Source: Calditrichota bacterium | GTDB lineage: Bacteria > CLD3 | Length of the DNA: 64,000 nucleotides | Reading direction: 5' to 3' | NCBI GenBank assembly: GCA_008501735.1 | Contig: QQUF01000044.1 | Location: 124,001 to 188,000 of the forward strand | Shown: positions 1 to 64,000 of the stretch, in pieces | Numbering within the stretch: position 1 is the stretch's first letter | How the letters are laid out: each line of letters begins with the position of its first letter | Position numbers and translations under genes: made by a program | Notes under the pieces: generated by a model | The model's database searches: none | Told to the model about the DNA's origin: nothing | What the model saw: the letters and a program-made list of their open reading frames with translations, nothing else

Positions 1-221
1 TTGTTCGGAGAAATTTCTTCCAAATGATGAATTTGTTCTCGGAAGTCTGGAGTTGCATCAATTAACCATTTTTTAGAATCTTCAAACAATGCTAAGCAAG
101 AGGCTAATCTTTTTGAATTTGTATTTTGCCAAGCAGTATCACAACAATTTTGTAAACAACCAGCTTGAGGTAGTCCTCCGTCTTGTGCTGTTCCTAGAAC
201 AATTAATTTAGCCAATTTCAT
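1..221 (-). CDS. PqqB-like MBL-fold metallohydrolase (N-terminal part, runs off window)
   Basis: Only the first 73 codons are present; the gene continues past position 1. The start reads MKLAKLIVLGTAQDGGLPQA, and LGTAQDGG-x-PQ-x-GC is the characteristic opening of PqqB-like members of the metallo-beta-lactamase fold. These are metal-dependent hydrolases, many of which are found outside any PQQ pathway. The HxHxDH metal motif would lie beyond the edge, so catalytic competence cannot be judged. Its ATG overlaps the stop of the upstream TPR/HisKA gene in an ATGA arrangement, so the two are probably translationally coupled. The family call is fairly sure; the substrate is unknown. Confidence 0.7.
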   Translation of the reverse strand, partial: MKLAKLIVLGTAQDGGLPQAGCLQNCCDTAWQNTNSKRLASCLALFEDSKKWLIDATPDFREQIHHLEEISPN

Positions 222-1537
222 TCGTCCTTTAAAATTTGATTGTCTTCCAAATCTATCATTTCCAAATCTTCAATGTATTTTTTGTATTTCGGATTCTTTA
301 AAATTCTTAGTTTTGTTAAAATATCACTACATCGTTTTAGTGAAGATTTAATTGATAGAAAATATTTTTTATCCTTATCATTAAACTTTTCCCAATTCCC
401 TGATTTTATTAAATCTAAATTCATTTGAATTACTGCAAGAGGTTGATTTAATTGATGGTTTACTGTTACGACCATCGCAAGAAACATTTTACTTTTTTCT
501 GCTTCGATTAATTTTTCTTGTATTTCTTTAAGCTGATTCATCGTTTTAACCAATTCAACATTCTTCAACCTATAAATTTCCGATTCTTTCTCTTTTTGCT
601 CGGTTTCAAATCTCGTTCTAAGGTTAGCAATTTCCTTAGAATTCTGTTCATTATAGATTTTTTCTTTAATTTCTGTGTAAAGCTTATGGTTTACAAAAGC
701 CTTTTCAAATGATTTTTCACCTTCAAAAATATTTGATAAAGACAAGTAACTATCTTTTATCACTTCTTTGTAATCATTTTTTTTTGCAATTTCCAATGCT
801 TTTTGGACTTTGTCTTTAGCTTCTTTTATCTTTCCTAAAGAGATTAGAAAATTTCCTGTATTAAGCAAAGTAACAGAACATTCGTAATCATTGCCAATTT
901 CGTAACTCTTTTCATAAGCTTGTTGAGAATACTCTAAAGCTTTTTCAAATTGCTTCAAATTACTATAAAGATTTGAGACATTCACTAAAGCATTAATTTC
1001 GCCAACAGGAATTTTTAATTTCTGAAATAATTTTAATGAATGAAGACTCAGCTCTAAAGATTCATCATATTTTCCCAACTCATAATAAGCAATTGCAGTA
1101 TTTCCTAATGCAGAAGCTAATCCTAAATCATCATTTAATTCTTTAAAAATCTCAATGACTTTTTCATTTACTTTTATTAATTCTTCAAAACGTTCAAAAA
1201 CTCCATAAGCAACGGTGACACTTATTAGGCTTTGTGCCATTCCTCTTTTATCTTTTAATTCTTCAAAAATTTTATATGATTCTAATGCTAAACTAAGATA
1301 TTTATTAAAATCCCCCCAGAAGTAGTGGACAATTCCAATTGAATTCAAGCATTTACCTTTGATAAGTAAAAACTCATTTTCATTACTAATTATTAATGCC
1401 TTCTGAAAATTAGCAAGTGCTTCAGTGTAATTACTTTTGTTCATTAACTCAACACCTAAGTTATGCAATTTTTCTGCATTTTCAGAAAGCTCAGACTTAC
1501 TAAGAAGTTTTTTAGTTTTCTTTGAGTTTTTTTTCAT
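218..1537 (-). CDS. TPR protein with HisKA-like dimerisation domain, no ATPase domain
   Basis: 439 residues. The N-terminal 280 residues are tandem TPR units (for example around 25-58, 105-140 and 145-180). A charged coiled coil follows at about 290-345, then a HisKA-like segment with an H-box, VNHQLNQPLAVIQ, whose histidine is residue 361. The protein ends about 78 residues later and has none of the N, G1 or G2 boxes of a HATPase_c domain. In sensor kinases of the TPR type the ATPase domain normally follows. It is cytoplasmic by appearance, with no signal peptide or membrane segment. The stop overlaps the start of the MBL-fold gene by four bases. It may be a phosphotransfer or dimerisation remnant, or a scaffold; kinase activity is not supported. 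Confidence 0.7.
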   Translation of the reverse strand: MKKNSKKTKKLLSKSELSENAEKLHNLGVELMNKSNYTEALANFQKALIISNENEFLLIKGKCLNSIGIVHYFWGDFNKYLSLALESYKIFEELKDKRGMAQSLISVTVAYGVFERFEELIKVNEKVIEIFKELNDDLGLASALGNTAIAYYELGKYDESLELSLHSLKLFQKLKIPVGEINALVNVSNLYSNLKQFEKALEYSQQAYEKSYEIGNDYECSVTLLNTGNFLISLGKIKEAKDKVQKALEIAKKNDYKEVIKDSYLSLSNIFEGEKSFEKAFVNHKLYTEIKEKIYNEQNSKEIANLRTRFETEQKEKESEIYRLKNVELVKTMNQLKEIQEKLIEAEKSKMFLAMVVTVNHQLNQPLAVIQMNLDLIKSGNWEKFNDKDKKYFLSIKSSLKRCSDILTKLRILKNPKYKKYIEDLEMIDLEDNQILKDE

Positions 1538-1632
1538 ACTAAGACAATGTTATTTGATTTTCGGGTTTGCCCAATATAAAAAATTTTCTCTAAAAGAACA
1601 CTCTAAAGACTAATTTCTAAAGTTTTTAGAAC

Positions 1633-1664
1633 TTGACTTAAAGAGGCAATTTTTCTAAGTTTTG
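1633..1664 (+). promoter_or_regulatory. Putative sdhCAB promoter, Bacteroidota type
   Basis: TTG at 1633-1635 is followed after 20 bases by TAAGTTTTG at 1656-1664. This matches the TTG-N19/20-TAnnTTTG pattern seen several times in this window, with one extra T. It lies 48 bases before the sdhC start. Confidence 0.45.
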
Positions 1665-1711
1665 CGAGTTTGTAAAACAGTAATTTTAGTATAAATTTTT
1701 AGGATAAAATT

Positions 1712-2383
1712 ATGGCAGAAAAAACTATTCAGCCTACTTTTGGAAAACTGCTTTTTGGTTCTTCAATCGGTAGAAAACAACTAATGGCTGTAACTGGTTT
1801 GTCTTTGTGCGGTTTCTTAGTTCCTCACTTAACAGGCAACCTTTTGCTCCTTAAAGGTGAAGAAGCTTTTAATGCTTATGCAGTTTTCCTTCACTCAATT
1901 CCAGGTTTCATTTATGTAGAATTTGCATTGGCTTTTATGTTTATTCTTCACATTTACCTTGGAATTTCTTTAACAATGGAAAATCGTAAAGCAAGGTCAA
2001 GTCGTTACGCTGTTAACGCTTCAAAAGGAGCAAGTAATTTGGCAAACAAAACAATGCCACTTACAGGAATTTGGATTCTAATTTTCTTAGTCGCTCACAT
2101 AATCGGCTTAAGACTAAATCCCGAAGTTATGACTTCTCCCGAAGGTGTAAATGTATTCCTAATAATTGACCAAATGTTTTCAAATCCTGCCGTAGTTGGA
2201 TTTTATGTTTTTAGTTCTTGTGTTCTTGGATTTCACGTCGGACACGGTTTCCAAAGTGCTTTCCAAACATTAGGTTTAGTAAGTGTAGGTTTTACACCTG
2301 TCATAAAAAAAATCTCTGTAGCTTTCGGATTCCTTATGGCAATCGGATACAGTGTTTTACCAATTTACATCTACTTAACCTAA
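1712..2383 (+). CDS. sdhC: Succinate dehydrogenase/fumarate reductase cytochrome b subunit
   Basis: 223 residues, the usual length for the single-subunit diheme cytochrome b558 anchor of Bacteroidota-type succinate:quinone oxidoreductases. About five hydrophobic helices are visible (near 22-45, 62-85, 115-135, 155-178, 200-222). Candidate heme-ligand histidines sit in VPHLTGN, ILHIYLG, VAHIIG and FHVGHGFQS. It anchors SdhAB to the membrane and exchanges electrons with quinone. It is the first gene of sdhCAB, with 13 bases to sdhA, and AGGA precedes the ATG. Whether the complex runs as succinate dehydrogenase or fumarate reductase cannot be read from sequence; the adjacent oxygen respiration genes favour the former. 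Confidence 0.92.
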
Positions 2384-2396
2384 GGAGAAAGAAGAA

Positions 2397-4310
2397 ATGT
2401 TAAATTCAAAAGTCCCTTCTGGAAATCTTTCCGAAAAGTGGGACAACCATAAATTTGCCTCAAAATTAGTAAATCCTGCAAATAAAAGAAAATACACAGT
2501 AATCGTTGTTGGAACAGGTTTAGCTGGTGGTTCTGCTGCTGCAAGTTTGGCTGAACTCGGTTACAAAGTCAAAAACTTTTGTATCCAAGATTCACCAAGA
2601 AGAGCTCACTCAATTGCTGCTCAAGGTGGAATCAACGCTGCAAAGAATTACCCAAATGACGGCGACAGTATTTTCAGATTATTTTATGATACAATCAAAG
2701 GTGGCGATTATCGTTCACGTGAAGCGAATGTTTACAGACTCGCTCAAGTAAGTAACGAAATTATTGACCAATGCGTTGCTCAAGGAATTCCTTTTGCTCG
2801 TGAATACGGCGGACTTTTAGCAAACCGTTCTTTCGGTGGAGCTCAAGTTTCGCGTACTTTTTATGCAAGAGGTCAAACTGGACAACAACTTTTGCTCGGA
2901 GCTTACAGTGCTTTGATGCGTCAAGTTGGAAAAGGAAAAGTTGAACTTTTTCCACGTCAAGAAATGCTCGATTTAGTTGTAATTGACGGACACGCAAAAG
3001 GAATTATCACTCGTAATTTGGTTACAGGAAAAATTGAAAAACACGTTGCCGATGCAGTTGTTCTTGGAACTGGTGGTTATGGAAACTTATTTTTCCTTAG
3101 CACAAATGCTAAAAATTCAAATGTAACTGCCGCTTGGAGAGCTCATAAAAAAGGTGCTTTTTTCGCAAATCCTTGTTACACTCAAATTCACCCAACTTGT
3201 ATTCCTGTTCACGGAGATATTCAATCGAAGTTAACTTTGATGAGTGAATCACTTCGTAACGACGGTAGAGTTTGGGTTCCAAAAAATAAAGACGACAAAC
3301 GACCACCAAGTCAGATTCCTGAAAATGACAGAGATTACTACTTAGAAAGACGTTATCCAAGTTTTGGAAACTTAGTTCCAAGAGACGTTGCTTCAAGGAA
3401 TGCAAAAATGGTTTGCGATGAAGGAAAAGGTGTAAATGAATCTGGCTTGGCAGTTTACCTTGATTTTGCAGACGCAATCAAAAGAGACGGCGAACACACA
3501 ATTCGTGAAAAATATGGCAACCTTTTTCAAATGTATGAAAAAATAACCGATTCAAATCCTTACAAAGAACCAATGATGATTTATCCTGCTGTTCATTACA
3601 CAATGGGTGGACTTTGGGTTGATTATAATTTGATGAGTAATTTGGACGGACTTTTCGTAATTGGTGAAGCAAACTTCTCAGACCACGGAGCAAACAGACT
3701 CGGAGCAAGTGCTTTGATGCAAGGTTTGGCTGATGGTTATTTTGTGCTTCCTTACACAATCGGAAATTACCTTGCAAACGTTCCAATGAACGACAAATAT
3801 TCAACCGACCACGAAGAATTCAAAATTGCCGAACAAGAAGCATCAGACAGAATGAAAAAACTTGTCTCAATGAAAGGTTCAAAAACTGTTGACGAGATTC
3901 ACAGAAAACTTGGAATGGCAATGTGGGAATATTGTGGAATGGCTCGTAACGAAGACGGTCTCAAAAAAGCATTGGAAGTTTTCCCTGAAATCCGTGAAGA
4001 ATTCTGGAAAGACGTTAATGTTACAGGAACAAATGAAGAATTTAACCAACAACTTGAAAAAGCAAACAGAGTCGCTGACTTCTTGGAATTAGCTGAACTT
4101 TTCGCAACTGACGCTTTACATAGAAACGAATCTTGTGGCGGTCATTTTAGAGAAGAAAGCCAAACTCCAGAAGGTGAAGCAAAGCGTAATGACGAAGAAT
4201 TTACTTACGTTGCCGCTTGGGAATTCAAAGGAGTTGGTGAAAAAGAAACAATGCACAAAGAAGACCTCGAATTTGAGAACGTCAAACTCACACAAAGGAG
4301 CTATAAATAA
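2397..4310 (+). CDS. sdhA: Succinate dehydrogenase flavoprotein subunit
   Basis: 637 residues, full length. An N-terminal Rossmann motif, [18 protein letters not shown] (about residues 39-56), binds FAD, and [14 protein letters not shown] carries the histidine that normally bonds FAD covalently. [17 protein letters not shown] and [10 protein letters not shown] match the conserved substrate and capping regions of SdhA/FrdA. It oxidises succinate to fumarate on the cytoplasmic face, passing electrons to SdhB. GGAGAAAG precedes the start, and the stop codon shares one base with the sdhB ATG (TAATG). It is the type usual in Bacteroidota, between classical SdhA and FrdA in length. Confidence 0.95.
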
Positions 4311-5074
4311 TGTCAGCAGATAAAATTATAAATCTTACCCTTAAAGTTTGGCGACAAAAAGGACCAAACGCAGAAGGTAAACTCGAAACTTACGAAGCAA
4401 AAGGTATTTCACAATCAATGTCTTTCCTCGAAATGATTGACACTGTGAATGACGAATTAGTCAAAGCGGGAAAAGACCCAATTGCATTCGACCACGATTG
4501 TCGTGAAGGAATTTGCGGAATGTGTGGAGCAGTTGTGAACGGTCAAGCTCACGGACCTGATGGAGGAACAACTTTGTGCCAACTTCATATGCGAAAATTT
4601 AACGACGGCGATTCAGTTGTTATTGAACCTTGGCGTTCAAGAGCATTTCCTGTGATTAAAGATTTGGTAGTTGACAGAAGTTCTTTTGACAGAATCATTG
4701 CTTCAGGTGGTTTTGTTTCAGTAAACACTGGCGGAACTCCTGACGCAAACGCTCTTCCAATTCCAAAACACGATGCAGAACTTTCGATGGATGCAGCAGC
4801 TTGTATTGGTTGTGGAGCTTGTGTCGCAGCTTGTCCAAATGCTTCTGCAATGCTTTTCGTTAGTGCGAAGGTTACACAATTTGCACTTCTTCCACAAGGA
4901 AAGGTCGAAGCAGGAGAAAGAGCAAGAAATATGGTTACAACAATGGACGAAGAAGGATTCGGAAACTGCACAAATATCGGCGAATGCGAAGCTTCTTGTC
5001 CAAAAGAAATTTCACTAACCAATATCGCCCGCCTCAATCGCGAATTTATGAAAGCTACTTTTTGTAGTAGTTAA
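4310..5074 (+). CDS. sdhB: Succinate dehydrogenase iron-sulfur subunit
   Basis: 254 residues. Three cluster motifs are intact and in the normal order: [10 protein letters not shown] plus a later Cys in TTLC for [2Fe-2S], [12 protein letters not shown] for [4Fe-4S], and [12 protein letters not shown] for [3Fe-4S]. It relays electrons from the SdhA flavin to the cytochrome b subunit. AAGGAG stands just before the ATG, which overlaps the sdhA stop. A strong terminator follows, so sdhCAB is a self-contained operon. Confidence 0.95.
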
Positions 5075-5082
5075 GATTTTTT

Positions 5083-5112
5083 AAAGGCTCACTTTTTTAG
5101 TGAGCCTTTTTT
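5083..5112 (+). terminator. Rho-independent terminator of sdhCAB
   Basis: Arms AAAGGCTCACT and AGTGAGCCTTT are separated by a five-T loop and followed by a T run. It starts nine bases after the sdhB stop. Confidence 0.9.
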
Positions 5113-5169
5113 GTTTGATAATTGATACTACGTATAGGCAAAGAGTAAAATTTGCTAATTTTGACTTTG

Positions 5170-5362
5170 CTCAAACCACCTCTGAAACAAATTCCGCACC
5201 GCTTCGCTGGAAATTTATTTCTGTCTCCTCCTTGCAAAGGTGGAGAGTTTTCGATTGGAATGGTGCAAAGCGCAACAGTTTTTCTCCCCTCCTTTTCAAG
5301 GAGTGGGAATTTTTTAGTTTTAGAAACCGAAGGTTTGTGAAAGCTAAAAAATGGAGGTGATT
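5170..5362. repeat. Hairpin-rich non-coding spacer between sdhB and hicA
   Basis: No gene is supported between 5113 and 5431. Three inverted repeats follow one another. CTCC/GGAG with inner CCTT/AAGG lies at 5225-5245. CTCCTT/AAGGAG extended by CC/GG lies at 5286-5306. ATTTTTTAG/CTAAAAAAT with an inner AAACC/GGTTT lies at 5309-5352. The stretch is flanked by inverted CACCTC (near 5176) and GAGGTG (near 5354). It resembles short palindromic intergenic repeats common in related genomes; mobility is inference. Confidence 0.5.
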
Positions 5363-5431
5363 AAAACAACGTCAAATTTTGTGGTAAACTTTAACTTTTT
5401 ACAACTAAAAGCTTGAATCTAATAGCAAAAT

Positions 5432-5701
5432 ATGCTATCATTTGATATACAAACAAAACACCAAAAAACACTTGAACAAATTTTCAAAAATCCATTACCG
5501 GCTAATTTGGCTTGGTCAAGTATTGAAAATTTATTTTTAGCTCTTGGAGCACAAAAAATTGAAGGTCGTGGCTCACGAGTACGTTTTGAATTGAGTGGAG
5601 TAATTGCAACTTTTCACAGACCTCATCCACAGAAAGAAGCAAAAAAGTATCAAGTTAAAGGTGCAAGAAAATTTTTAGAACAAACAGGAATAAAATTATG
5701 A
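5432..5701 (+). CDS. hicA: HicA-family toxin (mRNA interferase)
   Basis: 89 residues, normal for the longer HicA subfamily. The landmarks are KTLEQIF near the start, ALGA, GRGSRVRFEL (about 47-56) and ATFHRPHPQKE, whose histidines are the likely catalytic residues. The double-stranded-RNA-binding-like fold cleaves mRNA when not held by HicB. The stop overlaps the hicB ATG by four bases (ATGA), giving the standard toxin-first order. The upstream spacer is full of palindromes. Autoregulation by the HicB DNA-binding domain is expected from the family but no operator is proven here. Confidence 0.85.
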   Translation: MLSFDIQTKHQKTLEQIFKNPLPANLAWSSIENLFLALGAQKIEGRGSRVRFELSGVIATFHRPHPQKEAKKYQVKGARKFLEQTGIKL

Positions 5702-6030
5702 AAACAATGACACACAAAGGTTACTCAGCACAAATTGAGTACGATGATGATGATTCTTGTTTTATCGGACACATTGCAGGAATCAAAGACATTGTAGGTT
5801 TTCACGGAGAAAGCGTTTCGGAATTAAGAAATGCTTTTGAAGAAGCTGTTGAGGACTACTTGGAAACTTGTGAAAAACTTAACCGAAATCCTCAAAAACC
5901 TTTCTCGGGAAAAATTTCACTTAGGGTCTCTCCTAAAATTCACGCCGAAGTTGCAAAGATTGCAAAAATTAATGGAAAAAGTATTAATGGCTGGATTACT
6001 GAAAAGTTAGAAAAAGAAATTGCCATTTAA
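5698..6030 (+). CDS. hicB: HicB-family antitoxin
   Basis: 110 residues. The N-terminal half (HKGYSAQIEYDDDDSCFIGH) is the HicB RNase-H-like fold, partly degenerate as usual for antitoxins. The C-terminal KISLRVSPKIHAEVAKIAK is a ribbon-helix-helix/HicB DNA-binding segment. It should bind and neutralise HicA and repress the pair. It overlaps hicA by four bases. A Fic gene starts 83 bases downstream, and a weak GGAAATT/AATTTCC hairpin lies in that gap. Confidence 0.85.
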   Translation: MKTMTHKGYSAQIEYDDDDSCFIGHIAGIKDIVGFHGESVSELRNAFEEAVEDYLETCEKLNRNPQKPFSGKISLRVSPKIHAEVAKIAKINGKSINGWITEKLEKEIAI

Positions 6031-6112
6031 ATTATGGGATTTAAGGAAATTTAATTGGACAATAATTTCCTAAGCCGTCATTTCGTGCCCAAAAAGATAA
6101 AGTTTTACCAAA

Positions 6113-6877
6113 ATGCAAAACCTAATTCTAGATTCATTCCTCAAAACTTACAAACAAAAATTTACTTCCAAAATTGAAACGGATTTTCCCAAACTAAAAC
6201 TTGGAAATGAAAGATTAGACTTGGATTACCAAACACAAGTTTCGGCAGTTTTTTCCTCAAACATTGAGGGGAATTCGATTGATTTAAACTCTTACTTCAA
6301 TCTCAAACTTGCCGAAGAAAAATTCAAACCTAAAAAAGATTTTCAGGAAATTGAGGATTTAGTTTCTGCTTACGGATTTGTCCAAAAGAATGAATTGAAC
6401 GAAAAGAACTTTTTGGAATCTCATAAAATTCTCTCGAAAAACATTCTAATCAAATCCAAACGTGGAAATTATCGAAATGAAAAAATGGGAGTTTTTAGTG
6501 AGCAAGGTTTGGTTTACTTAGCTTTAGAGCCTGAGTTTGTTCCTGAAACAATGAAACGATTTTTTGAAGAAATCACTGAACTTTTGCATTCAAATCTCGG
6601 ATTGGTTGAGACTTTTTACTACGCTTCTTTTATCCATTTAAAATTTGTTCACATTCACCCTTTTTCTGATGGTAACGGCAGAAGTGCAAGACTTCTAGAA
6701 AAATGGTTTCTTGCTTCTGTTCTTGATAAAAATTTATGGAAATTAGCTTCTGAAAAATTTTACAAAGAAAACCGTCAGCTTTACTACCAAAACATTGACT
6801 TAGGTGTAAACTATTACGAAGTTGACTACAAAAATTGCTTTCCGTTTTTAGAAATGTTGGTAAACTCAATTAGTTAA
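6113..6877 (+). CDS. Fic-domain protein, class II (self-inhibited), putative AMP-transferase
   Basis: 254 residues. The Fic active site HPFSDGNGR spans residues 182-190 with catalytic His182 and the phosphate-binding GNGR. The N-terminal SSNIEGNS (48-55) fits the inhibitory-helix motif S-x-x-x-E-G/N, with Glu52 expected to block ATP binding. This places it in class II. Family members transfer AMP or related groups to proteins, or remove them. No DNA-binding domain is fused. It follows HicAB in the same direction, so it may belong to a small conflict or persistence module, but co-function is inference. Target unknown. Confidence 0.85.
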   Translation: MQNLILDSFLKTYKQKFTSKIETDFPKLKLGNERLDLDYQTQVSAVFSSNIEGNSIDLNSYFNLKLAEEKFKPKKDFQEIEDLVSAYGFVQKNELNEKNFLESHKILSKNILIKSKRGNYRNEKMGVFSEQGLVYLALEPEFVPETMKRFFEEITELLHSNLGLVETFYYASFIHLKFVHIHPFSDGNGRSARLLEKWFLASVLDKNLWKLASEKFYKENRQLYYQNIDLGVNYYEVDYKNCFPFLEMLVNSIS

Positions 6878-6899
6878 AAGCTAAAATTAATTTTAGCTT
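6878..6899. terminator. Palindrome after fic, possible terminator
   Basis: AAGCTAAAAT and ATTTTAGCTT are perfect arms separated by TA, starting directly after the fic stop. There is no long T run after it, so termination is uncertain. Its edge touches the -33 element of the next promoter. Confidence 0.5.
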
Positions 6900-6927
6900 G
6901 AATTAACCAACATTTTTTTTACATTTG
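6898..6927 (+). promoter_or_regulatory. Putative promoter of the GerW-family gene
   Basis: TTG at 6898-6900, 19 bases, then a perfect TACATTTG at 6920-6927. It lies 30 bases before the ATG at 6957. Confidence 0.55.
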
Positions 6928-6956
6928 ACGAAACTTTAAACTTAAGGAATTTTAAA

Positions 6957-7382
6957 ATGCCGGTTGATGATTTAATTAAAACCGTAATGACTGAGCTCAA
7001 AGCAATTTGTAGAACTGAAACAGTTGTTGGACAACCTGTAAAAGCAGGTGAAACTGTCATTATTCCTGTTTCAAAAGTTAGTGTTGGTTTTGGTGCTGGT
7101 GGCGGAGATGGAAAAGAAGGCGAATCAGGAAATTCAGGTTCAGGAAGTGGAACTGGTGGAGGAGCTTCAATCGACCCAGTTGCATTCATAGTTGTAACTC
7201 CTGAAGGAAAAGCACAACTGCTGCCTCTGACACAAAAGGAAGTAACAATCTCTAAAATCATTGACTTAATTCCAGACGTTCTGTCAAAATTCGGTTTTGA
7301 ATGTGGAACAAAAAAAGAAACTAAAAGTGAAAATCTGGAAAGCTCTGATGATGAAGACTCTGTTAAAGAAGAAACTGTGTAA
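6957..7382 (+). CDS. GerW (YtfJ) family protein
   Basis: 141 residues. The order of features fits the GerW/YtfJ family: an amphipathic N-terminus with a TVVGQPVKAGETVIIPVSKV segment (about 22-41), then SVGFGAGGG and a Gly/Ser-rich loop. This is followed by ASIDPVAFIVVTPEGK and a short helix. The acidic tail (ESSDDEDSVKEE) is extra. The family was named from Bacillus spore germination, but members occur widely in non-sporulating bacteria with unknown role. It has its own promoter and a strong terminator, so it is monocistronic. No signal peptide is seen, so it is probably cytoplasmic. Confidence 0.8.
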   Translation: MPVDDLIKTVMTELKAICRTETVVGQPVKAGETVIIPVSKVSVGFGAGGGDGKEGESGNSGSGSGTGGGASIDPVAFIVVTPEGKAQLLPLTQKEVTISKIIDLIPDVLSKFGFECGTKKETKSENLESSDDEDSVKEETV

Positions 7383-7404
7383 ATAAAATTTTTTATTAAT
7401 GCAA

Positions 7405-7441
7405 AACGCAGGCTTGATTTTTCAGGTCTGCGTTTTTTTTT
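7405..7441 (+). terminator. Terminator of the GerW-family gene
   Basis: AAACGCAG and CTGCGTTT arms around an AT-rich loop, followed by a long T run, 22 bases after the stop. Confidence 0.9.
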
Positions 7442-7521
7442 AGTCTGAGGGTCTGACTTTAAATTTCAGGCTTTCATTTCAAAATTGAAAATTAAATTTT
7501 AAAAATAAACTTGGTAAAAAA

Positions 7522-9996
7522 ATGAAAGAATACAATTTTAGCGAAGCCGAACCGCGTTGGCGAAAACATTGGGAAGACACAAAAGCACATCAAACAGATT
7601 TTTCAAACGATGAAAAGAAACTCTACGTTTTGGAAATGTTTTCTTACCCGTCAGGCGACAAACTTCACAACGGACATTGGTACAATTACGGTCCTTCTGA
7701 CACTTGGGCAAGATTCAAAAAAATGCAAGGATTTAACATTTTTCAGCCAATGGGTTTTGACGCTTTCGGACTTCCAGCAGAAAATTTTGCGATAAAAACA
7801 GGAACTCACCCAAAAGATTCGACTGAAAAAAATACAAAAATTATGGTTGAGCAACTCAAACAAATCGGAGCAATGTACAACTGGGAAAAAACTCTCAACA
7901 CTTCCAAACCCGAATACTACAAATGGAATCAATGGCTTTTCTTGAAACTCTACGAAAAAGGTTTGGCTTACAAAGCAGAAGCTCCTGTGAATTGGTGTCC
8001 GAAAGACCAAACTGTTCTTGCAAATGAACAAGTAAAAGACGGTTGTTGCGACCGTTGCGGAACCGAAGTTATTCGTAAAAATTTGTCGCAATGGTTTTTC
8101 AAAATTACCGATTATGCTGACGAACTTTTGGAAAAATTGGAAACAATTAATTGGCCCGAAAAAACAAAGAAAATGCAAACTGAATGGATTGGAAAATCAA
8201 TCGGTTCTGAAATCGAGTTTGAAATTAAAGGCACTGAAAAGACATTCAAAGTTTTTACAACAAGACCTGACACACTTTTCGGAGCAACTTACTGCACTTT
8301 GGCACCTGAACACAAACTCGTTGACGAAATCACAATTCCTGAAAATGTCGAAGCGGTTAAAAGTTACCGTGAACAAGTTGCCAAAATCTCTGAAATTGAG
8401 AGACTTTCTACTACTCGTGAAAAGACTGGTGTTTTTTCTGGCTCTTACGCAATTAATCCGATTAACGGTGAAGAAATCCCGATTTGGATTTCCGATTACG
8501 TTTTGGTTACTTACGGAACAGGAGCTGTAATGGCTGTTCCTGCACACGACGAAAGAGATTTCGAGTTCGCAAAAGTTTTTGACTTGCCAATTCGCAAAGT
8601 GATTTTGCAAAAAGGAACCAACAAAGACGATGAATTGTTTGAGGCATACACAGATTCGGGAACTTTAGTAAATTCTTCAGAATTTGACGGTTTGGAAAAC
8701 GTCGAAGCTAAAGCCAAAATTACCGAAAAACTTGCTTCAAATGACAAAGGTGAGGCAAAAATAAATTTTCGTTTGAGAGATTGGCTTGTTTCACGTCAGC
8801 GTTATTGGGGAACTCCAATTCCGATAATTTATTGTGAGGCTTGTGGAGTTGTTCCTGTTCCCGAGAAAGATTTGCCTGTAGAATTACCTTACGACGTGGA
8901 ATTTGCACCTGACGGAGGTTCTCCTTTGGCAAAACACGAAGGTTTCAAAAATGCAACTTGTCCAACTTGTGGCAAAAATGCAACTCGTGAAGCTGATACT
9001 TTGGACACTTTTGTTTGTTCTTCTTGGTACCAATTCCGTTATCCAAGTTCAGAAAGAACTGACGTTCCTTTTGGTAAAGAAATTACAGAAAAATGGCTTC
9101 CTGTTGACCAATACGTTGGAGGAGCTGAACACGCAACAATGCACTTGCTTTACGCAAGATTTATTACAAAAGCGTTGCGAGATTTGGGTTACTTGAACTT
9201 CGATGAGCCGTTTTTGAGCCTTGTTCATCAAGGAACTATTTTGGGTGAAGACGGAAGAAAAATGTCAAAAAGTTTCGGAAATGTCAAAAGCCCAGAACCC
9301 TACATTAAGCAGTACGGAAGTGATGTTTTCAGAGTTTATTTAATGTTTAATTTTGGATTCATTGACGGCGGACCTTGGGACGACACACAAATTAAGTCAA
9401 TCAATAAATTTGTAAGAAGACTTTACACAGCTGTTCAAACTGGAATTTGGGCTTTTGAAGGCGAAGACTCTTTTACAGAATCAAAAGAAGAAAAATCGGC
9501 AAGAGGAAATCTCATTTTCACTTTGCACAACTCAATCAAAGGTGTTTTGGAAGACACCGAAAGATTTCAGTTTAACACTTCGATTGCGAGAATTATGGAA
9601 CTTGTGAATGAAACTTACAAGTACTTCAACTTGCCACAAGAGAACCAAAACCCTGAAACTATTCGTGAGGTTTTGACAAAACTTGTTTTGATTTTTGCAC
9701 CTTTTGCCCCACACATCTCAGAAGAAATGTGGCAACAACTTGGAAATTCTGACTCAGTTTTTAAAGAAAGATTGCCAGAATTCAACCCTGAGAAGTTGAA
9801 AAAAGATGTTGTTGAACTCGTGTTACAAGTGAATGGCAAAATCAGAAATAAAGTCGAAATGGAACGAAACACTTCAAAAGACCAAGTTGAAGAAATGGCA
9901 CTCGCGGACGAAAAAATCAAGTCTTTTACAGAAGGCAAACAAATCGTCAAAGTAATTGTCGTTCCCAATAAACTTGTGAACATTGTTGTTAGATGA
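7522..9996 (+). CDS. leuS: Leucine-tRNA ligase
   Basis: 824 residues, the normal bacterial length. The HIGH signature appears as HNGH within [17 protein letters not shown] (about 35-51) and KMSKS within [13 protein letters not shown] (about 577). The CP1 editing domain has [12 protein letters not shown], which clears mischarged t[18 protein letters not shown] and the zinc-type [18 protein letters not shown] segment are typical. It attaches leucine to tRNA-Leu in the cytoplasm. The C-terminal tRNA-binding domain ends normally with [15 protein letters not shown] terminator lies downstream. Confidence 0.97.
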
Positions 9997-10013
9997 TAAA
10001 ATTTTAAGATGTT

Positions 10014-10056
10014 TTGCCTATCAGATGGCTTTGAGCTATCTGATAGGTTTGCTTTT
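10014..10056 (+). terminator. leuS terminator
   Basis: CCTATCAGAT (10017-10026) pairs with ATCTGATAGG (10038-10047), followed by TTTGCTTTT. It separates leuS from the converging dockerin gene. Confidence 0.8.
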
Positions 10057-10063
10057 GCAGTCT

Positions 10064-10999
10064 TTAGTTTTCCACAGGAAATTTAGTAATTAAACCATTA
10101 GCATACTGCAAGATAAGACTTGCATCATTAACTTGTAACTTACCGTTACCGTCAACATCACCTACTTTTAAGTCTAAATCTGATAATGTTGAATTATTAA
10201 CTATTTTCTCTAAAACTAACTGAACATCTAACTCAGTGACAAAGCCATCAAAATCAGTATCTCCAAATTTATAAACAGTATAGTTTAAAATTAATTTCGG
10301 TCTTAAATTTTCTGGTATCGAAAGATATGCACCTCTAAAAATTAAATTATCAGAAAAAAAATCATTATCTGTTTCAAAACTGGAAAAGGCTAATCGATAT
10401 TGACTCAAATTCTTATTTAAATCAATATCATATTGTAAGGAGTTTTTTACATCAAATTCGGTATAAATTGCATTTATATCAACAGAATCCATAACAATTG
10501 CTGTTTCTGGAGTAATAGTTTGATTATTGCCTATTTCACCTGCATCCCAATCTGTTGTGTCTAAAACTGTGCCAAAATCAATATGATCTGCAACTAAAGG
10601 CAAGTTTGGATTGTTATTAAAAATGGGATAAATTCCTCCAACACCATTACCCATACTTCCTAAATTTCCTAATCTTATTTTTGCAGAATTAATAAAGACT
10701 TGAGAGTCTTGCTGAGAAATTTGCGAAAAATTTTGTATACTAAAAGTTAAATAGCTTCTTAAAGCCATATTATCTGTAACTCCAATATCTCCTTTAATAT
10801 CACCTATACGCAATGCTTCGGAATTTGTTCTTATTAAGAAAAAAAATGGGGGTTGATTAAAAGGGTAAATTCTTGAAATAAATCCAGTCAAGGGTGCAAA
10901 ACACGAAAGAGTATCTTGAACTGTTTGTTGTGCTTGAATCAATGAATTAGCGAATAAAGGTAAAAGTAGAATAAGTGCTAATTTTAGATTTGTTTTCAA
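10064..10999 (-). CDS. Secreted protein with C-terminal dockerin-type repeat
   Basis: 311 residues from the TTG at 10999. That start is chosen because GAGGAG stands nine bases before the codon and the product begins with a clean signal peptide (MKTNLKLALILLLPLFANSL, then IQAQQ). A longer in-frame reading adds 29 residues with no ribosome site. The C-terminus has two EF-hand-like calcium loops, GDTDFDGFVTELD and GDVDGNGKLQVND, spaced as in type I dockerins. The central 180 residues are a beta-rich domain I do not recognise. Export is expected. No cohesin partner is seen in the window, and there is no T9SS sorting domain. It lies directly downstream of the CLC gene on the same strand. Confidence 0.75.
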   Translation of the reverse strand: MKTNLKLALILLLPLFANSLIQAQQTVQDTLSCFAPLTGFISRIYPFNQPPFFFLIRTNSEALRIGDIKGDIGVTDNMALRSYLTFSIQNFSQISQQDSQVFINSAKIRLGNLGSMGNGVGGIYPIFNNNPNLPLVADHIDFGTVLDTTDWDAGEIGNNQTITPETAIVMDSVDINAIYTEFDVKNSLQYDIDLNKNLSQYRLAFSSFETDNDFFSDNLIFRGAYLSIPENLRPKLILNYTVYKFGDTDFDGFVTELDVQLVLEKIVNNSTLSDLDLKVGDVDGNGKLQVNDASLILQYANGLITKFPVEN

Positions 11000-11082
11000 T
11001 TTGGACTCCTCAGTTTTTTCAAACTTTAAAACTCTTAATCTAAATCTAATCAAGAAAGAAAAAATTAGGCTACTTTTTTTAA

Positions 11083-12891
11083 TCAACTCTTATTCTGCAA
11101 AATCAATTCATTCCGATACTTGAAGAAAATCGTGGATTTTGAAAGCATTCCGACAAATCGGTTTTCGTCTAGAACAGGTAAACTCCAAGCATCTGTGATT
11201 TCAAATTTTTTCATCACATTTTCCATTCTTTCGCCGATGTTTACAACCTCCAAATCTGTTTCCATAATTTCTTTGACTAAAATTTTATCGTAAAGTTCAC
11301 TCTCAAACATATTTTGTTTAATTTGGTCTAAAAAGACAATCCCGAAGAACTCGCGATTTTTCGGATTTATCACAGGAAAGAAATTTCGTTTTGAAACTTT
11401 GACGATTTCTACTAATTCTCCTAAAGTCATTTCAGGTGTCGCAAGTTTGTAATTTTTCTCAAGAATGTCTTTGATTTCAATTTTTGAAAGAACTCCAATA
11501 TCTGTGCTTTTCCGAATCAAGTTGCCCTGCTCTGCCAAGTGTTTTGTGTAAAGTGATTCTGGTTCGTAGTGCTTGGAAACAACGTAAGAAATTGTTGAAA
11601 CAATCATCAAAGGAAGAATTGCATCGTAACCTCCGGTGATTTCAAAAATCAAAAAAATACTTGTGAGCGGTGAATGCAAAGCTCCTGCAATAATTCCTGT
11701 CATTGCTGCAAGTGAATAGTTTGTTTCATTCAGAGGAGTGAAAAACTTCTCATCTAAAACGTACTTTTGTGCTTGAGTAATGAGATTGATTCCGTGACTA
11801 AAGATGTAACCTATAAGACTTCCCAAAGCTAAAGAAGGTGCAAAAATTCCACCAGAACCTCCGCTTCCGAGAGTTACAGTTGTTGCTAAAATTTTGAGTA
11901 AGAAGATTGCTGAAATTATCAAAATAGGGTCGCCGAAAAATGCTGTAACCGAATGCTCAAGGTCAGACTGTAAAACTGCACTAACGTTTTGTTGCAAAAG
12001 GCTTTGAATTGTATCGTAACCTTCTCCCAAAGTGCTTGGAAAAGTAATTCCCAAAATTCCGAGAATCGCTCCACCAATTAGTGCTTTAACAAAAACACTA
12101 ACATTGAGTTCGTGAAAGAAATTTTCAACTTTGTAAATAATTTTTGAAAATGAAACCGAGAAGATTCCACAAATCATTCCAAGAATCACAAAAAGGAAAA
12201 GTTCGAAAGGATTTATGATAAATGGTGTGTGGACAAATGCAACTTTGTCACCGAGAAAAATTCTACCAATTTCCGTTGCACAAACAGCCGAAATCACAAT
12301 CGGAATGAAAGCCGTAGGAGCAAATTCGCCAAGCACAACCTCAAGAGCAAAAGTTACTCCTGCAATCGGAGCGTTAAAAATTCCTGCAATTCCTGCCGCA
12401 GTTCCACAACCGATGAGAATGCTTTTCCGTCTTTCATTGAGCTGTAAATAACGTCCAATGTTCGAGCCAATCGCAGAACCTGTAACAACAATCGGACCTT
12501 CAAGCCCAACTGAACCACCAAAACCGACAGTCAAAGTTGAAGTGATTACACGCGAAATCATAAGTTTAGCTTTGATGACTCCACTGTTTCGTGCAATCGC
12601 ATAAATTACGTCAGGAATTCCGTGACCAGGAGTTTCACGAGAAATGTATTTCATATAAAAAACTGTAAGAAGAATTCCGATAGTTGGAACAAAGAACTTT
12701 AGGTAATCAGGAATTGAGAGTCCGTTTAAAGCGTGGAAAGTAAAATGTGTTGCCTTATGCAAAATTACAGCTGCTAATCCGCCACAAACTCCAATTATTG
12801 AACCAACAATGATTAGAAAAGTTTGTTCATCGGTTTTCTTGATTAGTTTTGCAATGAAAAATCGGAGGAATTTTGGCGATGAAAAATTCAT
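11083..12891 (-). CDS. CLC-family chloride channel/antiporter with tandem CBS domains
   Basis: 602 residues. The membrane domain (about 1-440) carries the CLC signatures: GHGIPDV (variant of GSGIP, about 89-95), GGSVGLEGP with gating glutamate 131, and GGSGGIFAPSLALG. Two CBS domains follow (about 470-525 and 535-595, including VKEIMETDLEVV and SLPVLDENRFVGML), which usually sense adenine nucleotides. The gating Glu is retained, so it may be a proton-coupled antiporter or a channel. It lies in the inner membrane. The gene ahead of it on this strand ends in a terminator, so it is probably transcribed separately. Confidence 0.93.
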   Translation of the reverse strand: MNFSSPKFLRFFIAKLIKKTDEQTFLIIVGSIIGVCGGLAAVILHKATHFTFHALNGLSIPDYLKFFVPTIGILLTVFYMKYISRETPGHGIPDVIYAIARNSGVIKAKLMISRVITSTLTVGFGGSVGLEGPIVVTGSAIGSNIGRYLQLNERRKSILIGCGTAAGIAGIFNAPIAGVTFALEVVLGEFAPTAFIPIVISAVCATEIGRIFLGDKVAFVHTPFIINPFELFLFVILGMICGIFSVSFSKIIYKVENFFHELNVSVFVKALIGGAILGILGITFPSTLGEGYDTIQSLLQQNVSAVLQSDLEHSVTAFFGDPILIISAIFLLKILATTVTLGSGGSGGIFAPSLALGSLIGYIFSHGINLITQAQKYVLDEKFFTPLNETNYSLAAMTGIIAGALHSPLTSIFLIFEITGGYDAILPLMIVSTISYVVSKHYEPESLYTKHLAEQGNLIRKSTDIGVLSKIEIKDILEKNYKLATPEMTLGELVEIVKVSKRNFFPVINPKNREFFGIVFLDQIKQNMFESELYDKILVKEIMETDLEVVNIGERMENVMKKFEITDAWSLPVLDENRFVGMLSKSTIFFKYRNELILQNKS

Positions 12892-12914
12892 CTTTCGAGC
12901 AATCTCAAGTTTAT

Positions 12915-12956
12915 GAAAAAAGAAAAAGCCTGCAAATTTTCAAAATTTACAAGCTC
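12915..12956 (-). terminator. Terminator of the pyrC-zinc protein unit
   Basis: Read on the minus strand, AGCTTGTAAATTTT and AAATTTGCAGGCT form a near-perfect stem followed by TTTTTCTTTTTT. It lies between the zinc protein stop and the CLC start. Confidence 0.85.
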
Positions 12957-12963
12957 TTCAAAA

Positions 12964-13380
12964 TTATAGAAGGTCTTCTGTAATCCACATTGGTTCGTTG
13001 TTTACATCATCGCTTCGAGATTTTTTCTTTTTCTTGCTTCTCAAACATTCTTTACAAAACGGGTTGTAACCATCAGGCGAAGTTGGAGTTTTAAAAAAGT
13101 CTGTTAAATCTTTTTTCTTTTCGCAACTTTCACAGACTTTATTTGTTGCTTTTTTCGCAACTTTCTTAGCAACTTTTTTCTTACGAGTAGAAGATTTTGG
13201 TGGTTCAATTCCTTGACTTAATGCTTCTTTTTTGGCTTTACGTTTTTCGTAACTTTCCTTTAAGAAGAGTTTTGTACAAGGAACACAGTAAGTGCTAATT
13301 CCATCTTTCAGACGAGAATTAACATAAAAATCCTCGTAATTTTTTTCGACTTCGCAACGCGGGCAAACTTTACTTGCCAT
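12964..13380 (-). CDS. Small protein with two CxxC...CxxC zinc fingers and Lys-rich linker
   Basis: 138 residues. Two homologous fingers are present: CPRC at residue 6 paired with CVPC near 32, and CESC near 83 paired with CKEC near 110. Each has the form CxxC-x(6-8)-F-x(7-9)-DG-x(3-4)-CxxC. The linker is strongly basic (KKKVAKKVAKKATNK), resembling histone-H1-like tails. Such fingers occur in HNH-type and other nucleic-acid-binding proteins, but no nuclease core is present here. DNA or RNA binding is inference. It lies 15 bases after pyrC on the same strand and likely shares its transcript. Confidence 0.6.
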   Translation of the reverse strand: MASKVCPRCEVEKNYEDFYVNSRLKDGISTYCVPCTKLFLKESYEKRKAKKEALSQGIEPPKSSTRKKKVAKKVAKKATNKVCESCEKKKDLTDFFKTPTSPDGYNPFCKECLRSKKKKKSRSDDVNNEPMWITEDLL

Positions 13381-13395
13381 TTTTATTCTCCATTG

Positions 13396-14676
13396 TTAAT
13401 TATTTGCTTTCCAGAACATTCCCTTGTTAACCACACCATTTACAAAACCTTTCATTTCCCAACCGTTGTAAGGACAATTTTTAGACTTTGAGAGTGTTTT
13501 AGAAACATCGTAAGTCCAGCCTTTGTCTAAATCCAAAATTGTAAATTCAGCTTTTGAACCGACTTTTATTTTTGGCATTTCCAAGTTTAAAATCTTTCTT
13601 GGGTTTGTGCTAATTTTTGCTAAAGCCTGTTTCCAGTCCAAAATTCCTGTTTCAACCAAATGTTTTCCGACAATTCCGATTGCAACTTCAAGCCCAGTAA
13701 TTCCCATTGCAGCATTTGGAAAATCAACGTCTTTGTCATCAATGTGATGAGGAGCGTGGTCAGTGGCGATTACGTCAACAGTTCCGTCTTTCAAACCTTG
13801 AATCAATGCTTCAACATCTTTTTGCTCTCGTAAAGGCGGACACATTTTTGCATTTGTGTCATAACCTAAAACTGCTTCGTCAGTTAAAGTAAAATGATGA
13901 GGAGTAACTTCACAAGTGATGTTTATTCCTTTTTCTTTGCCTCGTCTGACAAGTTCGACTGAACCTTTTGTGCTTGTGTGAGCAATGTGCATTTTTCCAC
14001 CTGTGAACTCTGAAAGCAGGATTTCACGAGCGACAATTATGTCTTCAGCAATTGAGGGCCAACCTTTTAGACCGAGTTTTGTAGAAACTAAACCTTCATT
14101 CATACAAGCACCACGAGTTAATCCGTGGTCTTCTGCGTGAGTAATTACAGGAATTCCGTACATTTTTGAATACTCAAGTGCATATCTCACAAGTTCGGAA
14201 TTCATCGTACAACTTCCATCGTCCGAAATTGCAACAGCTCCAGCTTCTACCATTTCTGCGATTTCGGCTAAAACAGCACCTTTTCTGTCTTGAGAGATTG
14301 CTCCGATTGGATAAATATTTGTAATTTCGTTTTTGGATTTTTCTTTAATGAAAGAGACAATTTGTTCATTGTCAATTGTAGGTTTTGTGTTCGGCATACA
14401 ACAAGCGGAAGTGAAACCACCAGCTTTTGAAGCCTCAGAACCTGTGTGTAAAGTTTCTTTGTGTTCTTGACCTGGTTCACGAAAATGAACGTGCATATCA
14501 ATTAGTCCGCAAGCGACTGTTTTACCTTCAACGTCCCAAGTTTCACCTTGGAAATCACTTGTTTCAACTGAACCGATTGAGTCAATTTTATCGCCTTTAA
14601 CAACGAAATCGACTGTTTCGCCACTTTCGATAAGTTTGGCATTTTTTACCAAAAGGTATTCAAATTTATTATTCAT
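13396..14676 (-). CDS. pyrC: Dihydroorotase
   Basis: About 426 residues from the ATG at 14676. The metal-binding opening DMHVHFREPGQEHKET is classic for class I dihydroorotase, followed by HAEDHG, HTSTKGS and ATDHAPHH, the later metal and catalytic motifs. It cyclises N-carbamoyl-aspartate to dihydroorotate in pyrimidine synthesis. An in-frame TTG one codon upstream is a less likely start. A good promoter lies 46 bases before the start. Partner pyrimidine genes are not adjacent. Confidence 0.93.
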   Translation of the reverse strand: MNNKFEYLLVKNAKLIESGETVDFVVKGDKIDSIGSVETSDFQGETWDVEGKTVACGLIDMHVHFREPGQEHKETLHTGSEASKAGGFTSACCMPNTKPTIDNEQIVSFIKEKSKNEITNIYPIGAISQDRKGAVLAEIAEMVEAGAVAISDDGSCTMNSELVRYALEYSKMYGIPVITHAEDHGLTRGACMNEGLVSTKLGLKGWPSIAEDIIVAREILLSEFTGGKMHIAHTSTKGSVELVRRGKEKGINITCEVTPHHFTLTDEAVLGYDTNAKMCPPLREQKDVEALIQGLKDGTVDVIATDHAPHHIDDKDVDFPNAAMGITGLEVAIGIVGKHLVETGILDWKQALAKISTNPRKILNLEMPKIKVGSKAEFTILDLDKGWTYDVSKTLSKSKNCPYNGWEMKGFVNGVVNKGMFWKANN

Positions 14677-14721
14677 CAAATTTTCCGTTACTTAAAGTTA
14701 TTTAATACTTTAAAAATCGTG

Positions 14722-14752
14722 CAAAGGTAATACTTTTATAATACTAATGCAA
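14722..14752 (-). promoter_or_regulatory. Putative pyrC promoter
   Basis: On the minus strand TTG (14752-14750), 20 bases, then a perfect TACCTTTG (14729-14722). It has the same geometry as several other promoters in the window. Confidence 0.6.
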
Positions 14753-14790
14753 TTTTAGATTAACGTCTTTTTGAGAATAAAATTCAGAAT

Positions 14791-16245
14791 TTATTTCAGC
14801 AAAATCATTTTCTTGGTCTGGATAAACCCTTCTGTTTCCAATTTGTAGAAATAAATTCCTGATGAAACTTTAGTTCCATTTGAGTCTGTTCCGTTCCAAT
14901 CAAAGTTGTAAAAACCTACATTCATTTTTGAATTCGCTAATTCTTTCACAAGTCTTCCTTTTACGTTGAAAATCTGCAATTGAACATTTGACACTTGTGG
15001 AATTGCAAACTCAATTCTTGTTGTCGGATTAAATGGATTCGGATAGTTTTGCGAAAGTGAAAATTTGGTTGGGATTTGTAATTTCTCAGAGTCAATTGAA
15101 GTAATCACTTGATTTAAATCAAATCTATAGAATAAATCTCCCTTTTTGGAAAATGCGTACCCATTTGATGAGACAAAATTTAAGTAGTCAATATTTTCTC
15201 CTGAAGTGCCTGAAATAGTTGTCTCAATTGGTTGCCAATTTTGCCCAAAGTCATTTGAGTAAAATATAGTTTTTGGAGAATTATTTATAGTTATTTCAAT
15301 ACCTCTAAAAAGTAAGAAACCATTTCCATTTGCCCAAAATGAATAAATTTTATCAACTTCTTGTCCATTGATTTGCCAATTTTGTTTTTGCCAAGACATT
15401 GGTTGCCCGTCAGTAGCACTAAAGTAAAGTTCATTGATATACCCGACACCAATAACAAATTTTCTAGTATTTGCATAAAGATGAGTGGAGTTCGGAATAG
15501 GATAAAATTGAGAATGATAGGAAGAGAGAGTGTCATTACTATTGGTAATTATAGGAAAATCTGTAGGTGTTAAAACATTTGGGGAAAGTATTTTACCTTT
15601 TAAGTAAAAAGTGTTAGGAGTCGTATCTGAGTCTTTAGTGAGATAAGAACCATTTGCAAAGGCATTCCATTCGGTATCATTTATTCCTCTACGAAATAAA
15701 ATATCTTGTCCAGAAACTAGCATACCCTCAACAAATTCTAATAGAGTAAAAACAGCATACAGTTTTTCGTTAGTATTGTCGTATTGCAAATTACTAATAT
15801 GACCTTCTTCCCAATCATCTTCACCACAATCTGCTCCTGTGCAAATATCTATTGTTGGCAAACCTTCACTAAATGGAAACCAAGTAATTCCTCCATCAAC
15901 ACTTTTGAAAACAAACTCATCAATAGATTTTACTATCTCATTAGAGTTATTTGGATTTACTGTAAAATCTTCATAATCCCCGAGATTCCAATTCTTTGAC
16001 CAAGTTATTCCGTTATCAGAGCTAATTCCAAAACCTCTATTCCAATCAAGAGTTCCAAGGTCTTGACAAAAAGTGCTGGCAATTAATACTCCGGAGTTAA
16101 TTTCTTTTATTTGACCTGCTTGAATTTGGGAACAATAAGGTAATGTGTTTCCGAAATCTATTTCTTCCCACTGTTGAGCATAAATGTTACTAACGAACAA
16201 AATTAGAACTAATGCCAAATTACATAAAAGGCTCATTAATTTCAT
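14791..16245 (-). CDS. Secreted BNR-repeat protein with T9SS sorting domain
   Basis: 484 residues. The signal peptide covers about 1-23. Asp-box/BNR-type motifs repeat (SSDNGITW, SVDGGITW, SNDFGQNW), suggesting a sialidase-like or VPS10-like beta-propeller of 350 residues. The last 90 residues are a T9SS type A sorting domain beginning SLSQNYPNPFNPTTRIEF and ending in KKMILLK. The product should cross the outer membrane by the type IX system and be anchored or released. Catalytic residues of true sialidases were not found. It is adjacent to two other genes with nearly identical sorting domains. Confidence 0.82.
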   Translation of the reverse strand: MKLMSLLCNLALVLILFVSNIYAQQWEEIDFGNTLPYCSQIQAGQIKEINSGVLIASTFCQDLGTLDWNRGFGISSDNGITWSKNWNLGDYEDFTVNPNNSNEIVKSIDEFVFKSVDGGITWFPFSEGLPTIDICTGADCGEDDWEEGHISNLQYDNTNEKLYAVFTLLEFVEGMLVSGQDILFRRGINDTEWNAFANGSYLTKDSDTTPNTFYLKGKILSPNVLTPTDFPIITNSNDTLSSYHSQFYPIPNSTHLYANTRKFVIGVGYINELYFSATDGQPMSWQKQNWQINGQEVDKIYSFWANGNGFLLFRGIEITINNSPKTIFYSNDFGQNWQPIETTISGTSGENIDYLNFVSSNGYAFSKKGDLFYRFDLNQVITSIDSEKLQIPTKFSLSQNYPNPFNPTTRIEFAIPQVSNVQLQIFNVKGRLVKELANSKMNVGFYNFDWNGTDSNGTKVSSGIYFYKLETEGFIQTKKMILLK

Positions 16246-16293
16246 TTCAAATTCCTCTAATTTTTTAGTTTTAGTTAAAATACTAATTTTCTT

Positions 16294-18792
16294 TTATTTA
16301 AGCAAAATCATTTTCTTGGTCTGGATAAACCCTTCTGTTTCCAATTTGTAGAAATAAATTCCTGATGAAACTTTAGCTCCGTTTGAGTCTGTTCCGTTCC
16401 AATCAAAATTGTAAAACCCTGCATTCATTTTTGAATTTGCCAATTCTTTCACAAGTCTTCCTTTTACGTTGAAAATCTGCAATTGAACATTTGACGCTTG
16501 TGGAATTGCAAACTCAATTTTGGTTGATGGATTAAAAGGATTCGGATAGTTCTGCGAAAGTGAAAACTCTGTTGGAAGTTGTGATTTTTCGGATTCAATT
16601 GAAGTCGCCAATTCTCCATAAACAGGGATTTCAATAGTCATCGAATCATTAAAAATTATTTCTAAACTTGTGTTTAATATAGGATAAAAGTGTATATATT
16701 TTACTAACACCGAATCTTCACTTTGAGGAGGAATTAAAATTGAATTTTTATTTGTTGAAACAAATTGGTTAAATGGAAATTTTCCGTCGATCTTACTAAT
16801 TTTTGAGTAACAGTCAGAAGTATTTTGAATTTTTACCCAAAGAGAATCTGAAGCTCCTGAAATCCCATTCAAGAAATTAATTGTATTTGGAAAAATCAAT
16901 AAATTTGAAATGCAAATTCCTTCCATAACTTCATTAATTGAATTAATCGTAAGTTCACCGTTGTAAAGAGTTTGGTGAATTCCACTTGGCCAATCAATCA
17001 CAAGACTGTCAATGTAAGTATTTTGCCCAAGTCCGAACTCTACTCTAAGACTTTCCATAGAACGACCTGTTCCACCAATAATTTGTCTGTACTGAACTAA
17101 TTTTCCAGAATAAAGTTTTAATTGTGTACCGATTGCTGAGCGATTGCTATAAGTTCCAACTAAATCCAATTGAATCCAGTTATTCTCATTGCATGTAGAG
17201 TTTTGTAAAAGTTTACATGTTGAATCAGTTCCAATAAATAAATCTATCAACCCATCGTTATTAAAATCTGCACTAGAAACACTTGTTACTCTATCAAATA
17301 AATTTGACTGTTTAATTTTACCAGTTACATCAATGAACTGTGTTAATGCACCATAAGATGAATAGTCATTTGTATAATTCTTATAAAGAATCGAATTTGA
17401 AGTAAAATTGCCAACGAATAAATCAAGCCAACCATCATTGTCAAAATCTAGCCAAGTTGATTCGTAAGTTTGAGCTGGCTGAATCCCACTTACTCCTTTT
17501 GCAGATGCTACATTATTGAAGTAATCTGTTTCGTTAATGAAAGGTGAAAGTAACGAATGTTCATAAAGAACATTATAAACTTGCCCGCTCCAAGCATTTG
17601 TAGCCGAAATATAAATATCAACCAAGCCATCATTATTAAAGTCACCAAATGCAGATTGCCAAGTATTGTCAAAGTTGGTATTGGTAGTATCTGAAACTAA
17701 AGAAAATGGATTTTGTGTTCCAAAAATATTCGTTTTATTATTTTTGTAAAGCCTATTGAATTGTCCACCATGGTTATCATGTCCAACATAAATATCTGTC
17801 CAACCGTCCTGATTATAATCTGCACAAGTTACTGCGTGAGAATGTCTTTGGAGTATTTCAAATGGGTGGGAACTTTGATAGGCAATTTGTAAACTGAACC
17901 CTTTTTCAACAAATGAAAGATTGAAATTTGGAAATGTTATTCCTTGCCCTTCAAAGAGTAAATCTCTCGAACTCCCGTCTCTTGCCACATAAAAATCTAA
18001 AAATGAATCTCTATTGAAATCAAGTAAAGAGATAGCTTGAGCCGAACCATTAAAACCTGTAATCTCAATATTATTTGATGAAAAACTTGGATTGCTAAAA
18101 TCTCCATTATGCAAAAAAATATCTTGCCCTAAAATTAAATCTACATCTTGGTCGTTGTCAAGATTAGCAATTATTGTTGCTGTCTTAATTCCCCCGAATC
18201 CTCCAAGTCCAAAATTATCAACTTTATTTTCTGAGAAAGTTCCATCCCCATTATTTAAATTTACGTAATTTTGGTTACCTTTTATGTGAACCAAATCCAA
18301 TAAATTGTCATCATTTATATCTCCCCAAGCTGCTCCAAAAGAAAATCCATTTTTGGGGAAAGTTGGAATAGAGAAATCTAAAACATCTATAAAATCGAAT
18401 TCTCCAACAATTAAAATATCTTTATTCAATGTATCATTTGAGGGATTTACATCATTTGCGAAATATCCTGTAACAGAAAAATTCAAATTTTCTGTACAAT
18501 TAACTATTGAATTAACTTGGTTAAATTTCAAAGTATCAATTTCAAATGAATCTAAATTTACAAAAACCTGATGTCCCCAAATAACGCTGCCTAAGTAGTC
18601 AATTTCTGCATAAACTAAACCTATAGAAGTTTGGTTTGAGAGATTTTGTATAACAACTAAAGGTTCAAATTTTAACTCAGAATAAATTGTGTCATTTGGT
18701 GTAATTATTTCTTCCAAAGAAATGTCAATTTGGGCATCAACTTTTTGTGTAATGAACAAAAAACTACTAAATATGAGCAATAAATACTTCAT
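16294..18792 (-). CDS. Secreted FG-GAP/ASPIC-UnbV repeat protein with T9SS sorting domain
   Basis: 832 residues from the ATG at 18792. That start is chosen because AAGGA precedes it and the product then begins with a signal peptide (MKYLLLIFSSFLFITQKVDA); the longer reading adds 20 residues. Calcium-binding FG-GAP/VCBS motifs of the form D-x-N-x-D-G-x-x-D recur (AAWGDINDDNLLD, DYNQDGWTD, DFNNDGLVD, DFDNDGWLD). An ASPIC/UnbV domain follows (IGTQLKLYSGKLVQYRQIIG, RSMESLRVEFGLG, IDWPSG). The C-terminus is a T9SS type A sorting domain. It is probably a surface-exposed beta-propeller adhesin or binding protein. It is a close paralogue of the second half of the next large gene upstream. Confidence 0.82.
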   Translation of the reverse strand: MKYLLLIFSSFLFITQKVDAQIDISLEEIITPNDTIYSELKFEPLVVIQNLSNQTSIGLVYAEIDYLGSVIWGHQVFVNLDSFEIDTLKFNQVNSIVNCTENLNFSVTGYFANDVNPSNDTLNKDILIVGEFDFIDVLDFSIPTFPKNGFSFGAAWGDINDDNLLDLVHIKGNQNYVNLNNGDGTFSENKVDNFGLGGFGGIKTATIIANLDNDQDVDLILGQDIFLHNGDFSNPSFSSNNIEITGFNGSAQAISLLDFNRDSFLDFYVARDGSSRDLLFEGQGITFPNFNLSFVEKGFSLQIAYQSSHPFEILQRHSHAVTCADYNQDGWTDIYVGHDNHGGQFNRLYKNNKTNIFGTQNPFSLVSDTTNTNFDNTWQSAFGDFNNDGLVDIYISATNAWSGQVYNVLYEHSLLSPFINETDYFNNVASAKGVSGIQPAQTYESTWLDFDNDGWLDLFVGNFTSNSILYKNYTNDYSSYGALTQFIDVTGKIKQSNLFDRVTSVSSADFNNDGLIDLFIGTDSTCKLLQNSTCNENNWIQLDLVGTYSNRSAIGTQLKLYSGKLVQYRQIIGGTGRSMESLRVEFGLGQNTYIDSLVIDWPSGIHQTLYNGELTINSINEVMEGICISNLLIFPNTINFLNGISGASDSLWVKIQNTSDCYSKISKIDGKFPFNQFVSTNKNSILIPPQSEDSVLVKYIHFYPILNTSLEIIFNDSMTIEIPVYGELATSIESEKSQLPTEFSLSQNYPNPFNPSTKIEFAIPQASNVQLQIFNVKGRLVKELANSKMNAGFYNFDWNGTDSNGAKVSSGIYFYKLETEGFIQTKKMILLK

Positions 18793-18824
18793 TTTCCTTA
18801 ACCTCTTAGAAGTAAGATATTTAT

Positions 18825-18852
18825 CAAATCTATTTATCAACTTGTATGCCAA
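18825..18852 (-). promoter_or_regulatory. Putative promoter of the 832-residue FG-GAP gene
   Basis: On the minus strand a perfect TAGATTTG at 18832-18825, with TTG at 18852-18850 only 17 bases ahead. The spacing is shorter than elsewhere, so this is tentative. Confidence 0.35.
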
Positions 18853-18943
18853 TTTAAAATTTAAGGAAATTGTATTTTACAAGTATTTATTGTCTCAGAA
18901 TGTTCAATTTTCGACTTTGTGTTCCAAATTCGTTAAAATTGAA

Positions 18944-19246
18944 TCACTTAAGAAAAATCATTTTCTTTGTTTGAGAAAACCCTTCTGTTTCCAATTTGTA
19001 GAAATAAATTCCTGATGAAACTTTAGTTCCATTTGAGTCTGTTCCGTTCCAATCAAAATTGTAAAACCCTGCATTCATTTTTGAATTCGCTAATTCTTTC
19101 ACAAGTCTTCCGTTGATGTCAAAAATTTGCAAGTGAACATTCGACTCTTGTGGAATTGCAAATTCAATTTTTGTCGTTGGGTTGAAAGGGTTTGGATAAT
19201 TTTGTGAAAGTGAAAATTTTGTCGGGAACTGTGATTCATTTTTCTC
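18944..19246 (-). pseudogene. Orphan T9SS sorting domain, remnant of a cargo gene
   Basis: An open frame directly after a TAG (19249-19247) encodes FPTKFSLSQNYPNPFNPTTK and then an otherwise complete sorting domain ending SQTKKMIFLK. There is no in-frame ATG and no signal peptide or cargo domain ahead of it. AGGAGAAAAATG sits just upstream but its ATG is out of frame. The DNA closely matches the sorting domains of the two neighbouring genes. It is best read as the 3' end of a deleted or recombined cargo gene. The remainder of 18793-19353 holds a promoter, a palindrome and a terminator only. Confidence 0.75.
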
Positions 19247-19250
19247 CTAA

Positions 19251-19264
19251 GTGATTTAAATCAC
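19251..19264. promoter_or_regulatory. Perfect palindrome resembling a Crp/Fnr-family site
   Basis: GTGATTTAAATCAC is perfectly symmetrical. It fits GTGA-N6-TCAC and also TGAT-N4-ATCA. It sits between the terminator at 19270-19304 and the orphan sorting domain. Function unproven. Confidence 0.35.
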
Positions 19265-19269
19265 AGAAA

Positions 19270-19304
19270 TAAAAAAGCCACAAGAAGCGAAGCAACTTGT
19301 GGCT
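19270..19304 (-). terminator. Terminator of the 1555-residue FG-GAP gene
   Basis: On the minus strand AGCCACAAG and CTTGTGGCT arms around an 11-base loop, followed by TTTTTTATTT, 50 bases after the stop. Confidence 0.9.
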
Positions 19305-19353
19305 ATAAATCTTAGAATGCTTAGTTTCTAAATTGAGAAATTATTTCTCAATT

Positions 19354-22300
19354 TTATTTTAGCAATACCATTTTTTTAGTTTCAACAAATTTGTTTGAAA
19401 CTAATCTGTAGAAATAAATTCCTGAAGATACTTTATTTCCTTGAGAATCAGTTCCGTTCCACACAGCTTTATGGCTTCCTGCTTCGGTTTGTCTATTGAC
19501 TAATTCATTTACGAGTCTTCCTTTAATATCGTAAATAGCCAATTTTGTGAAACCGTTTTCAGGAATTTCATAAGTAATAGTTGTGCTTGGGTTAAATGGG
19601 TTCGGATAATTCTGTTTCAAAGAATATTCTGAAACAACAATAGGTTGATTTTCAGTTTCTTCGATGTCAGTTAAAATTGCAAATCCATTTAAATTAACAA
19701 CAGGTGACGTTTGTGCCGAATTACTTAGCACGGTCAATGTTGTTGCAAGTGTATCTAAAGAATAACGTCTAAAAGTAATTGCAACTGAATCTTGTGTACT
19801 TGGGTCAATTATCATTGGAAACAATAAAGGATCGTAAGTAAACATTGTATCATAAGGAGCAGGAATATCTAATTCAGTTACTGCTAAGAAACACGTTGCG
19901 TCAGTGTTAGTTATGTAAAGTTGTAAAGTATCCGCTTCGAGCAATTCACCTCCTCCAAAATCAAGTTGTGAAGGGCTTACTGCGAGTGTTGGAAGACAAC
20001 CGTTTGAAATAAGTGGCACAATTGTAGGTGTTGCACTGTTTGCAATTTCAACAACTAATTCAGAGGCAATTTGCTGAGCTCCAGGACTTTTGAATTTCAC
20101 CCAAAAACTATGATTGCTGCTTGGTGGAATTACAAAAGGGACAACTTGGTCAAAAGTCCAAATTGTATCGAATGGTGCAGGAACATACATATTTTCAACT
20201 GCTAACTCACAATCTCCATTTGGGTTTTGGATTTCTAAAAGTAAAGAATCTTCCCAAGTCGCAGGTAACAAAGTAAATTCTAAATAAGAAGGATTAGCAA
20301 CAGCAGAGAAGTCACAAGTTCCAGCAATTACAGGAATCTCATAAGGTTGAGGAGCATTGTAAATAATTTCTAAAGAAGTTGTAAGTTGCTCGAATAAATG
20401 TAAGTAGTAAACCCAAATTGTATCTGAAGTTTGAGGCTCCATTACAAAGTCAGTTTCACTTGCTGTCAAAATTGCGTTGTAAGGAAATTTTCCACGAATA
20501 TCTGTGATTGAAGCAAAACAATCCGAATTATTGTAAAGAACAACTTCCATTGAATCAACGGTTCCAAGAACACCACCAGTAAAATTGAGAACTGTTGGTG
20601 AACTAGTAAGAACAGGTTGGCAAACACCTTCAACAATAGGATTAATCTGATTAATTTCGACTTCACCATTGTAAACAGTTTGGTGTAAACCACTTGGCCA
20701 ATCAATAACTAAACTATCAATCCACTCAGCTTCACCAATTCCAAATTCTAACCAAAGACTTTCCATAGAACGGCCAACTCCACCAATAACTTGGCGATAT
20801 TGTTTCATTCCATTTGCATAAAGTGTGGCTCTTGCACCAATTGCAGAGTAGTTACTTGCTGTTCCTTTTAAGTCAAAATAAATCCAGTTGTGAATATTAC
20901 AAATCTCATTTTTAAGCAAACGGCTTTGTCCACTTTGAGTACCTACAAAAACATCAACTAAACCGTCATTATTGTAATCTGCCCAACTAACTCCTGTTAC
21001 TTGGTTCAAGTAAGAAGGAATACTAAGTAATTGTGCAACATCTTGGAATTGAAGTCCCATATTTTGAGCTGCAAAATCATTACCAAAGTTTTGATAAAGA
21101 TGTGAATTAAAATTTACTTGTCCAACAAAAAGGTCTAACCAACCATCATTGTTGTAATCTGCCCAACCAGATTCCCAAGTTTGAGTTGGGTTTACTCCGT
21201 CAACTCCACGAATTGGAGCAACATCAATAAATTCATCAGGAATTGTTGGATAAGGAGTATTAATGTGATGCTCATAAAGAAGATTTTTAATTGATGTCGC
21301 AGAAATATCTGTAGCTGAGATGAAAATATCAATCAAACCGTCATTGTTATAATCACCAAATGCAGAACCCCAAGTATCATCGTGTCCAGCTCCAATTGAA
21401 TCTGCTTGTGGTGGATTTGCTGAAGGAGCAAAAGGACCTGTTACAAGTGAATATGGTGTTGGAAGTCCATTTGCATCTAATTTATTGTTTCTGAACATTC
21501 TATTAAATTGTCCACTGTGATTATCGTGTCCAGCATAAATATCAACCCAACCATCTTGGTTGTAATCTGCACAAGTTACTGTATGAGTATGTCTTTGCCA
21601 AGGTTCTCTTGGGTCAGTATTCAAGTATGCGATATTTAATGCAATTCCTTTTTCTACAAAAGTAAGATTGTTAGAAGGAGGAACAGGTCCGCTACTATGG
21701 AAAAGTAAATCCGTAGAATTACCATCTCGTCCGACATAAAAATCTAAGTATGTGTCATTATCCATATCAAAGGCTGAAACACCTTGAGTACTTCCACTAA
21801 AACCTGTTATTGATACTCCAGCTTGTGAATAAAGTGGACTTCCAAAGTTTCCGTTGTGCAAAAATATATTTTGCCCTACAATCATATCTAAATCTTCATC
21901 ATTGTCAAAATCTGCAATAATTGTTGCTCTTTTGGTTCCACCAGTCCCAGAGAGTCCCATTCCTGAAGCCATATTTTGCGTGAAAGTTCCGTCTCCATTA
22001 TTCATAAACATTAAATTTGTATTGCCTTTAATGTGCATTAAATCCAAATAACCGTTGTTGTCAATATCTGCCCAAGCTGCTCCATAACCACTTCCAGAAG
22101 ATGGGCTATTAGGGAAAACATCACTCGTAATATCAACAAATCTATTCTGCCCAGTAAGAGTTACAATCTTAGTACAATTGTTATTAGCTGGGTTTGTGTC
22201 TCCAGTTACAAATGCCTCAACAGAAAATTCAACTTCATCAAGACAAACACCCTGAGGAGTCCAACCACCAAAGAATAAAGTATCAACTTCGAGATAACCA

Positions 22301-24021
22301 AGTTCAATTCCTGGTAAAAAACCAGACCAAATTATTAGCCCTGCAGAATCAATTTGGGCATAAGCTACAAAACTAACTGGAGTTGCACCTTGATTTTGAA
22401 AAACCACTGTTGGGAAAACTGTAATCCCAGATTCTACTGAATCAGGTGGAGCAATTACTTCAGCACAAACGATGTCTGCTACCCCTGTTTCCACAATTGT
22501 CATAATTTGATTTGTTGGGACATTAAATTGCTTTTGAACAATTCCAGATGGCCAAAAAATTTCAAGCGAATCGAGAGTATTCACTGTTGATTCAAACCCT
22601 AATGTAATTCTGTAACTAGACTGTGAAGCAGGACTTCCATTTCCTGTAACTGTTCGAACCCATTGATAACCCAAAGCGTGAAAAACTACTCTAGCACCAA
22701 CACCACGAAAGTTACTTGCTTGTCCTTGTAAGTTCAAACCTAGCCATCTTTCAGCACCACAAAAAATAATATCCAATTCATTTCCGTATTTATCATTACT
22801 TGAAGGTGATTGATTAGAAGCACAAATATTTCTAATTAGCATATTTTGACCACCAGAAACAGGAACAAAAAAGTCTTCGTCTCCATCATTATCAAAATCT
22901 GCTGCACAAAGTCCTCTTTCACCACCTTGTGCTGAGTAACCACTTGCTCCCAATAAATCTACAAACTTATTTGTAAATGAAGTTCCATTACCAGTGAAAT
23001 ACATTCTTGGATTAGCATTTTCATTTAAAAGGAAAATATCATTATAACCGTTTAAGTCAATATCAGTATACATCACACCTCTTGTGAATGCACTTGAACC
23101 AGTTCCAGTTACAGCTGTTTCATCAGTCATCAAACCAATTCCGTTTGTGTTTCTGAAAAACGAATTTGGTCCATTAACTCCGAGATACATATCGTAATCT
23201 TGGTCGTTATCAATATCACCAAAGTCAGCAGCATAACCATCTAATGTACTTGTAATGTTATAATTTACATTTTCTTGAACAAAAGAGATTGTACCTGCTA
23301 AAGGATTCGAATAATTAATATAAATCTCATCTTGAGAGTCAATTAAAGAACCACCTTTTACAAGATAAATATCCAATAAACCATCTTGGTTAATATCAGT
23401 TAAAGAAATATCCTGAACACCTTTTAAACCAGTAAGTCCAGCAATTTGAGCAACATCCTCCCAACCTTGACCTGCTTGATTTTGGTAAAGATGAATATTG
23501 CCTTCAAAAACTCCGACTAATAAATCAACGTAACCATCGTTATCAAAATCTCCCCAAGCAGCTGTTGAAGCATTTTCAATTTTTGAAACTGTGTCAGGTT
23601 GATTAATGAAAGTTCCGTTTCCAAAAGATTTGTAAAGCAAATGACCTTCATTTTGGGTTGCAACGAAAACATCATCAAATCCGTCATTATCATAATCTGC
23701 TATTGCAACGGCAACAGAGTTCCCTGTAAAATCAGCAAGTGAAGATAAAGAAATGTCTGTGAATGTTACTGCACCAGTAATTGGGTCAGGATTTGCATCG
23801 TTCATATAAATTTCGTTTGGAGTTCCGACATTTGCTACGTAAAGGTCGAAAAAACCATCACCATTAAAATCTCCAAATCCTGCCGCTCTTGTGTCAACTG
23901 AATCAGTTTTGATTCCCGCAGAAGAATTAACAATATTAAACGAACGGAAATCAAATTGTGCAAAAGCAGAACTTATGACACAAACGAGAAGTAGAGTTAG
24001 AGAAAGTAAGTTTTTTTTCAT
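19354..24021 (-). CDS. Giant secreted FG-GAP/ASPIC-UnbV protein with T9SS sorting domain
   Basis: 1555 residues with signal peptide MKKNLLSLTLLLVCVISSAF, then AQF. Two successive modules of FG-GAP calcium-binding repeats each end in an ASPIC/UnbV domain (GARVVFHALGYQWVRTVTG near 450, GARATLYANGMKQYRQVIGG near 1110). A CARDB-like domain (about 530-640) lies between them. Three Ig-like/ASH-type repeats follow (about 1150-1465), each with a form of SPxxLDFGGG. The C-terminus is a T9SS sorting domain (SLKQNYPNPFNPSTTITY to KKMVLLK). The second module aligns along its length with the 832-residue neighbour. A surface protein with unknown ligand. AGGAAGGAG precedes the ATG, and the terminator is 50 bases beyond the stop. 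Confidence 0.85.
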   Translation of the reverse strand: MKKNLLSLTLLLVCVISSAFAQFDFRSFNIVNSSAGIKTDSVDTRAAGFGDFNGDGFFDLYVANVGTPNEIYMNDANPDPITGAVTFTDISLSSLADFTGNSVAVAIADYDNDGFDDVFVATQNEGHLLYKSFGNGTFINQPDTVSKIENASTAAWGDFDNDGYVDLLVGVFEGNIHLYQNQAGQGWEDVAQIAGLTGLKGVQDISLTDINQDGLLDIYLVKGGSLIDSQDEIYINYSNPLAGTISFVQENVNYNITSTLDGYAADFGDIDNDQDYDMYLGVNGPNSFFRNTNGIGLMTDETAVTGTGSSAFTRGVMYTDIDLNGYNDIFLLNENANPRMYFTGNGTSFTNKFVDLLGASGYSAQGGERGLCAADFDNDGDEDFFVPVSGGQNMLIRNICASNQSPSSNDKYGNELDIIFCGAERWLGLNLQGQASNFRGVGARVVFHALGYQWVRTVTGNGSPASQSSYRITLGFESTVNTLDSLEIFWPSGIVQKQFNVPTNQIMTIVETGVADIVCAEVIAPPDSVESGITVFPTVVFQNQGATPVSFVAYAQIDSAGLIIWSGFLPGIELGYLEVDTLFFGGWTPQGVCLDEVEFSVEAFVTGDTNPANNNCTKIVTLTGQNRFVDITSDVFPNSPSSGSGYGAAWADIDNNGYLDLMHIKGNTNLMFMNNGDGTFTQNMASGMGLSGTGGTKRATIIADFDNDEDLDMIVGQNIFLHNGNFGSPLYSQAGVSITGFSGSTQGVSAFDMDNDTYLDFYVGRDGNSTDLLFHSSGPVPPSNNLTFVEKGIALNIAYLNTDPREPWQRHTHTVTCADYNQDGWVDIYAGHDNHSGQFNRMFRNNKLDANGLPTPYSLVTGPFAPSANPPQADSIGAGHDDTWGSAFGDYNNDGLIDIFISATDISATSIKNLLYEHHINTPYPTIPDEFIDVAPIRGVDGVNPTQTWESGWADYNNDGWLDLFVGQVNFNSHLYQNFGNDFAAQNMGLQFQDVAQLLSIPSYLNQVTGVSWADYNNDGLVDVFVGTQSGQSRLLKNEICNIHNWIYFDLKGTASNYSAIGARATLYANGMKQYRQVIGGVGRSMESLWLEFGIGEAEWIDSLVIDWPSGLHQTVYNGEVEINQINPIVEGVCQPVLTSSPTVLNFTGGVLGTVDSMEVVLYNNSDCFASITDIRGKFPYNAILTASETDFVMEPQTSDTIWVYYLHLFEQLTTSLEIIYNAPQPYEIPVIAGTCDFSAVANPSYLEFTLLPATWEDSLLLEIQNPNGDCELAVENMYVPAPFDTIWTFDQVVPFVIPPSSNHSFWVKFKSPGAQQIASELVVEIANSATPTIVPLISNGCLPTLAVSPSQLDFGGGELLEADTLQLYITNTDATCFLAVTELDIPAPYDTMFTYDPLLFPMIIDPSTQDSVAITFRRYSLDTLATTLTVLSNSAQTSPVVNLNGFAILTDIEETENQPIVVSEYSLKQNYPNPFNPSTTITYEIPENGFTKLAIYDIKGRLVNELVNRQTEAGSHKAVWNGTDSQGNKVSSGIYFYRLVSNKFVETKKMVLLK

Positions 24022-24413
24022 TTTGGATTGCTCCTTCCTAAATGAGTATTGAAAACAAATAATTAATTTCTATTTTTTTTAAAACAAAATTTGAAAACAG
24101 GAATGAATGTATGGGATATAAAAAGTGCTATTCGGACTTTGAAATGAGTTTTGAGTTTCGTTTAGCATTTTTCCTCTGTTTTCAGACTAATTGAATTTTG
24201 GTAAATTCTTTTAAAACTATACTTAAAGTTAAACTAAATCAAGTAAAAATTTATTTCAACAAGTGTAACATTAAGTAAAAAAACATTTGCTAAAATTATG
24301 CCAAAAATCAAAAAAGACAAAATAAAATTTCCGTTTTGTTGACAAGTGTCAATTACCTAAGTACATTTGCAAGCCAAAAATTAAAAACTAATTAGAGATT
24401 TGATAAAAATTTA
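24022..24413. other. 392-base divergent spacer
   Basis: AT-rich spacer between the giant T9SS gene (minus) and the peptide-binding lipoprotein gene (plus). Apart from the promoter at 24339-24369 and the ribosome site AGGAAGGAG before 24021, no gene or structured RNA is recognisable. Confidence 0.6.
24339..24369 (+). promoter_or_regulatory. Promoter of the envelope operon, overlapped by a small palindrome
   Basis: TTG at 24339-24341, 20 bases, then a perfect TACATTTG at 24362-24369. The -33 part is itself a palindrome, TTGACA-AG-TGTCAA (24339-24352), which could be an operator. The ATG lies 44 bases on. Confidence 0.6.
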
Positions 24414-25934
24414 ATGAAAATAAAACAAACTTTACTTCTACTTATTTTAACTCTTTCTGCCTTCTCAAGTTGTTCAGAAGCGAAGAAAGAAAACAAGATT
24501 TCAATTTGTCTTTGGACAAGTCCTTCTACTTTTGACCCAAGAATTGCAACAGACGCTGCTTCTCAAAGAATTATTGAAAATATTTTTAACTCCTTAGTAA
24601 GAAAAGATGAGAGGTCGAACATCGTGCCAGATTTGGCATTAAGTTGGACAACTCCAAACGACAAAACCTTTGAGTTCAGACTCCGAAAAAATATAGCCTT
24701 TCACAACGGCGAAAAGTTCTCGGCTCACGACGTTAAGTTTACTTACGAAAGCATTTTGGATAGCACTTTTAACTCACCCTTTAGAGCTGCTTACGGAATT
24801 ATTGAAGAAATTCAAGTTCCCGATTCTTTCAAAGTAATTTTTAAGTTGAAAAAAACTCACGCACCATTTTTGAGAGATTTGATTCGTGGAATTGTTCCTC
24901 AAAGTGCCAAAGAAAACTTCGGTCAAAAACCAATTGGAACAGGTGCTTTTCAGCTCAAAGAATTTATTCAGGATTCAAAAGTTACACTTCTTGCAAATGA
25001 AAATTACTTTCTTGGGAAACCAAAAACTGAGTTAGTAGAAGCAAGGATTATCAAAGAAGAATCAACCCGAATTCTTTCACTTGAAACAGGACAAATTGAC
25101 ATTTTGCTTAATAACTTTCCTGAACAATATTTTCAATCTTTCTCCCAAAATTCTGAATTAAAAGTGACAGAACAAACAGGAATCAATTACACTTACCTCG
25201 CTTTTAATTGCAGAAATGAGATTTTAAAAGACTCACGAGTCAGACAAGCAATTGCATTTGCAATTAACAGACCACAACTTCTGAAAAACTTAAAAAATAA
25301 TCACGCTAAAATCGCTCACTCACTTGTCCCTGAGTCAAATTTTTACTTTGAACCAAAAGTGTCAAAATATGATTTTAATCTCGAAAAAGCATCAAGACTT
25401 CTTGATGAAGCAGGTTTTGAACCAAATGAAAAAGGGCAACGATTTACTTTAGTTTACAAAGCAACTTCTTCTGAAGAAAGCCGTCAAAAAGCTGAAATTA
25501 TCAAAAATTACCTTGCAAAAATTGGCATAAATTTGAAAATCGAATCTTACGAATGGGCAACATTTTTTACTGACATAAAAAAAGGAAATTTTGATTTGTG
25601 TTCCCTAACTTGGGTCGGCGTTGCTGATGAACCAGATTTACATCACTTAGTTTTTCACACAGAAAGTATGCCACCAAACGGTGCAAATCGAGGTTCTTAC
25701 TCAAACCCAAAATTAGACTCACTTCTAACTTTAGGGCGAACAACTCTTGACGAAGAAAAACGGAAAGAGGCTTACAGTGAAGCACAAAAAATTGTTAGTG
25801 AGGAATTACCTTACCTTTCGCTTTGGTTCGACAACAATATTTTGGTAACTCAAAAAGACATCGAAGGTTTTGAAATTTATTCAGGCGGTGAATGGTATTC
25901 TTTGAAAAATGTTTATCGCAAAAACGAGAAGTAA
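24414..25934 (+). CDS. Peptide/nickel-type ABC substrate-binding lipoprotein (SBP_bac_5)
   Basis: 506 residues. The lipoprotein signal ends at LSAFSSC (Cys20). The family 5 solute-binding fold is shown by TFDPRIATDAASQRIIENIF, LRKNIAFHNGEKFSAHDVKF (typical of DppA/OppA), VRQAIAFAINR, and LSLWFDNNILVTQKDIEGFE near the end. It would bind peptides or similar ligands in the periplasm and deliver them to a permease, but no permease or ATPase gene is adjacent. It is first of five closely spaced plus-strand genes (22 bases to the next). Confidence 0.88.
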   Translation: MKIKQTLLLLILTLSAFSSCSEAKKENKISICLWTSPSTFDPRIATDAASQRIIENIFNSLVRKDERSNIVPDLALSWTTPNDKTFEFRLRKNIAFHNGEKFSAHDVKFTYESILDSTFNSPFRAAYGIIEEIQVPDSFKVIFKLKKTHAPFLRDLIRGIVPQSAKENFGQKPIGTGAFQLKEFIQDSKVTLLANENYFLGKPKTELVEARIIKEESTRILSLETGQIDILLNNFPEQYFQSFSQNSELKVTEQTGINYTYLAFNCRNEILKDSRVRQAIAFAINRPQLLKNLKNNHAKIAHSLVPESNFYFEPKVSKYDFNLEKASRLLDEAGFEPNEKGQRFTLVYKATSSEESRQKAEIIKNYLAKIGINLKIESYEWATFFTDIKKGNFDLCSLTWVGVADEPDLHHLVFHTESMPPNGANRGSYSNPKLDSLLTLGRTTLDEEKRKEAYSEAQKIVSEELPYLSLWFDNNILVTQKDIEGFEIYSGGEWYSLKNVYRKNEK

Positions 25935-25956
25935 CTCTGAGAAGGTTTAGATTTTA

Positions 25957-26937
25957 ATGGAATACAGAAATCCCGAAGTTTTTTGGCTTTTTACATTAAT
26001 TCCTGTTTTCTTCGCTTACTACATTTGGCGAATGAACAAAACAACAGGCTCAATTCGTTTTTCTAACATTTCTCTTTTTAAAAATGTCGGAATTCCGAAA
26101 AAAACAATGTTTCGCCACATTTTATTTCTTCTGCGAATGGCTGGAGTAAGTTGTCTAATCGTCGCTTTAGCTCGTCCACGAATTGCAAACAATGAAAGAA
26201 CAATCAACACAGAAGGTGTTGACATAATTTTGGCTCTAGATATTTCAAGTAGTATGCAAATCGAAGATTTTCAGCCGAACAGACTTGTCGTCGCAAAAGA
26301 CGTTGTAAAAAATTTTATTGCAGGAAGAGAAACTGACAGACTTGGTTTGATTGTTTTTGCAGGGAAAAGTTTCACTCAATGCCCTTTAACTTTAGACTAC
26401 GGAATTTTACTTGGATTTTTGAAAGACATTGAAATCGGGTTAATCGAAGACGGAACAGCAATCGGACTCGCAATTGCAAACGGCGTAAACAGACTTCGCG
26501 ACAGTGAAGCAAAAAGTAAAGTTGTAGTTCTCGTTACTGACGGAGAAAACACAGCAGGTGAAATCGCTCCAATTACAGCAGCGGAATTGGCAAAGACTTT
26601 CGATGTAAAAATCTACACAATTGGAATCGGAACCGACAACCCTTACATAACTCAGAACACGATTTTTGGCAAAAGGCGAGTTTCTGTTCCGAACAAAATT
26701 GACGAAGAATCACTAAAAGAAATCGCCTCAATCACAGGTGGAAAGTATTTCCGTGCAAAAGACAAAGATGCCTTCCAAAACATCTTCACAGAAATCAGTG
26801 AATTAGAGAAAACAATTGTAGAAGTTACAGAGTACACAAGGTACGATGAACTTTTTATAGAATATTTGTTTTGGGGTTTGATTCTTATTATTTTAGAGTT
26901 TATTTTATCGAATTCAATTTTTAGAAAAATTCCATAA
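25957..26937 (+). CDS. BatA-like VWA-domain membrane protein
   Basis: 326 residues. One membrane segment lies at about 8-24, another at about 55-75, and a C-terminal one at about 303-322. The VWA domain in between has an intact MIDAS: DISSSM (DxSxS), a Thr in EDGTAIG, and the Asp of VTDGEN. The topology and SIRFSNISLF opening match BatA of Bacteroidota aerotolerance operons. Such proteins usually work with MoxR ATPase, BatB and TPR partners, none of which are next to it here. It is in an operon with the substrate-binding lipoprotein and the HEAT protein. BatA is the best call; other VWA proteins are possible. Confidence 0.8.
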   Translation: MEYRNPEVFWLFTLIPVFFAYYIWRMNKTTGSIRFSNISLFKNVGIPKKTMFRHILFLLRMAGVSCLIVALARPRIANNERTINTEGVDIILALDISSSMQIEDFQPNRLVVAKDVVKNFIAGRETDRLGLIVFAGKSFTQCPLTLDYGILLGFLKDIEIGLIEDGTAIGLAIANGVNRLRDSEAKSKVVVLVTDGENTAGEIAPITAAELAKTFDVKIYTIGIGTDNPYITQNTIFGKRRVSVPNKIDEESLKEIASITGGKYFRAKDKDAFQNIFTEISELEKTIVEVTEYTRYDELFIEYLFWGLILIILEFILSNSIFRKIP

Positions 26938-26961
26938 CTAATCAAAAATGAGGTAATTTTT

Positions 26962-28245
26962 ATGGCAAGTTTTGAAGAACTCAAAACCAGAACTCAAAGT
27001 GAAACTATTGATACAGTCGTAAAAGCCATCGAAAAATTAGAAAAACTTGCTACTCCAGAGGCTTACGATTTAATCACAGAACTTACAAAGCACAAACACC
27101 CTGATGTAAGAAAAGGCTCAATAAAATCTCTTGGACACAGTGGGAATCCAGAATTTCTTCCAATAATCGAAAAAGGTTTTGTTGATGAAAGATATGATGT
27201 TAGAAGAGTTGCAGCTCACGCTTTGGGAATGATTCAAGGCGACGACGACGATGTTATCGAAGCACTCCGAAAAGGTCTAAGAAACGAAGACCAAGATGTA
27301 AAAAGATTTTGTCTTCGTGCTTTAGGACGTTTCAGAAATCCAAAAATTATCGAATACATTGCAGAAGGTGTAGTTCAAGGAGATTCTGGAGTAAAAAGAG
27401 TTGCTATTGACGTTTTAGAAAAATATGAAGAAGATTCTGCTTTTGAAGTTCTAGTGAGAATTTACTACGATGAAGATTCAATTGTTCGTTCCAATGCAGC
27501 CGAAGCACTTGGTCGAAGAGGAGACAGAAAAGTCATTGAGCATTTTAAGAAAGGCTTAAAAGACACTTCTTCTGAAGTTCGTAGAAGAACTGCTGAAGCA
27601 TTTATCCAACTTGACGAAGACACTGCAATCGATGCGTTAACATCAGTTTTTGATGAAAAAGCAATTGGACCTGCTGACGATGCTGTTGATGCTTTGATTA
27701 AAACAAACAATCCAAGAGTTCACGCAATTATCCATAGAAGATTACTTAAAACCGAAGGCGATATTCAAATGAAAATCGTCAAAGGGCTCGGAGATTTTAA
27801 AATCAAAGAAGCTGTAACAGACTTACTCGGATTATTAGAAACAGCAGAAACTCAACAGCTTAGAGATTTAACTGTTGAGGCTCTCGGACACATTGGCGAT
27901 CCACAAGCCGTTAAGCCTTTGAAAAAAATCTATAAATTAGAAAATGCTGATAAAGTCAAAACAGAAATCGCCCTTAAACAATTAGGTGCAGACACAAAAG
28001 GTGGTTGTTTCATCGCAACTGCTGTTTATGGAAATGAGCTAAAGCCAGAAGTTGTTTTACTTAGGCAATTCAGAGATGAAGTTCTTTTACAAAGTTTCTT
28101 CGGAAAGCTTTTTGTGAAACTTTATTACGCAATTTCGCCTTCTTTGGCTGATGCCGTTGAAGAACAAGAACAAATTAAAACTTTCATTCGAGACAAATTT
28201 TTAAATCCATTTGTCAAAAAAATTCAAACTATTTTGAAAGGTTAG
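26962..28245 (+). CDS. HEAT-repeat protein with C-terminal CFI-box domain
   Basis: 427 residues. Residues 30-345 are about ten HEAT/PBS-lyase-like repeats (VRKGSIKSLGHSG, VRRVAAHALGMI, VKRFCLRALGRF, VRSNAAEALGRRG). The last 80 residues start GGCFIATAVYGNELKPEV and continue through LLRQFRDEVLL and FVKLYYAISPSLAD. This matches the CFI-box C-terminal domain found at the ends of many unrelated bacterial proteins, with the invariant Cys before FIATA. There is no signal peptide. HEAT repeats suggest a protein-binding scaffold. It sits 24 bases after the BatA-like gene and 6 before the parvulin gene. Confidence 0.8.
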   Translation: MASFEELKTRTQSETIDTVVKAIEKLEKLATPEAYDLITELTKHKHPDVRKGSIKSLGHSGNPEFLPIIEKGFVDERYDVRRVAAHALGMIQGDDDDVIEALRKGLRNEDQDVKRFCLRALGRFRNPKIIEYIAEGVVQGDSGVKRVAIDVLEKYEEDSAFEVLVRIYYDEDSIVRSNAAEALGRRGDRKVIEHFKKGLKDTSSEVRRRTAEAFIQLDEDTAIDALTSVFDEKAIGPADDAVDALIKTNNPRVHAIIHRRLLKTEGDIQMKIVKGLGDFKIKEAVTDLLGLLETAETQQLRDLTVEALGHIGDPQAVKPLKKIYKLENADKVKTEIALKQLGADTKGGCFIATAVYGNELKPEVVLLRQFRDEVLLQSFFGKLFVKLYYAISPSLADAVEEQEQIKTFIRDKFLNPFVKKIQTILKG

Positions 28246-28251
28246 GAAAAA

Positions 28252-29253
28252 TTGAGAGTCAAAACCTTTTTACTATTACTGTTAATCTCTTTGAGTTTTT
28301 TAGGTTGTGAAACGACTGAAAAGAATCCATCGGTTTCACAAGTTATAAAAGACCATAAAGAAGGAATTAAAGAATTTGGAAGCCAAGAGATTGTTGTTGC
28401 TAAAGTAGGCGACAAAGAAATTTTACGCTCAAGACTTTACCAAGAATTAGAACGAAGTGCAAAACAAGCAGACGTTGACTTTGACAGAAACTTTATTCGA
28501 TTTTTCGCAAAACAAGTTTTAGATGAATTGATTAATGAAACAATTTTTTTAGAACTATTTGAGAAACACGAAATTGAGTCAAACAAAAATTATGTTGATG
28601 AAATTGTAAAACAACTTTACGACGATTTTCAGGCACAAAACACTTTAGATGATTTTCTTGACGGACAAGGTTACTCCCTTGACGGCTACATAAAGTCTCT
28701 CCACTATGAAACTCAAGTCCAACGCCTTTTTGACAGAGTTTATAAATATGAGACTTCTGATTTTTCACAAGAAGCTTTCATAAAATATAACAAAGAGTAT
28801 CCGCCAAAACAGCTCCAAGCAATTCAGGTAGTTTTTAAGATTGACTCTTGGGGCAATTATGAAGAGCAAAGAGAAATTGCTTTACAAAGAGCAAAAGATG
28901 TAATTAAGAAAGCTAAAGAAGGTATAGATTTCCAGCAATTAGCCAAAGATTATTCTGATGAACAAGTTGGAAATCCGATTGGCTTTTTAGATTGGTTTGG
29001 TTATGGACAGATGGTTGATAATTTTGAGAGAACTGCTTTCGACTTGGGCGTTAACAATGTTTCCGAGCCAATTGAAACTCAGTATGGCTTTCACGTTATA
29101 AAAATTGTAAACGAACAACCCGAAAATATTGACCCAAAAGAATACAGACAAAGGTTCATTGCTCATCAAAGAGAACAACATATTCACAAAACTGCCGAAA
29201 AGTTTCGTAACGAAGCAGACGTCGAAATTTTTGAAGACAAAATCTACTACTAA
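28252..29253 (+). CDS. Parvulin-type peptidyl-prolyl isomerase lipoprotein
   Basis: 333 residues from a TTG start preceded by TTAGGAAAAA, six bases after the HEAT gene. The lipoprotein-like signal ends at SFLGC (near Cys17). A SurA-like N-terminal helical region (VAKVGDKEILRSRLYQEL) and one parvulin domain follow (about 190-300: FQQLAKDYSDEQVGNPIGFL, ELGV-like DLGVNNVSEPIETQYGFHVI). It would assist folding of outer-membrane or exported proteins in the periplasm. This fits a genome rich in secreted T9SS cargo. Confidence 0.85.
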   Translation: MRVKTFLLLLLISLSFLGCETTEKNPSVSQVIKDHKEGIKEFGSQEIVVAKVGDKEILRSRLYQELERSAKQADVDFDRNFIRFFAKQVLDELINETIFLELFEKHEIESNKNYVDEIVKQLYDDFQAQNTLDDFLDGQGYSLDGYIKSLHYETQVQRLFDRVYKYETSDFSQEAFIKYNKEYPPKQLQAIQVVFKIDSWGNYEEQREIALQRAKDVIKKAKEGIDFQQLAKDYSDEQVGNPIGFLDWFGYGQMVDNFERTAFDLGVNNVSEPIETQYGFHVIKIVNEQPENIDPKEYRQRFIAHQREQHIHKTAEKFRNEADVEIFEDKIYY

Positions 29254-29262
29254 AGGAATCCA

Positions 29263-29775
29263 ATGCTTCTCGCTGTAAAAATAATGTTGGCGTTTAACGC
29301 TATTTTCTTTTTTCTTTCTGGTTATTGGGGATTCGTTGAGACTATTTGGGTTAGCGATGGAATAATAATTCAACCTCATCTTTATGCAGGTTTCTTCACT
29401 GTTTGCATCACTTGTGCAATTCACTCGATAGTGATGTTTTACTTCATCGGAAGTGGTAAAATTCTCAAAGAAGCACTACTTGAAAATTATCCTGACTACT
29501 TTAATGAAAATGTTTATCCGATGATTCGTGCCTCAAAGAGTAAAGTATTTTCTTGGGGAACTTTGTCTGTCTTAGCTATGGTTTTTGCAGGCATTCTTGG
29601 GGGAGCAGTTTCAGCTGGAAAAGTAAGTTCTGAGGTTCACTTAATCTCAATATTAATTGCTACTTGGATAACTGTAAAATCTTTCGTTTACGTTTTAGAC
29701 TTTGTGAAGATGAATGCTGAAATAATGGATTCTTCGGCTGATTTCATAGATAATCAGCAAAAAATTACAGCTTGA
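29263..29775 (+). CDS. Conserved-looking multi-pass membrane protein of unknown function
   Basis: 170 residues with about four hydrophobic segments (about 3-22, 40-64, 100-120, 128-150) and a charged tail. No known motif is recognised. A cytoplasmic or periplasmic loop of about 30 residues between helices two and three is acidic and aromatic (LLENYPDYFNENVYP). It is last gene of the five-gene operon, nine bases after the parvulin gene. AAAGGA precedes the start. Histidines (PHLYAG, CAIHSIV) in the first helices could bind a cofactor, but this is speculation. Confidence 0.65.
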   Translation: MLLAVKIMLAFNAIFFFLSGYWGFVETIWVSDGIIIQPHLYAGFFTVCITCAIHSIVMFYFIGSGKILKEALLENYPDYFNENVYPMIRASKSKVFSWGTLSVLAMVFAGILGGAVSAGKVSSEVHLISILIATWITVKSFVYVLDFVKMNAEIMDSSADFIDNQQKITA

Positions 29776-29805
29776 AAAAAAAATGGTTTTTTGTAAACTT
29801 TTTTT

Positions 29806-29835
29806 TTGTTTGCAAAACATTTTGGCTTATATTTG
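29806..29835 (+). promoter_or_regulatory. Putative promoter of the tRNA-Ser pair
   Basis: TTG at 29806-29808, 19 bases, then a perfect TATATTTG at 29828-29835, 22 bases before the first tRNA. Confidence 0.6.
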
Positions 29836-29857
29836 GCGTTCCGAAATTAAAGAGCTC

Positions 29858-29940
29858 GGAGGTGTAGCCTAATTGGTAAGGCAGCAGTCTTGAAAACTGC
29901 CGGGTTTACGCCCTTGTAGGTTCGAGTCCTATCACCTCCG
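29858..29940 (+). tRNA. tRNA-Ser(TGA)
   Basis: Acceptor arms GGAGGTG/CACCTCC, D arm GCC...GGC, and an anticodon stem GCAGT/ACTGC with loop CTTGAAA give anticodon TGA. A long variable arm (class II) is present, and the T arm is GTAGG-TTCGAGT-CCTAT. Length 83 with discriminator G; CCA is not encoded. The anticodon is TGA, not TCA, so this is not the selenocysteine tRNA. Confidence 0.95.
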
Positions 29941-29970
29941 CTTTTTTATTTTTCCTTTCTCATTTTCATT

Positions 29971-30058
29971 GGAGAGATGGCCGAGTGGCTTAAGGCAACG
30001 GTTTGCTAAACCGTCGTGGGCAAAATGTTCACCGGGGGTTCGAATCCCCCTTTCTCCG
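29971..30058 (+). tRNA. tRNA-Ser(GCT)
   Basis: Acceptor arms GGAGAGA/TTTCTCC (one G-T pair). The anticodon stem ACGGT/ACCGT has loop TTGCTAA, so the anticodon is GCT. A long variable arm is present and the T arm is GGGGG-TTCGAAT-CCCCC. Length 88; CCA is not encoded. It lies 30 bases after tRNA-Ser(TGA), probably on one transcript. Confidence 0.95.
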
Positions 30059-30140
30059 TTTTAATTTTAAAGTCTCCAAATATTTTTTACCACTTCAAAT
30101 CTCATAAAACTCCCAAATAAAATTTTCTCCGAAGTCTCCA

Positions 30141-30148
30141 TAGATTTG
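30141..30148 (+). promoter_or_regulatory. Putative -7 element for the Pycsar-like gene
   Basis: A perfect TAGATTTG, 33 bases before the ATG at 30181. No TTG is found at the expected -33 distance, so it is tentative. Confidence 0.4.
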
Positions 30149-30180
30149 TATATTCTTGAAAACAATTGATAAGGGAAGAA

Positions 30181-31743
30181 ATGAATAATCTCGAAAATGA
30201 CAAAACTCAATTAGAGAGTCAGACTCAAGACCAATCTTTATCTCCAAAGCAAAAGAAAACTGCAAAGAAGAAAAAGAAATCTAAAGAAATAATACTTCCA
30301 TCTAAAGGCATTGAAACACTATTTCGTAGCTCTTACAGAATGCTTCTTGATTTAACTTCTCTTGCTGACGGGAAGGCAAATATTATGCTTTCCATTAACA
30401 GCCTTTCATTCACAATTGTTGCAGTTGCAGGAAGTTTCATCGTAAATTCAGAACCTCTTTTATTACTACCGATTTCAGTTTTTCTAATATCGTCGCTTGG
30501 TGCAATGATTTTTGCAGTTTTGGCAACTAAGCCAAGAGTTCCACAAACCAAAACATCTAAAGAAGAATTAATTACAGGAGACGCTGAATTGCTTTACTTT
30601 AAAAATTTTACAGAACTTTCTCAAGAAGAATACGTAAGTGCAACCGAAAACCTAATGAAAAGTCCTAAGAAAATTTATGAGCAAATGTCGAAAAGCATTT
30701 ATGGATTAGGTGTTGGACTTACCAAAAAATTTAACCTTCTTGAAATTTCATTTTCAATTTTTATTTACGGACTTTTCATAACGATAATTCTATTCTTAGG
30801 TGTTTTTGGGTTCATTGTTTTAGGACAAAAAGATGCGAATGCAGAAACCAAAGATTGGAATAATTTTTCTGAGATTTACGAACCTTCGGCAATTACCCAA
30901 CTGAAAGACGGCAGATTTTTAGTCATTGAAGATGAAAAGGAACATTCTCTAAACATTGTAAGTTTGAATACAAATCAAAGATTCTCCTCTCAAAGTATCG
31001 AAAGTGAAAATTTGCCTTTTAAAGAAATGCGAAGACTTGATGATTTGGAAGGACTTGACATAGACAAAAATGGATTCATTTTTGCAATTACTTCACACTC
31101 AAGGTCAGGAAAAGGCAAAGTAAAAAGGAACCGAGAAAAATTTTTACGTTTCAACTTTAATGAAAATCAAATTGAAAATGCTTCGGTTGTTTTGGATTTG
31201 AAAAAGCATTTAATCCAAAACCAGAATATTCTAATTGAAGCGGCAGAAATCGAAGACGTAAAAAATGACGGTGGTTTGAACATTGAAGGTTTAGCTTTCG
31301 ACGCAAAAAAAGAAAAATTGTTAGTCGGCTACCGAAGCCCACTTTCAAATTCCAAAGCAATAATTTCAACAATCGAAAACCCGACCGAAATTTTTACTCT
31401 TGGAGAACAGCCCAAAATCTCACCAAAACTTCAACTGCTCGATTTACAAGGTGAAGGAATTCGTGGAATGAACTTTGACCAAAAGTTAGGCGGATTTCTG
31501 ATAATTAGCGGACCTGTTGCTAAGTTAAAAGTCCCTTTCAAGTTGTGGTTTTGGAATCAAAAAGATGCTCCAAAACCAGTCAAGATTAGAAATTTGAAAA
31601 GTCTTGAGCATTCCGAAGGAATTACTTCTGCCAAAATTGACGGTAAAGAATTTTTGGTAATCGTTAGCGATGACGGAGATTCAAAAGATAAAAAAGGCGG
31701 AAGTTACTTAATCGTAAATTACGAAGATTTAATCATTGAATAA
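30181..31743 (+). CDS. Pycsar-effector-like membrane domain fused to DUF3616 beta-propeller
   Basis: 520 residues from the ATG at 30181, preceded by AAGGGAAGAA; a TTG five codons earlier is less likely. After a Lys-rich stretch (22-37), residues 45-210 match the Pycsar effector (DUF5706) family: RSSYRMLLDLTSLADGKANI with the ADxKA motif at 62-66, ATKPRV at 115-120, and LLYFKNF. IYEQMSKSIYGLG and three hydrophobic helices (about 70-90, 92-115, 187-215) complete the domain. Residues 225-520 match DUF3616: DDLEGLDIDKNGF, TSHSRSGKGK, LNIEGLAFD, LLVGYRSPL, LDLQGEGIRGM and a final VSDDG. With three helices and a basic N-terminus, the propeller would face the periplasm (inference). No nucleotide cyclase is adjacent. 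It sits between tRNA-Ser and hypE, 17 bases from hypE. Confidence 0.72.
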   Translation: MNNLENDKTQLESQTQDQSLSPKQKKTAKKKKKSKEIILPSKGIETLFRSSYRMLLDLTSLADGKANIMLSINSLSFTIVAVAGSFIVNSEPLLLLPISVFLISSLGAMIFAVLATKPRVPQTKTSKEELITGDAELLYFKNFTELSQEEYVSATENLMKSPKKIYEQMSKSIYGLGVGLTKKFNLLEISFSIFIYGLFITIILFLGVFGFIVLGQKDANAETKDWNNFSEIYEPSAITQLKDGRFLVIEDEKEHSLNIVSLNTNQRFSSQSIESENLPFKEMRRLDDLEGLDIDKNGFIFAITSHSRSGKGKVKRNREKFLRFNFNENQIENASVVLDLKKHLIQNQNILIEAAEIEDVKNDGGLNIEGLAFDAKKEKLLVGYRSPLSNSKAIISTIENPTEIFTLGEQPKISPKLQLLDLQGEGIRGMNFDQKLGGFLIISGPVAKLKVPFKLWFWNQKDAPKPVKIRNLKSLEHSEGITSAKIDGKEFLVIVSDDGDSKDKKGGSYLIVNYEDLIIE

Positions 31744-31760
31744 AATTTTATAAAATCAAA

Positions 31761-32774
31761 ATGTCTTTAGATAAAATTCTACTCGGTCACGGAAGTGGCG
31801 GAATTCTTAGCCAAAAATTAATTGATGAAGTTTTTGTTCCTGCATTTTCGAATTCCAAGTTAAGCCCTTTGAACGACCAAGCAGTTTTTGAATTACCAAA
31901 AGGGAAAATTGCCTTCTCAACAGATTCTTTCGTTGTAAACCCTCTTTTCTTTCCCGGCGGAAACATTGGCGATTTAGCCGTAAATGGAACTGTAAACGAT
32001 GTTTCGATGTGTGGAGCGGTTCCAAAATTTTTGAGTTGTGGCTTCATTCTTGAAGTTGGTTTTGAAATCGAAAAGTTAAAAACAATCGTTAATTCGATGA
32101 CAGAAGCTGCTCAAAAAGCGGAAATCCAAATTGTTACAGGCGATACAAAAGTCGTCGAACAAAGAGGCAAAGAACCTCAAATTTTCATCAACACTTCAGG
32201 AATTGGTGTCCTTCCCGAAGGAATTGAAATTTCTGCTGAAAAAGCACAAGAAGACGATGTCATAATTTTGAGCGGTTCAATTGCCGAACACGGAATTACA
32301 ATTCTTTCGCAAAGAGAAGGTTTTGGTTTTGAAATTCCGTTCAGCTCTGACACTGCTCCTTTGAACAAAATCGTTGCAAAATTAGTGTCTGCAATTCCTG
32401 AAATCCACGTTATGCGAGATGCGACAAGAGGTGGAGTTGCAAGTGTTTTGAACGAAATCGCAGAATCTTCTAACGTTGGAATTAAAATCGAAGAAGAAAA
32501 AATTCCTGTCAAAGAAGCTGTTCAGGGCGCTTGTGAAATGCTTGGACTTGAACCTGTTTACGTTGCAAATGAAGGTTGTTTTGTAATGATTTTACCTGCT
32601 AAGCACTCCGAGAAAGCACTTGAAATTTTAAAAAATGATTCTGTTAGTAAAGACGCTGTAATTTTTGGTAAAGTCGTTTCGGAACACAAAAGAATGGTTT
32701 TACTAAGGACTTTTTTAGGCTCAGAAAGAATCTTGCAAAGACTTCAAGGCGAACAACTTCCACGAATTTGCTAA
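31761..32774 (+). CDS. hypE: Hydrogenase maturation protein HypE
   Basis: 337 residues, full length. LLGHGSGGILSQKLIDEVF, STDSFVVNPLFFPGGNIG, GTVNDVSMCGA and VTGDTKVVE are typical of HypE, and RDATRGGVASVLNEIA fits the ATP-binding AIRS/PurM fold. The C-terminus ends in PRIC, the cysteine that is carbamoylated and dehydrated to thiocyanate for the CN ligands of NiFe hydrogenase. No other hyp or hydrogenase gene is in the window, so it stands alone here. It lies 17 bases after the Pycsar-like gene and may be cotranscribed. A terminator follows. Confidence 0.93.
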   Translation: MSLDKILLGHGSGGILSQKLIDEVFVPAFSNSKLSPLNDQAVFELPKGKIAFSTDSFVVNPLFFPGGNIGDLAVNGTVNDVSMCGAVPKFLSCGFILEVGFEIEKLKTIVNSMTEAAQKAEIQIVTGDTKVVEQRGKEPQIFINTSGIGVLPEGIEISAEKAQEDDVIILSGSIAEHGITILSQREGFGFEIPFSSDTAPLNKIVAKLVSAIPEIHVMRDATRGGVASVLNEIAESSNVGIKIEEEKIPVKEAVQGACEMLGLEPVYVANEGCFVMILPAKHSEKALEILKNDSVSKDAVIFGKVVSEHKRMVLLRTFLGSERILQRLQGEQLPRIC

Positions 32775-32789
32775 TTTTTGGGCATAAAA

Positions 32790-32821
32790 AAACCTGAAAG
32801 GTTTTGAAACCTTTCAGGTTT
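32790..32821. terminator. Bidirectional terminator after hypE
   Basis: AAACCTGAAAGGTTT and AAACCTTTCAGGTTT are perfect 15-base arms separated by TG, preceded by an A run and located between converging genes. Confidence 0.85.
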
Positions 32822-32835
32822 AAAATTATTTCCTG

Positions 32836-32889
32836 AGGTTCTCACTCTAAGTTAGGCTCTCAGTTTACAACTTGTTTCAGTGAGAACCT
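32836..32889. repeat. Long inverted repeat between converging genes
   Basis: AGGTTCTCACT (32836-32846) and AGTGAGAACCT (32879-32889) are perfect arms around a 32-base loop that contains a nested AAGTT/AACTT. A second small hairpin, CTGAC/GTCAG, follows at once. It may end transcription of the minus-strand T9SS gene; no T run is seen. Confidence 0.55.
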
Positions 32890-32915
32890 GACCAAGAAGT
32901 CAGAAACTCACAAAT

Positions 32916-35879
32916 TTATTTTAAGAAAGTCATTTTGCGAGTTTGGGTAAAATTACCAGCTTCTAATTTCACAAAATAAATTCCACTTGCAACTGTTTTG
33001 TCAGAATTGTCTTTTCCATTCCAATCAAAAACATAAAATGCAGGAGAAAGAACTTCATTAACAAGAGTTCTTACTTCTTGTCCAAGAGAATTAAAAACTA
33101 CAACTTTAGTAAATGATTTTTCAGGAATTCCAAATTCAATTTTGGTCGAAGGGTTGAATGGATTTGGGTAGTTCTGAGAAAGTTCAAATCGCGAAGGAAT
33201 TGAATTTTTGCTTTCATTAATCCCAGTAAGAACTTCAGCCATTACTCCGACAGTGTCAGGATTTGTTGGTGCATTGCTAATAATTTGAATTGTTCCTGTA
33301 ACAACTCCTTGAGTAGTTAGGAAACAAGAAATCTCAACCATTGCAGAATCACCACTTGAGATATTAAATGGAGGAGTTACAGGTGAATTTACACTTACGG
33401 CAAAAGGAGGTGAAATAATCAAATCTGTTACACCCAAAATTCCGTCACCAACATTTTTGATTTTGAGATTTGCAAAAGATGGTGTGCTTTGTTGAATGAC
33501 TCCGAAATTCACAGAATCAGCAGCTAAAGCAGGACCTCCTGGAAGTGGAGAAGAAACCAACATATTTCCTGGTGCAGACTCAACATTTGTTCCGTTGATG
33601 TCATAAACTATTGTTACAGCATAACTGTACAAGTTTGGGTTCACAACTGCTCCATCTGTGTAAAATTGGTTAGAACCGCTGTAAACTATATTTCCATTTG
33701 TAATTACGTCCATTGCATCAATGCCTTGCCCGTTTAATTTGAAAAGCCTAAATTCAACAATTGGAGGCGTTGCAATTTGATTAATTGTTTTCTTAACTAT
33801 TGGTGCAGGAGAAACTGCAGGTTCGACAAAACAACGAATCATTGGAATAATTTGTCCATAAAGTGGAGCAAGAGTTTCAATTGGCAGCCAACCTGTTCCT
33901 GTTCCTGCTAAAAAGTGTGTATTATTATTGAAAGTAAAAGGAGGAGTTAAAGTTTCATCTCCACCAAGTGAAATTTTATCAGAACCAATCTGCTCTACAC
34001 CGATTGCAAATTGTCCACTTCCAATTGCTAAGCCATTTGCGTCAACATTAATAAAATCGCCTGTTGTACCTGATTGGTCAAAAGGTCCGAAAGTCTGAAT
34101 TATATTTCCTGGCTCACCAGAAGCTGTATCAAAGTCATAAATATTAACATTAAATTGTGATGTTGCATTAGCATTATTTTCAATAAAAAGTTTAATCGAA
34201 TTAAGTTGTGCAGGTCCAGTGATTTGAGTTTGTGTTGCAATATCAAAAACTGTTGCAAACGAACCTGGTCCTTGAGTGTTGAGCCCAGGAGGAGAATTTG
34301 GAATTCCTGAAGTGTATTCACTTGAACCATCATCGTATTTTAACTCTGTTCCATTTTCACCAGGAAGTCCCCAAAAAATATCTAAAGTTCCAGGAGCTGG
34401 GTCAGCAGCTAAAGTTCCAGCAGCAAAAACACCTAAGAACTCATCTGCACCAATGTCAGGGTTATTTGCATCTCTCATTTCTCCGTCTATATCCATTGTT
34501 ACAGAAGTAATCGGAGTTCCACCTTCTTCAACTTTAGAAAATTTTGTTGGGTCAATGTGTGCATTATCAATTCCCATAAAATTAGGATTTGTGAAAACGC
34601 TATTCGCTTCTAAACTTGTAGCAGCTTGCCAGTCGGAAAGTGTTTTATAAGTACTTGAACCAAGTTTTCCAACGTGAGCATTACTATTTCCTGAAGAATA
34701 GAGGTAACAGTTATTACTTGCTTCTTGGATAGTGCCATTAGGCTTGTTAAAACAAATTGCTTCACCTTGAGCTTTTTCAATCATTACAATATTATTTCTA
34801 AAAATAACATTTTGTGCTGAGTTATTGAAAAAACCGTAAGCAGCTTGTGTACCACCAGTTTCGTTAATGTAAATTGTGTTATTATAGTATTCATCACCAT
34901 TTGAAGCACCAGCAGCGAACATTGCAAGATTTTGACCTGTTGTTTGGAAATCATAAAGCATATTGTTATAAATCAATTTATGTGCCGTACTTCCACCAAA
35001 TTGAATTCCACGACCACTGCTTCCCATAATTCCGTGAATCTTATTATTGTAAATTTCAATTGTGGAACTTGGGTCAGAAAGTAGAACATTAATTCCATAG
35101 GTAAGCGAGTTAAATCCGATATCGTGAATATCATTACCATAAATTTTAGCTGGTTTTTGGTAATAATAATAAATAGCGTATTGCCTTACGTCTGTAATTT
35201 CATTGTCATAAATAAAATTTGATGAATCGTAACTTGATGAACTACCATTCAGATAGAAACCATAATATGAATTATGAACAGTGTTGTTATGGTAAGAATT
35301 GTAATTGTTAGTTAATCCGCCTGACTGAACCTGATTTACAGCTTTAAATGTTGATGAATTAGAAGTATCGCTTTGAATATCACAATTCATAATTGTATTG
35401 TAAGAAGCACCGCCTGTAATTGTGTAACCATATTTTCCATCTGTACTTGTCGGAGCAGGATCAGCATCAATCGCATCAAAAACCAAATAACTTCCACCAT
35501 TAATATTTACGCAAGTGCTTGGAGCACCAGTCAGAACAGGACTTACAACAACATTTCCACCACTTCCATCATTTTGAAAAGTGATTGTATTCGTTGCGTC
35601 AGCTCCAGTAATTGCAGGAATTCCGTTAGTGCCACCCAGAATCTCACTGTAAACTCCAGGAACAACATTAAAAACAACCGCTGCTGAAACACCAACTGTT
35701 TCCAAATCACTTACAGCACTTGCAAAATCAGTATAATCTCCACCACCTGCAGGATTAATTGTATAATTTCCTGAAAGTTGTGCGAATGAAGTTGTTACTC
35801 CCAAACCCAAAAATACGGCAATTAAACTTGCTTTAGCAATTTTTGAGTAAAATTTCTTTGAAATAGAATTAAAGTCCAT
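32916..35879 (-). CDS. Secreted right-handed beta-helix protein with T9SS sorting domain
   Basis: 987 residues. The signal peptide covers about 1-33 (KASLIAVFLGLGVTTSFAQ). Residues 35-480 hold short Asn-rich repeats of a parallel beta-helix (YNTIMNCDIQS, NNTVHNSYYGFYLNG, GNDIHDIGF, NNKIHGIMG), ending in IDGEMRDANNPDIGADEF, a frequent end of such helices. Beta-sandwich regions follow (about 500-880), including a choice-of-anchor-like repeat (SVNFGVIQQSTPSFANLKIK). A T9SS type A sorting domain (SQNYPNPFNPSTKIEF to TRKMTFLK) completes it. Beta-helix proteins often bind or cleave polysaccharides, but no catalytic residues are identified. GGAGGAAA precedes the ATG. Confidence 0.82.
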   Translation of the reverse strand: MDFNSISKKFYSKIAKASLIAVFLGLGVTTSFAQLSGNYTINPAGGGDYTDFASAVSDLETVGVSAAVVFNVVPGVYSEILGGTNGIPAITGADATNTITFQNDGSGGNVVVSPVLTGAPSTCVNINGGSYLVFDAIDADPAPTSTDGKYGYTITGGASYNTIMNCDIQSDTSNSSTFKAVNQVQSGGLTNNYNSYHNNTVHNSYYGFYLNGSSSSYDSSNFIYDNEITDVRQYAIYYYYQKPAKIYGNDIHDIGFNSLTYGINVLLSDPSSTIEIYNNKIHGIMGSSGRGIQFGGSTAHKLIYNNMLYDFQTTGQNLAMFAAGASNGDEYYNNTIYINETGGTQAAYGFFNNSAQNVIFRNNIVMIEKAQGEAICFNKPNGTIQEASNNCYLYSSGNSNAHVGKLGSSTYKTLSDWQAATSLEANSVFTNPNFMGIDNAHIDPTKFSKVEEGGTPITSVTMDIDGEMRDANNPDIGADEFLGVFAAGTLAADPAPGTLDIFWGLPGENGTELKYDDGSSEYTSGIPNSPPGLNTQGPGSFATVFDIATQTQITGPAQLNSIKLFIENNANATSQFNVNIYDFDTASGEPGNIIQTFGPFDQSGTTGDFINVDANGLAIGSGQFAIGVEQIGSDKISLGGDETLTPPFTFNNNTHFLAGTGTGWLPIETLAPLYGQIIPMIRCFVEPAVSPAPIVKKTINQIATPPIVEFRLFKLNGQGIDAMDVITNGNIVYSGSNQFYTDGAVVNPNLYSYAVTIVYDINGTNVESAPGNMLVSSPLPGGPALAADSVNFGVIQQSTPSFANLKIKNVGDGILGVTDLIISPPFAVSVNSPVTPPFNISSGDSAMVEISCFLTTQGVVTGTIQIISNAPTNPDTVGVMAEVLTGINESKNSIPSRFELSQNYPNPFNPSTKIEFGIPEKSFTKVVVFNSLGQEVRTLVNEVLSPAFYVFDWNGKDNSDKTVASGIYFVKLEAGNFTQTRKMTFLK

Positions 35880-35967
35880 TCAGATTTCCTCCAGATGACT
35901 TTGGTTAAAAATAATTACCTAAATTTTGAAAAGACATACTCTTCAACGAAGGAATTTATTAACAAAT

Positions 35968-35981
35968 GTGATTAAAATCAA
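35968..35981. promoter_or_regulatory. FNR-like site upstream of the beta-helix gene
   Basis: GTGATTAAAATCAA differs from TTGAT-N4-ATCAA at one end base only. Its centre lies about 95 bases before the minus-strand start at 35879 and just past the end of the oxidase cluster. Confidence 0.4.
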
Positions 35982-35999
35982 CTTGTAATATTTTATTGA

Positions 36000-36413
36000 C
36001 TAAAAAACGTAAAGCATTAAATAGATGATAACTCCTGTAATCGAAACAAATACCCAAATAGGCCAAATCCATTTCATAATTTTAGCGTGCTTTAGAAAGT
36101 TATCTTTCCAAGCAAGCCAAACTCCCCAAAGGATAAAAGGAGTCATTACTGCGGCAAGAATTATGTGAGGAATTAAAATTGCAAAGTAAACAGGCCGAGT
36201 CCAATCCTGTTTTCCATAAGGAACTGAGCCAACGTAATAATGATAGATTAGATATGAAATGAGAAAAAAAGTTGAAGAAATCAGAGCCACAGTCATCATC
36301 TTTTTGTGTTTCTCTAATTCTCTTTTCTTGACGTAAACAAATCCCAATATCAAAAAGATTGTACTAATCGAATTCAGAATTGCATTTAAAGTTGGTAAGT
36401 CTGTAACGCTCAT
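36000..36413 (-). CDS. DUF420 membrane protein of the oxidase cluster
   Basis: 137 residues with four hydrophobic helices (about 8-26, 38-60, 75-100, 113-136). SVTDLPTLNAILNSISTIFL, KKRELEKHKKMM and FLKHAKIMKWIWPIWVFVSI match the DUF420 (CtaM-like) family. Conserved histidines (H35, H60-type, H106-type) are present. Members are found next to caa3-type oxidases and are implicated in oxidase assembly. The start overlaps the SCO gene stop by four bases, so it is the last gene of the cluster. Confidence 0.82.
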   Translation of the reverse strand: MSVTDLPTLNAILNSISTIFLILGFVYVKKRELEKHKKMMTVALISSTFFLISYLIYHYYVGSVPYGKQDWTRPVYFAILIPHIILAAVMTPFILWGVWLAWKDNFLKHAKIMKWIWPIWVFVSITGVIIYLMLYVF

Positions 36414-37006
36414 TTTTCGCTTTCGTCAAGAATTAACAGAATATCTCCGAGAAGTTTTTCAACTTCTTTGTCTTCTGTTCCGTCGTAGTAACCACGAATT
36501 TTCATATTTTTATCAACAAGAGCAAACTTCGCACTGTGCATTACAGGATCCTCAACCGAACCAATTTTAAAACCTTCAACAGCAAGTTTGTGAATCTTTT
36601 CTGTAGCTCCAGTTAAAAAATACCATTTCTCAGTATCTGCTTCGTATTTACTTGCAAAATCGTCAAGAACTTGCGGCGAATCGGTTTCGGGGTCAACAGA
36701 AATTGAAACCATTCGGACATCATTTTCTAACAAATAATTTTTGTGTAAATAACTCATTTTATTTGTCATAATCGGGCAGATTCCTGAACAACTTGTAAAA
36801 ATAAAATCAGCAACCCAAACTTTTCCTTTAAGTGACTCATAAGAAAATTCTTTTGCTTTTGAATCGTAAAGCACAAATTCTGGGACTTCTCCCAAAATTG
36901 GTAAAACTGGTTCTTTTTTCTCTAAAGATTTTCTCAGCCACAAAGTGGAAATAATTAGTAAAGCACCAATAACTAAACCAATTCTACGTAATTTTTTTAA
37001 GTCCAT
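36410..37006 (-). CDS. SCO1/SenC copper chaperone
   Basis: 198 residues. An N-terminal membrane anchor (about 10-25) is followed by a thioredoxin-like domain with the copper ligands CSGIC (CxxxC, about 73-77) and a histidine in VMHSAKFALVDK near 157. SVDPETDSPQVLDDFA is characteristic of the family. It delivers copper to the CuA site of oxidase subunit II in the periplasm. It lies nine bases after the heme O synthase gene. Confidence 0.92.
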   Translation of the reverse strand: MDLKKLRRIGLVIGALLIISTLWLRKSLEKKEPVLPILGEVPEFVLYDSKAKEFSYESLKGKVWVADFIFTSCSGICPIMTNKMSYLHKNYLLENDVRMVSISVDPETDSPQVLDDFASKYEADTEKWYFLTGATEKIHKLAVEGFKIGSVEDPVMHSAKFALVDKNMKIRGYYDGTEDKEVEKLLGDILLILDESEK

Positions 37007-37015
37007 TAAAGTTCT

Positions 37016-37876
37016 TTAAATTTTAAAATCGAAAACGATTAGGATAAACAAAAGTGGTAGGTAAACTAATGAAGCTTTAAATAATTTATCTGCATTAGCA
37101 AACGTTTTAGTTTTTACAAAAAGAATTCCAAGTCCAAGAAAAGCAACACTTAAAATTACCGCTCCAAATAAGTAAGTTTGACCAGCCATTTCAATAAATG
37201 TTGGTAAAGTAGAAACAGGAATCAGCAAAATTGAATACCAAATGATTTGTCTAAAAGTGCTTTTTCCGTCAGGCTCAATAACTGGAAGCATTTTAAAACC
37301 TCCACGAGCATAATCTTCTCTGAACATCCAAGCAAGTGGATAAAAGTGAGGAAATTGCCAAACAAAAATAATTGCAAAAAGAACCCAAGCTCCAATTTCT
37401 AAATCATTAGAAGCAGCAGCCCAACCAATCATTGGAGGAATCGCTCCCGGAATTGCCCCGATAAAAGTATTCCACCAAGTGTATTTTTTGAGAGGAGTGT
37501 AAACCAAAACGTAAAGAAATGCTGAAAGTAAAGCCAAGAAACTAACAAGCAAATTCACTTTCCAAATCAAAACCGCAAGTCCAACTAAGACCATATTAAT
37601 TCCGTATTTCAAAGCCTGTGAAGGTGAAATAAATTCTGATGGGAGTGGTCTGTCTTGAGTTCTGTGCATTTTTGCATCCGCATCGCGTTCCAAATATTGA
37701 TTCAGAGCTGCTCCGCCTGCTGTTACCAAAGCAATTCCAACGATAGTAAACATTAAAAGAGGAATAGAATGAATTCCATTTCCACCAAGGAAAAAACCTA
37801 TTACTGTTGAAATTGTTACAAGTAAAACAATTCTTGCTTTTGAAAGCGTGAGATAAGCTGAAATAGTTTCTAACAT
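37016..37876 (-). CDS. ctaB: Protoheme IX farnesyltransferase (heme O synthase)
   Basis: 286 residues with about eight or nine membrane helices. The UbiA-family prenyl-diphosphate site NQYLERDADAKMHRTQDRPL (about 60-79) is intact. PGAIPPMIGWAAAS and DYARGGFKMLPV are the usual later motifs. It converts heme b to heme O by adding a farnesyl group. It lies directly next to ctaA (abutting), so the two steps to heme A are encoded together. Confidence 0.95.
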   Translation of the reverse strand: MLETISAYLTLSKARIVLLVTISTVIGFFLGGNGIHSIPLLMFTIVGIALVTAGGAALNQYLERDADAKMHRTQDRPLPSEFISPSQALKYGINMVLVGLAVLIWKVNLLVSFLALLSAFLYVLVYTPLKKYTWWNTFIGAIPGAIPPMIGWAAASNDLEIGAWVLFAIIFVWQFPHFYPLAWMFREDYARGGFKMLPVIEPDGKSTFRQIIWYSILLIPVSTLPTFIEMAGQTYLFGAVILSVAFLGLGILFVKTKTFANADKLFKASLVYLPLLFILIVFDFKI

Positions 37877-38965
37877 CTAAACAACTTTATTTTGAAGTTT
37901 CGAAGTAAATATTTCCGAACTATCGGAATCAGTTAAACCTTTTTTCAAAGTAAGAGGCAAAGACCTCAGACTTAAAAGAACAGAAATTCCCAACATTGCT
38001 GCACCATTTGCAACGTGCAAACTTGTAATGTACGGAGCTTTGTGAGTCCAAACAGTTAAAGCACCAAGTGTAATTTGTAAAAGCAGAATTCCATCTAAAA
38101 TGTAAATTATCTTCATAACTTTAGAGTTATTTTTACAAAGTTTAAATGCTTTGACATTCAAGAAAATCACAAAGAAAAAAATGACTAAAGCCATTGCTCT
38201 ATGTGTAAAATTTATCGCAACTTTTTCAACCGTAATCGGATAAATTCTTTCAAAAAGTCCTGGATAAAAATTACTTTGATTCGTCCAAAGCCAATCATTC
38301 GCAGTTTGAATCGAAGTAGAATCAAAAGAAGGAATTATCGAACCATTTGAAAGTGGGAAATCAACAATTGCAAAACCCGAATAAGTATGACGCATTGTTG
38401 CTGCAATAATTAATTGAACAAAAACAAGCCCAAACAAAATCAAAGCATATTTTGAAATCGGTGAACCTTCGTTTCCAAACTCTTCTTTTCGAACATTTCT
38501 TTCAATCGAGAAAGCATAAGTAAGAATTATCGTAACGGAGAAAAAAGTTTGTGCTAAAATTCCGTGTGAAACTGAAATCGCAGTTGGCAATAAGTAATGA
38601 ACAGTAATTCCACCAAGAATTCCTTGAATGATTACCATTACTAAAGCAACAAAACCTAATTTTTTGACCCAACTTCGACTTTCGACTTTTGCTATCCAAA
38701 ATGCTTGGACTAAAACAAAAAAGCCAACTGTTGAAGCAATCAATCTGTGTCCGTGTTCATAAAAAATTCCACCAACCCATTGGTCAATTGGAAAAGTGAA
38801 CATAAAGTAGCCGTAAGTGTTGGGCCAATCTGGAACAGATAAACCGGAGCCTGTACTAGTTACAAGTCCTCCGGCAAAAATTAAAAGAATTGTCGAGAAA
38901 CAGGTAAGTTTGGTAAATCTTCTTAGCCAAACTTGAGAAACAACATTACCAACCGTCGTCTTCAC
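37877..38965 (-). CDS. ctaA: Heme A synthase (COX15/CtaA family)
   Basis: 362 residues with about eight membrane helices. Conserved histidines are present in EHGHRLIASTVGF, GGITVHYLLPTAISVSHGIL, MRHTYSGFAIVDFP, NFTHRAMALVIFF and LHVANGAAMLG. The start is a GTG that overlaps the subunit II gene by 20 bases; no better start is seen. It oxidises heme O to heme A for subunit I. The second histidine half is of the COX15 type with GxGLSVPDWP near the start, so the protein is complete. Confidence 0.93.
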   Translation of the reverse strand: MKTTVGNVVSQVWLRRFTKLTCFSTILLIFAGGLVTSTGSGLSVPDWPNTYGYFMFTFPIDQWVGGIFYEHGHRLIASTVGFFVLVQAFWIAKVESRSWVKKLGFVALVMVIIQGILGGITVHYLLPTAISVSHGILAQTFFSVTIILTYAFSIERNVRKEEFGNEGSPISKYALILFGLVFVQLIIAATMRHTYSGFAIVDFPLSNGSIIPSFDSTSIQTANDWLWTNQSNFYPGLFERIYPITVEKVAINFTHRAMALVIFFFVIFLNVKAFKLCKNNSKVMKIIYILDGILLLQITLGALTVWTHKAPYITSLHVANGAAMLGISVLLSLRSLPLTLKKGLTDSDSSEIFTSKLQNKVV

Positions 38966-39746
38966 CAGCTGCCTTTAAGAGTTCTTGTTGTTCGCCCATC
39001 CAAGCATCAAATTCTTCTTGAGTCATAATGTTGTAGTAACCTCTCATTCTGTAATGTCCGAGTCCGCAAAGTTGAGCACAAGCGATTTCGTATTTTCCAT
39101 CATTATCACCTTTGCTAACAGCAGTGAATTTAAGTGGAAATTCAGAACCAGGAATTGCATCTTGTTTAACGCGCATTACTGGTAAGAAGAAACTATGAAT
39201 TACGTCTTTAGAAGTAAGTTTGACGAGAATTTGCTTGTTCATAGGAACATTCAACTGATTCACAGTTGTAACATCGTCCGCAGCATTTGGGTCATTTTTG
39301 TCAATTCCAACAGGATTTCCATTTGAAAGGTCAACTAACTCAGGAGCAGTTCTTCCAAATTTTCCATCTGGACCTGCATAATGAATATTCCAAGCAAATT
39401 GTTCAGCAATTATACGAATTGGAACGACATCTTTTGCTGTTTCTTCAGGGATATTGTCAACGACATCTGCCCAAAGTGGAATTGAGAAACCGACTAAAAG
39501 CACAGCTTCAATTACAGCAACAGTAATTTCAAGGTAACTCGAAACGTGGGTTTTTACACCTTTGTAATCAGCACTTGGGTTTCTCTTCTTATTAAATTTA
39601 AAAACAGTGAGAAGGTAAAAAGCTCCCCAACCAACGAACAAAATTAACATTAATAAATGCACCCAACCTGTGAGTGAATCCAATTCGTGTCCGTGTGAAG
39701 ATAAATCTTGTGGAAGATATAAATATTGTAAAATCCATTCAGACAT
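38946..39746 (-). CDS. ctaC: Cytochrome c oxidase subunit II
   Basis: 266 residues. Two membrane helices (about 30-52 and 72-92) precede a cupredoxin domain with the CuA site: a histidine in VIHSFFLPVMRVKQDAIPG and CAQLCGLGHYRM (C-x3-C...H...M). AEQFAWNIHYAGPDGKFG is the aromatic electron-entry strand. No cytochrome c domain is fused, so electrons must come from a separate carrier. Its ATG shares a base with the stop of the small CAVCYG protein (TAATG). Confidence 0.94.
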   Translation of the reverse strand: MSEWILQYLYLPQDLSSHGHELDSLTGWVHLLMLILFVGWGAFYLLTVFKFNKKRNPSADYKGVKTHVSSYLEITVAVIEAVLLVGFSIPLWADVVDNIPEETAKDVVPIRIIAEQFAWNIHYAGPDGKFGRTAPELVDLSNGNPVGIDKNDPNAADDVTTVNQLNVPMNKQILVKLTSKDVIHSFFLPVMRVKQDAIPGSEFPLKFTAVSKGDNDGKYEIACAQLCGLGHYRMRGYYNIMTQEEFDAWMGEQQELLKAAGEDDGW

Positions 39747-40036
39747 TAATCAACTAGTCCTTTCATTCCTTTGAGTTCTAATGAAACGCTATCTTTTTTT
39801 AAATCTAAAGAGATAGCTTTTTGAGAAACCATTTTAGCTCTTTTGTTCATATTTACTCCGAAGAAAATAATACCACCAAGAACTGGGGCAAGAATTCCTA
39901 AAAGTGCAATTACACCAGCTTCAACCCCTTTTGTCATCGGGTCATCAGAAGCTCCATAACAAACAGCACAAGCCATTGTTACTTTTGGGATTACAAAAGT
40001 AAAACAAGCCACAAGTGAAAAAAATAACTTGTTCAT
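39746..40036 (-). CDS. Small membrane protein with CAVCYG motif in oxidase cluster
   Basis: 96 residues. A signal-like helix (about 3-20) ends in MACAVCYGASDDPMTKG, with a CxxC that would lie on the periplasmic side. A second helix (about 42-62) and a charged tail follow. Similar short proteins with ACAVCxG occur beside caa3-type oxidase genes in other phyla, without known function. A role in copper or heme handling is an inference from the CxxC and position. GGAACC precedes the start. Confidence 0.7.
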   Translation of the reverse strand: MNKLFFSLVACFTFVIPKVTMACAVCYGASDDPMTKGVEAGVIALLGILAPVLGGIIFFGVNMNKRAKMVSQKAISLDLKKDSVSLELKGMKGLVD

Positions 40037-40046
40037 TTTGGTTCCT

Positions 40047-40253
40047 TTATAAATAACTAAAGTTTTTGAGTTTTTCTAAAAACTTCTTACCGTAAATAAC
40101 TAATCCAACTCCGATAATTCCCGAAAGGATTCCAAGAGAAAGGTCAATCAGTGCACCTTGATGCAAGTACTGTTGTACTCCCCAATAAGTGTAGCCGAAT
40201 GAGACTAATACGGAAAGAACAATAAAAACAATGTGAAATGCTTTAAGAGACAT
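40047..40253 (-). CDS. Small two-helix membrane protein in oxidase cluster
   Basis: 68 residues with two hydrophobic helices (about 6-27 and 39-57) and a basic C-terminus. No motif is recognised. Its position between subunit IV and the CAVCYG protein, with about ten-base gaps on both sides, supports it being real and oxidase-related. Homologues of this size are frequently annotated as hypothetical in such clusters. Confidence 0.6.
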   Translation of the reverse strand: MSLKAFHIVFIVLSVLVSFGYTYWGVQQYLHQGALIDLSLGILSGIIGVGLVIYGKKFLEKLKNFSYL

Positions 40254-40262
40254 TTTTAAGCC

Positions 40263-40568
40263 TTAAATCAAACTGATAGTATCTAGTTCAGTCAAAATTG
40301 GTACCAAAAGCAATACAATAAAAAACACTACAGTAAGTGCCAAAGTCCAGTTAATTATTGCTTTTTCAGTAAATAAGTGCATAAAATAACCTGCAACCAA
40401 TGTTCCTTTTATTCCTGCAATAATTAAAGCAAGAGTAATATTCATTGCAGTTGACCCTAAATGCAAATAAGAAGCTCCTACAGTTACTCCTGTAAGAACC
40501 ATTAAAGCTGCAAAAACAGTAATGTAAACTTTAACGTGCTTTTGCACTTCTTCAGCAGAATGTGACAT
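40263..40568 (-). CDS. ctaF: Cytochrome c oxidase subunit IV family protein
   Basis: 101 residues with three hydrophobic helices (about 12-30, 40-62, 76-95). VYITVFAALMVLTGVTVGAS and IKGTLVAGYFMHLFTEKAI match the prokaryotic subunit IV (COX4_pro) family. It stabilises the oxidase complex in the membrane. It follows subunit III by nine bases. Confidence 0.87.
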   Translation of the reverse strand: MSHSAEEVQKHVKVYITVFAALMVLTGVTVGASYLHLGSTAMNITLALIIAGIKGTLVAGYFMHLFTEKAIINWTLALTVVFFIVLLLVPILTELDTISLI

Positions 40569-40577
40569 TATTTTCTC

Positions 40578-41183
40578 CTACAATAAGTAAAGTACTGGGA
40601 ATAAGAAAATCCAAACCAAGTCAACAAAGTGCCAATAAAGACCAGCAACTTCAATACGATTTGTAAATCTTTCAGGGTCTGATTCCCACATTTTTGCACC
40701 AGGAATCCAAAGGTAAAAGTTTACAATTAATCCACCAATTACGTGAAGTACGTGTAATCCAGTAATTGTAAAGTAAATCGCCATAAAGTTACTTGTACTT
40801 GGAAACAAGTGATGTTCGAATTTCGAGTTGTATTCAAAACCTTTGATTACGAGGAATGTTAGCCCTAAAGCAATCGTGATTCCCATAAACATTTTGTATT
40901 TATCGAATTTCTTCATCGCCAAAGATGCCCAAGCCATTACCATAGTTATACTCGAAGTAATCAAAACCATAGTATTAGTAAAGGCAACAGGAACACTTAA
41001 AATATCTGAACCAAGAGGCCAAGCATTTTCTCCGACTTCTGGAGCTCCTACTCTAATTAAGATGTAAGAAGAAAATAATGCTCCAAAAAGCATCACTTCA
41101 GAAGCGAGGAAAAGCCAAATACCTAATTTTGCGTTGTAAACGCCAGTATCAGGTCTTGGGTTCGTGGTAAAAGGTATGTTCAT
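40578..41183 (-). CDS. ctaE: Cytochrome c oxidase subunit III
   Basis: 201 residues with five membrane helices, the short bacterial form. [20 protein letters not shown] carries the conserved Glu, and [18 protein letters not shown] and [20 protein letters not shown] carry the family histidines and the closing helix. It forms the third core subunit, beside subunit I. It lies 12 bases after ctaD. Confidence 0.94.
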
Positions 41184-41195
41184 TAAAATATTCTC

Positions 41196-42953
41196 CTAAG
41201 CTTCATTCTGTGGTGTAAAATCTTTGTCTTTTCCAGGTACACTATATTCATAAGGTCCTCTGTAAACAGTTGGAACAACTTCAAAGTTTCCGTGTCCAAG
41301 TGGAGGAGAAGTAGTCGCCGACCATTCCAAAGTAGTTGCGTCCCAATGGTTGTCTCCAGCTTTTTGTCCTGATTTCCAACTAATGAAAAAGTTGATAATG
41401 AAAGGAATTTGAGCTAAAGCCAAAAGCCAAGCGGAAATAGACATAAATTCGTTTAAATAAAGGTAATCTTGTGCGTGAGCATAAGAAGCACCACCATCAT
41501 AAAGTCTTCTTGAAACTCCAGCTAATCCTTGGATAAACATTGGAAAGAAGATTCCATTGATAAAAATTAGTGAAAGCCAAAAGTGAATTTTACCAAGCAT
41601 TTCATTCATCGCTCTTCCAGTAACTTTCGGATACCAATAGTATATTCCTGCAAAAATTGCAAAAATCGTTCCTGGTGCTACAACGTAATGGAAATGCCCA
41701 ATTACATAATAAGTATCGTGCAAATGAATGTCAGAAGCTGTAAGCCCAAGTGGTAAACCTGTCAATCCACCAATCCCGAACATTGGCAAAAATGCACAAG
41801 CAAATAGCATTGCAGAGTTAAAGCGAATCGAACCTCCCCAAAGGGAAATCATTAAAGCAGTAAGAATAATCACCGAAGGAATCGAAATTATCATTGTCGT
41901 CGTTTGGAAAAATGCGTTTATCGCAGTTCCCATTCCAGTCAAGAACATATGATGTGCCCAAACTGTGAACGAAATAAATCCAAGAAAAATTGTTGCGTAA
42001 ACCATTGACTTGTAACCCCAAAGAGGTTTACGAGTATTGTTTGCAATAACTTCTGCGATAATTCCCAAAGCGGGCAAAATCAAAACGTAAACTTCAGGGT
42101 GAGCTAAGAACCAAAAAAGATGTTGCCAAAGTAAAGGGCTTCCACCTCCAGCAATGTCTAAAACTTCTCCACTAACAACCAACCCACTTGGCATAAAGAA
42201 ACTTGAACCTGTAAGTCTATCCATTAATTGTAAAACTCCAGCTGCCTCAAGAGGAGGAAAAGCTAAAAGTAACAAGAATGAAGTTACAAGTTGAGCCCAA
42301 GTAAAAAATGGAAGCTTCATCCAAGTTAAACCTTCTGCCCTAAGCTGAACAATTGTAACAATAATGTTCATTGAACCTAAAAGAGAAGAAGTAATTAAGA
42401 ATACCATTCCAAGAAGCCAAACAGTTTGCCCCGTTGTTGCAATATTTGATAAAGGAGGATAAGAAGTCCAACCTGAATTTGCTGCTCCACCTGGCATCCA
42501 AAACCCAACTAACATTACAATTCCACCAACAAAATATACCCAATAACTAGCCATATTTAATTTTGGGAAAGCCATATCAATTGCACCAACTTGAAGTGGT
42601 ACTAAATAGTTACCGAAAGCACCAACAACCAAAGGAACAACTGCCAAGAAAACCATAATCGTTCCGTGCATTGCACCAAGCGAGTTGTAAAACTCAGGAA
42701 GCATAATTCCATCAGGCATTGTTGTTTCACTAAAAAGGCCACTAATAACCGGAATTGCTTCTCCAGGATAAGCTAATTGCCAACGCATTAGCATCATTAG
42801 TGTAAATCCGAAAAACAGAAAAAGTAATGCAGTAACTCCATATTGGATACCGATTACTTTATGGTCTATTGAAAAGACATATTTCCAGATAAATGCTTCT
42901 TCGTGGTGGGAATGGTCGTCGTGAGACGATTTTTCTTTAACACTTGCATCCAT
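41196..42953 (-). CDS. ctaD: Cytochrome c oxidase subunit I, A1 type
   Basis: 585 residues with twelve or more helices. Heme and CuB ligands are visible: His in SLGAMHGTIMVF, LAHPEVYVLILPALG (CuB His, cross-linked Tyr and the A1-type Glu), WAHHMFLTGMG (two CuB His), and LHDTYYVIGHFHYVVAPGT (heme a3 and a). It reduces oxygen to water and pumps protons. A terminator-like hairpin stands just ahead of it, after the cupredoxin gene, so oxidase expression may depend on read-through or an unseen promoter. Confidence 0.96.
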   Translation of the reverse strand: MDASVKEKSSHDDHSHHEEAFIWKYVFSIDHKVIGIQYGVTALLFLFFGFTLMMLMRWQLAYPGEAIPVISGLFSETTMPDGIMLPEFYNSLGAMHGTIMVFLAVVPLVVGAFGNYLVPLQVGAIDMAFPKLNMASYWVYFVGGIVMLVGFWMPGGAANSGWTSYPPLSNIATTGQTVWLLGMVFLITSSLLGSMNIIVTIVQLRAEGLTWMKLPFFTWAQLVTSFLLLLAFPPLEAAGVLQLMDRLTGSSFFMPSGLVVSGEVLDIAGGGSPLLWQHLFWFLAHPEVYVLILPALGIIAEVIANNTRKPLWGYKSMVYATIFLGFISFTVWAHHMFLTGMGTAINAFFQTTTMIISIPSVIILTALMISLWGGSIRFNSAMLFACAFLPMFGIGGLTGLPLGLTASDIHLHDTYYVIGHFHYVVAPGTIFAIFAGIYYWYPKVTGRAMNEMLGKIHFWLSLIFINGIFFPMFIQGLAGVSRRLYDGGASYAHAQDYLYLNEFMSISAWLLALAQIPFIINFFISWKSGQKAGDNHWDATTLEWSATTSPPLGHGNFEVVPTVYRGPYEYSVPGKDKDFTPQNEA

Positions 42954-42993
42954 AAAGATAAATCCCTTAGATAATTAAAATTATTTATTTTAG

Positions 42994-43032
42994 AAAAAAC
43001 CTTTAGAAAAGAATCCTTTCTAAAGGTTTAAG
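42994..43032 (-). terminator. Hairpin between cupredoxin gene and ctaD
   Basis: AAACCTTTAGAAA (42997-43009) and TTTCTAAAGGTTT (43017-43029) are perfect 13-base arms. On the minus strand the stem is followed by a T-rich stretch. It could partly end transcription and raise the cupredoxin-to-oxidase ratio. Confidence 0.8.
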
Positions 43033-43041
43033 AAAAAATTA

Positions 43042-43836
43042 TTAAGATTTTTTGAAAGTGAAATCTACAGCTTTTGCTTCTCCATCACCAACTGTTACTG
43101 AAGCAGTTTGTGAACCGAGTTTTTCGTGCCAAGCTTCGATTTCATAAGTTCCAGCAGGAAGATTTTTAATTGAGAATTGACCATCTTTTTCTGTTACATC
43201 AAAGAAAGGATGTTCGAAAACTCTAATCCATCCGCCCATCCAAGGGTGAACATCACATTTGACTTTAAAAGAATCTTCAACTTTTTTGAATTTTTTAGTC
43301 ATTTCAGTTCTTGCAGCAGGCATTGCTACATTGAACGCTTTGTTTTCTTTTGATTGAGTGTGAATATTGTGAAGAGTTCCGTCAGAGTTTAAAATTTTAA
43401 CTTCTTGTCCAGCCATTACACCGAGAATATGAGGAACATAAACACAACCTTTTTGATCCAAAACAGCTGCTTCGGAAGGAGTATCATATTCTGCACTTGG
43501 TAAACCACTTTTGATGCTAACCATAATATTTGCCATTAAGTTGCCTTCACCAAGAACTAAAACTTCAGAAGCAACAGCACCTGAGTGTTTAGACTTACAA
43601 ACTGGATCAGCATCCATATTAACTGCACCTAATTTAGGAATATCACCTTCAAATTTGATAGTTCCTGTTACTGAAGAAGTTCCTGTTGCTGGTCCCGAAG
43701 CCGCTTTAGCTACTTCTGTTTTTGCATCTGTTTTAGCTGCTGGAGCACTTGCTGTTTCTTTTTTATCAGAACCACAAGCAATCAACATTGCACTGAGTGT
43801 TAAAGCACATAATGGCTTTAAAAATGATTTATTCAT
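43042..43836 (-). CDS. Cupredoxin-like lipoprotein with carboxypeptidase-regulatory-like tail
   Basis: 264 residues. Lipobox LIAC at Cys21, an Ala/Lys-rich linker (25-60), then a cupredoxin-like domain. Potential type 1 copper ligands are His in TLHNIHTQ and Cys, His and Met in VKCDVHPWMGGW. The last 60 residues (DVTEKDGQFSIKNLPAGTYE) resemble a carboxypeptidase-regulatory beta-sandwich. Family members sit in the periplasm, tethered to a membrane. At the head of the oxidase cluster it may carry electrons to subunit II, though this is inference. It has its own promoter and is followed by a hairpin. Confidence 0.78.
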   Translation of the reverse strand: MNKSFLKPLCALTLSAMLIACGSDKKETASAPAAKTDAKTEVAKAASGPATGTSSVTGTIKFEGDIPKLGAVNMDADPVCKSKHSGAVASEVLVLGEGNLMANIMVSIKSGLPSAEYDTPSEAAVLDQKGCVYVPHILGVMAGQEVKILNSDGTLHNIHTQSKENKAFNVAMPAARTEMTKKFKKVEDSFKVKCDVHPWMGGWIRVFEHPFFDVTEKDGQFSIKNLPAGTYEIEAWHEKLGSQTASVTVGDGEAKAVDFTFKKS

Positions 43837-43898
43837 CCGTTAAATCTCCTATGAGTGTTTATAAAATATTTGAATTTACTTAAACTTAAAAAACTTTG

Positions 43899-43929
43899 CG
43901 AATATAGTAAGTGGACTTAAATCAGTCAA
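43899..43929 (-). promoter_or_regulatory. Putative promoter of the oxidase cluster
   Basis: On the minus strand TTG (43929-43927), exactly 20 bases, then TATATTCG (43906-43899), one base off TAnnTTTG. It lies 63 bases before the cupredoxin start and is overlapped by the palindrome at 43917-43947. Confidence 0.5.
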
Positions 43930-43947
43930 GCATTTTAACTGATTTAA
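43917..43947. promoter_or_regulatory. Palindrome over the oxidase promoter, possible operator
   Basis: TTAAATCAGT and ACTGATTTAA are perfect arms, 11 bases apart, and the -33 TTG lies in the gap. There is no T run. It could be a repressor site, or a hairpin ending the lytic transglycosylase message. Confidence 0.5.
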
Positions 43948-43962
43948 ATTATGTTTTATTGG

Positions 43963-46179
43963 TTAGATTTTTCCAGAATTTTCCCAGATTATTTTATAAA
44001 TCCAATAAGACTTCAAAACTGCCCTGACATAATTTCTTGTTTCTGAAAAAACTATATTTTCTACAAACTCCTCTTTATCCTCAAAACCAAACTCTTCTAT
44101 CCATTGTTTACTTCTGTGCTCACCTGCATTATAAGAGGCAATTGCAGGTTCAAAATCCTCATCAAACAAATCAAGGAGAATCCTTAAATAATGACTTCCA
44201 AGTTTAACAGAAATTTCAGATTCAAAAAGCCAATCATTACGAAAGCCTTCAAGTTTTGTGCTTTTAGCCAACCTTTTCCCTGTATAAGTCATAATTTGCA
44301 TTAAGCCTCTTGCCCCTGCGTGAGAAACAATTTTCTCTTGAAAAAGACTTTCACGACGAATAATTCCATAAACTAATTCAGGGTCTAAATTTTCTATTTT
44401 TGCAAAATTTTCGATTTCAGATTTAAAATATTGAGGATAATTTATTCGGTAAACCCAAAGGCTTGTCGAGTCCTGAATTGTTCCATTAACCAAATCTTTT
44501 GTCAAAGTGATTCCGATTCGAATTGCCTTTCCGTAATTCCCCATTTTTTCGTAAGCAGCAACGAGTTGGTCAATTTTGTTCGGGTTTCTTCGGTTCTGTT
44601 TGTAGTAATTTCGTAACTCGTATTCACCAAATTCTTTTTTCGTAAGTTCAGTAATTAAAATTGCTTCTAACAAAAACTCATCATTAATCTCTGTTGAATG
44701 TTTGACGCTAGCCTTTAAAGAATCAGAAATTTGTGGTAATGAACCAAACATTTTTTGAAAGGATTTCAATGAGTAATAGGAATTAAAAGGCTTTGAAGCA
44801 ATTTCCATAAAAATGGAATCTGACTTCGATTTTTCACCCAACTTCTCGAATGACTTTGCAACCCAAAATGTCAACCGCTCTTCATCAAAAGATGGAAGTT
44901 TTTTCTTCAAATGTTTTTGCCAAACAGAAATTGCTTTTGAGTAATCTTTTTCTTTGTAGTAACTAAAACCTTCACGAAATCGTGAGTTCAAAGCAATGTT
45001 TGAAGTGCTACTCTTTGAAATATTTGCAAAAACAGAAGCTGCATTTTGAAAATTTTTGTCTCTTTCGTGAATCCAACCAACTTTCCAAATTGCCTCTTCT
45101 GATTTGGAGTGATTAGGGTAATTTTTACTAAATTTCAGATATTCATCAATTCCATTAACTCTGCTCAAAGCATAAGAGGAGCGAGCAATTTGAAGTTGAA
45201 TGTAAGAAGCTAAACCACTACTTGGAGACATTTCTAAGGCATTTCTCAGAATCGGAATTGCTTTCAGGTGCTGCTTTTTCTTAGCTAAAATTTTGCCCTC
45301 GTAGTAAGCAATTCTCTGATTTTCAAATTTTGGGTGAAGAGTTTTGTAACGATTGATTTGTGTAGTAGCTTCCGAATACTGCCCAAAATTCACGAGCATT
45401 TTAATGATTTTAATTCGCTCTTCTTTTGTAAAAGGCTCTTCTTGTGCAAGACGAATCTTCTTAAGAGTTTCGTAACACTTTAAGGAATAAGTTTTCCCTT
45501 TTTCATAGTCAATTCCGTTGTAGAAAGCTGTAATTGCTTTTTCGCGATTCCCCAAAGCCAACTGATTTTCACCGATATAAAAGTAAAATTCTGTTTTTCG
45601 GATTGAATATTTTTTGGTTTGTAGAAGTCTCATAAAAACTTTATTTGAGCCTTCTAAATCCCCAAGTTCCTTCAAACTCATTGCAATCGAAACTTGTGAA
45701 TCCCAATAAAAAGGTGAGTTTCTGACTTCTGTCGCCAATTCAAAGTAAGTTTTTGCAGAATCTGTTTTTTCCAATTTTTCAAAACAGTTTGCAATATAAA
45801 AATTCGCATAGTGAGCCAATTTCTTTTTTTGCTGAATTGATTTTTTGAAAAATTGAATCGCTTTTTCAAATTGCTTTTGCTCTTGATAAATCCGTGCAAT
45901 TCTAAAGTTCAGTTCAAAATCTTGCACAGAATTCGAGGTAAATTTATCAATTTCGTTGTAAAGTTGTAGAGCTTGTTCGTAATTCTCTAAAGCAAAATTA
46001 CTGTCTGCCAAAGCCATTAATGGACTTTCAGAAGGGACAAGAAACGTTTCTACAATGGTTTGGTTTTCAGATGTTTCTTCCAAATCAATAAAAACGGAAT
46101 CCTGAGGATAGTCATCTTCTTGTGCTGCAAAGAGATTCGCACACAAAAGTGAGGTGAGAAAAAGAAGGGAAATTTTCAT
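43963..46179 (-). CDS. Lytic murein transglycosylase with TPR-like N-terminus
   Basis: 738 residues. Signal peptide about 1-18 (MKISLLFLTSLLCANLFA). Residues 50-560 are TPR-like helical repeats. The C-terminal SLT domain (about 600-735) has the catalytic Glu in YGIIRRESLFQ, then SHAGARGLMQIM and PAIASYNAGEHRSKQW, as in Slt70. It cleaves peptidoglycan glycan strands in the periplasm. The TPR stretch is longer than in Slt70, suggesting extra partners. It follows the metalloprotease gene by five bases. Confidence 0.9.
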   Translation of the reverse strand: MKISLLFLTSLLCANLFAAQEDDYPQDSVFIDLEETSENQTIVETFLVPSESPLMALADSNFALENYEQALQLYNEIDKFTSNSVQDFELNFRIARIYQEQKQFEKAIQFFKKSIQQKKKLAHYANFYIANCFEKLEKTDSAKTYFELATEVRNSPFYWDSQVSIAMSLKELGDLEGSNKVFMRLLQTKKYSIRKTEFYFYIGENQLALGNREKAITAFYNGIDYEKGKTYSLKCYETLKKIRLAQEEPFTKEERIKIIKMLVNFGQYSEATTQINRYKTLHPKFENQRIAYYEGKILAKKKQHLKAIPILRNALEMSPSSGLASYIQLQIARSSYALSRVNGIDEYLKFSKNYPNHSKSEEAIWKVGWIHERDKNFQNAASVFANISKSSTSNIALNSRFREGFSYYKEKDYSKAISVWQKHLKKKLPSFDEERLTFWVAKSFEKLGEKSKSDSIFMEIASKPFNSYYSLKSFQKMFGSLPQISDSLKASVKHSTEINDEFLLEAILITELTKKEFGEYELRNYYKQNRRNPNKIDQLVAAYEKMGNYGKAIRIGITLTKDLVNGTIQDSTSLWVYRINYPQYFKSEIENFAKIENLDPELVYGIIRRESLFQEKIVSHAGARGLMQIMTYTGKRLAKSTKLEGFRNDWLFESEISVKLGSHYLRILLDLFDEDFEPAIASYNAGEHRSKQWIEEFGFEDKEEFVENIVFSETRNYVRAVLKSYWIYKIIWENSGKI

Positions 46180-46184
46180 ACTTA

Positions 46185-47876
46185 CTACTTTACTACTGCT
46201 ACTTTAGATTTTTGGATTTTTGAACCAATTCTTGCTAAAAGAATGTAAACTCCTGTTGCAACTTTTTGGTTTTCTTTGTTTGTTCCGTCCCAAATTAATG
46301 AAAATTCAAAGTTTTCAAAAGAATTGTATGAGGTAATTTTTTTTACTTCTCGTCCACTTGAACTAAAAATTAAGATTTCGGGCAATTCACTTCCTGTACA
46401 ACTTCCACAATCTTCAATTGAGACAAGTAAATTGAGAAATTGTTCTTTTCTGAAATCTAAAATTTCATTGTGCTTTAATGAGAAATTATCGGCTGCAATT
46501 TCAATTTTATTACTAACTAATCTTAATGCAAAATCATTTTCTTCTACGAACTGACTCGAAATTAAATAAAGTGCATTTTCTTGCAGACTTAAATTTATTT
46601 TTTCTTCGGAAGTCGAAATTTCCAAAGTATCTATCATCGGAGAACCATTTGCAAAACCAAGTGATAAAAATTGCACTTTATTTTCTGTTGGTAAAATTAC
46701 AAACTCGTTAGAAATTTCAGTTGAAATATTCTTTGTAATCTTAAAATTTTTATAAGAAATAGGAGACAGAAAAGTTGGTAATTCTGAAGTTCCAAACTCA
46801 ACAGATGTTGCAATTCCTGTCCAATCAAAAACTTGGGAATAGAAAGTTTCTGGATAAAATTCTGCTTCTGAAAAAAATTGATTCTCAACAGTCCTTTTGC
46901 CTGTAAAAAATGTCCAAATCACAAATTCGTTGTATGCATCTTCAAAACTCGTACCCAAAGAATCCGTTAGAATTGTATCCGTAATGTGATAATTTCTCTT
47001 TGAAGCAGTAATTCCATTCCAAATCTCTCTAACAATATTTCTTCCAAATTTTTCTTCTAAAAAATGACACCAAATACTTGCACCAAACCTGTAATTGTTT
47101 TTACCACTGAAAAGAAAAGTCTCAGGTGCGTTGGAAAAGCCATCTAAGTAATTGTAGTAGTCGTTAATTCCCTCAAACATTACATCTTCCATCCAAGTCG
47201 CAGACATTTCTGCGAATGGAATTTCGTCGTTTAGAATACTTCCACCCAACAAACCGAATTGAACCATATGAAGAAATTCGTGAGCAGCAGTAACTTTTAC
47301 AGCATCAATTCCTTGAGTTGAGTATGAACCTTCTGTGTAGTTGTTGTCCATACGAATGTAAGAATTGAATTTATTTCCATCATCGGAATCTGTGTATGCA
47401 AAAACTCCACCATTAAAATTTTCAATGTAAATGTCATACTTTCCACTTCCTAAAGTCGTAGAAATTGGAGGAGCTGTGTAACCCAAAGTGTCAATTTCAA
47501 ATCTGTAAACAGAGTCGAAAGTTTCAAGCATTAATTCAACGTAGTCAGGAGTTCCGCTGTTGTCAGAATCTTCGAGCGAAACAGCATTTTCACCGCTTAT
47601 GTCGAAATGAATTGTAAATTTTGAGCTTGGAGTTGTGTAAGAAAATTGGTTAGTCGGTCTTTCAGAAATTTTGTTCAAGCGGAACTTTTCTTTCTCAGAA
47701 AGCTTAGAGTTCCTCAATTCCAAAACCAAATGAGTGCCGCATTTGTGTGCTTTTTCAGCAACACTTTGCCCCTCTAAAATTTGCAAAAACTGCTCAATGT
47801 CTTGTGCAAAAGCAAAATTTGCAAAACAAAGTACTGACAAGACCAAAACCCTAATTCTTGATTCTCGATTTGTAAT
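46185..47876 (-). CDS. Secreted zinc metalloprotease-like protein (HEFLH), possible ATT start
   Basis: About 563 residues if started at the ATT at 47876, or 553 from the TTG at 47846. AAGGAG lies eight bases before the ATT but 38 before the TTG. The longer reading also gives the signal peptide a normal basic n-region (ITNRESRIRVLVLSVLCF). The zinc motif AAHEFLHMVQFG (HExxH) is near residue 200, followed by the downstream acidic EMSATWMEDVMFEG. This matches large secreted metalloproteases of the MXAN_6640 type. The C-terminus resembles a FlgD-like/T9SS-like fold (IWDGTNKENQKVATGVYILL) but lacks NPFNP. In an operon with the transglycosylase. Confidence 0.75.
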   Translation of the reverse strand: MTNRESRIRVLVLSVLCFANFAFAQDIEQFLQILEGQSVAEKAHKCGTHLVLELRNSKLSEKEKFRLNKISERPTNQFSYTTPSSKFTIHFDISGENAVSLEDSDNSGTPDYVELMLETFDSVYRFEIDTLGYTAPPISTTLGSGKYDIYIENFNGGVFAYTDSDDGNKFNSYIRMDNNYTEGSYSTQGIDAVKVTAAHEFLHMVQFGLLGGSILNDEIPFAEMSATWMEDVMFEGINDYYNYLDGFSNAPETFLFSGKNNYRFGASIWCHFLEEKFGRNIVREIWNGITASKRNYHITDTILTDSLGTSFEDAYNEFVIWTFFTGKRTVENQFFSEAEFYPETFYSQVFDWTGIATSVEFGTSELPTFLSPISYKNFKITKNISTEISNEFVILPTENKVQFLSLGFANGSPMIDTLEISTSEEKINLSLQENALYLISSQFVEENDFALRLVSNKIEIAADNFSLKHNEILDFRKEQFLNLLVSIEDCGSCTGSELPEILIFSSSGREVKKITSYNSFENFEFSLIWDGTNKENQKVATGVYILLARIGSKIQKSKVAVVK

Positions 47877-47888
47877 TTGAAATTCTCC

Positions 47889-49202
47889 TTACTTTTGTTT
47901 AAACTCCAAAATTAATGGGCTTCCGATAAAACCAAATTCTTCCCGAATTTTTCTCTCTAAATATTTTCTGTAAGGGTCTTCAATCAAGTTAGGTCTATTT
48001 ACAAAAAATGCAAAAACGGGAGGCGAGTGTTTAATCTGAGAAACAAATTTAATTTTGATAAATCTTCCATTTTTCGAAGAAGGTGGATTGTAAAAGAAAA
48101 CATTTTCCATTACTTCATTCAACTTCGCAGTTGGAATTCTTTTTTGGTATTCGGCATAAGTCGGCTCGACTAATTCCATAATTTTACTAACTCTTTGCTT
48201 CGTAATTGCAGAAGTAAAAACCTTTGGAATGTATTTAAGTTCAGGAAGTCTTTTTTCCAAATATTCAGTGTAGTCTTTCAATGTACTTTTGTCTTTATCA
48301 ACCAAGTCCCATTTGTTTACAACAAGAATTATTGGTTTTTTGAAACTGTACGCTTCATTAAAAACTCGAATGTCTTGAACATCAAGAGTTTCATTTCCTG
48401 AAATTAACTGAATCACCAAATCGCTTCTCTCGATTGCTTTTGTCGTCCTTAAAGTGCTGTAAAACTCAATTGCATTTTTGACTTTTGCTTTTTTACGTAG
48501 TCCTGCTGTATCAATTAAAGTGAATGATTTGCCAAAATATTTAAATTCTGAGTCAACAGCATCTCTTGTAGTTCCTGGAATGTTGGTTACAATGTGTTGT
48601 TTTTTCCCAAGAAGTAAATTTGCCATCGAGGACTTTCCAACATTTGGTTTTCCCACAATAGCAATTCTAAGCCCCTCAGATTCGTCAACAATGTCTTCTG
48701 GAAAACCATCAATAATGTCGTCTAAAAGGTCTCCGATTCTTCTTCCGTTCAAAGCCGAAATCGGGTGAGGTTCGCCAAGCCCAAATTTATAAAATTCAGT
48801 GCTACTTAATTCCAAGTTCTGATTGTCAGCCTTGTTGGAAATCAAAATCACTTTGTTACCGACAAAATCTCTTTTGATTTTTTGTGCCAATTCTAAATCA
48901 TCGTTTGTAATTCCACTAATTGCATCAACAACAAAGAGCAAAACATTCGCTTCCTCAATTGCCAAAAATGCTTGCTCACGAATCGCTAACTCAATTTCAT
49001 CTTTTGATTTTTCACCAACAACTCCGCCAGTGTCAACAAGAATGAAATTTTTTCCAGCCCAATCAGTTTGGGTGTAATTTCTGTCACGAGTAACTCCAGC
49101 AGTAGCATCAATAATTGCGTGTTTCTGCTTAATTAATCTGTTAAAAAGAGTGGACTTACCTACGTTTGGTCTTCCAACGATTGCTACAATTGGTTTGGGC
49201 AT
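47889..49202 (-). CDS. der: Ribosome biogenesis GTPase Der
   Basis: 437 residues. Two tandem GTPase domains are visible: GRPNVGKSTLFNRL with DTGGVVG, and GKPNVGKSSMANLL with DTAGLRKKAKV and NKWDLVD. The C-terminal KH-like domain follows (about 350-437). It acts in 50S subunit assembly. It lies nine bases after the LVIVD lipoprotein gene and 12 before the metalloprotease start region, so cotranscription is likely. Confidence 0.97.
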   Translation of the reverse strand: MPKPIVAIVGRPNVGKSTLFNRLIKQKHAIIDATAGVTRDRNYTQTDWAGKNFILVDTGGVVGEKSKDEIELAIREQAFLAIEEANVLLFVVDAISGITNDDLELAQKIKRDFVGNKVILISNKADNQNLELSSTEFYKFGLGEPHPISALNGRRIGDLLDDIIDGFPEDIVDESEGLRIAIVGKPNVGKSSMANLLLGKKQHIVTNIPGTTRDAVDSEFKYFGKSFTLIDTAGLRKKAKVKNAIEFYSTLRTTKAIERSDLVIQLISGNETLDVQDIRVFNEAYSFKKPIILVVNKWDLVDKDKSTLKDYTEYLEKRLPELKYIPKVFTSAITKQRVSKIMELVEPTYAEYQKRIPTAKLNEVMENVFFYNPPSSKNGRFIKIKFVSQIKHSPPVFAFFVNRPNLIEDPYRKYLERKIREEFGFIGSPLILEFKQK

Positions 49203-49211
49203 TTTATATTT

Positions 49212-50420
49212 TTACTTTCTTCTAAGAATTTTTACGCCGCCATTTTCCGTTGCAGCGAAAATAAGACCTTTGTAAAAAGTAACACTTGCCACTTTATACT
49301 CATTTCCGGAAGGTCCAAATTGGAATCTATCTGTCAAAACAGGGTTTTCTCTATCTGAAATATCGTAAATGAAAAGACCCTCGTCATCATTTGCTACAAA
49401 GATTTTATTGTTAGCTTCATCGATAGCGATGTCATTTGCAGAGTCGTCAGTTGAAATTGATTTTACAAGTTCAGGTGAGTTAATGTTATCAACTCTGACA
49501 ATTGCAATTCCTCCGTTTTCGTCAGCGATGTAAACATATTTTCCTTCATCTGCAACAACAAGTTTAGTCGCTGCTCCGTCAGTATCAACTCCTCCATAAA
49601 CATTTGTTCTAAAACTGTGTTCTGAAGCAAGTGAGTCGTAATCTAAAACCGCACTTGCAATTTGAAAACCTGCTTCTTCGTTTGCGCAGTAAATCAAAGA
49701 ATCTCCTACAAGTTTAATTCCTTCTGTGTGTCCTGAAAGTTGAATCTCCCAAATTTTACTGATTGCATTGTTAATCAAATTAAAATCACGAACAATTACA
49801 CCTTTTTCACCCGCAGCAATAAATGCATAGGTAAAAAGTTCAGGTGGAAAAATTAAAGAATCGCTAAAAGTCTTGGTAATTGTTCTAGTAAAGACATCGT
49901 AAATTACTGGTTTTGGGAAACCTGTTGGACCTGCACTAAAATCAATTCTACTGCTGTTGTATTCGCTTTCTGTGTATTCGATTGTGTCATTCAAACAACA
50001 AGCGTCTAAAGGTACTGCTTCGATTCCGAAAGTTTGTGCAGAAGCGACAACAAAAGTTTCTCCTTGTTCACTAAAGACTTCGTATTCTTGTGTTTGCTGG
50101 TTGTAAGTTAGCAAAGCAACTGTGTCTCTTACCAAAGTGATTCTATTGTTTATGTAACGGAAAAGGTCTCCTCCAACATTTTTTATCAAACTTGGTTTAG
50201 TAGAATTAATGTTTTCTACATTCCAAACACTAAAGCCACCTCTTCCTTGAGCAACAAGCAACAGCGAATCATTTACATAAATATGTTGTGCATCGCCTAG
50301 AGTCTCTAATTCGTAAGCAGTTTCGTACTCATTTTGCAATGCGAATGAGATTGGCTCTTCGGCATCACCACAAGCCCAAATCGTTAAGACAATAAAAAGT
50401 ATAATTAATAAATTTTTCAT
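49212..50420 (-). CDS. LVIVD-repeat lipoprotein, probable beta-propeller
   Basis: 402 residues. Lipobox ending IWAC (near Cys17). Repeats of 40-45 residues with V-x-D-x-x-N/D-P (GGFSVWNVENIN, GGIAIVRVDNINSPELVKSI, GLFIYDISDRENPVLTDRFQ, GGVKILRRK) are LVIVD repeats that form a beta-propeller. It would be tethered to a membrane. Ligand unknown. A -7 element TATATTTG lies upstream. Confidence 0.82.
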   Translation of the reverse strand: MKNLLIILFIVLTIWACGDAEEPISFALQNEYETAYELETLGDAQHIYVNDSLLLVAQGRGGFSVWNVENINSTKPSLIKNVGGDLFRYINNRITLVRDTVALLTYNQQTQEYEVFSEQGETFVVASAQTFGIEAVPLDACCLNDTIEYTESEYNSSRIDFSAGPTGFPKPVIYDVFTRTITKTFSDSLIFPPELFTYAFIAAGEKGVIVRDFNLINNAISKIWEIQLSGHTEGIKLVGDSLIYCANEEAGFQIASAVLDYDSLASEHSFRTNVYGGVDTDGAATKLVVADEGKYVYIADENGGIAIVRVDNINSPELVKSISTDDSANDIAIDEANNKIFVANDDEGLFIYDISDRENPVLTDRFQFGPSGNEYKVASVTFYKGLIFAATENGGVKILRRK

Positions 50421-50475
50421 TAGTTTACCCGTAAGTTAATTTTGAGTTTTGAATAGAAGCGGGAAAGTTAATAAA

Positions 50476-50483
50476 CAAATATA
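50476..50483 (-). promoter_or_regulatory. Putative -7 element of the LVIVD gene
   Basis: A perfect TATATTTG on the minus strand, 56 bases before the start. No TTG stands at the -33 distance. Confidence 0.4.
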
Positions 50484-50593
50484 ATTTTAGGAAATTAAAG
50501 TTGCTACTTCCTTTAAAAATATAATTTTACTTAAAGTAAAAAACCTCTTAATTAAAAACTTAAATTTTCCCCTTAAACAATAGAAAAATTTAG

Positions 50594-50601
50594 TAACTTT
50601 G
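50594..50601 (+). promoter_or_regulatory. Putative -7 element of the radical-SAM-like/rng operon
   Basis: A perfect TAACTTTG followed by C, typical of Bacteroidota promoters. It lies 131 bases before the ATG at 50732. Confidence 0.5.
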
Positions 50602-50731
50602 CAACCGTGATTTTTAGATGTTATTTGTTTTGTTACCCCAAAAAACAATTGCAGTTTTTTGCTTTCAAATTCTGTCATCTTTATTAAAATTTTAATATCA
50701 AAACCTGTAAAAACTTTAGTGTTGTCTCTTT

Positions 50732-53098
50732 ATGGATTTTCCTTCTGATTTAGAAAAAATGCTCTCTACTGTTTCAAAACCAGCTCGTTACTTGGGCTTG
50801 GAAAGAAATTCAAAAATCAAAAAATTCCCTGGAAACTCTGTCAAAATAGTTTTAGCCTTTCCTGAAGAATATGATTTGGGGATTTACTTTTATCCATTTA
50901 AAGAAATTTATCACAAATTGAATTTGAGTGCTGGAATCTTTGCCGAGAGATTTTACTCGGTTGGAGATGACTTGCAAGAAATTTCAATAGAAAATTCGAT
51001 TCCTGCTTTAACAATCGAAACTCGCTCTGCCCTAAAAGATTCACCGATAATTTTTTTTCCTGTTCTCAATGCATTGCAAATGAAAAATGTTTTGAGAACT
51101 TTAGAGTTTGCTAAAATCCCTCTCAAAAGTTCTGACAGAACAGAAAATGACCCAATTGTAATTTGTTGGGCTTCTTTTTCAAACCCACTTCCATTACAAG
51201 AATTTGCCGATTGCTTTTTGGTCTCAGAAACACCACTTTCATTTCTTCAACTTTCCGACACAATTAAAGAACGTAGCAAAATCTCACGTGCTGAAACTTT
51301 GGAAATACTCAAAAATCTAAATGGGATTTGGGCAAAAAATTCAGATTTTACTCCTTTGGAATCAGAAACGGAAAACGACGAGTTTTTTAATGAAAGCAAA
51401 GAACTCCAAACTTTAATTGACATTGAATTTGGAAAGCAAAAATTTCAGAAATTTAGATTTCTCACTCAAGGTTGTACTTTTTCAAAAATTAGTGAGTATT
51501 TTTCAAAAGACGGAGTATTCTCACTCAAATCTATCGCAAATGGAATTTTACCTTCTTACGATTTTGACGGTTTTAAGGAAATTGTTGAAAATTCAAGAGG
51601 ATTTCTTGCAAGTGGAAATTCACAATTAATTTTGGATTACAAACGAGACACAAAAAAATTCGGATTAAACTTTGGAATAATTACAGCAAGCGAGAAACTC
51701 CGAACAGCTTTGAATTTACCGAGCTTAACTAGAGAATTTTACGACATTCTTCGGTACTCTATCGACAATAAATGGATTCATTTGAATTTTTACTTTTTCT
51801 ACTGCTTGCCTTCGGAAACAAACAAAGAACTTGAGGAAAATGCTAGACTTCTAAATAACATTCTTGAAGTCTGTGAATTACAAAAAGACATAACTTTAGA
51901 GGCTCATTTTGTACCTTTCATTCCAAATCCAAACACTGTTTTTCAGTGGTATGAAGTTCCCAAAACTGAAACTTTAAAGGAGAAGTCTGAGTTCTTGCAA
52001 AGCAAGATTTTCAAAAGTGAAAAATTGAATCTTACTTTTGGGAACTGGCACGAACACTTGATTGAAGCTGCTCTTTTACGCTCTTCAAACGGAGACTTAT
52101 TAGAAAAGATTGACTCAAGAAATTTGTTAGAGTGGTTTGAAAACAACGCAAATTCTCTTGAAGAAGAATTAAGCGAAAAAAGTTTTGAAAAAGAATTTGG
52201 TTGGGAAGTCTTTTCTAAGATTCCAAAAAGAGATTTGGTTAAACAATTACAAAAATTTTACACTGGTGAAAGTGATTCAGAATTTCCATTTTCAAGGCTT
52301 TCTTCAAGGAAAAACGAAACGAGCTTTAGTCAATCAATTTTAAAAAAGAAAAAACGTAAAGTTCTTGAAAGTTCTTACGGAGTTCGAGTCAAAAGAGTCG
52401 CTTCCACAAGACCACAAATCGGAATTTTCACTCGTTACAGACTTTGTTACGAAAAACTTGGGCAAGCGAAATTTTTGGGAAACCAAGATTTGGCAAGAGT
52501 TTTTGAAAACACCTTTGCTGAAGTAAAAGTTGGACTTAGTTTTACTCAAGGTCATCTTCCGACTGCTAAATTAAGCTTTGGTCCATTGCTTCCGCAAGGA
52601 ATCGAAAGTTTAGGTGAGTACGTTGACTTTGACTTTGCAACTTCGACAGACTTTAGTGAAATCAATAAAGTAAACGGCAAATTACCAAGCGGATTGAAAA
52701 TAATTAGTGGCAAACCAATTACGGCAAAATTTCCCTCTGTTGGCTCACAAGTAAATTCATTTACTTACGCTTTCATTTTTAATTCTGCAAAAATTGAAGA
52801 AGACTTAATTAAAAGAATTCTCGAAAAAGAAGAGATTTTAGTTAAAAGAATAAAAAAAGACGCTGAAACTGAAATAAATGTTAGACCTTTTATAAAAAGT
52901 TTAGAATGGTTTCCTGAAAAATTAGTCGTGGAAATTGGTATTGATGAAATGAGACGGAGCATAAGATTTGCCGAACTTTTGGAACTTTTGGAACTTTTGA
53001 ATTTGGAAGAGAACTTTCAGAACTCAATTAAAGTCCAAAGAATCGGGCAATTTGTAGAACACAACGGGCAAAAATTAACGCCTCTTGAAATAATTTAA
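50732..53098 (+). CDS. Degenerate radical-SAM-like protein fused to DUF2344
   Basis: 788 residues. The layout fits the TIGR03960-type radical SAM family (VSKPARYLGLERN at 14-26, LAFPEEYDLG, AERFYSVGD) joined to a C-terminal DUF2344 domain (about 580-780: RYRLCYEKLGQAKFLGNQDL). The cluster loop reads LTQGCTFSKISEYF: Cys248 is kept, but Lys252 and Glu255 replace the other two cysteines of CxxxCxxC. A 4Fe-4S cluster and SAM chemistry are therefore unlikely. The usual neighbour, RNase G, is 14 bases downstream. The rest of the reading frame is intact, so it is not a simple pseudogene. Confidence 0.75.
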   Translation: MDFPSDLEKMLSTVSKPARYLGLERNSKIKKFPGNSVKIVLAFPEEYDLGIYFYPFKEIYHKLNLSAGIFAERFYSVGDDLQEISIENSIPALTIETRSALKDSPIIFFPVLNALQMKNVLRTLEFAKIPLKSSDRTENDPIVICWASFSNPLPLQEFADCFLVSETPLSFLQLSDTIKERSKISRAETLEILKNLNGIWAKNSDFTPLESETENDEFFNESKELQTLIDIEFGKQKFQKFRFLTQGCTFSKISEYFSKDGVFSLKSIANGILPSYDFDGFKEIVENSRGFLASGNSQLILDYKRDTKKFGLNFGIITASEKLRTALNLPSLTREFYDILRYSIDNKWIHLNFYFFYCLPSETNKELEENARLLNNILEVCELQKDITLEAHFVPFIPNPNTVFQWYEVPKTETLKEKSEFLQSKIFKSEKLNLTFGNWHEHLIEAALLRSSNGDLLEKIDSRNLLEWFENNANSLEEELSEKSFEKEFGWEVFSKIPKRDLVKQLQKFYTGESDSEFPFSRLSSRKNETSFSQSILKKKKRKVLESSYGVRVKRVASTRPQIGIFTRYRLCYEKLGQAKFLGNQDLARVFENTFAEVKVGLSFTQGHLPTAKLSFGPLLPQGIESLGEYVDFDFATSTDFSEINKVNGKLPSGLKIISGKPITAKFPSVGSQVNSFTYAFIFNSAKIEEDLIKRILEKEEILVKRIKKDAETEINVRPFIKSLEWFPEKLVVEIGIDEMRRSIRFAELLELLELLNLEENFQNSIKVQRIGQFVEHNGQKLTPLEII

Positions 53099-53112
53099 AT
53101 AAGTAGTATTTC

Positions 53113-54684
53113 GTGAAGAAACAAATAGTTATAAACAAAGGCTTATCGGAAGTCAGAATCGCAATCTTAGAGGACAACGATTTAGTCGAACTTATGGTTG
53201 AAAGACCAAACGACGAAAAAATCATCGGTTCAATTTACAAAGGAAAAATCGTTAAGATTCTACACCCAATTAAAGGTCTATTTATTGACATTGGAATGGG
53301 ACAAGATGCTTTTTTACATTTTAACGATGTAAGTTACGGAGCCAATTTTAACGCCTACAACGACGATTACCCACCGAATGTTGACAAAAAGTTAAAAGGA
53401 AAAGGTGGTGAAATCCGAAAAGGACTTTCACTTTATCACGGACAAAAGATAATTGTTCAAGCAATCAAAGAGCCAATTGGAAACAAAGGAGTTAGAGTAA
53501 CTTCAGAAGTTACTCTCCCTGGAAGATATTTAGTTCTCATTCCAGGAGTTGAGGCAATTAATGTTTCCCGCAAAATTCATCAATTCAAAGAAAAGAAAAG
53601 ATTAAAGAATCTACTTTCAAGCCTTTTACCGCCAAACTTTGGTGTGATTGTTAGAACTGAAGCAGAAGCTCAAGACGAAGAAATTCTGAAAAAAGATTTG
53701 CAAGACTTGTTAGATACTTGGGGAAAAATTCAAAGCAGAATTGACGACGAAAAACCAATTGACATAATTCACGAAGACAATGAAATTTCTTCAAGTGTAA
53801 TTCGTGATATTTTCAGAGATAATATTGACAGAGTTGTAATTGACAACAAAAAACTTTACAAAGAAATCCTTTCTTACGTAAAAGAAATTTCACCTCACTT
53901 AGTTGAGAAAGTTGAACATTACAAATCTAAAAAGCCAATCTTTGAAGACTTTGGGGTTGAAAGACAAATTTTAGAAAGCCACTCAAAAGCTGTAAACTGT
54001 GGAAATGGTGGAGTTTACGTAATTATTGAACAAACAGAAGCATTGGTTTCAATTGACGTAAATAGTGGAAAATTTCTTAGTAACAAAAATTCTGACATCA
54101 ATTCACTTAAAGTTAATCTTTTAGCAGCAAAAGAAATCGCAAAACAACTTCGCCTTCGAGATCTTGGCGGTTTGATTGTTATTGATTTTATTGATATGCT
54201 TGACAGAAAAAATCGTGATGCACTTTACGAAGGTTTCAAAAACGAACTTTCAAGAGACAGAGCAAAATGGTCAATGTCAGAAATTAGCAGGTTCGGTCTA
54301 ATCGAACTTGCACGTCAGCGAGAACGTGAAAGTTTATTTCACAGTATGAGTGACATTTGCCCACTTTGTATCGGAAAAGGAAGAGTTCCGACCAAAGAGT
54401 CAATTCTTACTCAAATCGAAATTTGGCTTGCAACTTTTAAAGAACACAGCAGTGAAAAATCTCTAAAACTAATTGTAAACCAATCTACAAAGGATTTTCT
54501 GACAGCAGGTTTAAAAAGTGTCAGATTACAGTTGATGTTTAAATTTTTCTTAAGAATTGACATTGAGGTTAATGACAAACTTTATGACAGTCAGTTTAAG
54601 TTTTTTTCTAAAAAGACAAACCAAGATTTAACAGCAAAATACGGTCAAACATTCCTACCTGAACACCACCAAGATTATGCTTAG
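53113..54684 (+). CDS. rng: Ribonuclease G (Rne/Rng family)
   Basis: 523 residues from a GTG start. An S1 RNA-binding domain (about 35-120, GSIYKGKIVKILHPIKGLFI) is followed by the catalytic domain with metal-binding aspartates in SIDVNSGKF and IVIDFIDM. The zinc link CPLCIGKGR lies near residue 416. It processes rRNA 5' ends and degrades mRNA. The length fits RNase G rather than E. It is cotranscribed with the degenerate radical-SAM protein. Confidence 0.95.
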   Translation: MKKQIVINKGLSEVRIAILEDNDLVELMVERPNDEKIIGSIYKGKIVKILHPIKGLFIDIGMGQDAFLHFNDVSYGANFNAYNDDYPPNVDKKLKGKGGEIRKGLSLYHGQKIIVQAIKEPIGNKGVRVTSEVTLPGRYLVLIPGVEAINVSRKIHQFKEKKRLKNLLSSLLPPNFGVIVRTEAEAQDEEILKKDLQDLLDTWGKIQSRIDDEKPIDIIHEDNEISSSVIRDIFRDNIDRVVIDNKKLYKEILSYVKEISPHLVEKVEHYKSKKPIFEDFGVERQILESHSKAVNCGNGGVYVIIEQTEALVSIDVNSGKFLSNKNSDINSLKVNLLAAKEIAKQLRLRDLGGLIVIDFIDMLDRKNRDALYEGFKNELSRDRAKWSMSEISRFGLIELARQRERESLFHSMSDICPLCIGKGRVPTKESILTQIEIWLATFKEHSSEKSLKLIVNQSTKDFLTAGLKSVRLQLMFKFFLRIDIEVNDKLYDSQFKFFSKKTNQDLTAKYGQTFLPEHHQDYA

Positions 54685-54689
54685 AGAAA

Positions 54690-54899
54690 ATGATTACAAA
54701 AGATTTAATTGGTGAACAAATTTATTTGCTTTCGATAATGAAATTAAAGTATTTCAAAGGCGAAATTGAATTTGAGCAACTTTTAGACTCCGCAAAAGTA
54801 GTCCAGAAATTAATCAAAGAACAAGAGAAAGAAGTTTTTGGTAGAAAAACTTTAAGAGTTTACCCTTCCGAAATTAAAGATTTGCTAAATTTGATGTAG
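54690..54899 (+). CDS. Short hypothetical protein downstream of rng
   Basis: 69 residues, helical and charged (EIEFEQLLDSAKVVQKLIKE), with no recognised domain. It starts five bases after rng with a weak AGAGAAA before the ATG. The coupling and the amphipathic composition support it modestly. Confidence 0.45.
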   Translation: MITKDLIGEQIYLLSIMKLKYFKGEIEFEQLLDSAKVVQKLIKEQEKEVFGRKTLRVYPSEIKDLLNLM

Positions 54900-55007
54900 T
54901 ACTCTTTTTAGTAATCCTGTACCCAAAATCGCACTAACCAACCTTTCCCACAAATTCCTAATTTTTCCTCTAAAGCAAAAGCATCTAACATTTTGGAGAA
55001 ATTAAAA

Positions 55008-55418
55008 ATGAGAACCATTTTTTTAATTTTAGCATTTTCTACACTCTTCATTTCTTGTGAAAATGAAGACGAGAAGTTCCACAAAATAACTTATAGAGTC
55101 GAAGGTAATTTTTCAATTCTTGACAGCCTTTTCTACAAACTTCCAGTTGAAGGTTTACAGAAACAAGGAGCAACAAAACTGAATTGGGAGTATTCTTTTT
55201 GGGCAACAAAAGGCGATAAATTAATGCTCAAAGCTGGTAAGGTCGGTGTGAGAGAAATTCCGAAATTGAGTTTAACCATTCTGCGAGACGAAAGAATAAT
55301 TTTAGAAACAGAAGCAACTAAAATTGGAGAATTCAATGTTATTCAACTTAGTTTCGACAATAAATTTAAAATAGTTTCTTACCCATTTTACATCTCTGAA
55401 GTTGAGTTAACTCTTTGA
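55008..55418 (+). CDS. Small hypothetical lipoprotein
   Basis: 136 residues from the ATG at 55008, chosen because GGAG stands nine bases ahead. Lipobox LFISC (near Cys18). The mature part is beta-rich (HKITYRVEGNFSILDSLFYK) and resembles small DUF-type lipoproteins of Bacteroidota, but no family is firmly recognised. It converges with the FecCD gene on the other strand. Confidence 0.65.
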   Translation: MRTIFLILAFSTLFISCENEDEKFHKITYRVEGNFSILDSLFYKLPVEGLQKQGATKLNWEYSFWATKGDKLMLKAGKVGVREIPKLSLTILRDERIILETEATKIGEFNVIQLSFDNKFKIVSYPFYISEVELTL

Positions 55419-55429
55419 AAGAAAGAAGT

Positions 55430-56401
55430 TCACTGCTCGTTTTTATGCAACAAAACCCAAATGAAAAATGGTCCTCCGAGAATTGCTGTAATTACTCCGA
55501 CAGGAAGTTCTGATTTTGGAATTGCGATTTTTGCAATCGAATCACAAGCAATTAAAAATATTCCTCCAATCAAAATACTTACAGGTAAAACTTTTGAAAG
55601 GTTTTCACCAAAAACTTTTTTGGCGATATGAGGAACTACTAAACCAACAAAACCAATCGGACCAGCAAGTGCAACAATTCCACTAACTAAAACCGATGCT
55701 GTTACAATCAATAAATTTTGCAATTTGGCAACGTCAACTCCTCTACTCTGTGCAAGTTCGTCTCCAATTAACAAAGCGTTCATTTCATTACTTTTGAAGA
55801 AGAAAATCAAAGTCGTTGGCAAAACAATTGCAAAAAGTAAAAGCGGTTTCGTGTAACCTACAACCGTCAAATTCCCCATTAGCCAACGAATTGCTAGAAA
55901 GACTTCCGTTGGGTCGGCAAAATATTGAAGAAATAAAATCAATGCTCCAAAGAAAAAATTTAGTGCAACTCCAGCAAGAAGAATTGTTTTTGTGTCAAAT
56001 TTTCTAACAAATTTTAAAATGAACTTGATTCCCAAAAGAACCAAAATCGCACCAAGGAATGCAAAAATTGAAGTTGAGTAGCTTCCTAAAGCTGTGAAAT
56101 TTTTAAACAAAATTATTGCTAAAATTGCTCCAAAAGCAGCACCGCTTGAAAGCCCTAAAGTGTAAGGAGTTGCAAGAGAGTTTCTAAAAATTGTCTGAAA
56201 AACTAAACCTGAAACAGAAAGTCCAATTCCGACAAGCAAAGTGAAAATCATTCTTGGAAGCCGAAGTTCCAAAAGTATAAAATTTCCTTCTGTGGAATCA
56301 AAAAGAGAGGTGATTGAGAAATTTCCACTCCCAATAAAAAGAGCAGAAATTAAAATGAGAAGAGCAACAAAAAGTAAGAAATATCCTTTTGATTTGCTCA
56401 T
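55430..56401 (-). CDS. FecCD-family ABC permease (iron siderophore, heme or B12 type)
   Basis: 323 residues with nine or ten hydrophobic helices. LRLPRMIFTLLVGIGLSVSG (about 47-66) and GPIGFVGLVVPHIAKKVFGE (about 240-259, ATPase-coupling loop) are family hallmarks, as is the NPLA-like NSLATPYTLGLSSGAAFGA. It forms the membrane channel of an importer, but the ATPase and binding protein are not adjacent. It lies four bases after the M28 peptidase gene and is probably cotranscribed. Substrate not readable. Confidence 0.9.
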   Translation of the reverse strand: MSKSKGYFLLFVALLILISALFIGSGNFSITSLFDSTEGNFILLELRLPRMIFTLLVGIGLSVSGLVFQTIFRNSLATPYTLGLSSGAAFGAILAIILFKNFTALGSYSTSIFAFLGAILVLLGIKFILKFVRKFDTKTILLAGVALNFFFGALILFLQYFADPTEVFLAIRWLMGNLTVVGYTKPLLLFAIVLPTTLIFFFKSNEMNALLIGDELAQSRGVDVAKLQNLLIVTASVLVSGIVALAGPIGFVGLVVPHIAKKVFGENLSKVLPVSILIGGIFLIACDSIAKIAIPKSELPVGVITAILGGPFFIWVLLHKNEQ

Positions 56402-56405
56402 AAAT

Positions 56406-57281
56406 CTATTCGTAAATCAATGCAAGAATTGTCTCACCAACGGCAATGAGTCCTTGAGTTGAGCAATTTTCAGGAGTGTCTTGTAAAGTATGCCATTGGG
56501 GAAAATCCAAATCAATTATGTCAATTACAGGATAACCTTTTTGCAAAAGTGCAACGTGGTCGTCAATTATGTAACCAAGATTTTCGTCAACAAACTCTGT
56601 ATAGCCAAGACTTTGAGCCTTTTTCCAAACTTTGTAAACGTAATCCGCTGCGTAGTAAAGCGAGTAACCGTCCATTTTGTAAACAGGGTTTTTGTCAGCA
56701 ATCAAGTCAACCAAGATTCCGTAAACAGGCGAAATCCCTTCCATATTTTCTGCGAAATACTTTGAACCGATGCAATATTTTTCGGTTTCGCCTTCGTGTC
56801 CCCAATCTTCTGCATCAAAGAAAACAATGTCAACTCCGTAGTTTTTAAGGGGATTTTCAGAAATGTGTTTCCCAATTTCCAACAACAAAGCAACTCCCGA
56901 ACCACCGTCATTTGCACCAATAATTGGTTGTTTAGAAGGAGGGTCATTTCTATCTGCAAAAGGTCTTGTATCCCAATGAGCACAAAGCAAAATTCTCTGC
57001 TCTTGTTCTCCGAATGAAGCGATAATATTTGTCAAATCAAGCGTTACTTTACGCTCCTTGTCTTCGTATTGAAAGTTTTGCTCCTTAACTCTTGGAGTAA
57101 ATTTTTTCAATTCCTCAACAAGAAATTCTTTACACTTTTTATGCCCTTCAGAACCTGGGTCTCTTGGACCAAATTCACTTTGTATTTCAATGTATTTGAA
57201 AGCATTTTGAGCACTAAATCTGTACTGTGCGTGAACTGTTGTGCAAAAGCTAAGAAGTAATAAAAAAAGGATTTTTCGCAT
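56406..57281 (-). CDS. Secreted M28-family zinc peptidase / glutaminyl-cyclase-like
   Basis: 291 residues with a signal peptide (MRKILFLLLLSFCTTVHAQ). Zinc ligands are His and Asp in CAHWDTRPFAD, Asp in GANDGGSGVALLLE, Glu/Asp in FDAEDWG, and the late His in FPQWHTLQDTPEN. The sequence is closer to animal-type glutaminyl-peptide cyclotransferases within M28 than to aminopeptidase Ap1, so either activity is possible. It acts in the periplasm or outside. T9SS cargo often begins with pyroglutamate, which would suit a cyclase (inference). Confidence 0.82.
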   Translation of the reverse strand: MRKILFLLLLSFCTTVHAQYRFSAQNAFKYIEIQSEFGPRDPGSEGHKKCKEFLVEELKKFTPRVKEQNFQYEDKERKVTLDLTNIIASFGEQEQRILLCAHWDTRPFADRNDPPSKQPIIGANDGGSGVALLLEIGKHISENPLKNYGVDIVFFDAEDWGHEGETEKYCIGSKYFAENMEGISPVYGILVDLIADKNPVYKMDGYSLYYAADYVYKVWKKAQSLGYTEFVDENLGYIIDDHVALLQKGYPVIDIIDLDFPQWHTLQDTPENCSTQGLIAVGETILALIYE

Positions 57282-57325
57282 TATTTTACCTGTAAAAAAG
57301 TAGTTTAATCATTAAATTTAAAGAC

Positions 57326-57333
57326 CAAAATTA
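57326..57333 (-). promoter_or_regulatory. Putative -7 element of the M28-FecCD unit
   Basis: A perfect TAATTTTG on the minus strand, 45 bases before the start. TTTG lies 22 bases ahead. Confidence 0.4.
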
Positions 57334-57441
57334 ATGTGGAAAGTTAAACAAAATGCAAACTTTTCAGAATACTTTTTTCAGTTTAGACACATTGTTCTAC
57401 ATCTTGCAAAAAATAACTTTTAAAATTTGGATAAATAAAAA

Positions 57442-58989
57442 ATGGCAAGCGAATTAGTTAAAAAATTAGAAGAACGCCGAGAACTTGCAAAACTTGGCGG
57501 AGGCGAAAGAAGAATCGCTTCACAACACAAAAAAGGAAAACTTACTGCACGTGAAAGAATTAATCTTTTCTTTGACGAAGGTACTTTTGAAGAAATCGAT
57601 ATGTTTGTAAAACATCGTTGTAAAGACTTTGGACTTGAAAACGAGCGTTACGACGGAGACGGTGTGATTACAGGATTTGGAAAAGTAAACGACAGGCTTG
57701 TCTTTGCATTTTCACAAGATTTTACAGTTTTTGGTGGAAGTCTTTCAGAAACTTTCGCGAAAAAAATCTGCAAAATTATGGATATGGCAATGAAAGTTGG
57801 AGCTCCTGTAATCGGTCTTAACGACTCTGGCGGAGCAAGAATTCAAGAAGGAGTTCTTTCACTCGGCGGTTACGCTGACATCTTTTTGCGAAACACGCTT
57901 GCAAGTGGCGTAATTCCACAAATTTCTGTAATTATGGGACCTTGTGCTGGTGGAGCAGTTTACAGCCCAGCGATTACCGACTTTGTAATGATGGTTAAAA
58001 ATACAAGTTATATGTTTGTAACAGGTCCAAACGTCGTAAAAACTGTAACTCACGAAGAAGTAACTTCCGAAGAATTAGGAGGAGCTACAACTCACGCTGA
58101 GAAATCAGGAATTTCACACTTTACTGCTGACAACGAAATTGATGCCCTTAACAAACTCAAGAAACTTCTCTCATTCGTTCCGCAAAATAATATGGAAGAC
58201 CCTCCAAAAGTCGAATGTTCTGACCCAATTGATAGAATGGATTCAGACTTAAACGACATTATTCCTGAAAATCCTAACAAACCTTACGATATGATTAAAT
58301 TAATTCAAATGGTTGTTGACGACGGTGATTTCTTTCAGGTTCACGAAGACTACGCACAAAATCTTGTCGTCGGTTTTTCAAGACTTGGTGGCAAAACAGT
58401 TGGAATTATTGGAAATCAACCATTAGTAAATGCAGGTTGTCTTGACCTTAACGCTTCTGTTAAAGGTGCAAGATTTATCAGATTCTGCGACTGCTTTAAC
58501 ATTCCACTTTTGACTTTTGAAGACGTTCCAGGATTTTTACCGGGAACTGACCAAGAGTGGCGAGGAATTATCCGTCACGGAGCAAAATTACTTTATGCTT
58601 ACTGTGAAGCAACAGTTCCAAAAATTACAGTAATTACAAGAAAGGCTTACGGAGGAGCTTACGACGTAATGAGTTCTAAGCACATTCGAGGCGACATAAA
58701 TTATGCTTATCCAACTGCTGAAATTGCTGTTATGGGACCAAAAGGTGCAGTTGAAATCGTAAACCGTAAACAAATTGCAGAAGCAGACAGCGCCGAAGAA
58801 ATGACAAATAAATTAATGGAAGAATACAGAGAAAAATTTGCGAATCCTTACGTTGCAGCCGAACACGGATTTATCGACGACATAATTATTCCTGAAAGAA
58901 CTCGCCCGAGATTAATTCGTGCTTTTGAAATGTTGGAGAATAAGGTGGACACAAATCCAAAGAAAAAACACGGAAACATTCCGTTATAA
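57442..58989 (+). CDS. Acyl-CoA (propionyl/methylmalonyl) carboxyltransferase
   Basis: 515 residues, the usual length of PccB/MmdA. Both acyl-CoA and carboxybiotin crotonase folds are intact: [28 protein letters not shown] (oxyanion pair) and [15 protein letters not shown], then [14 protein letters not shown]. It transfers CO2 between biotin and propionyl-CoA or methylmalonyl-CoA. Biotin carboxylase and carrier genes are not adjacent, so carboxylase and decarboxylase roles cannot be told apart. The gene stands alone. Confidence 0.92.
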
Positions 58990-58997
58990 TTTGCTGT

Positions 58998-59071
58998 TGT
59001 AGAGACGCAAAATTTTGCGTCTCTACAAATTTACATTTTGCCTCTCTTTTATAAAATTTTGCCTCTCTACA
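58998..59071. repeat. Palindromic repeat with two decayed half-copies; bidirectional terminator
   Basis: TGTAGAGACGCAAAA and its exact complement TTTTGCGTCTCTACA form a perfect 30-base palindrome (58998-59027). Two related half-copies, ATTTTGCCTCTCT (59034-59046) and AATTTTGCCTCTCTACA (59055-59071), follow. The last supplies the stop codon of panC. Similar GTAGAGACGC palindromes are widespread in related genomes. Confidence 0.8.
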
Positions 59072-59912
59072 ATTTTATAATTTTATTGTCAATCAACCTC
59101 GTTTTACCAATGAAAACGGCTAAGGCAATTAAAATCTCACCTTTGAGAAAATCAATTTTCTCCAAACTTTCAGAACTTACAATCTCGGCGTAATCAATTC
59201 TGGCAGTTTGTTTTTCTAAAATTAAATCAGTCATTTTTGAAATTACTAATTCCGAATTTCTTTCTCCGTCAAAAATCATCTTTTCCGCTAAGCCCAAACT
59301 TTCCGAAAGCACCAAAGCATCTTTCCGCTCTACTTCACTTAAGTATTTGTTCCTCGAACTCAACGCTAAACCATCTTTCTCACGGGAAATCTCACCTACT
59401 AAAATCTCAATATCAAAATTCAAATCTTGAACCATTTTTTTGATAATTAAAACTTGTTGAGCATCTTTTTGCCCAAAAACTGCGATGTGAGGTTTGACAG
59501 TGTTAAAAAGTTTTGAGACAACAGTTGTAACTCCGCGAAAATGATTTGGTCTTGAATTTCCACAAAGAAAATCTGAAAGCGAACCATTTTGAACGTAAGT
59601 CAAATGATTTTCTGAATAAAATTCTTCTTTTGTTGGTGCAAAAAGAACGTCAACTCCTTTAGCTTCTAACAAACTTTTATCTCTCTCAAAATCACGAGGA
59701 TAACTGTCAAAATCTTCGTTTGGTCCAAATTGAGTTGGGTTTACAAAAATGCTCACGACAACAAAGGTTGAGTTATTTTGTGCAATTTCGACCAAAGAAA
59801 GATGTCCTTCGTGCAGAAAACCCATTGTCGGCACGAAGGAAATTTTTTCATCTTTTGCTCTGAGAGAATTTGCAAATGATTGCATTTCAGAGACATTTTT
59901 AATAATTCGCAT
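59067..59912 (-). CDS. panC: Pantothenate synthetase
   Basis: 281 residues. The nucleotidyl-transferase signature is PTMGFLHEGHLSL (about 29-41), followed by NPTQFGPNEDFDSYPR, FGQKDAQQ and REKDGLALSSRN. It joins pantoate and beta-alanine using ATP to make pantothenate for coenzyme A. The ATG shares one base with the stop of the Sec-thioredoxin gene (TAATG), so the two are translationally coupled. The C-terminal stop lies inside a repeat half-copy. Confidence 0.95.
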   Translation of the reverse strand: MRIIKNVSEMQSFANSLRAKDEKISFVPTMGFLHEGHLSLVEIAQNNSTFVVVSIFVNPTQFGPNEDFDSYPRDFERDKSLLEAKGVDVLFAPTKEEFYSENHLTYVQNGSLSDFLCGNSRPNHFRGVTTVVSKLFNTVKPHIAVFGQKDAQQVLIIKKMVQDLNFDIEILVGEISREKDGLALSSRNKYLSEVERKDALVLSESLGLAEKMIFDGERNSELVISKMTDLILEKQTARIDYAEIVSSESLEKIDFLKGEILIALAVFIGKTRLIDNKIIKL

Positions 59913-60937
59913 TACTTATTTGCAGTTTGTGCTTTCTTAAATTTTTCAAGTTGTTCTTTGTAGTAGCTATCTTCTGGGTCTTTATCAATTGCCATTTGAA
60001 TTGACTCAATTGCTTCTTTATTTTTTCCCATTCGGAAATAAACTTCTGCAAGTGTGTCAACAATTTGTGGTGACTTTTCGCTCACTTTTACGGCAACAAT
60101 TGCAGCTTCCAAAGCTTTTTCTAAGTGCATTTCATTTTCTGCAGAAAACCAAGCAAAAGCATTTAAAGCATTCGCATTTCGTGGGTTTTTCTCAACTACT
60201 TTCCAGTAAGTTTTGTAGGCTTTTTCTAATTCCTTTTTCTTTTCAAAGTAACCTGCGAGTTTCATTCCTGCACGTATTCCGAGTTCAGTTTCACCAAATT
60301 CATTAGCAAATTTACTAACAGATTCTGTTTTGTCTTCTTTCAAATCGAACATTGCAAGTTCATAAGAAGCAGTAGCTTTTTGTTCATCATTTTTGCTTGT
60401 TTCGACAACTTGTGAAAAATACTCTTTAGCGTTTTCGGAATCGCCTCTATCTGTGTATTTTTCAGCAATTTTGAACATCAAGTCAACATCATTCGGGCTG
60501 TCTTCAAGTCTTGTCAAATAGTTTGAAAGATAAGTGCTTCCCGTTCTGAATCCTTCGAGTGAGACCAAAAATTTTTCAGGTTTGTTTGCACCAACAATTC
60601 TATCAAGTTCTTCTCCGTCTGGTTTTAAAAGCAAAATTGTCGGATAACCAACGATTTTGTATTTTTCCATAATTGCAGGACCTTCACCTTTTTCACCATC
60701 AATTTTTAAATTGATAAAATTCTCTGAAGTGAAATTCCCAACTTCTTCATCCGTATAGACTGACCTGTCTAAAAACTTACAAGGTCCTCACCAAGAAGCG
60801 TGAACTGAAAGCATTAACGGTTTGTTTTCTTTTTTTGAAATCTCCAAGGCTTCGGAGACATTTGTTTTGAGGAATTCAATTCCTGCAAAAAGCGGACTTG
60901 CTAAAATAAGCAAGAAGAGAGTACTTCTGAAAAGCAT
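59912..60937 (-). CDS. Exported selenocysteine thioredoxin-TPR protein (WUGPC)
   Basis: 341 residues if the TGA at 60790-60788 is read as selenocysteine. The ATG at 60937 has AGAGG ahead and encodes a signal peptide (MLFRSTLFLLILASPLFA). Residue 50 is the TGA in SVHASW-U-GPCKFLDRSVY, exactly where thioredoxins have the first active-site Cys (WCGPC). The thioredoxin fold continues normally (INLKIDGEKGEG, KYKIVGYPTILLLKPDGEEL with the cis-Pro). Residues 150-335 form about five TPR repeats. A stem-loop after the TGA fits a bacterial SECIS. Start-stop overlap with panC. A reading that stops at the TGA, or starts internally at 60670, would lose the active site and is unlikely. Confidence 0.85.
60756..60771 (-). 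promoter_or_regulatory. Bacterial SECIS-like stem-loop
   Basis: On the minus strand, 16 bases after the TGA, TAGAC and GTCTA pair around the loop AGGTCA. The G at loop position two and the UGA-to-loop distance of about 22 bases fit the bacterial SECIS pattern. The loop resembles the E. coli fdhF loop AGGUCU. Confidence 0.7.
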
Positions 60938-61001
60938 TTTTACCTCTTTAGTTTATTGTAAATGTTAAGATTAGAAATTAGTAAACAATTTGAATTTTTT
61001 A

Positions 61002-62207
61002 TCAAACTTTTCTAAAAATTACTATTCGATTTGAATTTGTTCCGAATGAGTTGTTTTTGATTCCCCAAATGTTTGCAGTCTTAGTAAACTTCTGCGAATT
61101 GATTAAAATTCCAATACACTTAAAACCAGCTCTCAAACCAATCGAAACCACCGTTTCATCAAGATTTATTTTCCCTTTTCTAACTTCACCAACTTCAAAA
61201 GCAACCCAACCATCTTTCTTTGTAACTCTAAAAAGCTCTTGAAAAACTTTACTCATTTTTTCTGTCCAATCTTCGACAGTCCGAGACATCGTAATCTTTT
61301 TAGCGATTTCATTTTCATCAATTCCATTAAACCAACACCTCAACCAATTGTCAGTCGAATACTGAACAATGTTCAAAAACGGTGGTGAAGTAATTGTCAG
61401 TTGAACAGAGTTTGGTGGAATCTCTTTCGTCAAACTTGCATCTTTGTTTAAAAATTTCACTGTCAAACCTGCTTTTCCTAAATTTGATTTTTCAGATTCA
61501 GAAAGTCTGTTAATCAAAGTTTTTGTCTTTTTTAAGATTATTTGTTGTGTGTTTTTGTACTCAGGTTTTTGGTTTAATTTTTTGTTAATCTTAATTTGGC
61601 GTTCAGGCGAAACAGCTTGGTTTGGTGGAAGTGTGTAAACTGAGAAGAAGCCTTTTGAATGCCCTGTGAGCCTATTTGTTGCAACCATTTTTATCCACTT
61701 GTCAATTTCATTCTTAGAATTTTTGCAATGATTTTTCAAAGAGGCAATTTCTGATTCGGTTTTTGAGTCGTAAAACATCGAAAGATCAATTTCAGCTTTC
61801 AGTTTTTTATCAAAGTTAATTTCAGAAAGCCTTTTTTCAACTTCCTCTAAAGTCGGAATGAAAAATCTCGGCTCCGTTAAAATTCGGCTCAAAGGGTTTA
61901 CGTCGTTTGAAATCACTTTACGGTTCAAAATTCCTGATTCAATTGCAGTTGTTCCGCGTCCTCCAAAAGGGTCGTAAACAATGTCATTTTCTTTTGTTAA
62001 AACTTCAATGAAGAATCTTGGTAACTGAGGTTTAAAACAAGCTCTGTAAGAAATTTCGTGGATTGAAGAAGCTTGGCGTTGCTTTGCTGTCCAAAATTCA
62101 TTCACAAAAATTTGGATTTTCTGTCCTTCAATTTTAATTTCAAAGACTTGAGTTTTGGCTTGAGTTTCAAGTGAAGTAAATTTTTGTAAGTAGGATTTTA
62201 TTTTCAT
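61002..62207 (-). CDS. Solitary DNA methyltransferase (N4-cytosine or N6-adenine)
   Basis: 401 residues. SAM-binding motif I is DPFGGRGTTAIESGILNRKV (about 94-113) followed by SNDVNPLSRIL. Catalytic motif IV is TSPPFLNIVQY near residue 288. The 175 residues between them probably hold target recognition, giving a motif I then IV order. SPPF is compatible with N4-cytosine or N6-adenine methylation. No restriction endonuclease, specificity subunit or other defence gene is adjacent. It may be an orphan regulatory methylase or a remnant system. Confidence 0.82.
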   Translation of the reverse strand: MKIKSYLQKFTSLETQAKTQVFEIKIEGQKIQIFVNEFWTAKQRQASSIHEISYRACFKPQLPRFFIEVLTKENDIVYDPFGGRGTTAIESGILNRKVISNDVNPLSRILTEPRFFIPTLEEVEKRLSEINFDKKLKAEIDLSMFYDSKTESEIASLKNHCKNSKNEIDKWIKMVATNRLTGHSKGFFSVYTLPPNQAVSPERQIKINKKLNQKPEYKNTQQIILKKTKTLINRLSESEKSNLGKAGLTVKFLNKDASLTKEIPPNSVQLTITSPPFLNIVQYSTDNWLRCWFNGIDENEIAKKITMSRTVEDWTEKMSKVFQELFRVTKKDGWVAFEVGEVRKGKINLDETVVSIGLRAGFKCIGILINSQKFTKTANIWGIKNNSFGTNSNRIVIFRKV

Positions 62208-62280
62208 TTTTACTTTTGATTGTTTTCTTGAAAGTAATACTTTTTAAAAGCATCTTAACCCCAAAAAAGTAACTTAATTT

Positions 62281-63222
62281 ATGCCTCCACTTAACTTCAA
62301 TATAAATGTTTCAGTAATCATTCCTGCCTTTAACAGAACAAAATTATTGCTACGTGCGGTAAGTTCAGTTTTGTCGCAAACTTACCGAGATTTTGAATTA
62401 ATCGTCGTTGACGACGGCTCAACCGAAAACTTGAGTGAGGTTTCCAAACTTGTTGCAGAAAATGGACATATTTTCATTTCAACTGAAAACTGCGGAGTTG
62501 CTTCAGCAAGAAATTTCGGTGCTTCAATTTCAAGTGGAAATTGGTTAGCATTTTTGGACTCTGACGACAAATGGCTTCCAACAAAATTAGAAGAACAAAT
62601 CAAATTTTCTGAGAGCTTTCCCAAAACCAAAATTTTTCATTGTAACGAATCTTGGTTTAGAAACAGTCAACAAGTTTCGCCTAAAATTGATTTCAAACCT
62701 GCACAGGGCAAATGTTTTTTTGATTCTGTCAAATTCTGTAACATTAGTGCTTCGGCAGTTTTTTTGGAAAGAGCATTTTTTGAAAAACTTGGTGGTTTCG
62801 ATGAAGAAATGGCAATTTGTGAAGACTACGATTTTTGGATTAGAGCTTCTTTAGAGAGTGAGGTCAGACTTTTAGAAAAATTTTTAGTTGAAAAGTACAG
62901 ACTAAAAGAAAACCAACTTTCAAGCTCACAACCTGCAATTGACAGATTTAGAGTTTATTCTTTAGTAAAAATTTTACTAAAAGAAGTTTTAAACTCTGAA
63001 CGACGAAAAGCAATTTTGGAACAAATCTCTTTAAAATCAGAAATTCTCTCAAAAGGTGCAAAAAAAAGAAATAATGAAATTTCATTCCAAACTTTTAACG
63101 AAACTCAAAAAATTGCACAAAGGTTTTTAACAAATGTTTTCGATTTTGAAATAATTCGGAAAGATTTTAGTTTGATTTTCCCTAAATTGTTAGCTGAAAT
63201 TGAACCAAGGAAATTTGATTAA
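62281..63222 (+). CDS. Family 2 glycosyltransferase
   Basis: 313 residues. The GT-A fold opens with VSVIIPAFNRTKLLLRAVSS, then QTYRDFELIVVDDGSTEN, and the DxD-type LDSDDKWLPTKL near 100. FEKLGGFDEEMAICEDYDFW carries the ED-x-D acceptor-site motif. It transfers a sugar from a nucleotide donor to an unknown acceptor, usually for polysaccharide or lipid glycan. No membrane helix is present. No other glycan gene is adjacent. Confidence 0.88.
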   Translation: MPPLNFNINVSVIIPAFNRTKLLLRAVSSVLSQTYRDFELIVVDDGSTENLSEVSKLVAENGHIFISTENCGVASARNFGASISSGNWLAFLDSDDKWLPTKLEEQIKFSESFPKTKIFHCNESWFRNSQQVSPKIDFKPAQGKCFFDSVKFCNISASAVFLERAFFEKLGGFDEEMAICEDYDFWIRASLESEVRLLEKFLVEKYRLKENQLSSSQPAIDRFRVYSLVKILLKEVLNSERRKAILEQISLKSEILSKGAKKRNNEISFQTFNETQKIAQRFLTNVFDFEIIRKDFSLIFPKLLAEIEPRKFD

Positions 63223-63241
63223 TTAATCACTTTAAGGATTG

Positions 63242-63259
63242 CGGACTTTAGTCCGTTTG
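63242..63259. terminator. Small palindrome between the glycosyltransferase gene and selD
   Basis: CGGACT and AGTCCG arms separated by TT, followed by TTTG. It lies 20 bases after the glycosyltransferase stop and nine before the selD ATG, so it may end the upstream message or structure the selD leader. Confidence 0.5.
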
Positions 63260-63267
63260 TTTTCACA

Positions 63268-64000
63268 ATGTTTAGAAAAGATAAATACAGACTTACACAA
63301 ACTGTAAAATGTGCCGGTTGAGCTTCCAAACTTAGTCCAACGGAGTTGAGACAGGCACTTTCAGGGATTGAATTCGCGACCAACCCTAACCTTCTCGTCG
63401 GAACAAAAACTGCTGACGACGCAGGAGTTTACAAAATAAGCGAAGAAATCGCCTTAATCCAAACGGTTGACTTCTTCACACCAATTGTTGACGACCCTTT
63501 TGTCTTCGGACAGATTGCTGCGGCGAATTCTTTGAGCGATGTTTACGCAATGGGAGGACTGCCTCTAACCGCTTTAAATATTGTTTGTTTCCCAAAAGAC
63601 GACTTGCCACTGGAAGCACTTAAATTGATTCTCGAAGGTGGAAACGAAAGAGTAAAAAAGGCAAAAGCAGTCGTTGCCGGTGGACATTCAGTTGAAGACA
63701 AAGAACTAAAATTCGGTCTTTCAATCACAGGACAAGTTCACCCGAAAAAAATAAAAACTAACGCAGGTGCAAAAGTAGGACACAAACTTCTTCTGACCAA
63801 AAAATTAGGAACTGGAATTTTAGCAACGGCAATAAAAAGAGGTAAAGCCAAGGATTCGACGATTGACGAAATCGTTGCTTCAATGATTGAACTTAGCGAA
63901 CCTGCTGCAAAAGCAATCCAGAAATTTAGCGATTCAATTTCAGCTTGCACTGACATCACAGGTTTTGGATTTCTCGGACACAGTTACGAAATGGCAACAG
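63268..64000 (+). CDS. selD: Selenide, water dikinase containing selenocysteine (runs off window)
   Basis: At least 244 residues, cut by the window edge. The ATG at 63268 opens MFRKDKYRLTQTVKCAG, and codon 18 is TGA (63319-63321) in KCAG-U-ASKLSPTELRQAL. This is the position of the catalytic Cys or Sec in SelD, with the essential Lys three residues on. DDAGVYKISEEIALIQTVDF, SLSDVYAMGG, VVAGGHSVEDKE and CTDITGFGFLGH are the expected ATP-binding and later motifs. It makes selenophosphate from selenide and ATP. A weak AACTT/GAGTT stem around AGTCCAACG (63329-63347) follows the TGA. Confidence 0.9.

Follow-up and report, generated by a model that had tools for sequence, protein, structure and literature searches.

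The window analysed here, a stretch of 64,000 nucleotides of contig QQUF01000044.1 from a Calditrichota bacterium, carries on its reverse strand a complete coding sequence (59912..60937) whose frame of 342 codons (341 amino acids) contains one in-frame TGA and is ended by a TAA at 59914-59912, according to the frame translation. A GAGG ribosome-binding site, read from the sequence, lies 5′ of the ATG on the same strand (60943..60946). The first 19 residues, MLFRSTLFLLILASPLFAG (60881..60937), are hydrophobic, end in LFAG and resemble a signal peptide as judged by eye, which supports the export signal proposed in the initial annotation of this DNA; this end of the protein is unstructured and of low confidence in the AlphaFold model. 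A thioredoxin (Trx) domain spans residues 26-128 (60554..60862, reverse strand), as indicated by matches to PF13899, PF13098 and PF00085 and by the structure model, and is followed by a C-terminal helical TPR array at residues 137-339 (59921..60529, reverse strand), to which Pfam TPR models, the helices of the model and fold matches all point. The Pfam matches themselves cover residues 26-124 for thioredoxin and 139-327 for the TPR models, TPR_20 and TPR_19 included. The AlphaFold model, for which Sec and Cys relatives of the protein served as input, showed a Trx fold and then helices from 137 to 339 (mean pLDDT 90), and a fold search with it returned TPR superhelices as the nearest folds of the TPR part. 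Both the Trx active site and the C-terminal TPR array of the initial annotation were thus borne out.

The TGA is codon 50 (60788..60790, reverse strand). It occupies the first active-site position of the Trx domain, in the context ...SVHASW-U-GPCKFLDRSV..., and, if read as selenocysteine (Sec), gives a W-U-G-P-C motif within the domain supported by Pfam and the model, with Cys53 (60779..60781, reverse strand) as the putative resolving cysteine.

The stop codon of the Trx-TPR gene overlaps by one base with the start codon of the gene that follows it, panC (pantoate-beta-alanine ligase; 59067..59912, reverse strand; PF02569, E 2.4e-104), in a TAATG sequence (59910..59914, reverse strand), making translational coupling possible. 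The panC coupling noted in the initial annotation comes down to this local one-base overlap, and the linkage is not conserved. An orthologue with 54% identity over the whole length was found in G001, a genome of the same family and another genus, where the neighbours, named by eye, are an adenylate cyclase and an M48 peptidase; panC stood beside none of the homologues examined, this orthologue included, and a conserved panC linkage was rejected. No functional link of the Trx-TPR protein to pantothenate synthesis was seen. On the opposite strand, selD starts 2.3 kb upstream of the Trx-TPR gene and continues beyond the end of the window (63268..64000); direct reading of its sequence showed an in-frame TGA at 63319-63321, in agreement with the Sec-containing selD noted before.

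Decoding of the in-frame TGA

The source genome is a draft of 4.14 Mb in 59 contigs, with an estimated completeness of 100%. selA, a full-length selB and selC, the last as a tRNA-Sec with a TCA anticodon (Sec-tRNA(UCA)), were all found in it; the initial annotation had named their absence as a refuting condition. The orthologue in G001 carries a TGA at the same codon, in the context TGGTGAGGACCTTGT, and the codon-50 column is Cys in 16/16 aligned full-length homologues, as expected from the U/C pairing proposed for residue 50. The possibility of a sequencing error, with TGT or TGC as the true codon, draws on the draft state of the genome (59 contigs) and on the Cys present in all more distant homologues; however, the identical TGA in the separate genome of another genus would require the same error twice, making a sequencing error very unlikely, to the point of being nearly negligible.

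If the TGA were instead a true stop, the gene would be a pseudogene, or would encode a short N-terminal peptide and a separate downstream protein. Elsewhere in the genome TGA does serve as a normal stop codon, and a downstream ATG at codon 90 would yield an ORF of 252 amino acids, but this ATG falls inside the Trx domain. Furthermore, the TGA is kept in an orthologue only 54% identical, and dN/dS between the two genes, calculated for the codons after the TGA (dS is not estimable for the first 49 codons), was ~0.25 over the remainder of the Trx domain and 0.38 over the TPR part, implying that the region beyond the TGA is under purifying selection. Given also the full Sec machinery of the genome, a true stop is highly improbable.

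Reassignment of TGA to a standard amino acid throughout the genome, for example to Trp or Gly (code 4 or 25), would likewise account for a TGA in frame. However, TGA terminates 75/601 long ORFs in the surveyed DNA of the source genome, indicating that the code is not reassigned and that TGA is otherwise an ordinary stop. In addition, just a handful of convincing TGA-interrupted genes occur in 1.57 Mb, all with the TGA at redox Cys positions, and a tRNA-Sec is present, so that reassignment is extremely improbable. Taken together, the lone in-frame TGA, the Sec machinery, the TGA of the orthologue and the Cys of the homologues confirm the selenoprotein assignment of the initial annotation, and recoding of codon 50 to selenocysteine is well supported by these sequence comparisons. 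Only two Sec-bearing members of the Trx-TPR type were found, the protein of the window and its G001 orthologue.

A hairpin register common to five selenoprotein genes

The bacterial SECIS proposed earlier corresponds to a hairpin, TAGAC-AGGTCA-GTCTA (60756..60771, reverse strand), whose loop starts 24 nt past the U of the UGA; the hairpin of the G001 orthologue is TAGAC-AGGTTA-GTCTA. A hairpin on its own carries little weight, since some 4-bp hairpin lies at an offset of 16-37 at 53% of random coding positions, and only a register shared between genes was used as evidence. TGA-interrupted coding frames were surveyed in 1.57 of the 4.14 Mb, taken as stretches, and four convincing selenoprotein genes besides the Trx-TPR gene were recovered, all chosen on their coding score and motif, irrespective of structure. 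These encode an AhpD-like selenoprotein with a CxxU motif (CHYU; C52:22240, forward strand), a Bcp-type peroxiredoxin with a TxxU motif (TPGU; C32:92161, reverse strand) and two paralogous UxxC redoxins with signal peptides (YN-U-SSC and YS-U-PSC; C32 near 117964 and C20 near 24090, both on the reverse strand).

The results showed in 5/5 of the selenoprotein genes, the AhpD-like and Bcp-type genes included, a loop of 6-7 nt that starts exactly 24 nt past the U of the UGA and is closed by a stem of 4 bp or more. Among 20,000 random sets of five positions, not one had four or more hairpins in one register, and the best had three. The 24-nt offset had been spotted before testing, and the random sets were each scored at their own best offset, which allows for this post hoc choice. 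The exact register common to the five genes is strong evidence for a SECIS and supports the earlier proposal. The hairpin of the Trx-TPR gene is short, at about -3.6 kcal/mol alone, and does not form in the minimum-free-energy fold of its 60-nt surroundings in the source genome; that of the AhpD-like gene has no predicted stability alone, and the loop in the two redoxin genes is able to close further. Conservation of the synonymous codons around the Trx-TPR hairpin was not significantly above that elsewhere (p = 0.18), and the hairpins downstream of the TGA of selD did not match the 24-nt register of the other five genes.

Both paralogous redoxins have long C-terminal extensions. The one at C32 near 117964 has a match to TIGR04183, a T9SS type A sorting domain, and its paralogue at C20 near 24090 has, by eye, a similar ending; a literature search for T9SS together with selenoproteins found nothing relevant. 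A further candidate from the survey, a gene at C32:229270 fused to the next gene across a TGA, was taken to end at an ordinary stop, the TGA lying at a non-Cys position.

Relatives and known Trx-TPR proteins

The initial annotation had described the architecture as unusual, a view that did not hold. CnoX/YbbN is a well-known cytosolic Trx-TPR protein, and exported Cys-containing Trx-TPR proteins are common in Bacteroidota. When 396 genomes were drawn evenly from this phylum, that of a Flavobacterium locus, 31/396 had a match to the Trx-TPR protein at E <= 1e-22; the best matches were proteins of 355-370 amino acids with full-length alignments, Cys and no internal stop. Representatives of ~355-370 amino acids (G176, G192, G284 and G319) share with the protein of the window, at 31-34% full-length identity, the signal-like N-terminus, the Trx W-C-x-x-C site, a DAEKGEG-type motif and a TPR-like C-terminus, but have Cys and no in-frame TGA where the target has Sec. 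The domain architecture is therefore not novel, and it is apparently the Sec form of an exported Trx-TPR protein that is new.

A sister family of the same phylum as the window has Trx proteins of ~420 amino acids with Cys and a divergent C-terminus in which Pfam calls no TPR. Several genomes of this sister family encode selA (G005, G006, G007 and G008; in G005 and G008 the gene lies at a contig end and is partial), and Cys is kept wherever a Trx-TPR-like protein was recovered from them (none in G005). In G001, selA has a second match, which is partial and lies at the end of a contig (C156:3789-4400).

In a comparison with the sister family and the Bacteroidota draw, the window's own family was the only one in which the Sec form was found. 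In the tree, the two Sec proteins clustered with the Bacteroidota Trx-TPR proteins and not with the sister family (support 86/87), a grouping that we regard as tentative in view of the long branches. The distribution of Cys and Sec forms suggests that the Sec form arose in this lineage by a Cys-to-Sec switch from an exported Trx-TPR reductase of the Bacteroidota type. A scan of related loci returned just Trx domains or unrelated DsbH-like proteins, all without TPR, and a TGA in G012 was rejected as a Sec candidate since a DsbD gene naturally ends there.

Among solved structures, the best sequence match of the Trx domain was 2kuc, a putative disulphide-isomerase domain from Bacteroides thetaiotaomicron (E 2.2e-21; TM 0.80 against the model of the target domain). 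2kuc is, however, a Cys form of which only the Trx domain is solved, whereas the target has Sec and a TPR part. Two protein models scored the target below threshold: TIGR01068 (TrxA equivalog) gave 42.2 bits against a cut-off of 96.8, and NF041199, a Trx7/PDZ selenoprotein, gave 16.8 bits against a cut-off of 300. NF041199 resembles the target in combining a Thioredoxin_7 domain with Sec but has CxxU and PDZ, in contrast to UxxC and TPR. The 2026 inventory of prokaryotic selenoproteins holds UxxC thioredoxins (PF00085), PF13098 thiol:disulfide interchange proteins and the Trx7/PDZ CxxU family (PMC13188914). Its thioredoxins and thiol:disulfide interchange proteins with UxxC carry Sec, like the target, at the first CxxC position of a Trx fold; in the target, the domain is part of an exported Trx-TPR protein. 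TPR was not found in the text of this inventory, and no entry for a Sec Trx-TPR protein was found in it; groundwater MAGs are named there as the source of additional, unvalidated candidates (PMC13188914), among which a Sec Trx-TPR protein may have been listed earlier.

Proposed function and its implications

We favour, with a probability of about 0.8, the reading that the gene encodes an exported Trx-TPR selenoprotein that arises by recoding of codon 50 and acts in the periplasm as a DsbD-fed reductase with client binding by the TPR array. SelB and Sec-tRNA(UCA) would read the UGA at codon 50, helped by the hairpin 24 nt downstream, and ribosomes would then translate the TPR part as well and terminate directly ahead of panC. 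The protein would cross the inner membrane via its Sec-type signal peptide. In the periplasm, Sec50 would attack a disulfide or sulfenic acid of a client and Cys53 would resolve the resulting intermediate, while the TPR superhelix may hold the client or a partner protein. Re-reduction is attributed to a DsbD-like protein encoded in the genome, where a DsbD_TM match was found in an open frame of 656 codons. An extracytoplasmic disulfide reductase fed by DsbD and binding its clients through the TPR array is the likely role.

CnoX/YbbN has an N-terminal Trx domain and C-terminal TPR, as in the target, but its chaperone partners are cytoplasmic, it has Cys or Ser and not Sec, and its overall fold arrangement is different. 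The protein might nevertheless be an extracytoplasmic seleno-chaperedoxin, in which the TPR clamp acts as a holdase for unfolded or oxidised clients, whose oxidised cysteines the Sec Trx domain protects, reduces or repairs. The fusion of a Trx domain to a C-terminal TPR array, the presence of E. coli YbbN (3qou) among the fold matches and the matches to the TPR_20 and TPR_19 models are all in keeping with such a role, and Caulobacter CnoX, in which holdase function occurs together with CXXC redox activity, provides a precedent (PMC8129009). However, the CnoX partners GroEL and DnaK are cytoplasmic and absent from the periplasm, the overlay of the whole model on YbbN (3qou) was poor (TM 0.27-0.32), and neither a CnoX model among the NCBIfam matches listed nor a YbbN chain among the sequence matches listed was found. 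A chaperedoxin, the main rival reading, is considered unlikely, and the signal-peptide-like N-terminus speaks against a cytoplasmic CnoX-like role in passing clients to GroEL. Should the chaperedoxin reading be true, it would place a periplasmic holdase-reductase in a lineage that has Sec also in other exported redox proteins, the two redoxins described above, one of them with a detected T9SS sorting tail.

An automated pipeline would probably cut the Trx-TPR gene off at codon 49 or place its start at codon 90, and the fixed 24-nt register of the hairpin can serve as a local rule in the search for further selenoproteins of the lineage. The protein adds a Sec form to a widespread and poorly characterised family of exported Trx-TPR proteins, allowing Sec and Cys homologues to be compared directly. 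Together with the other exported UxxC proteins of the genome, it points to the use of selenium outside the cytoplasm by this lineage.
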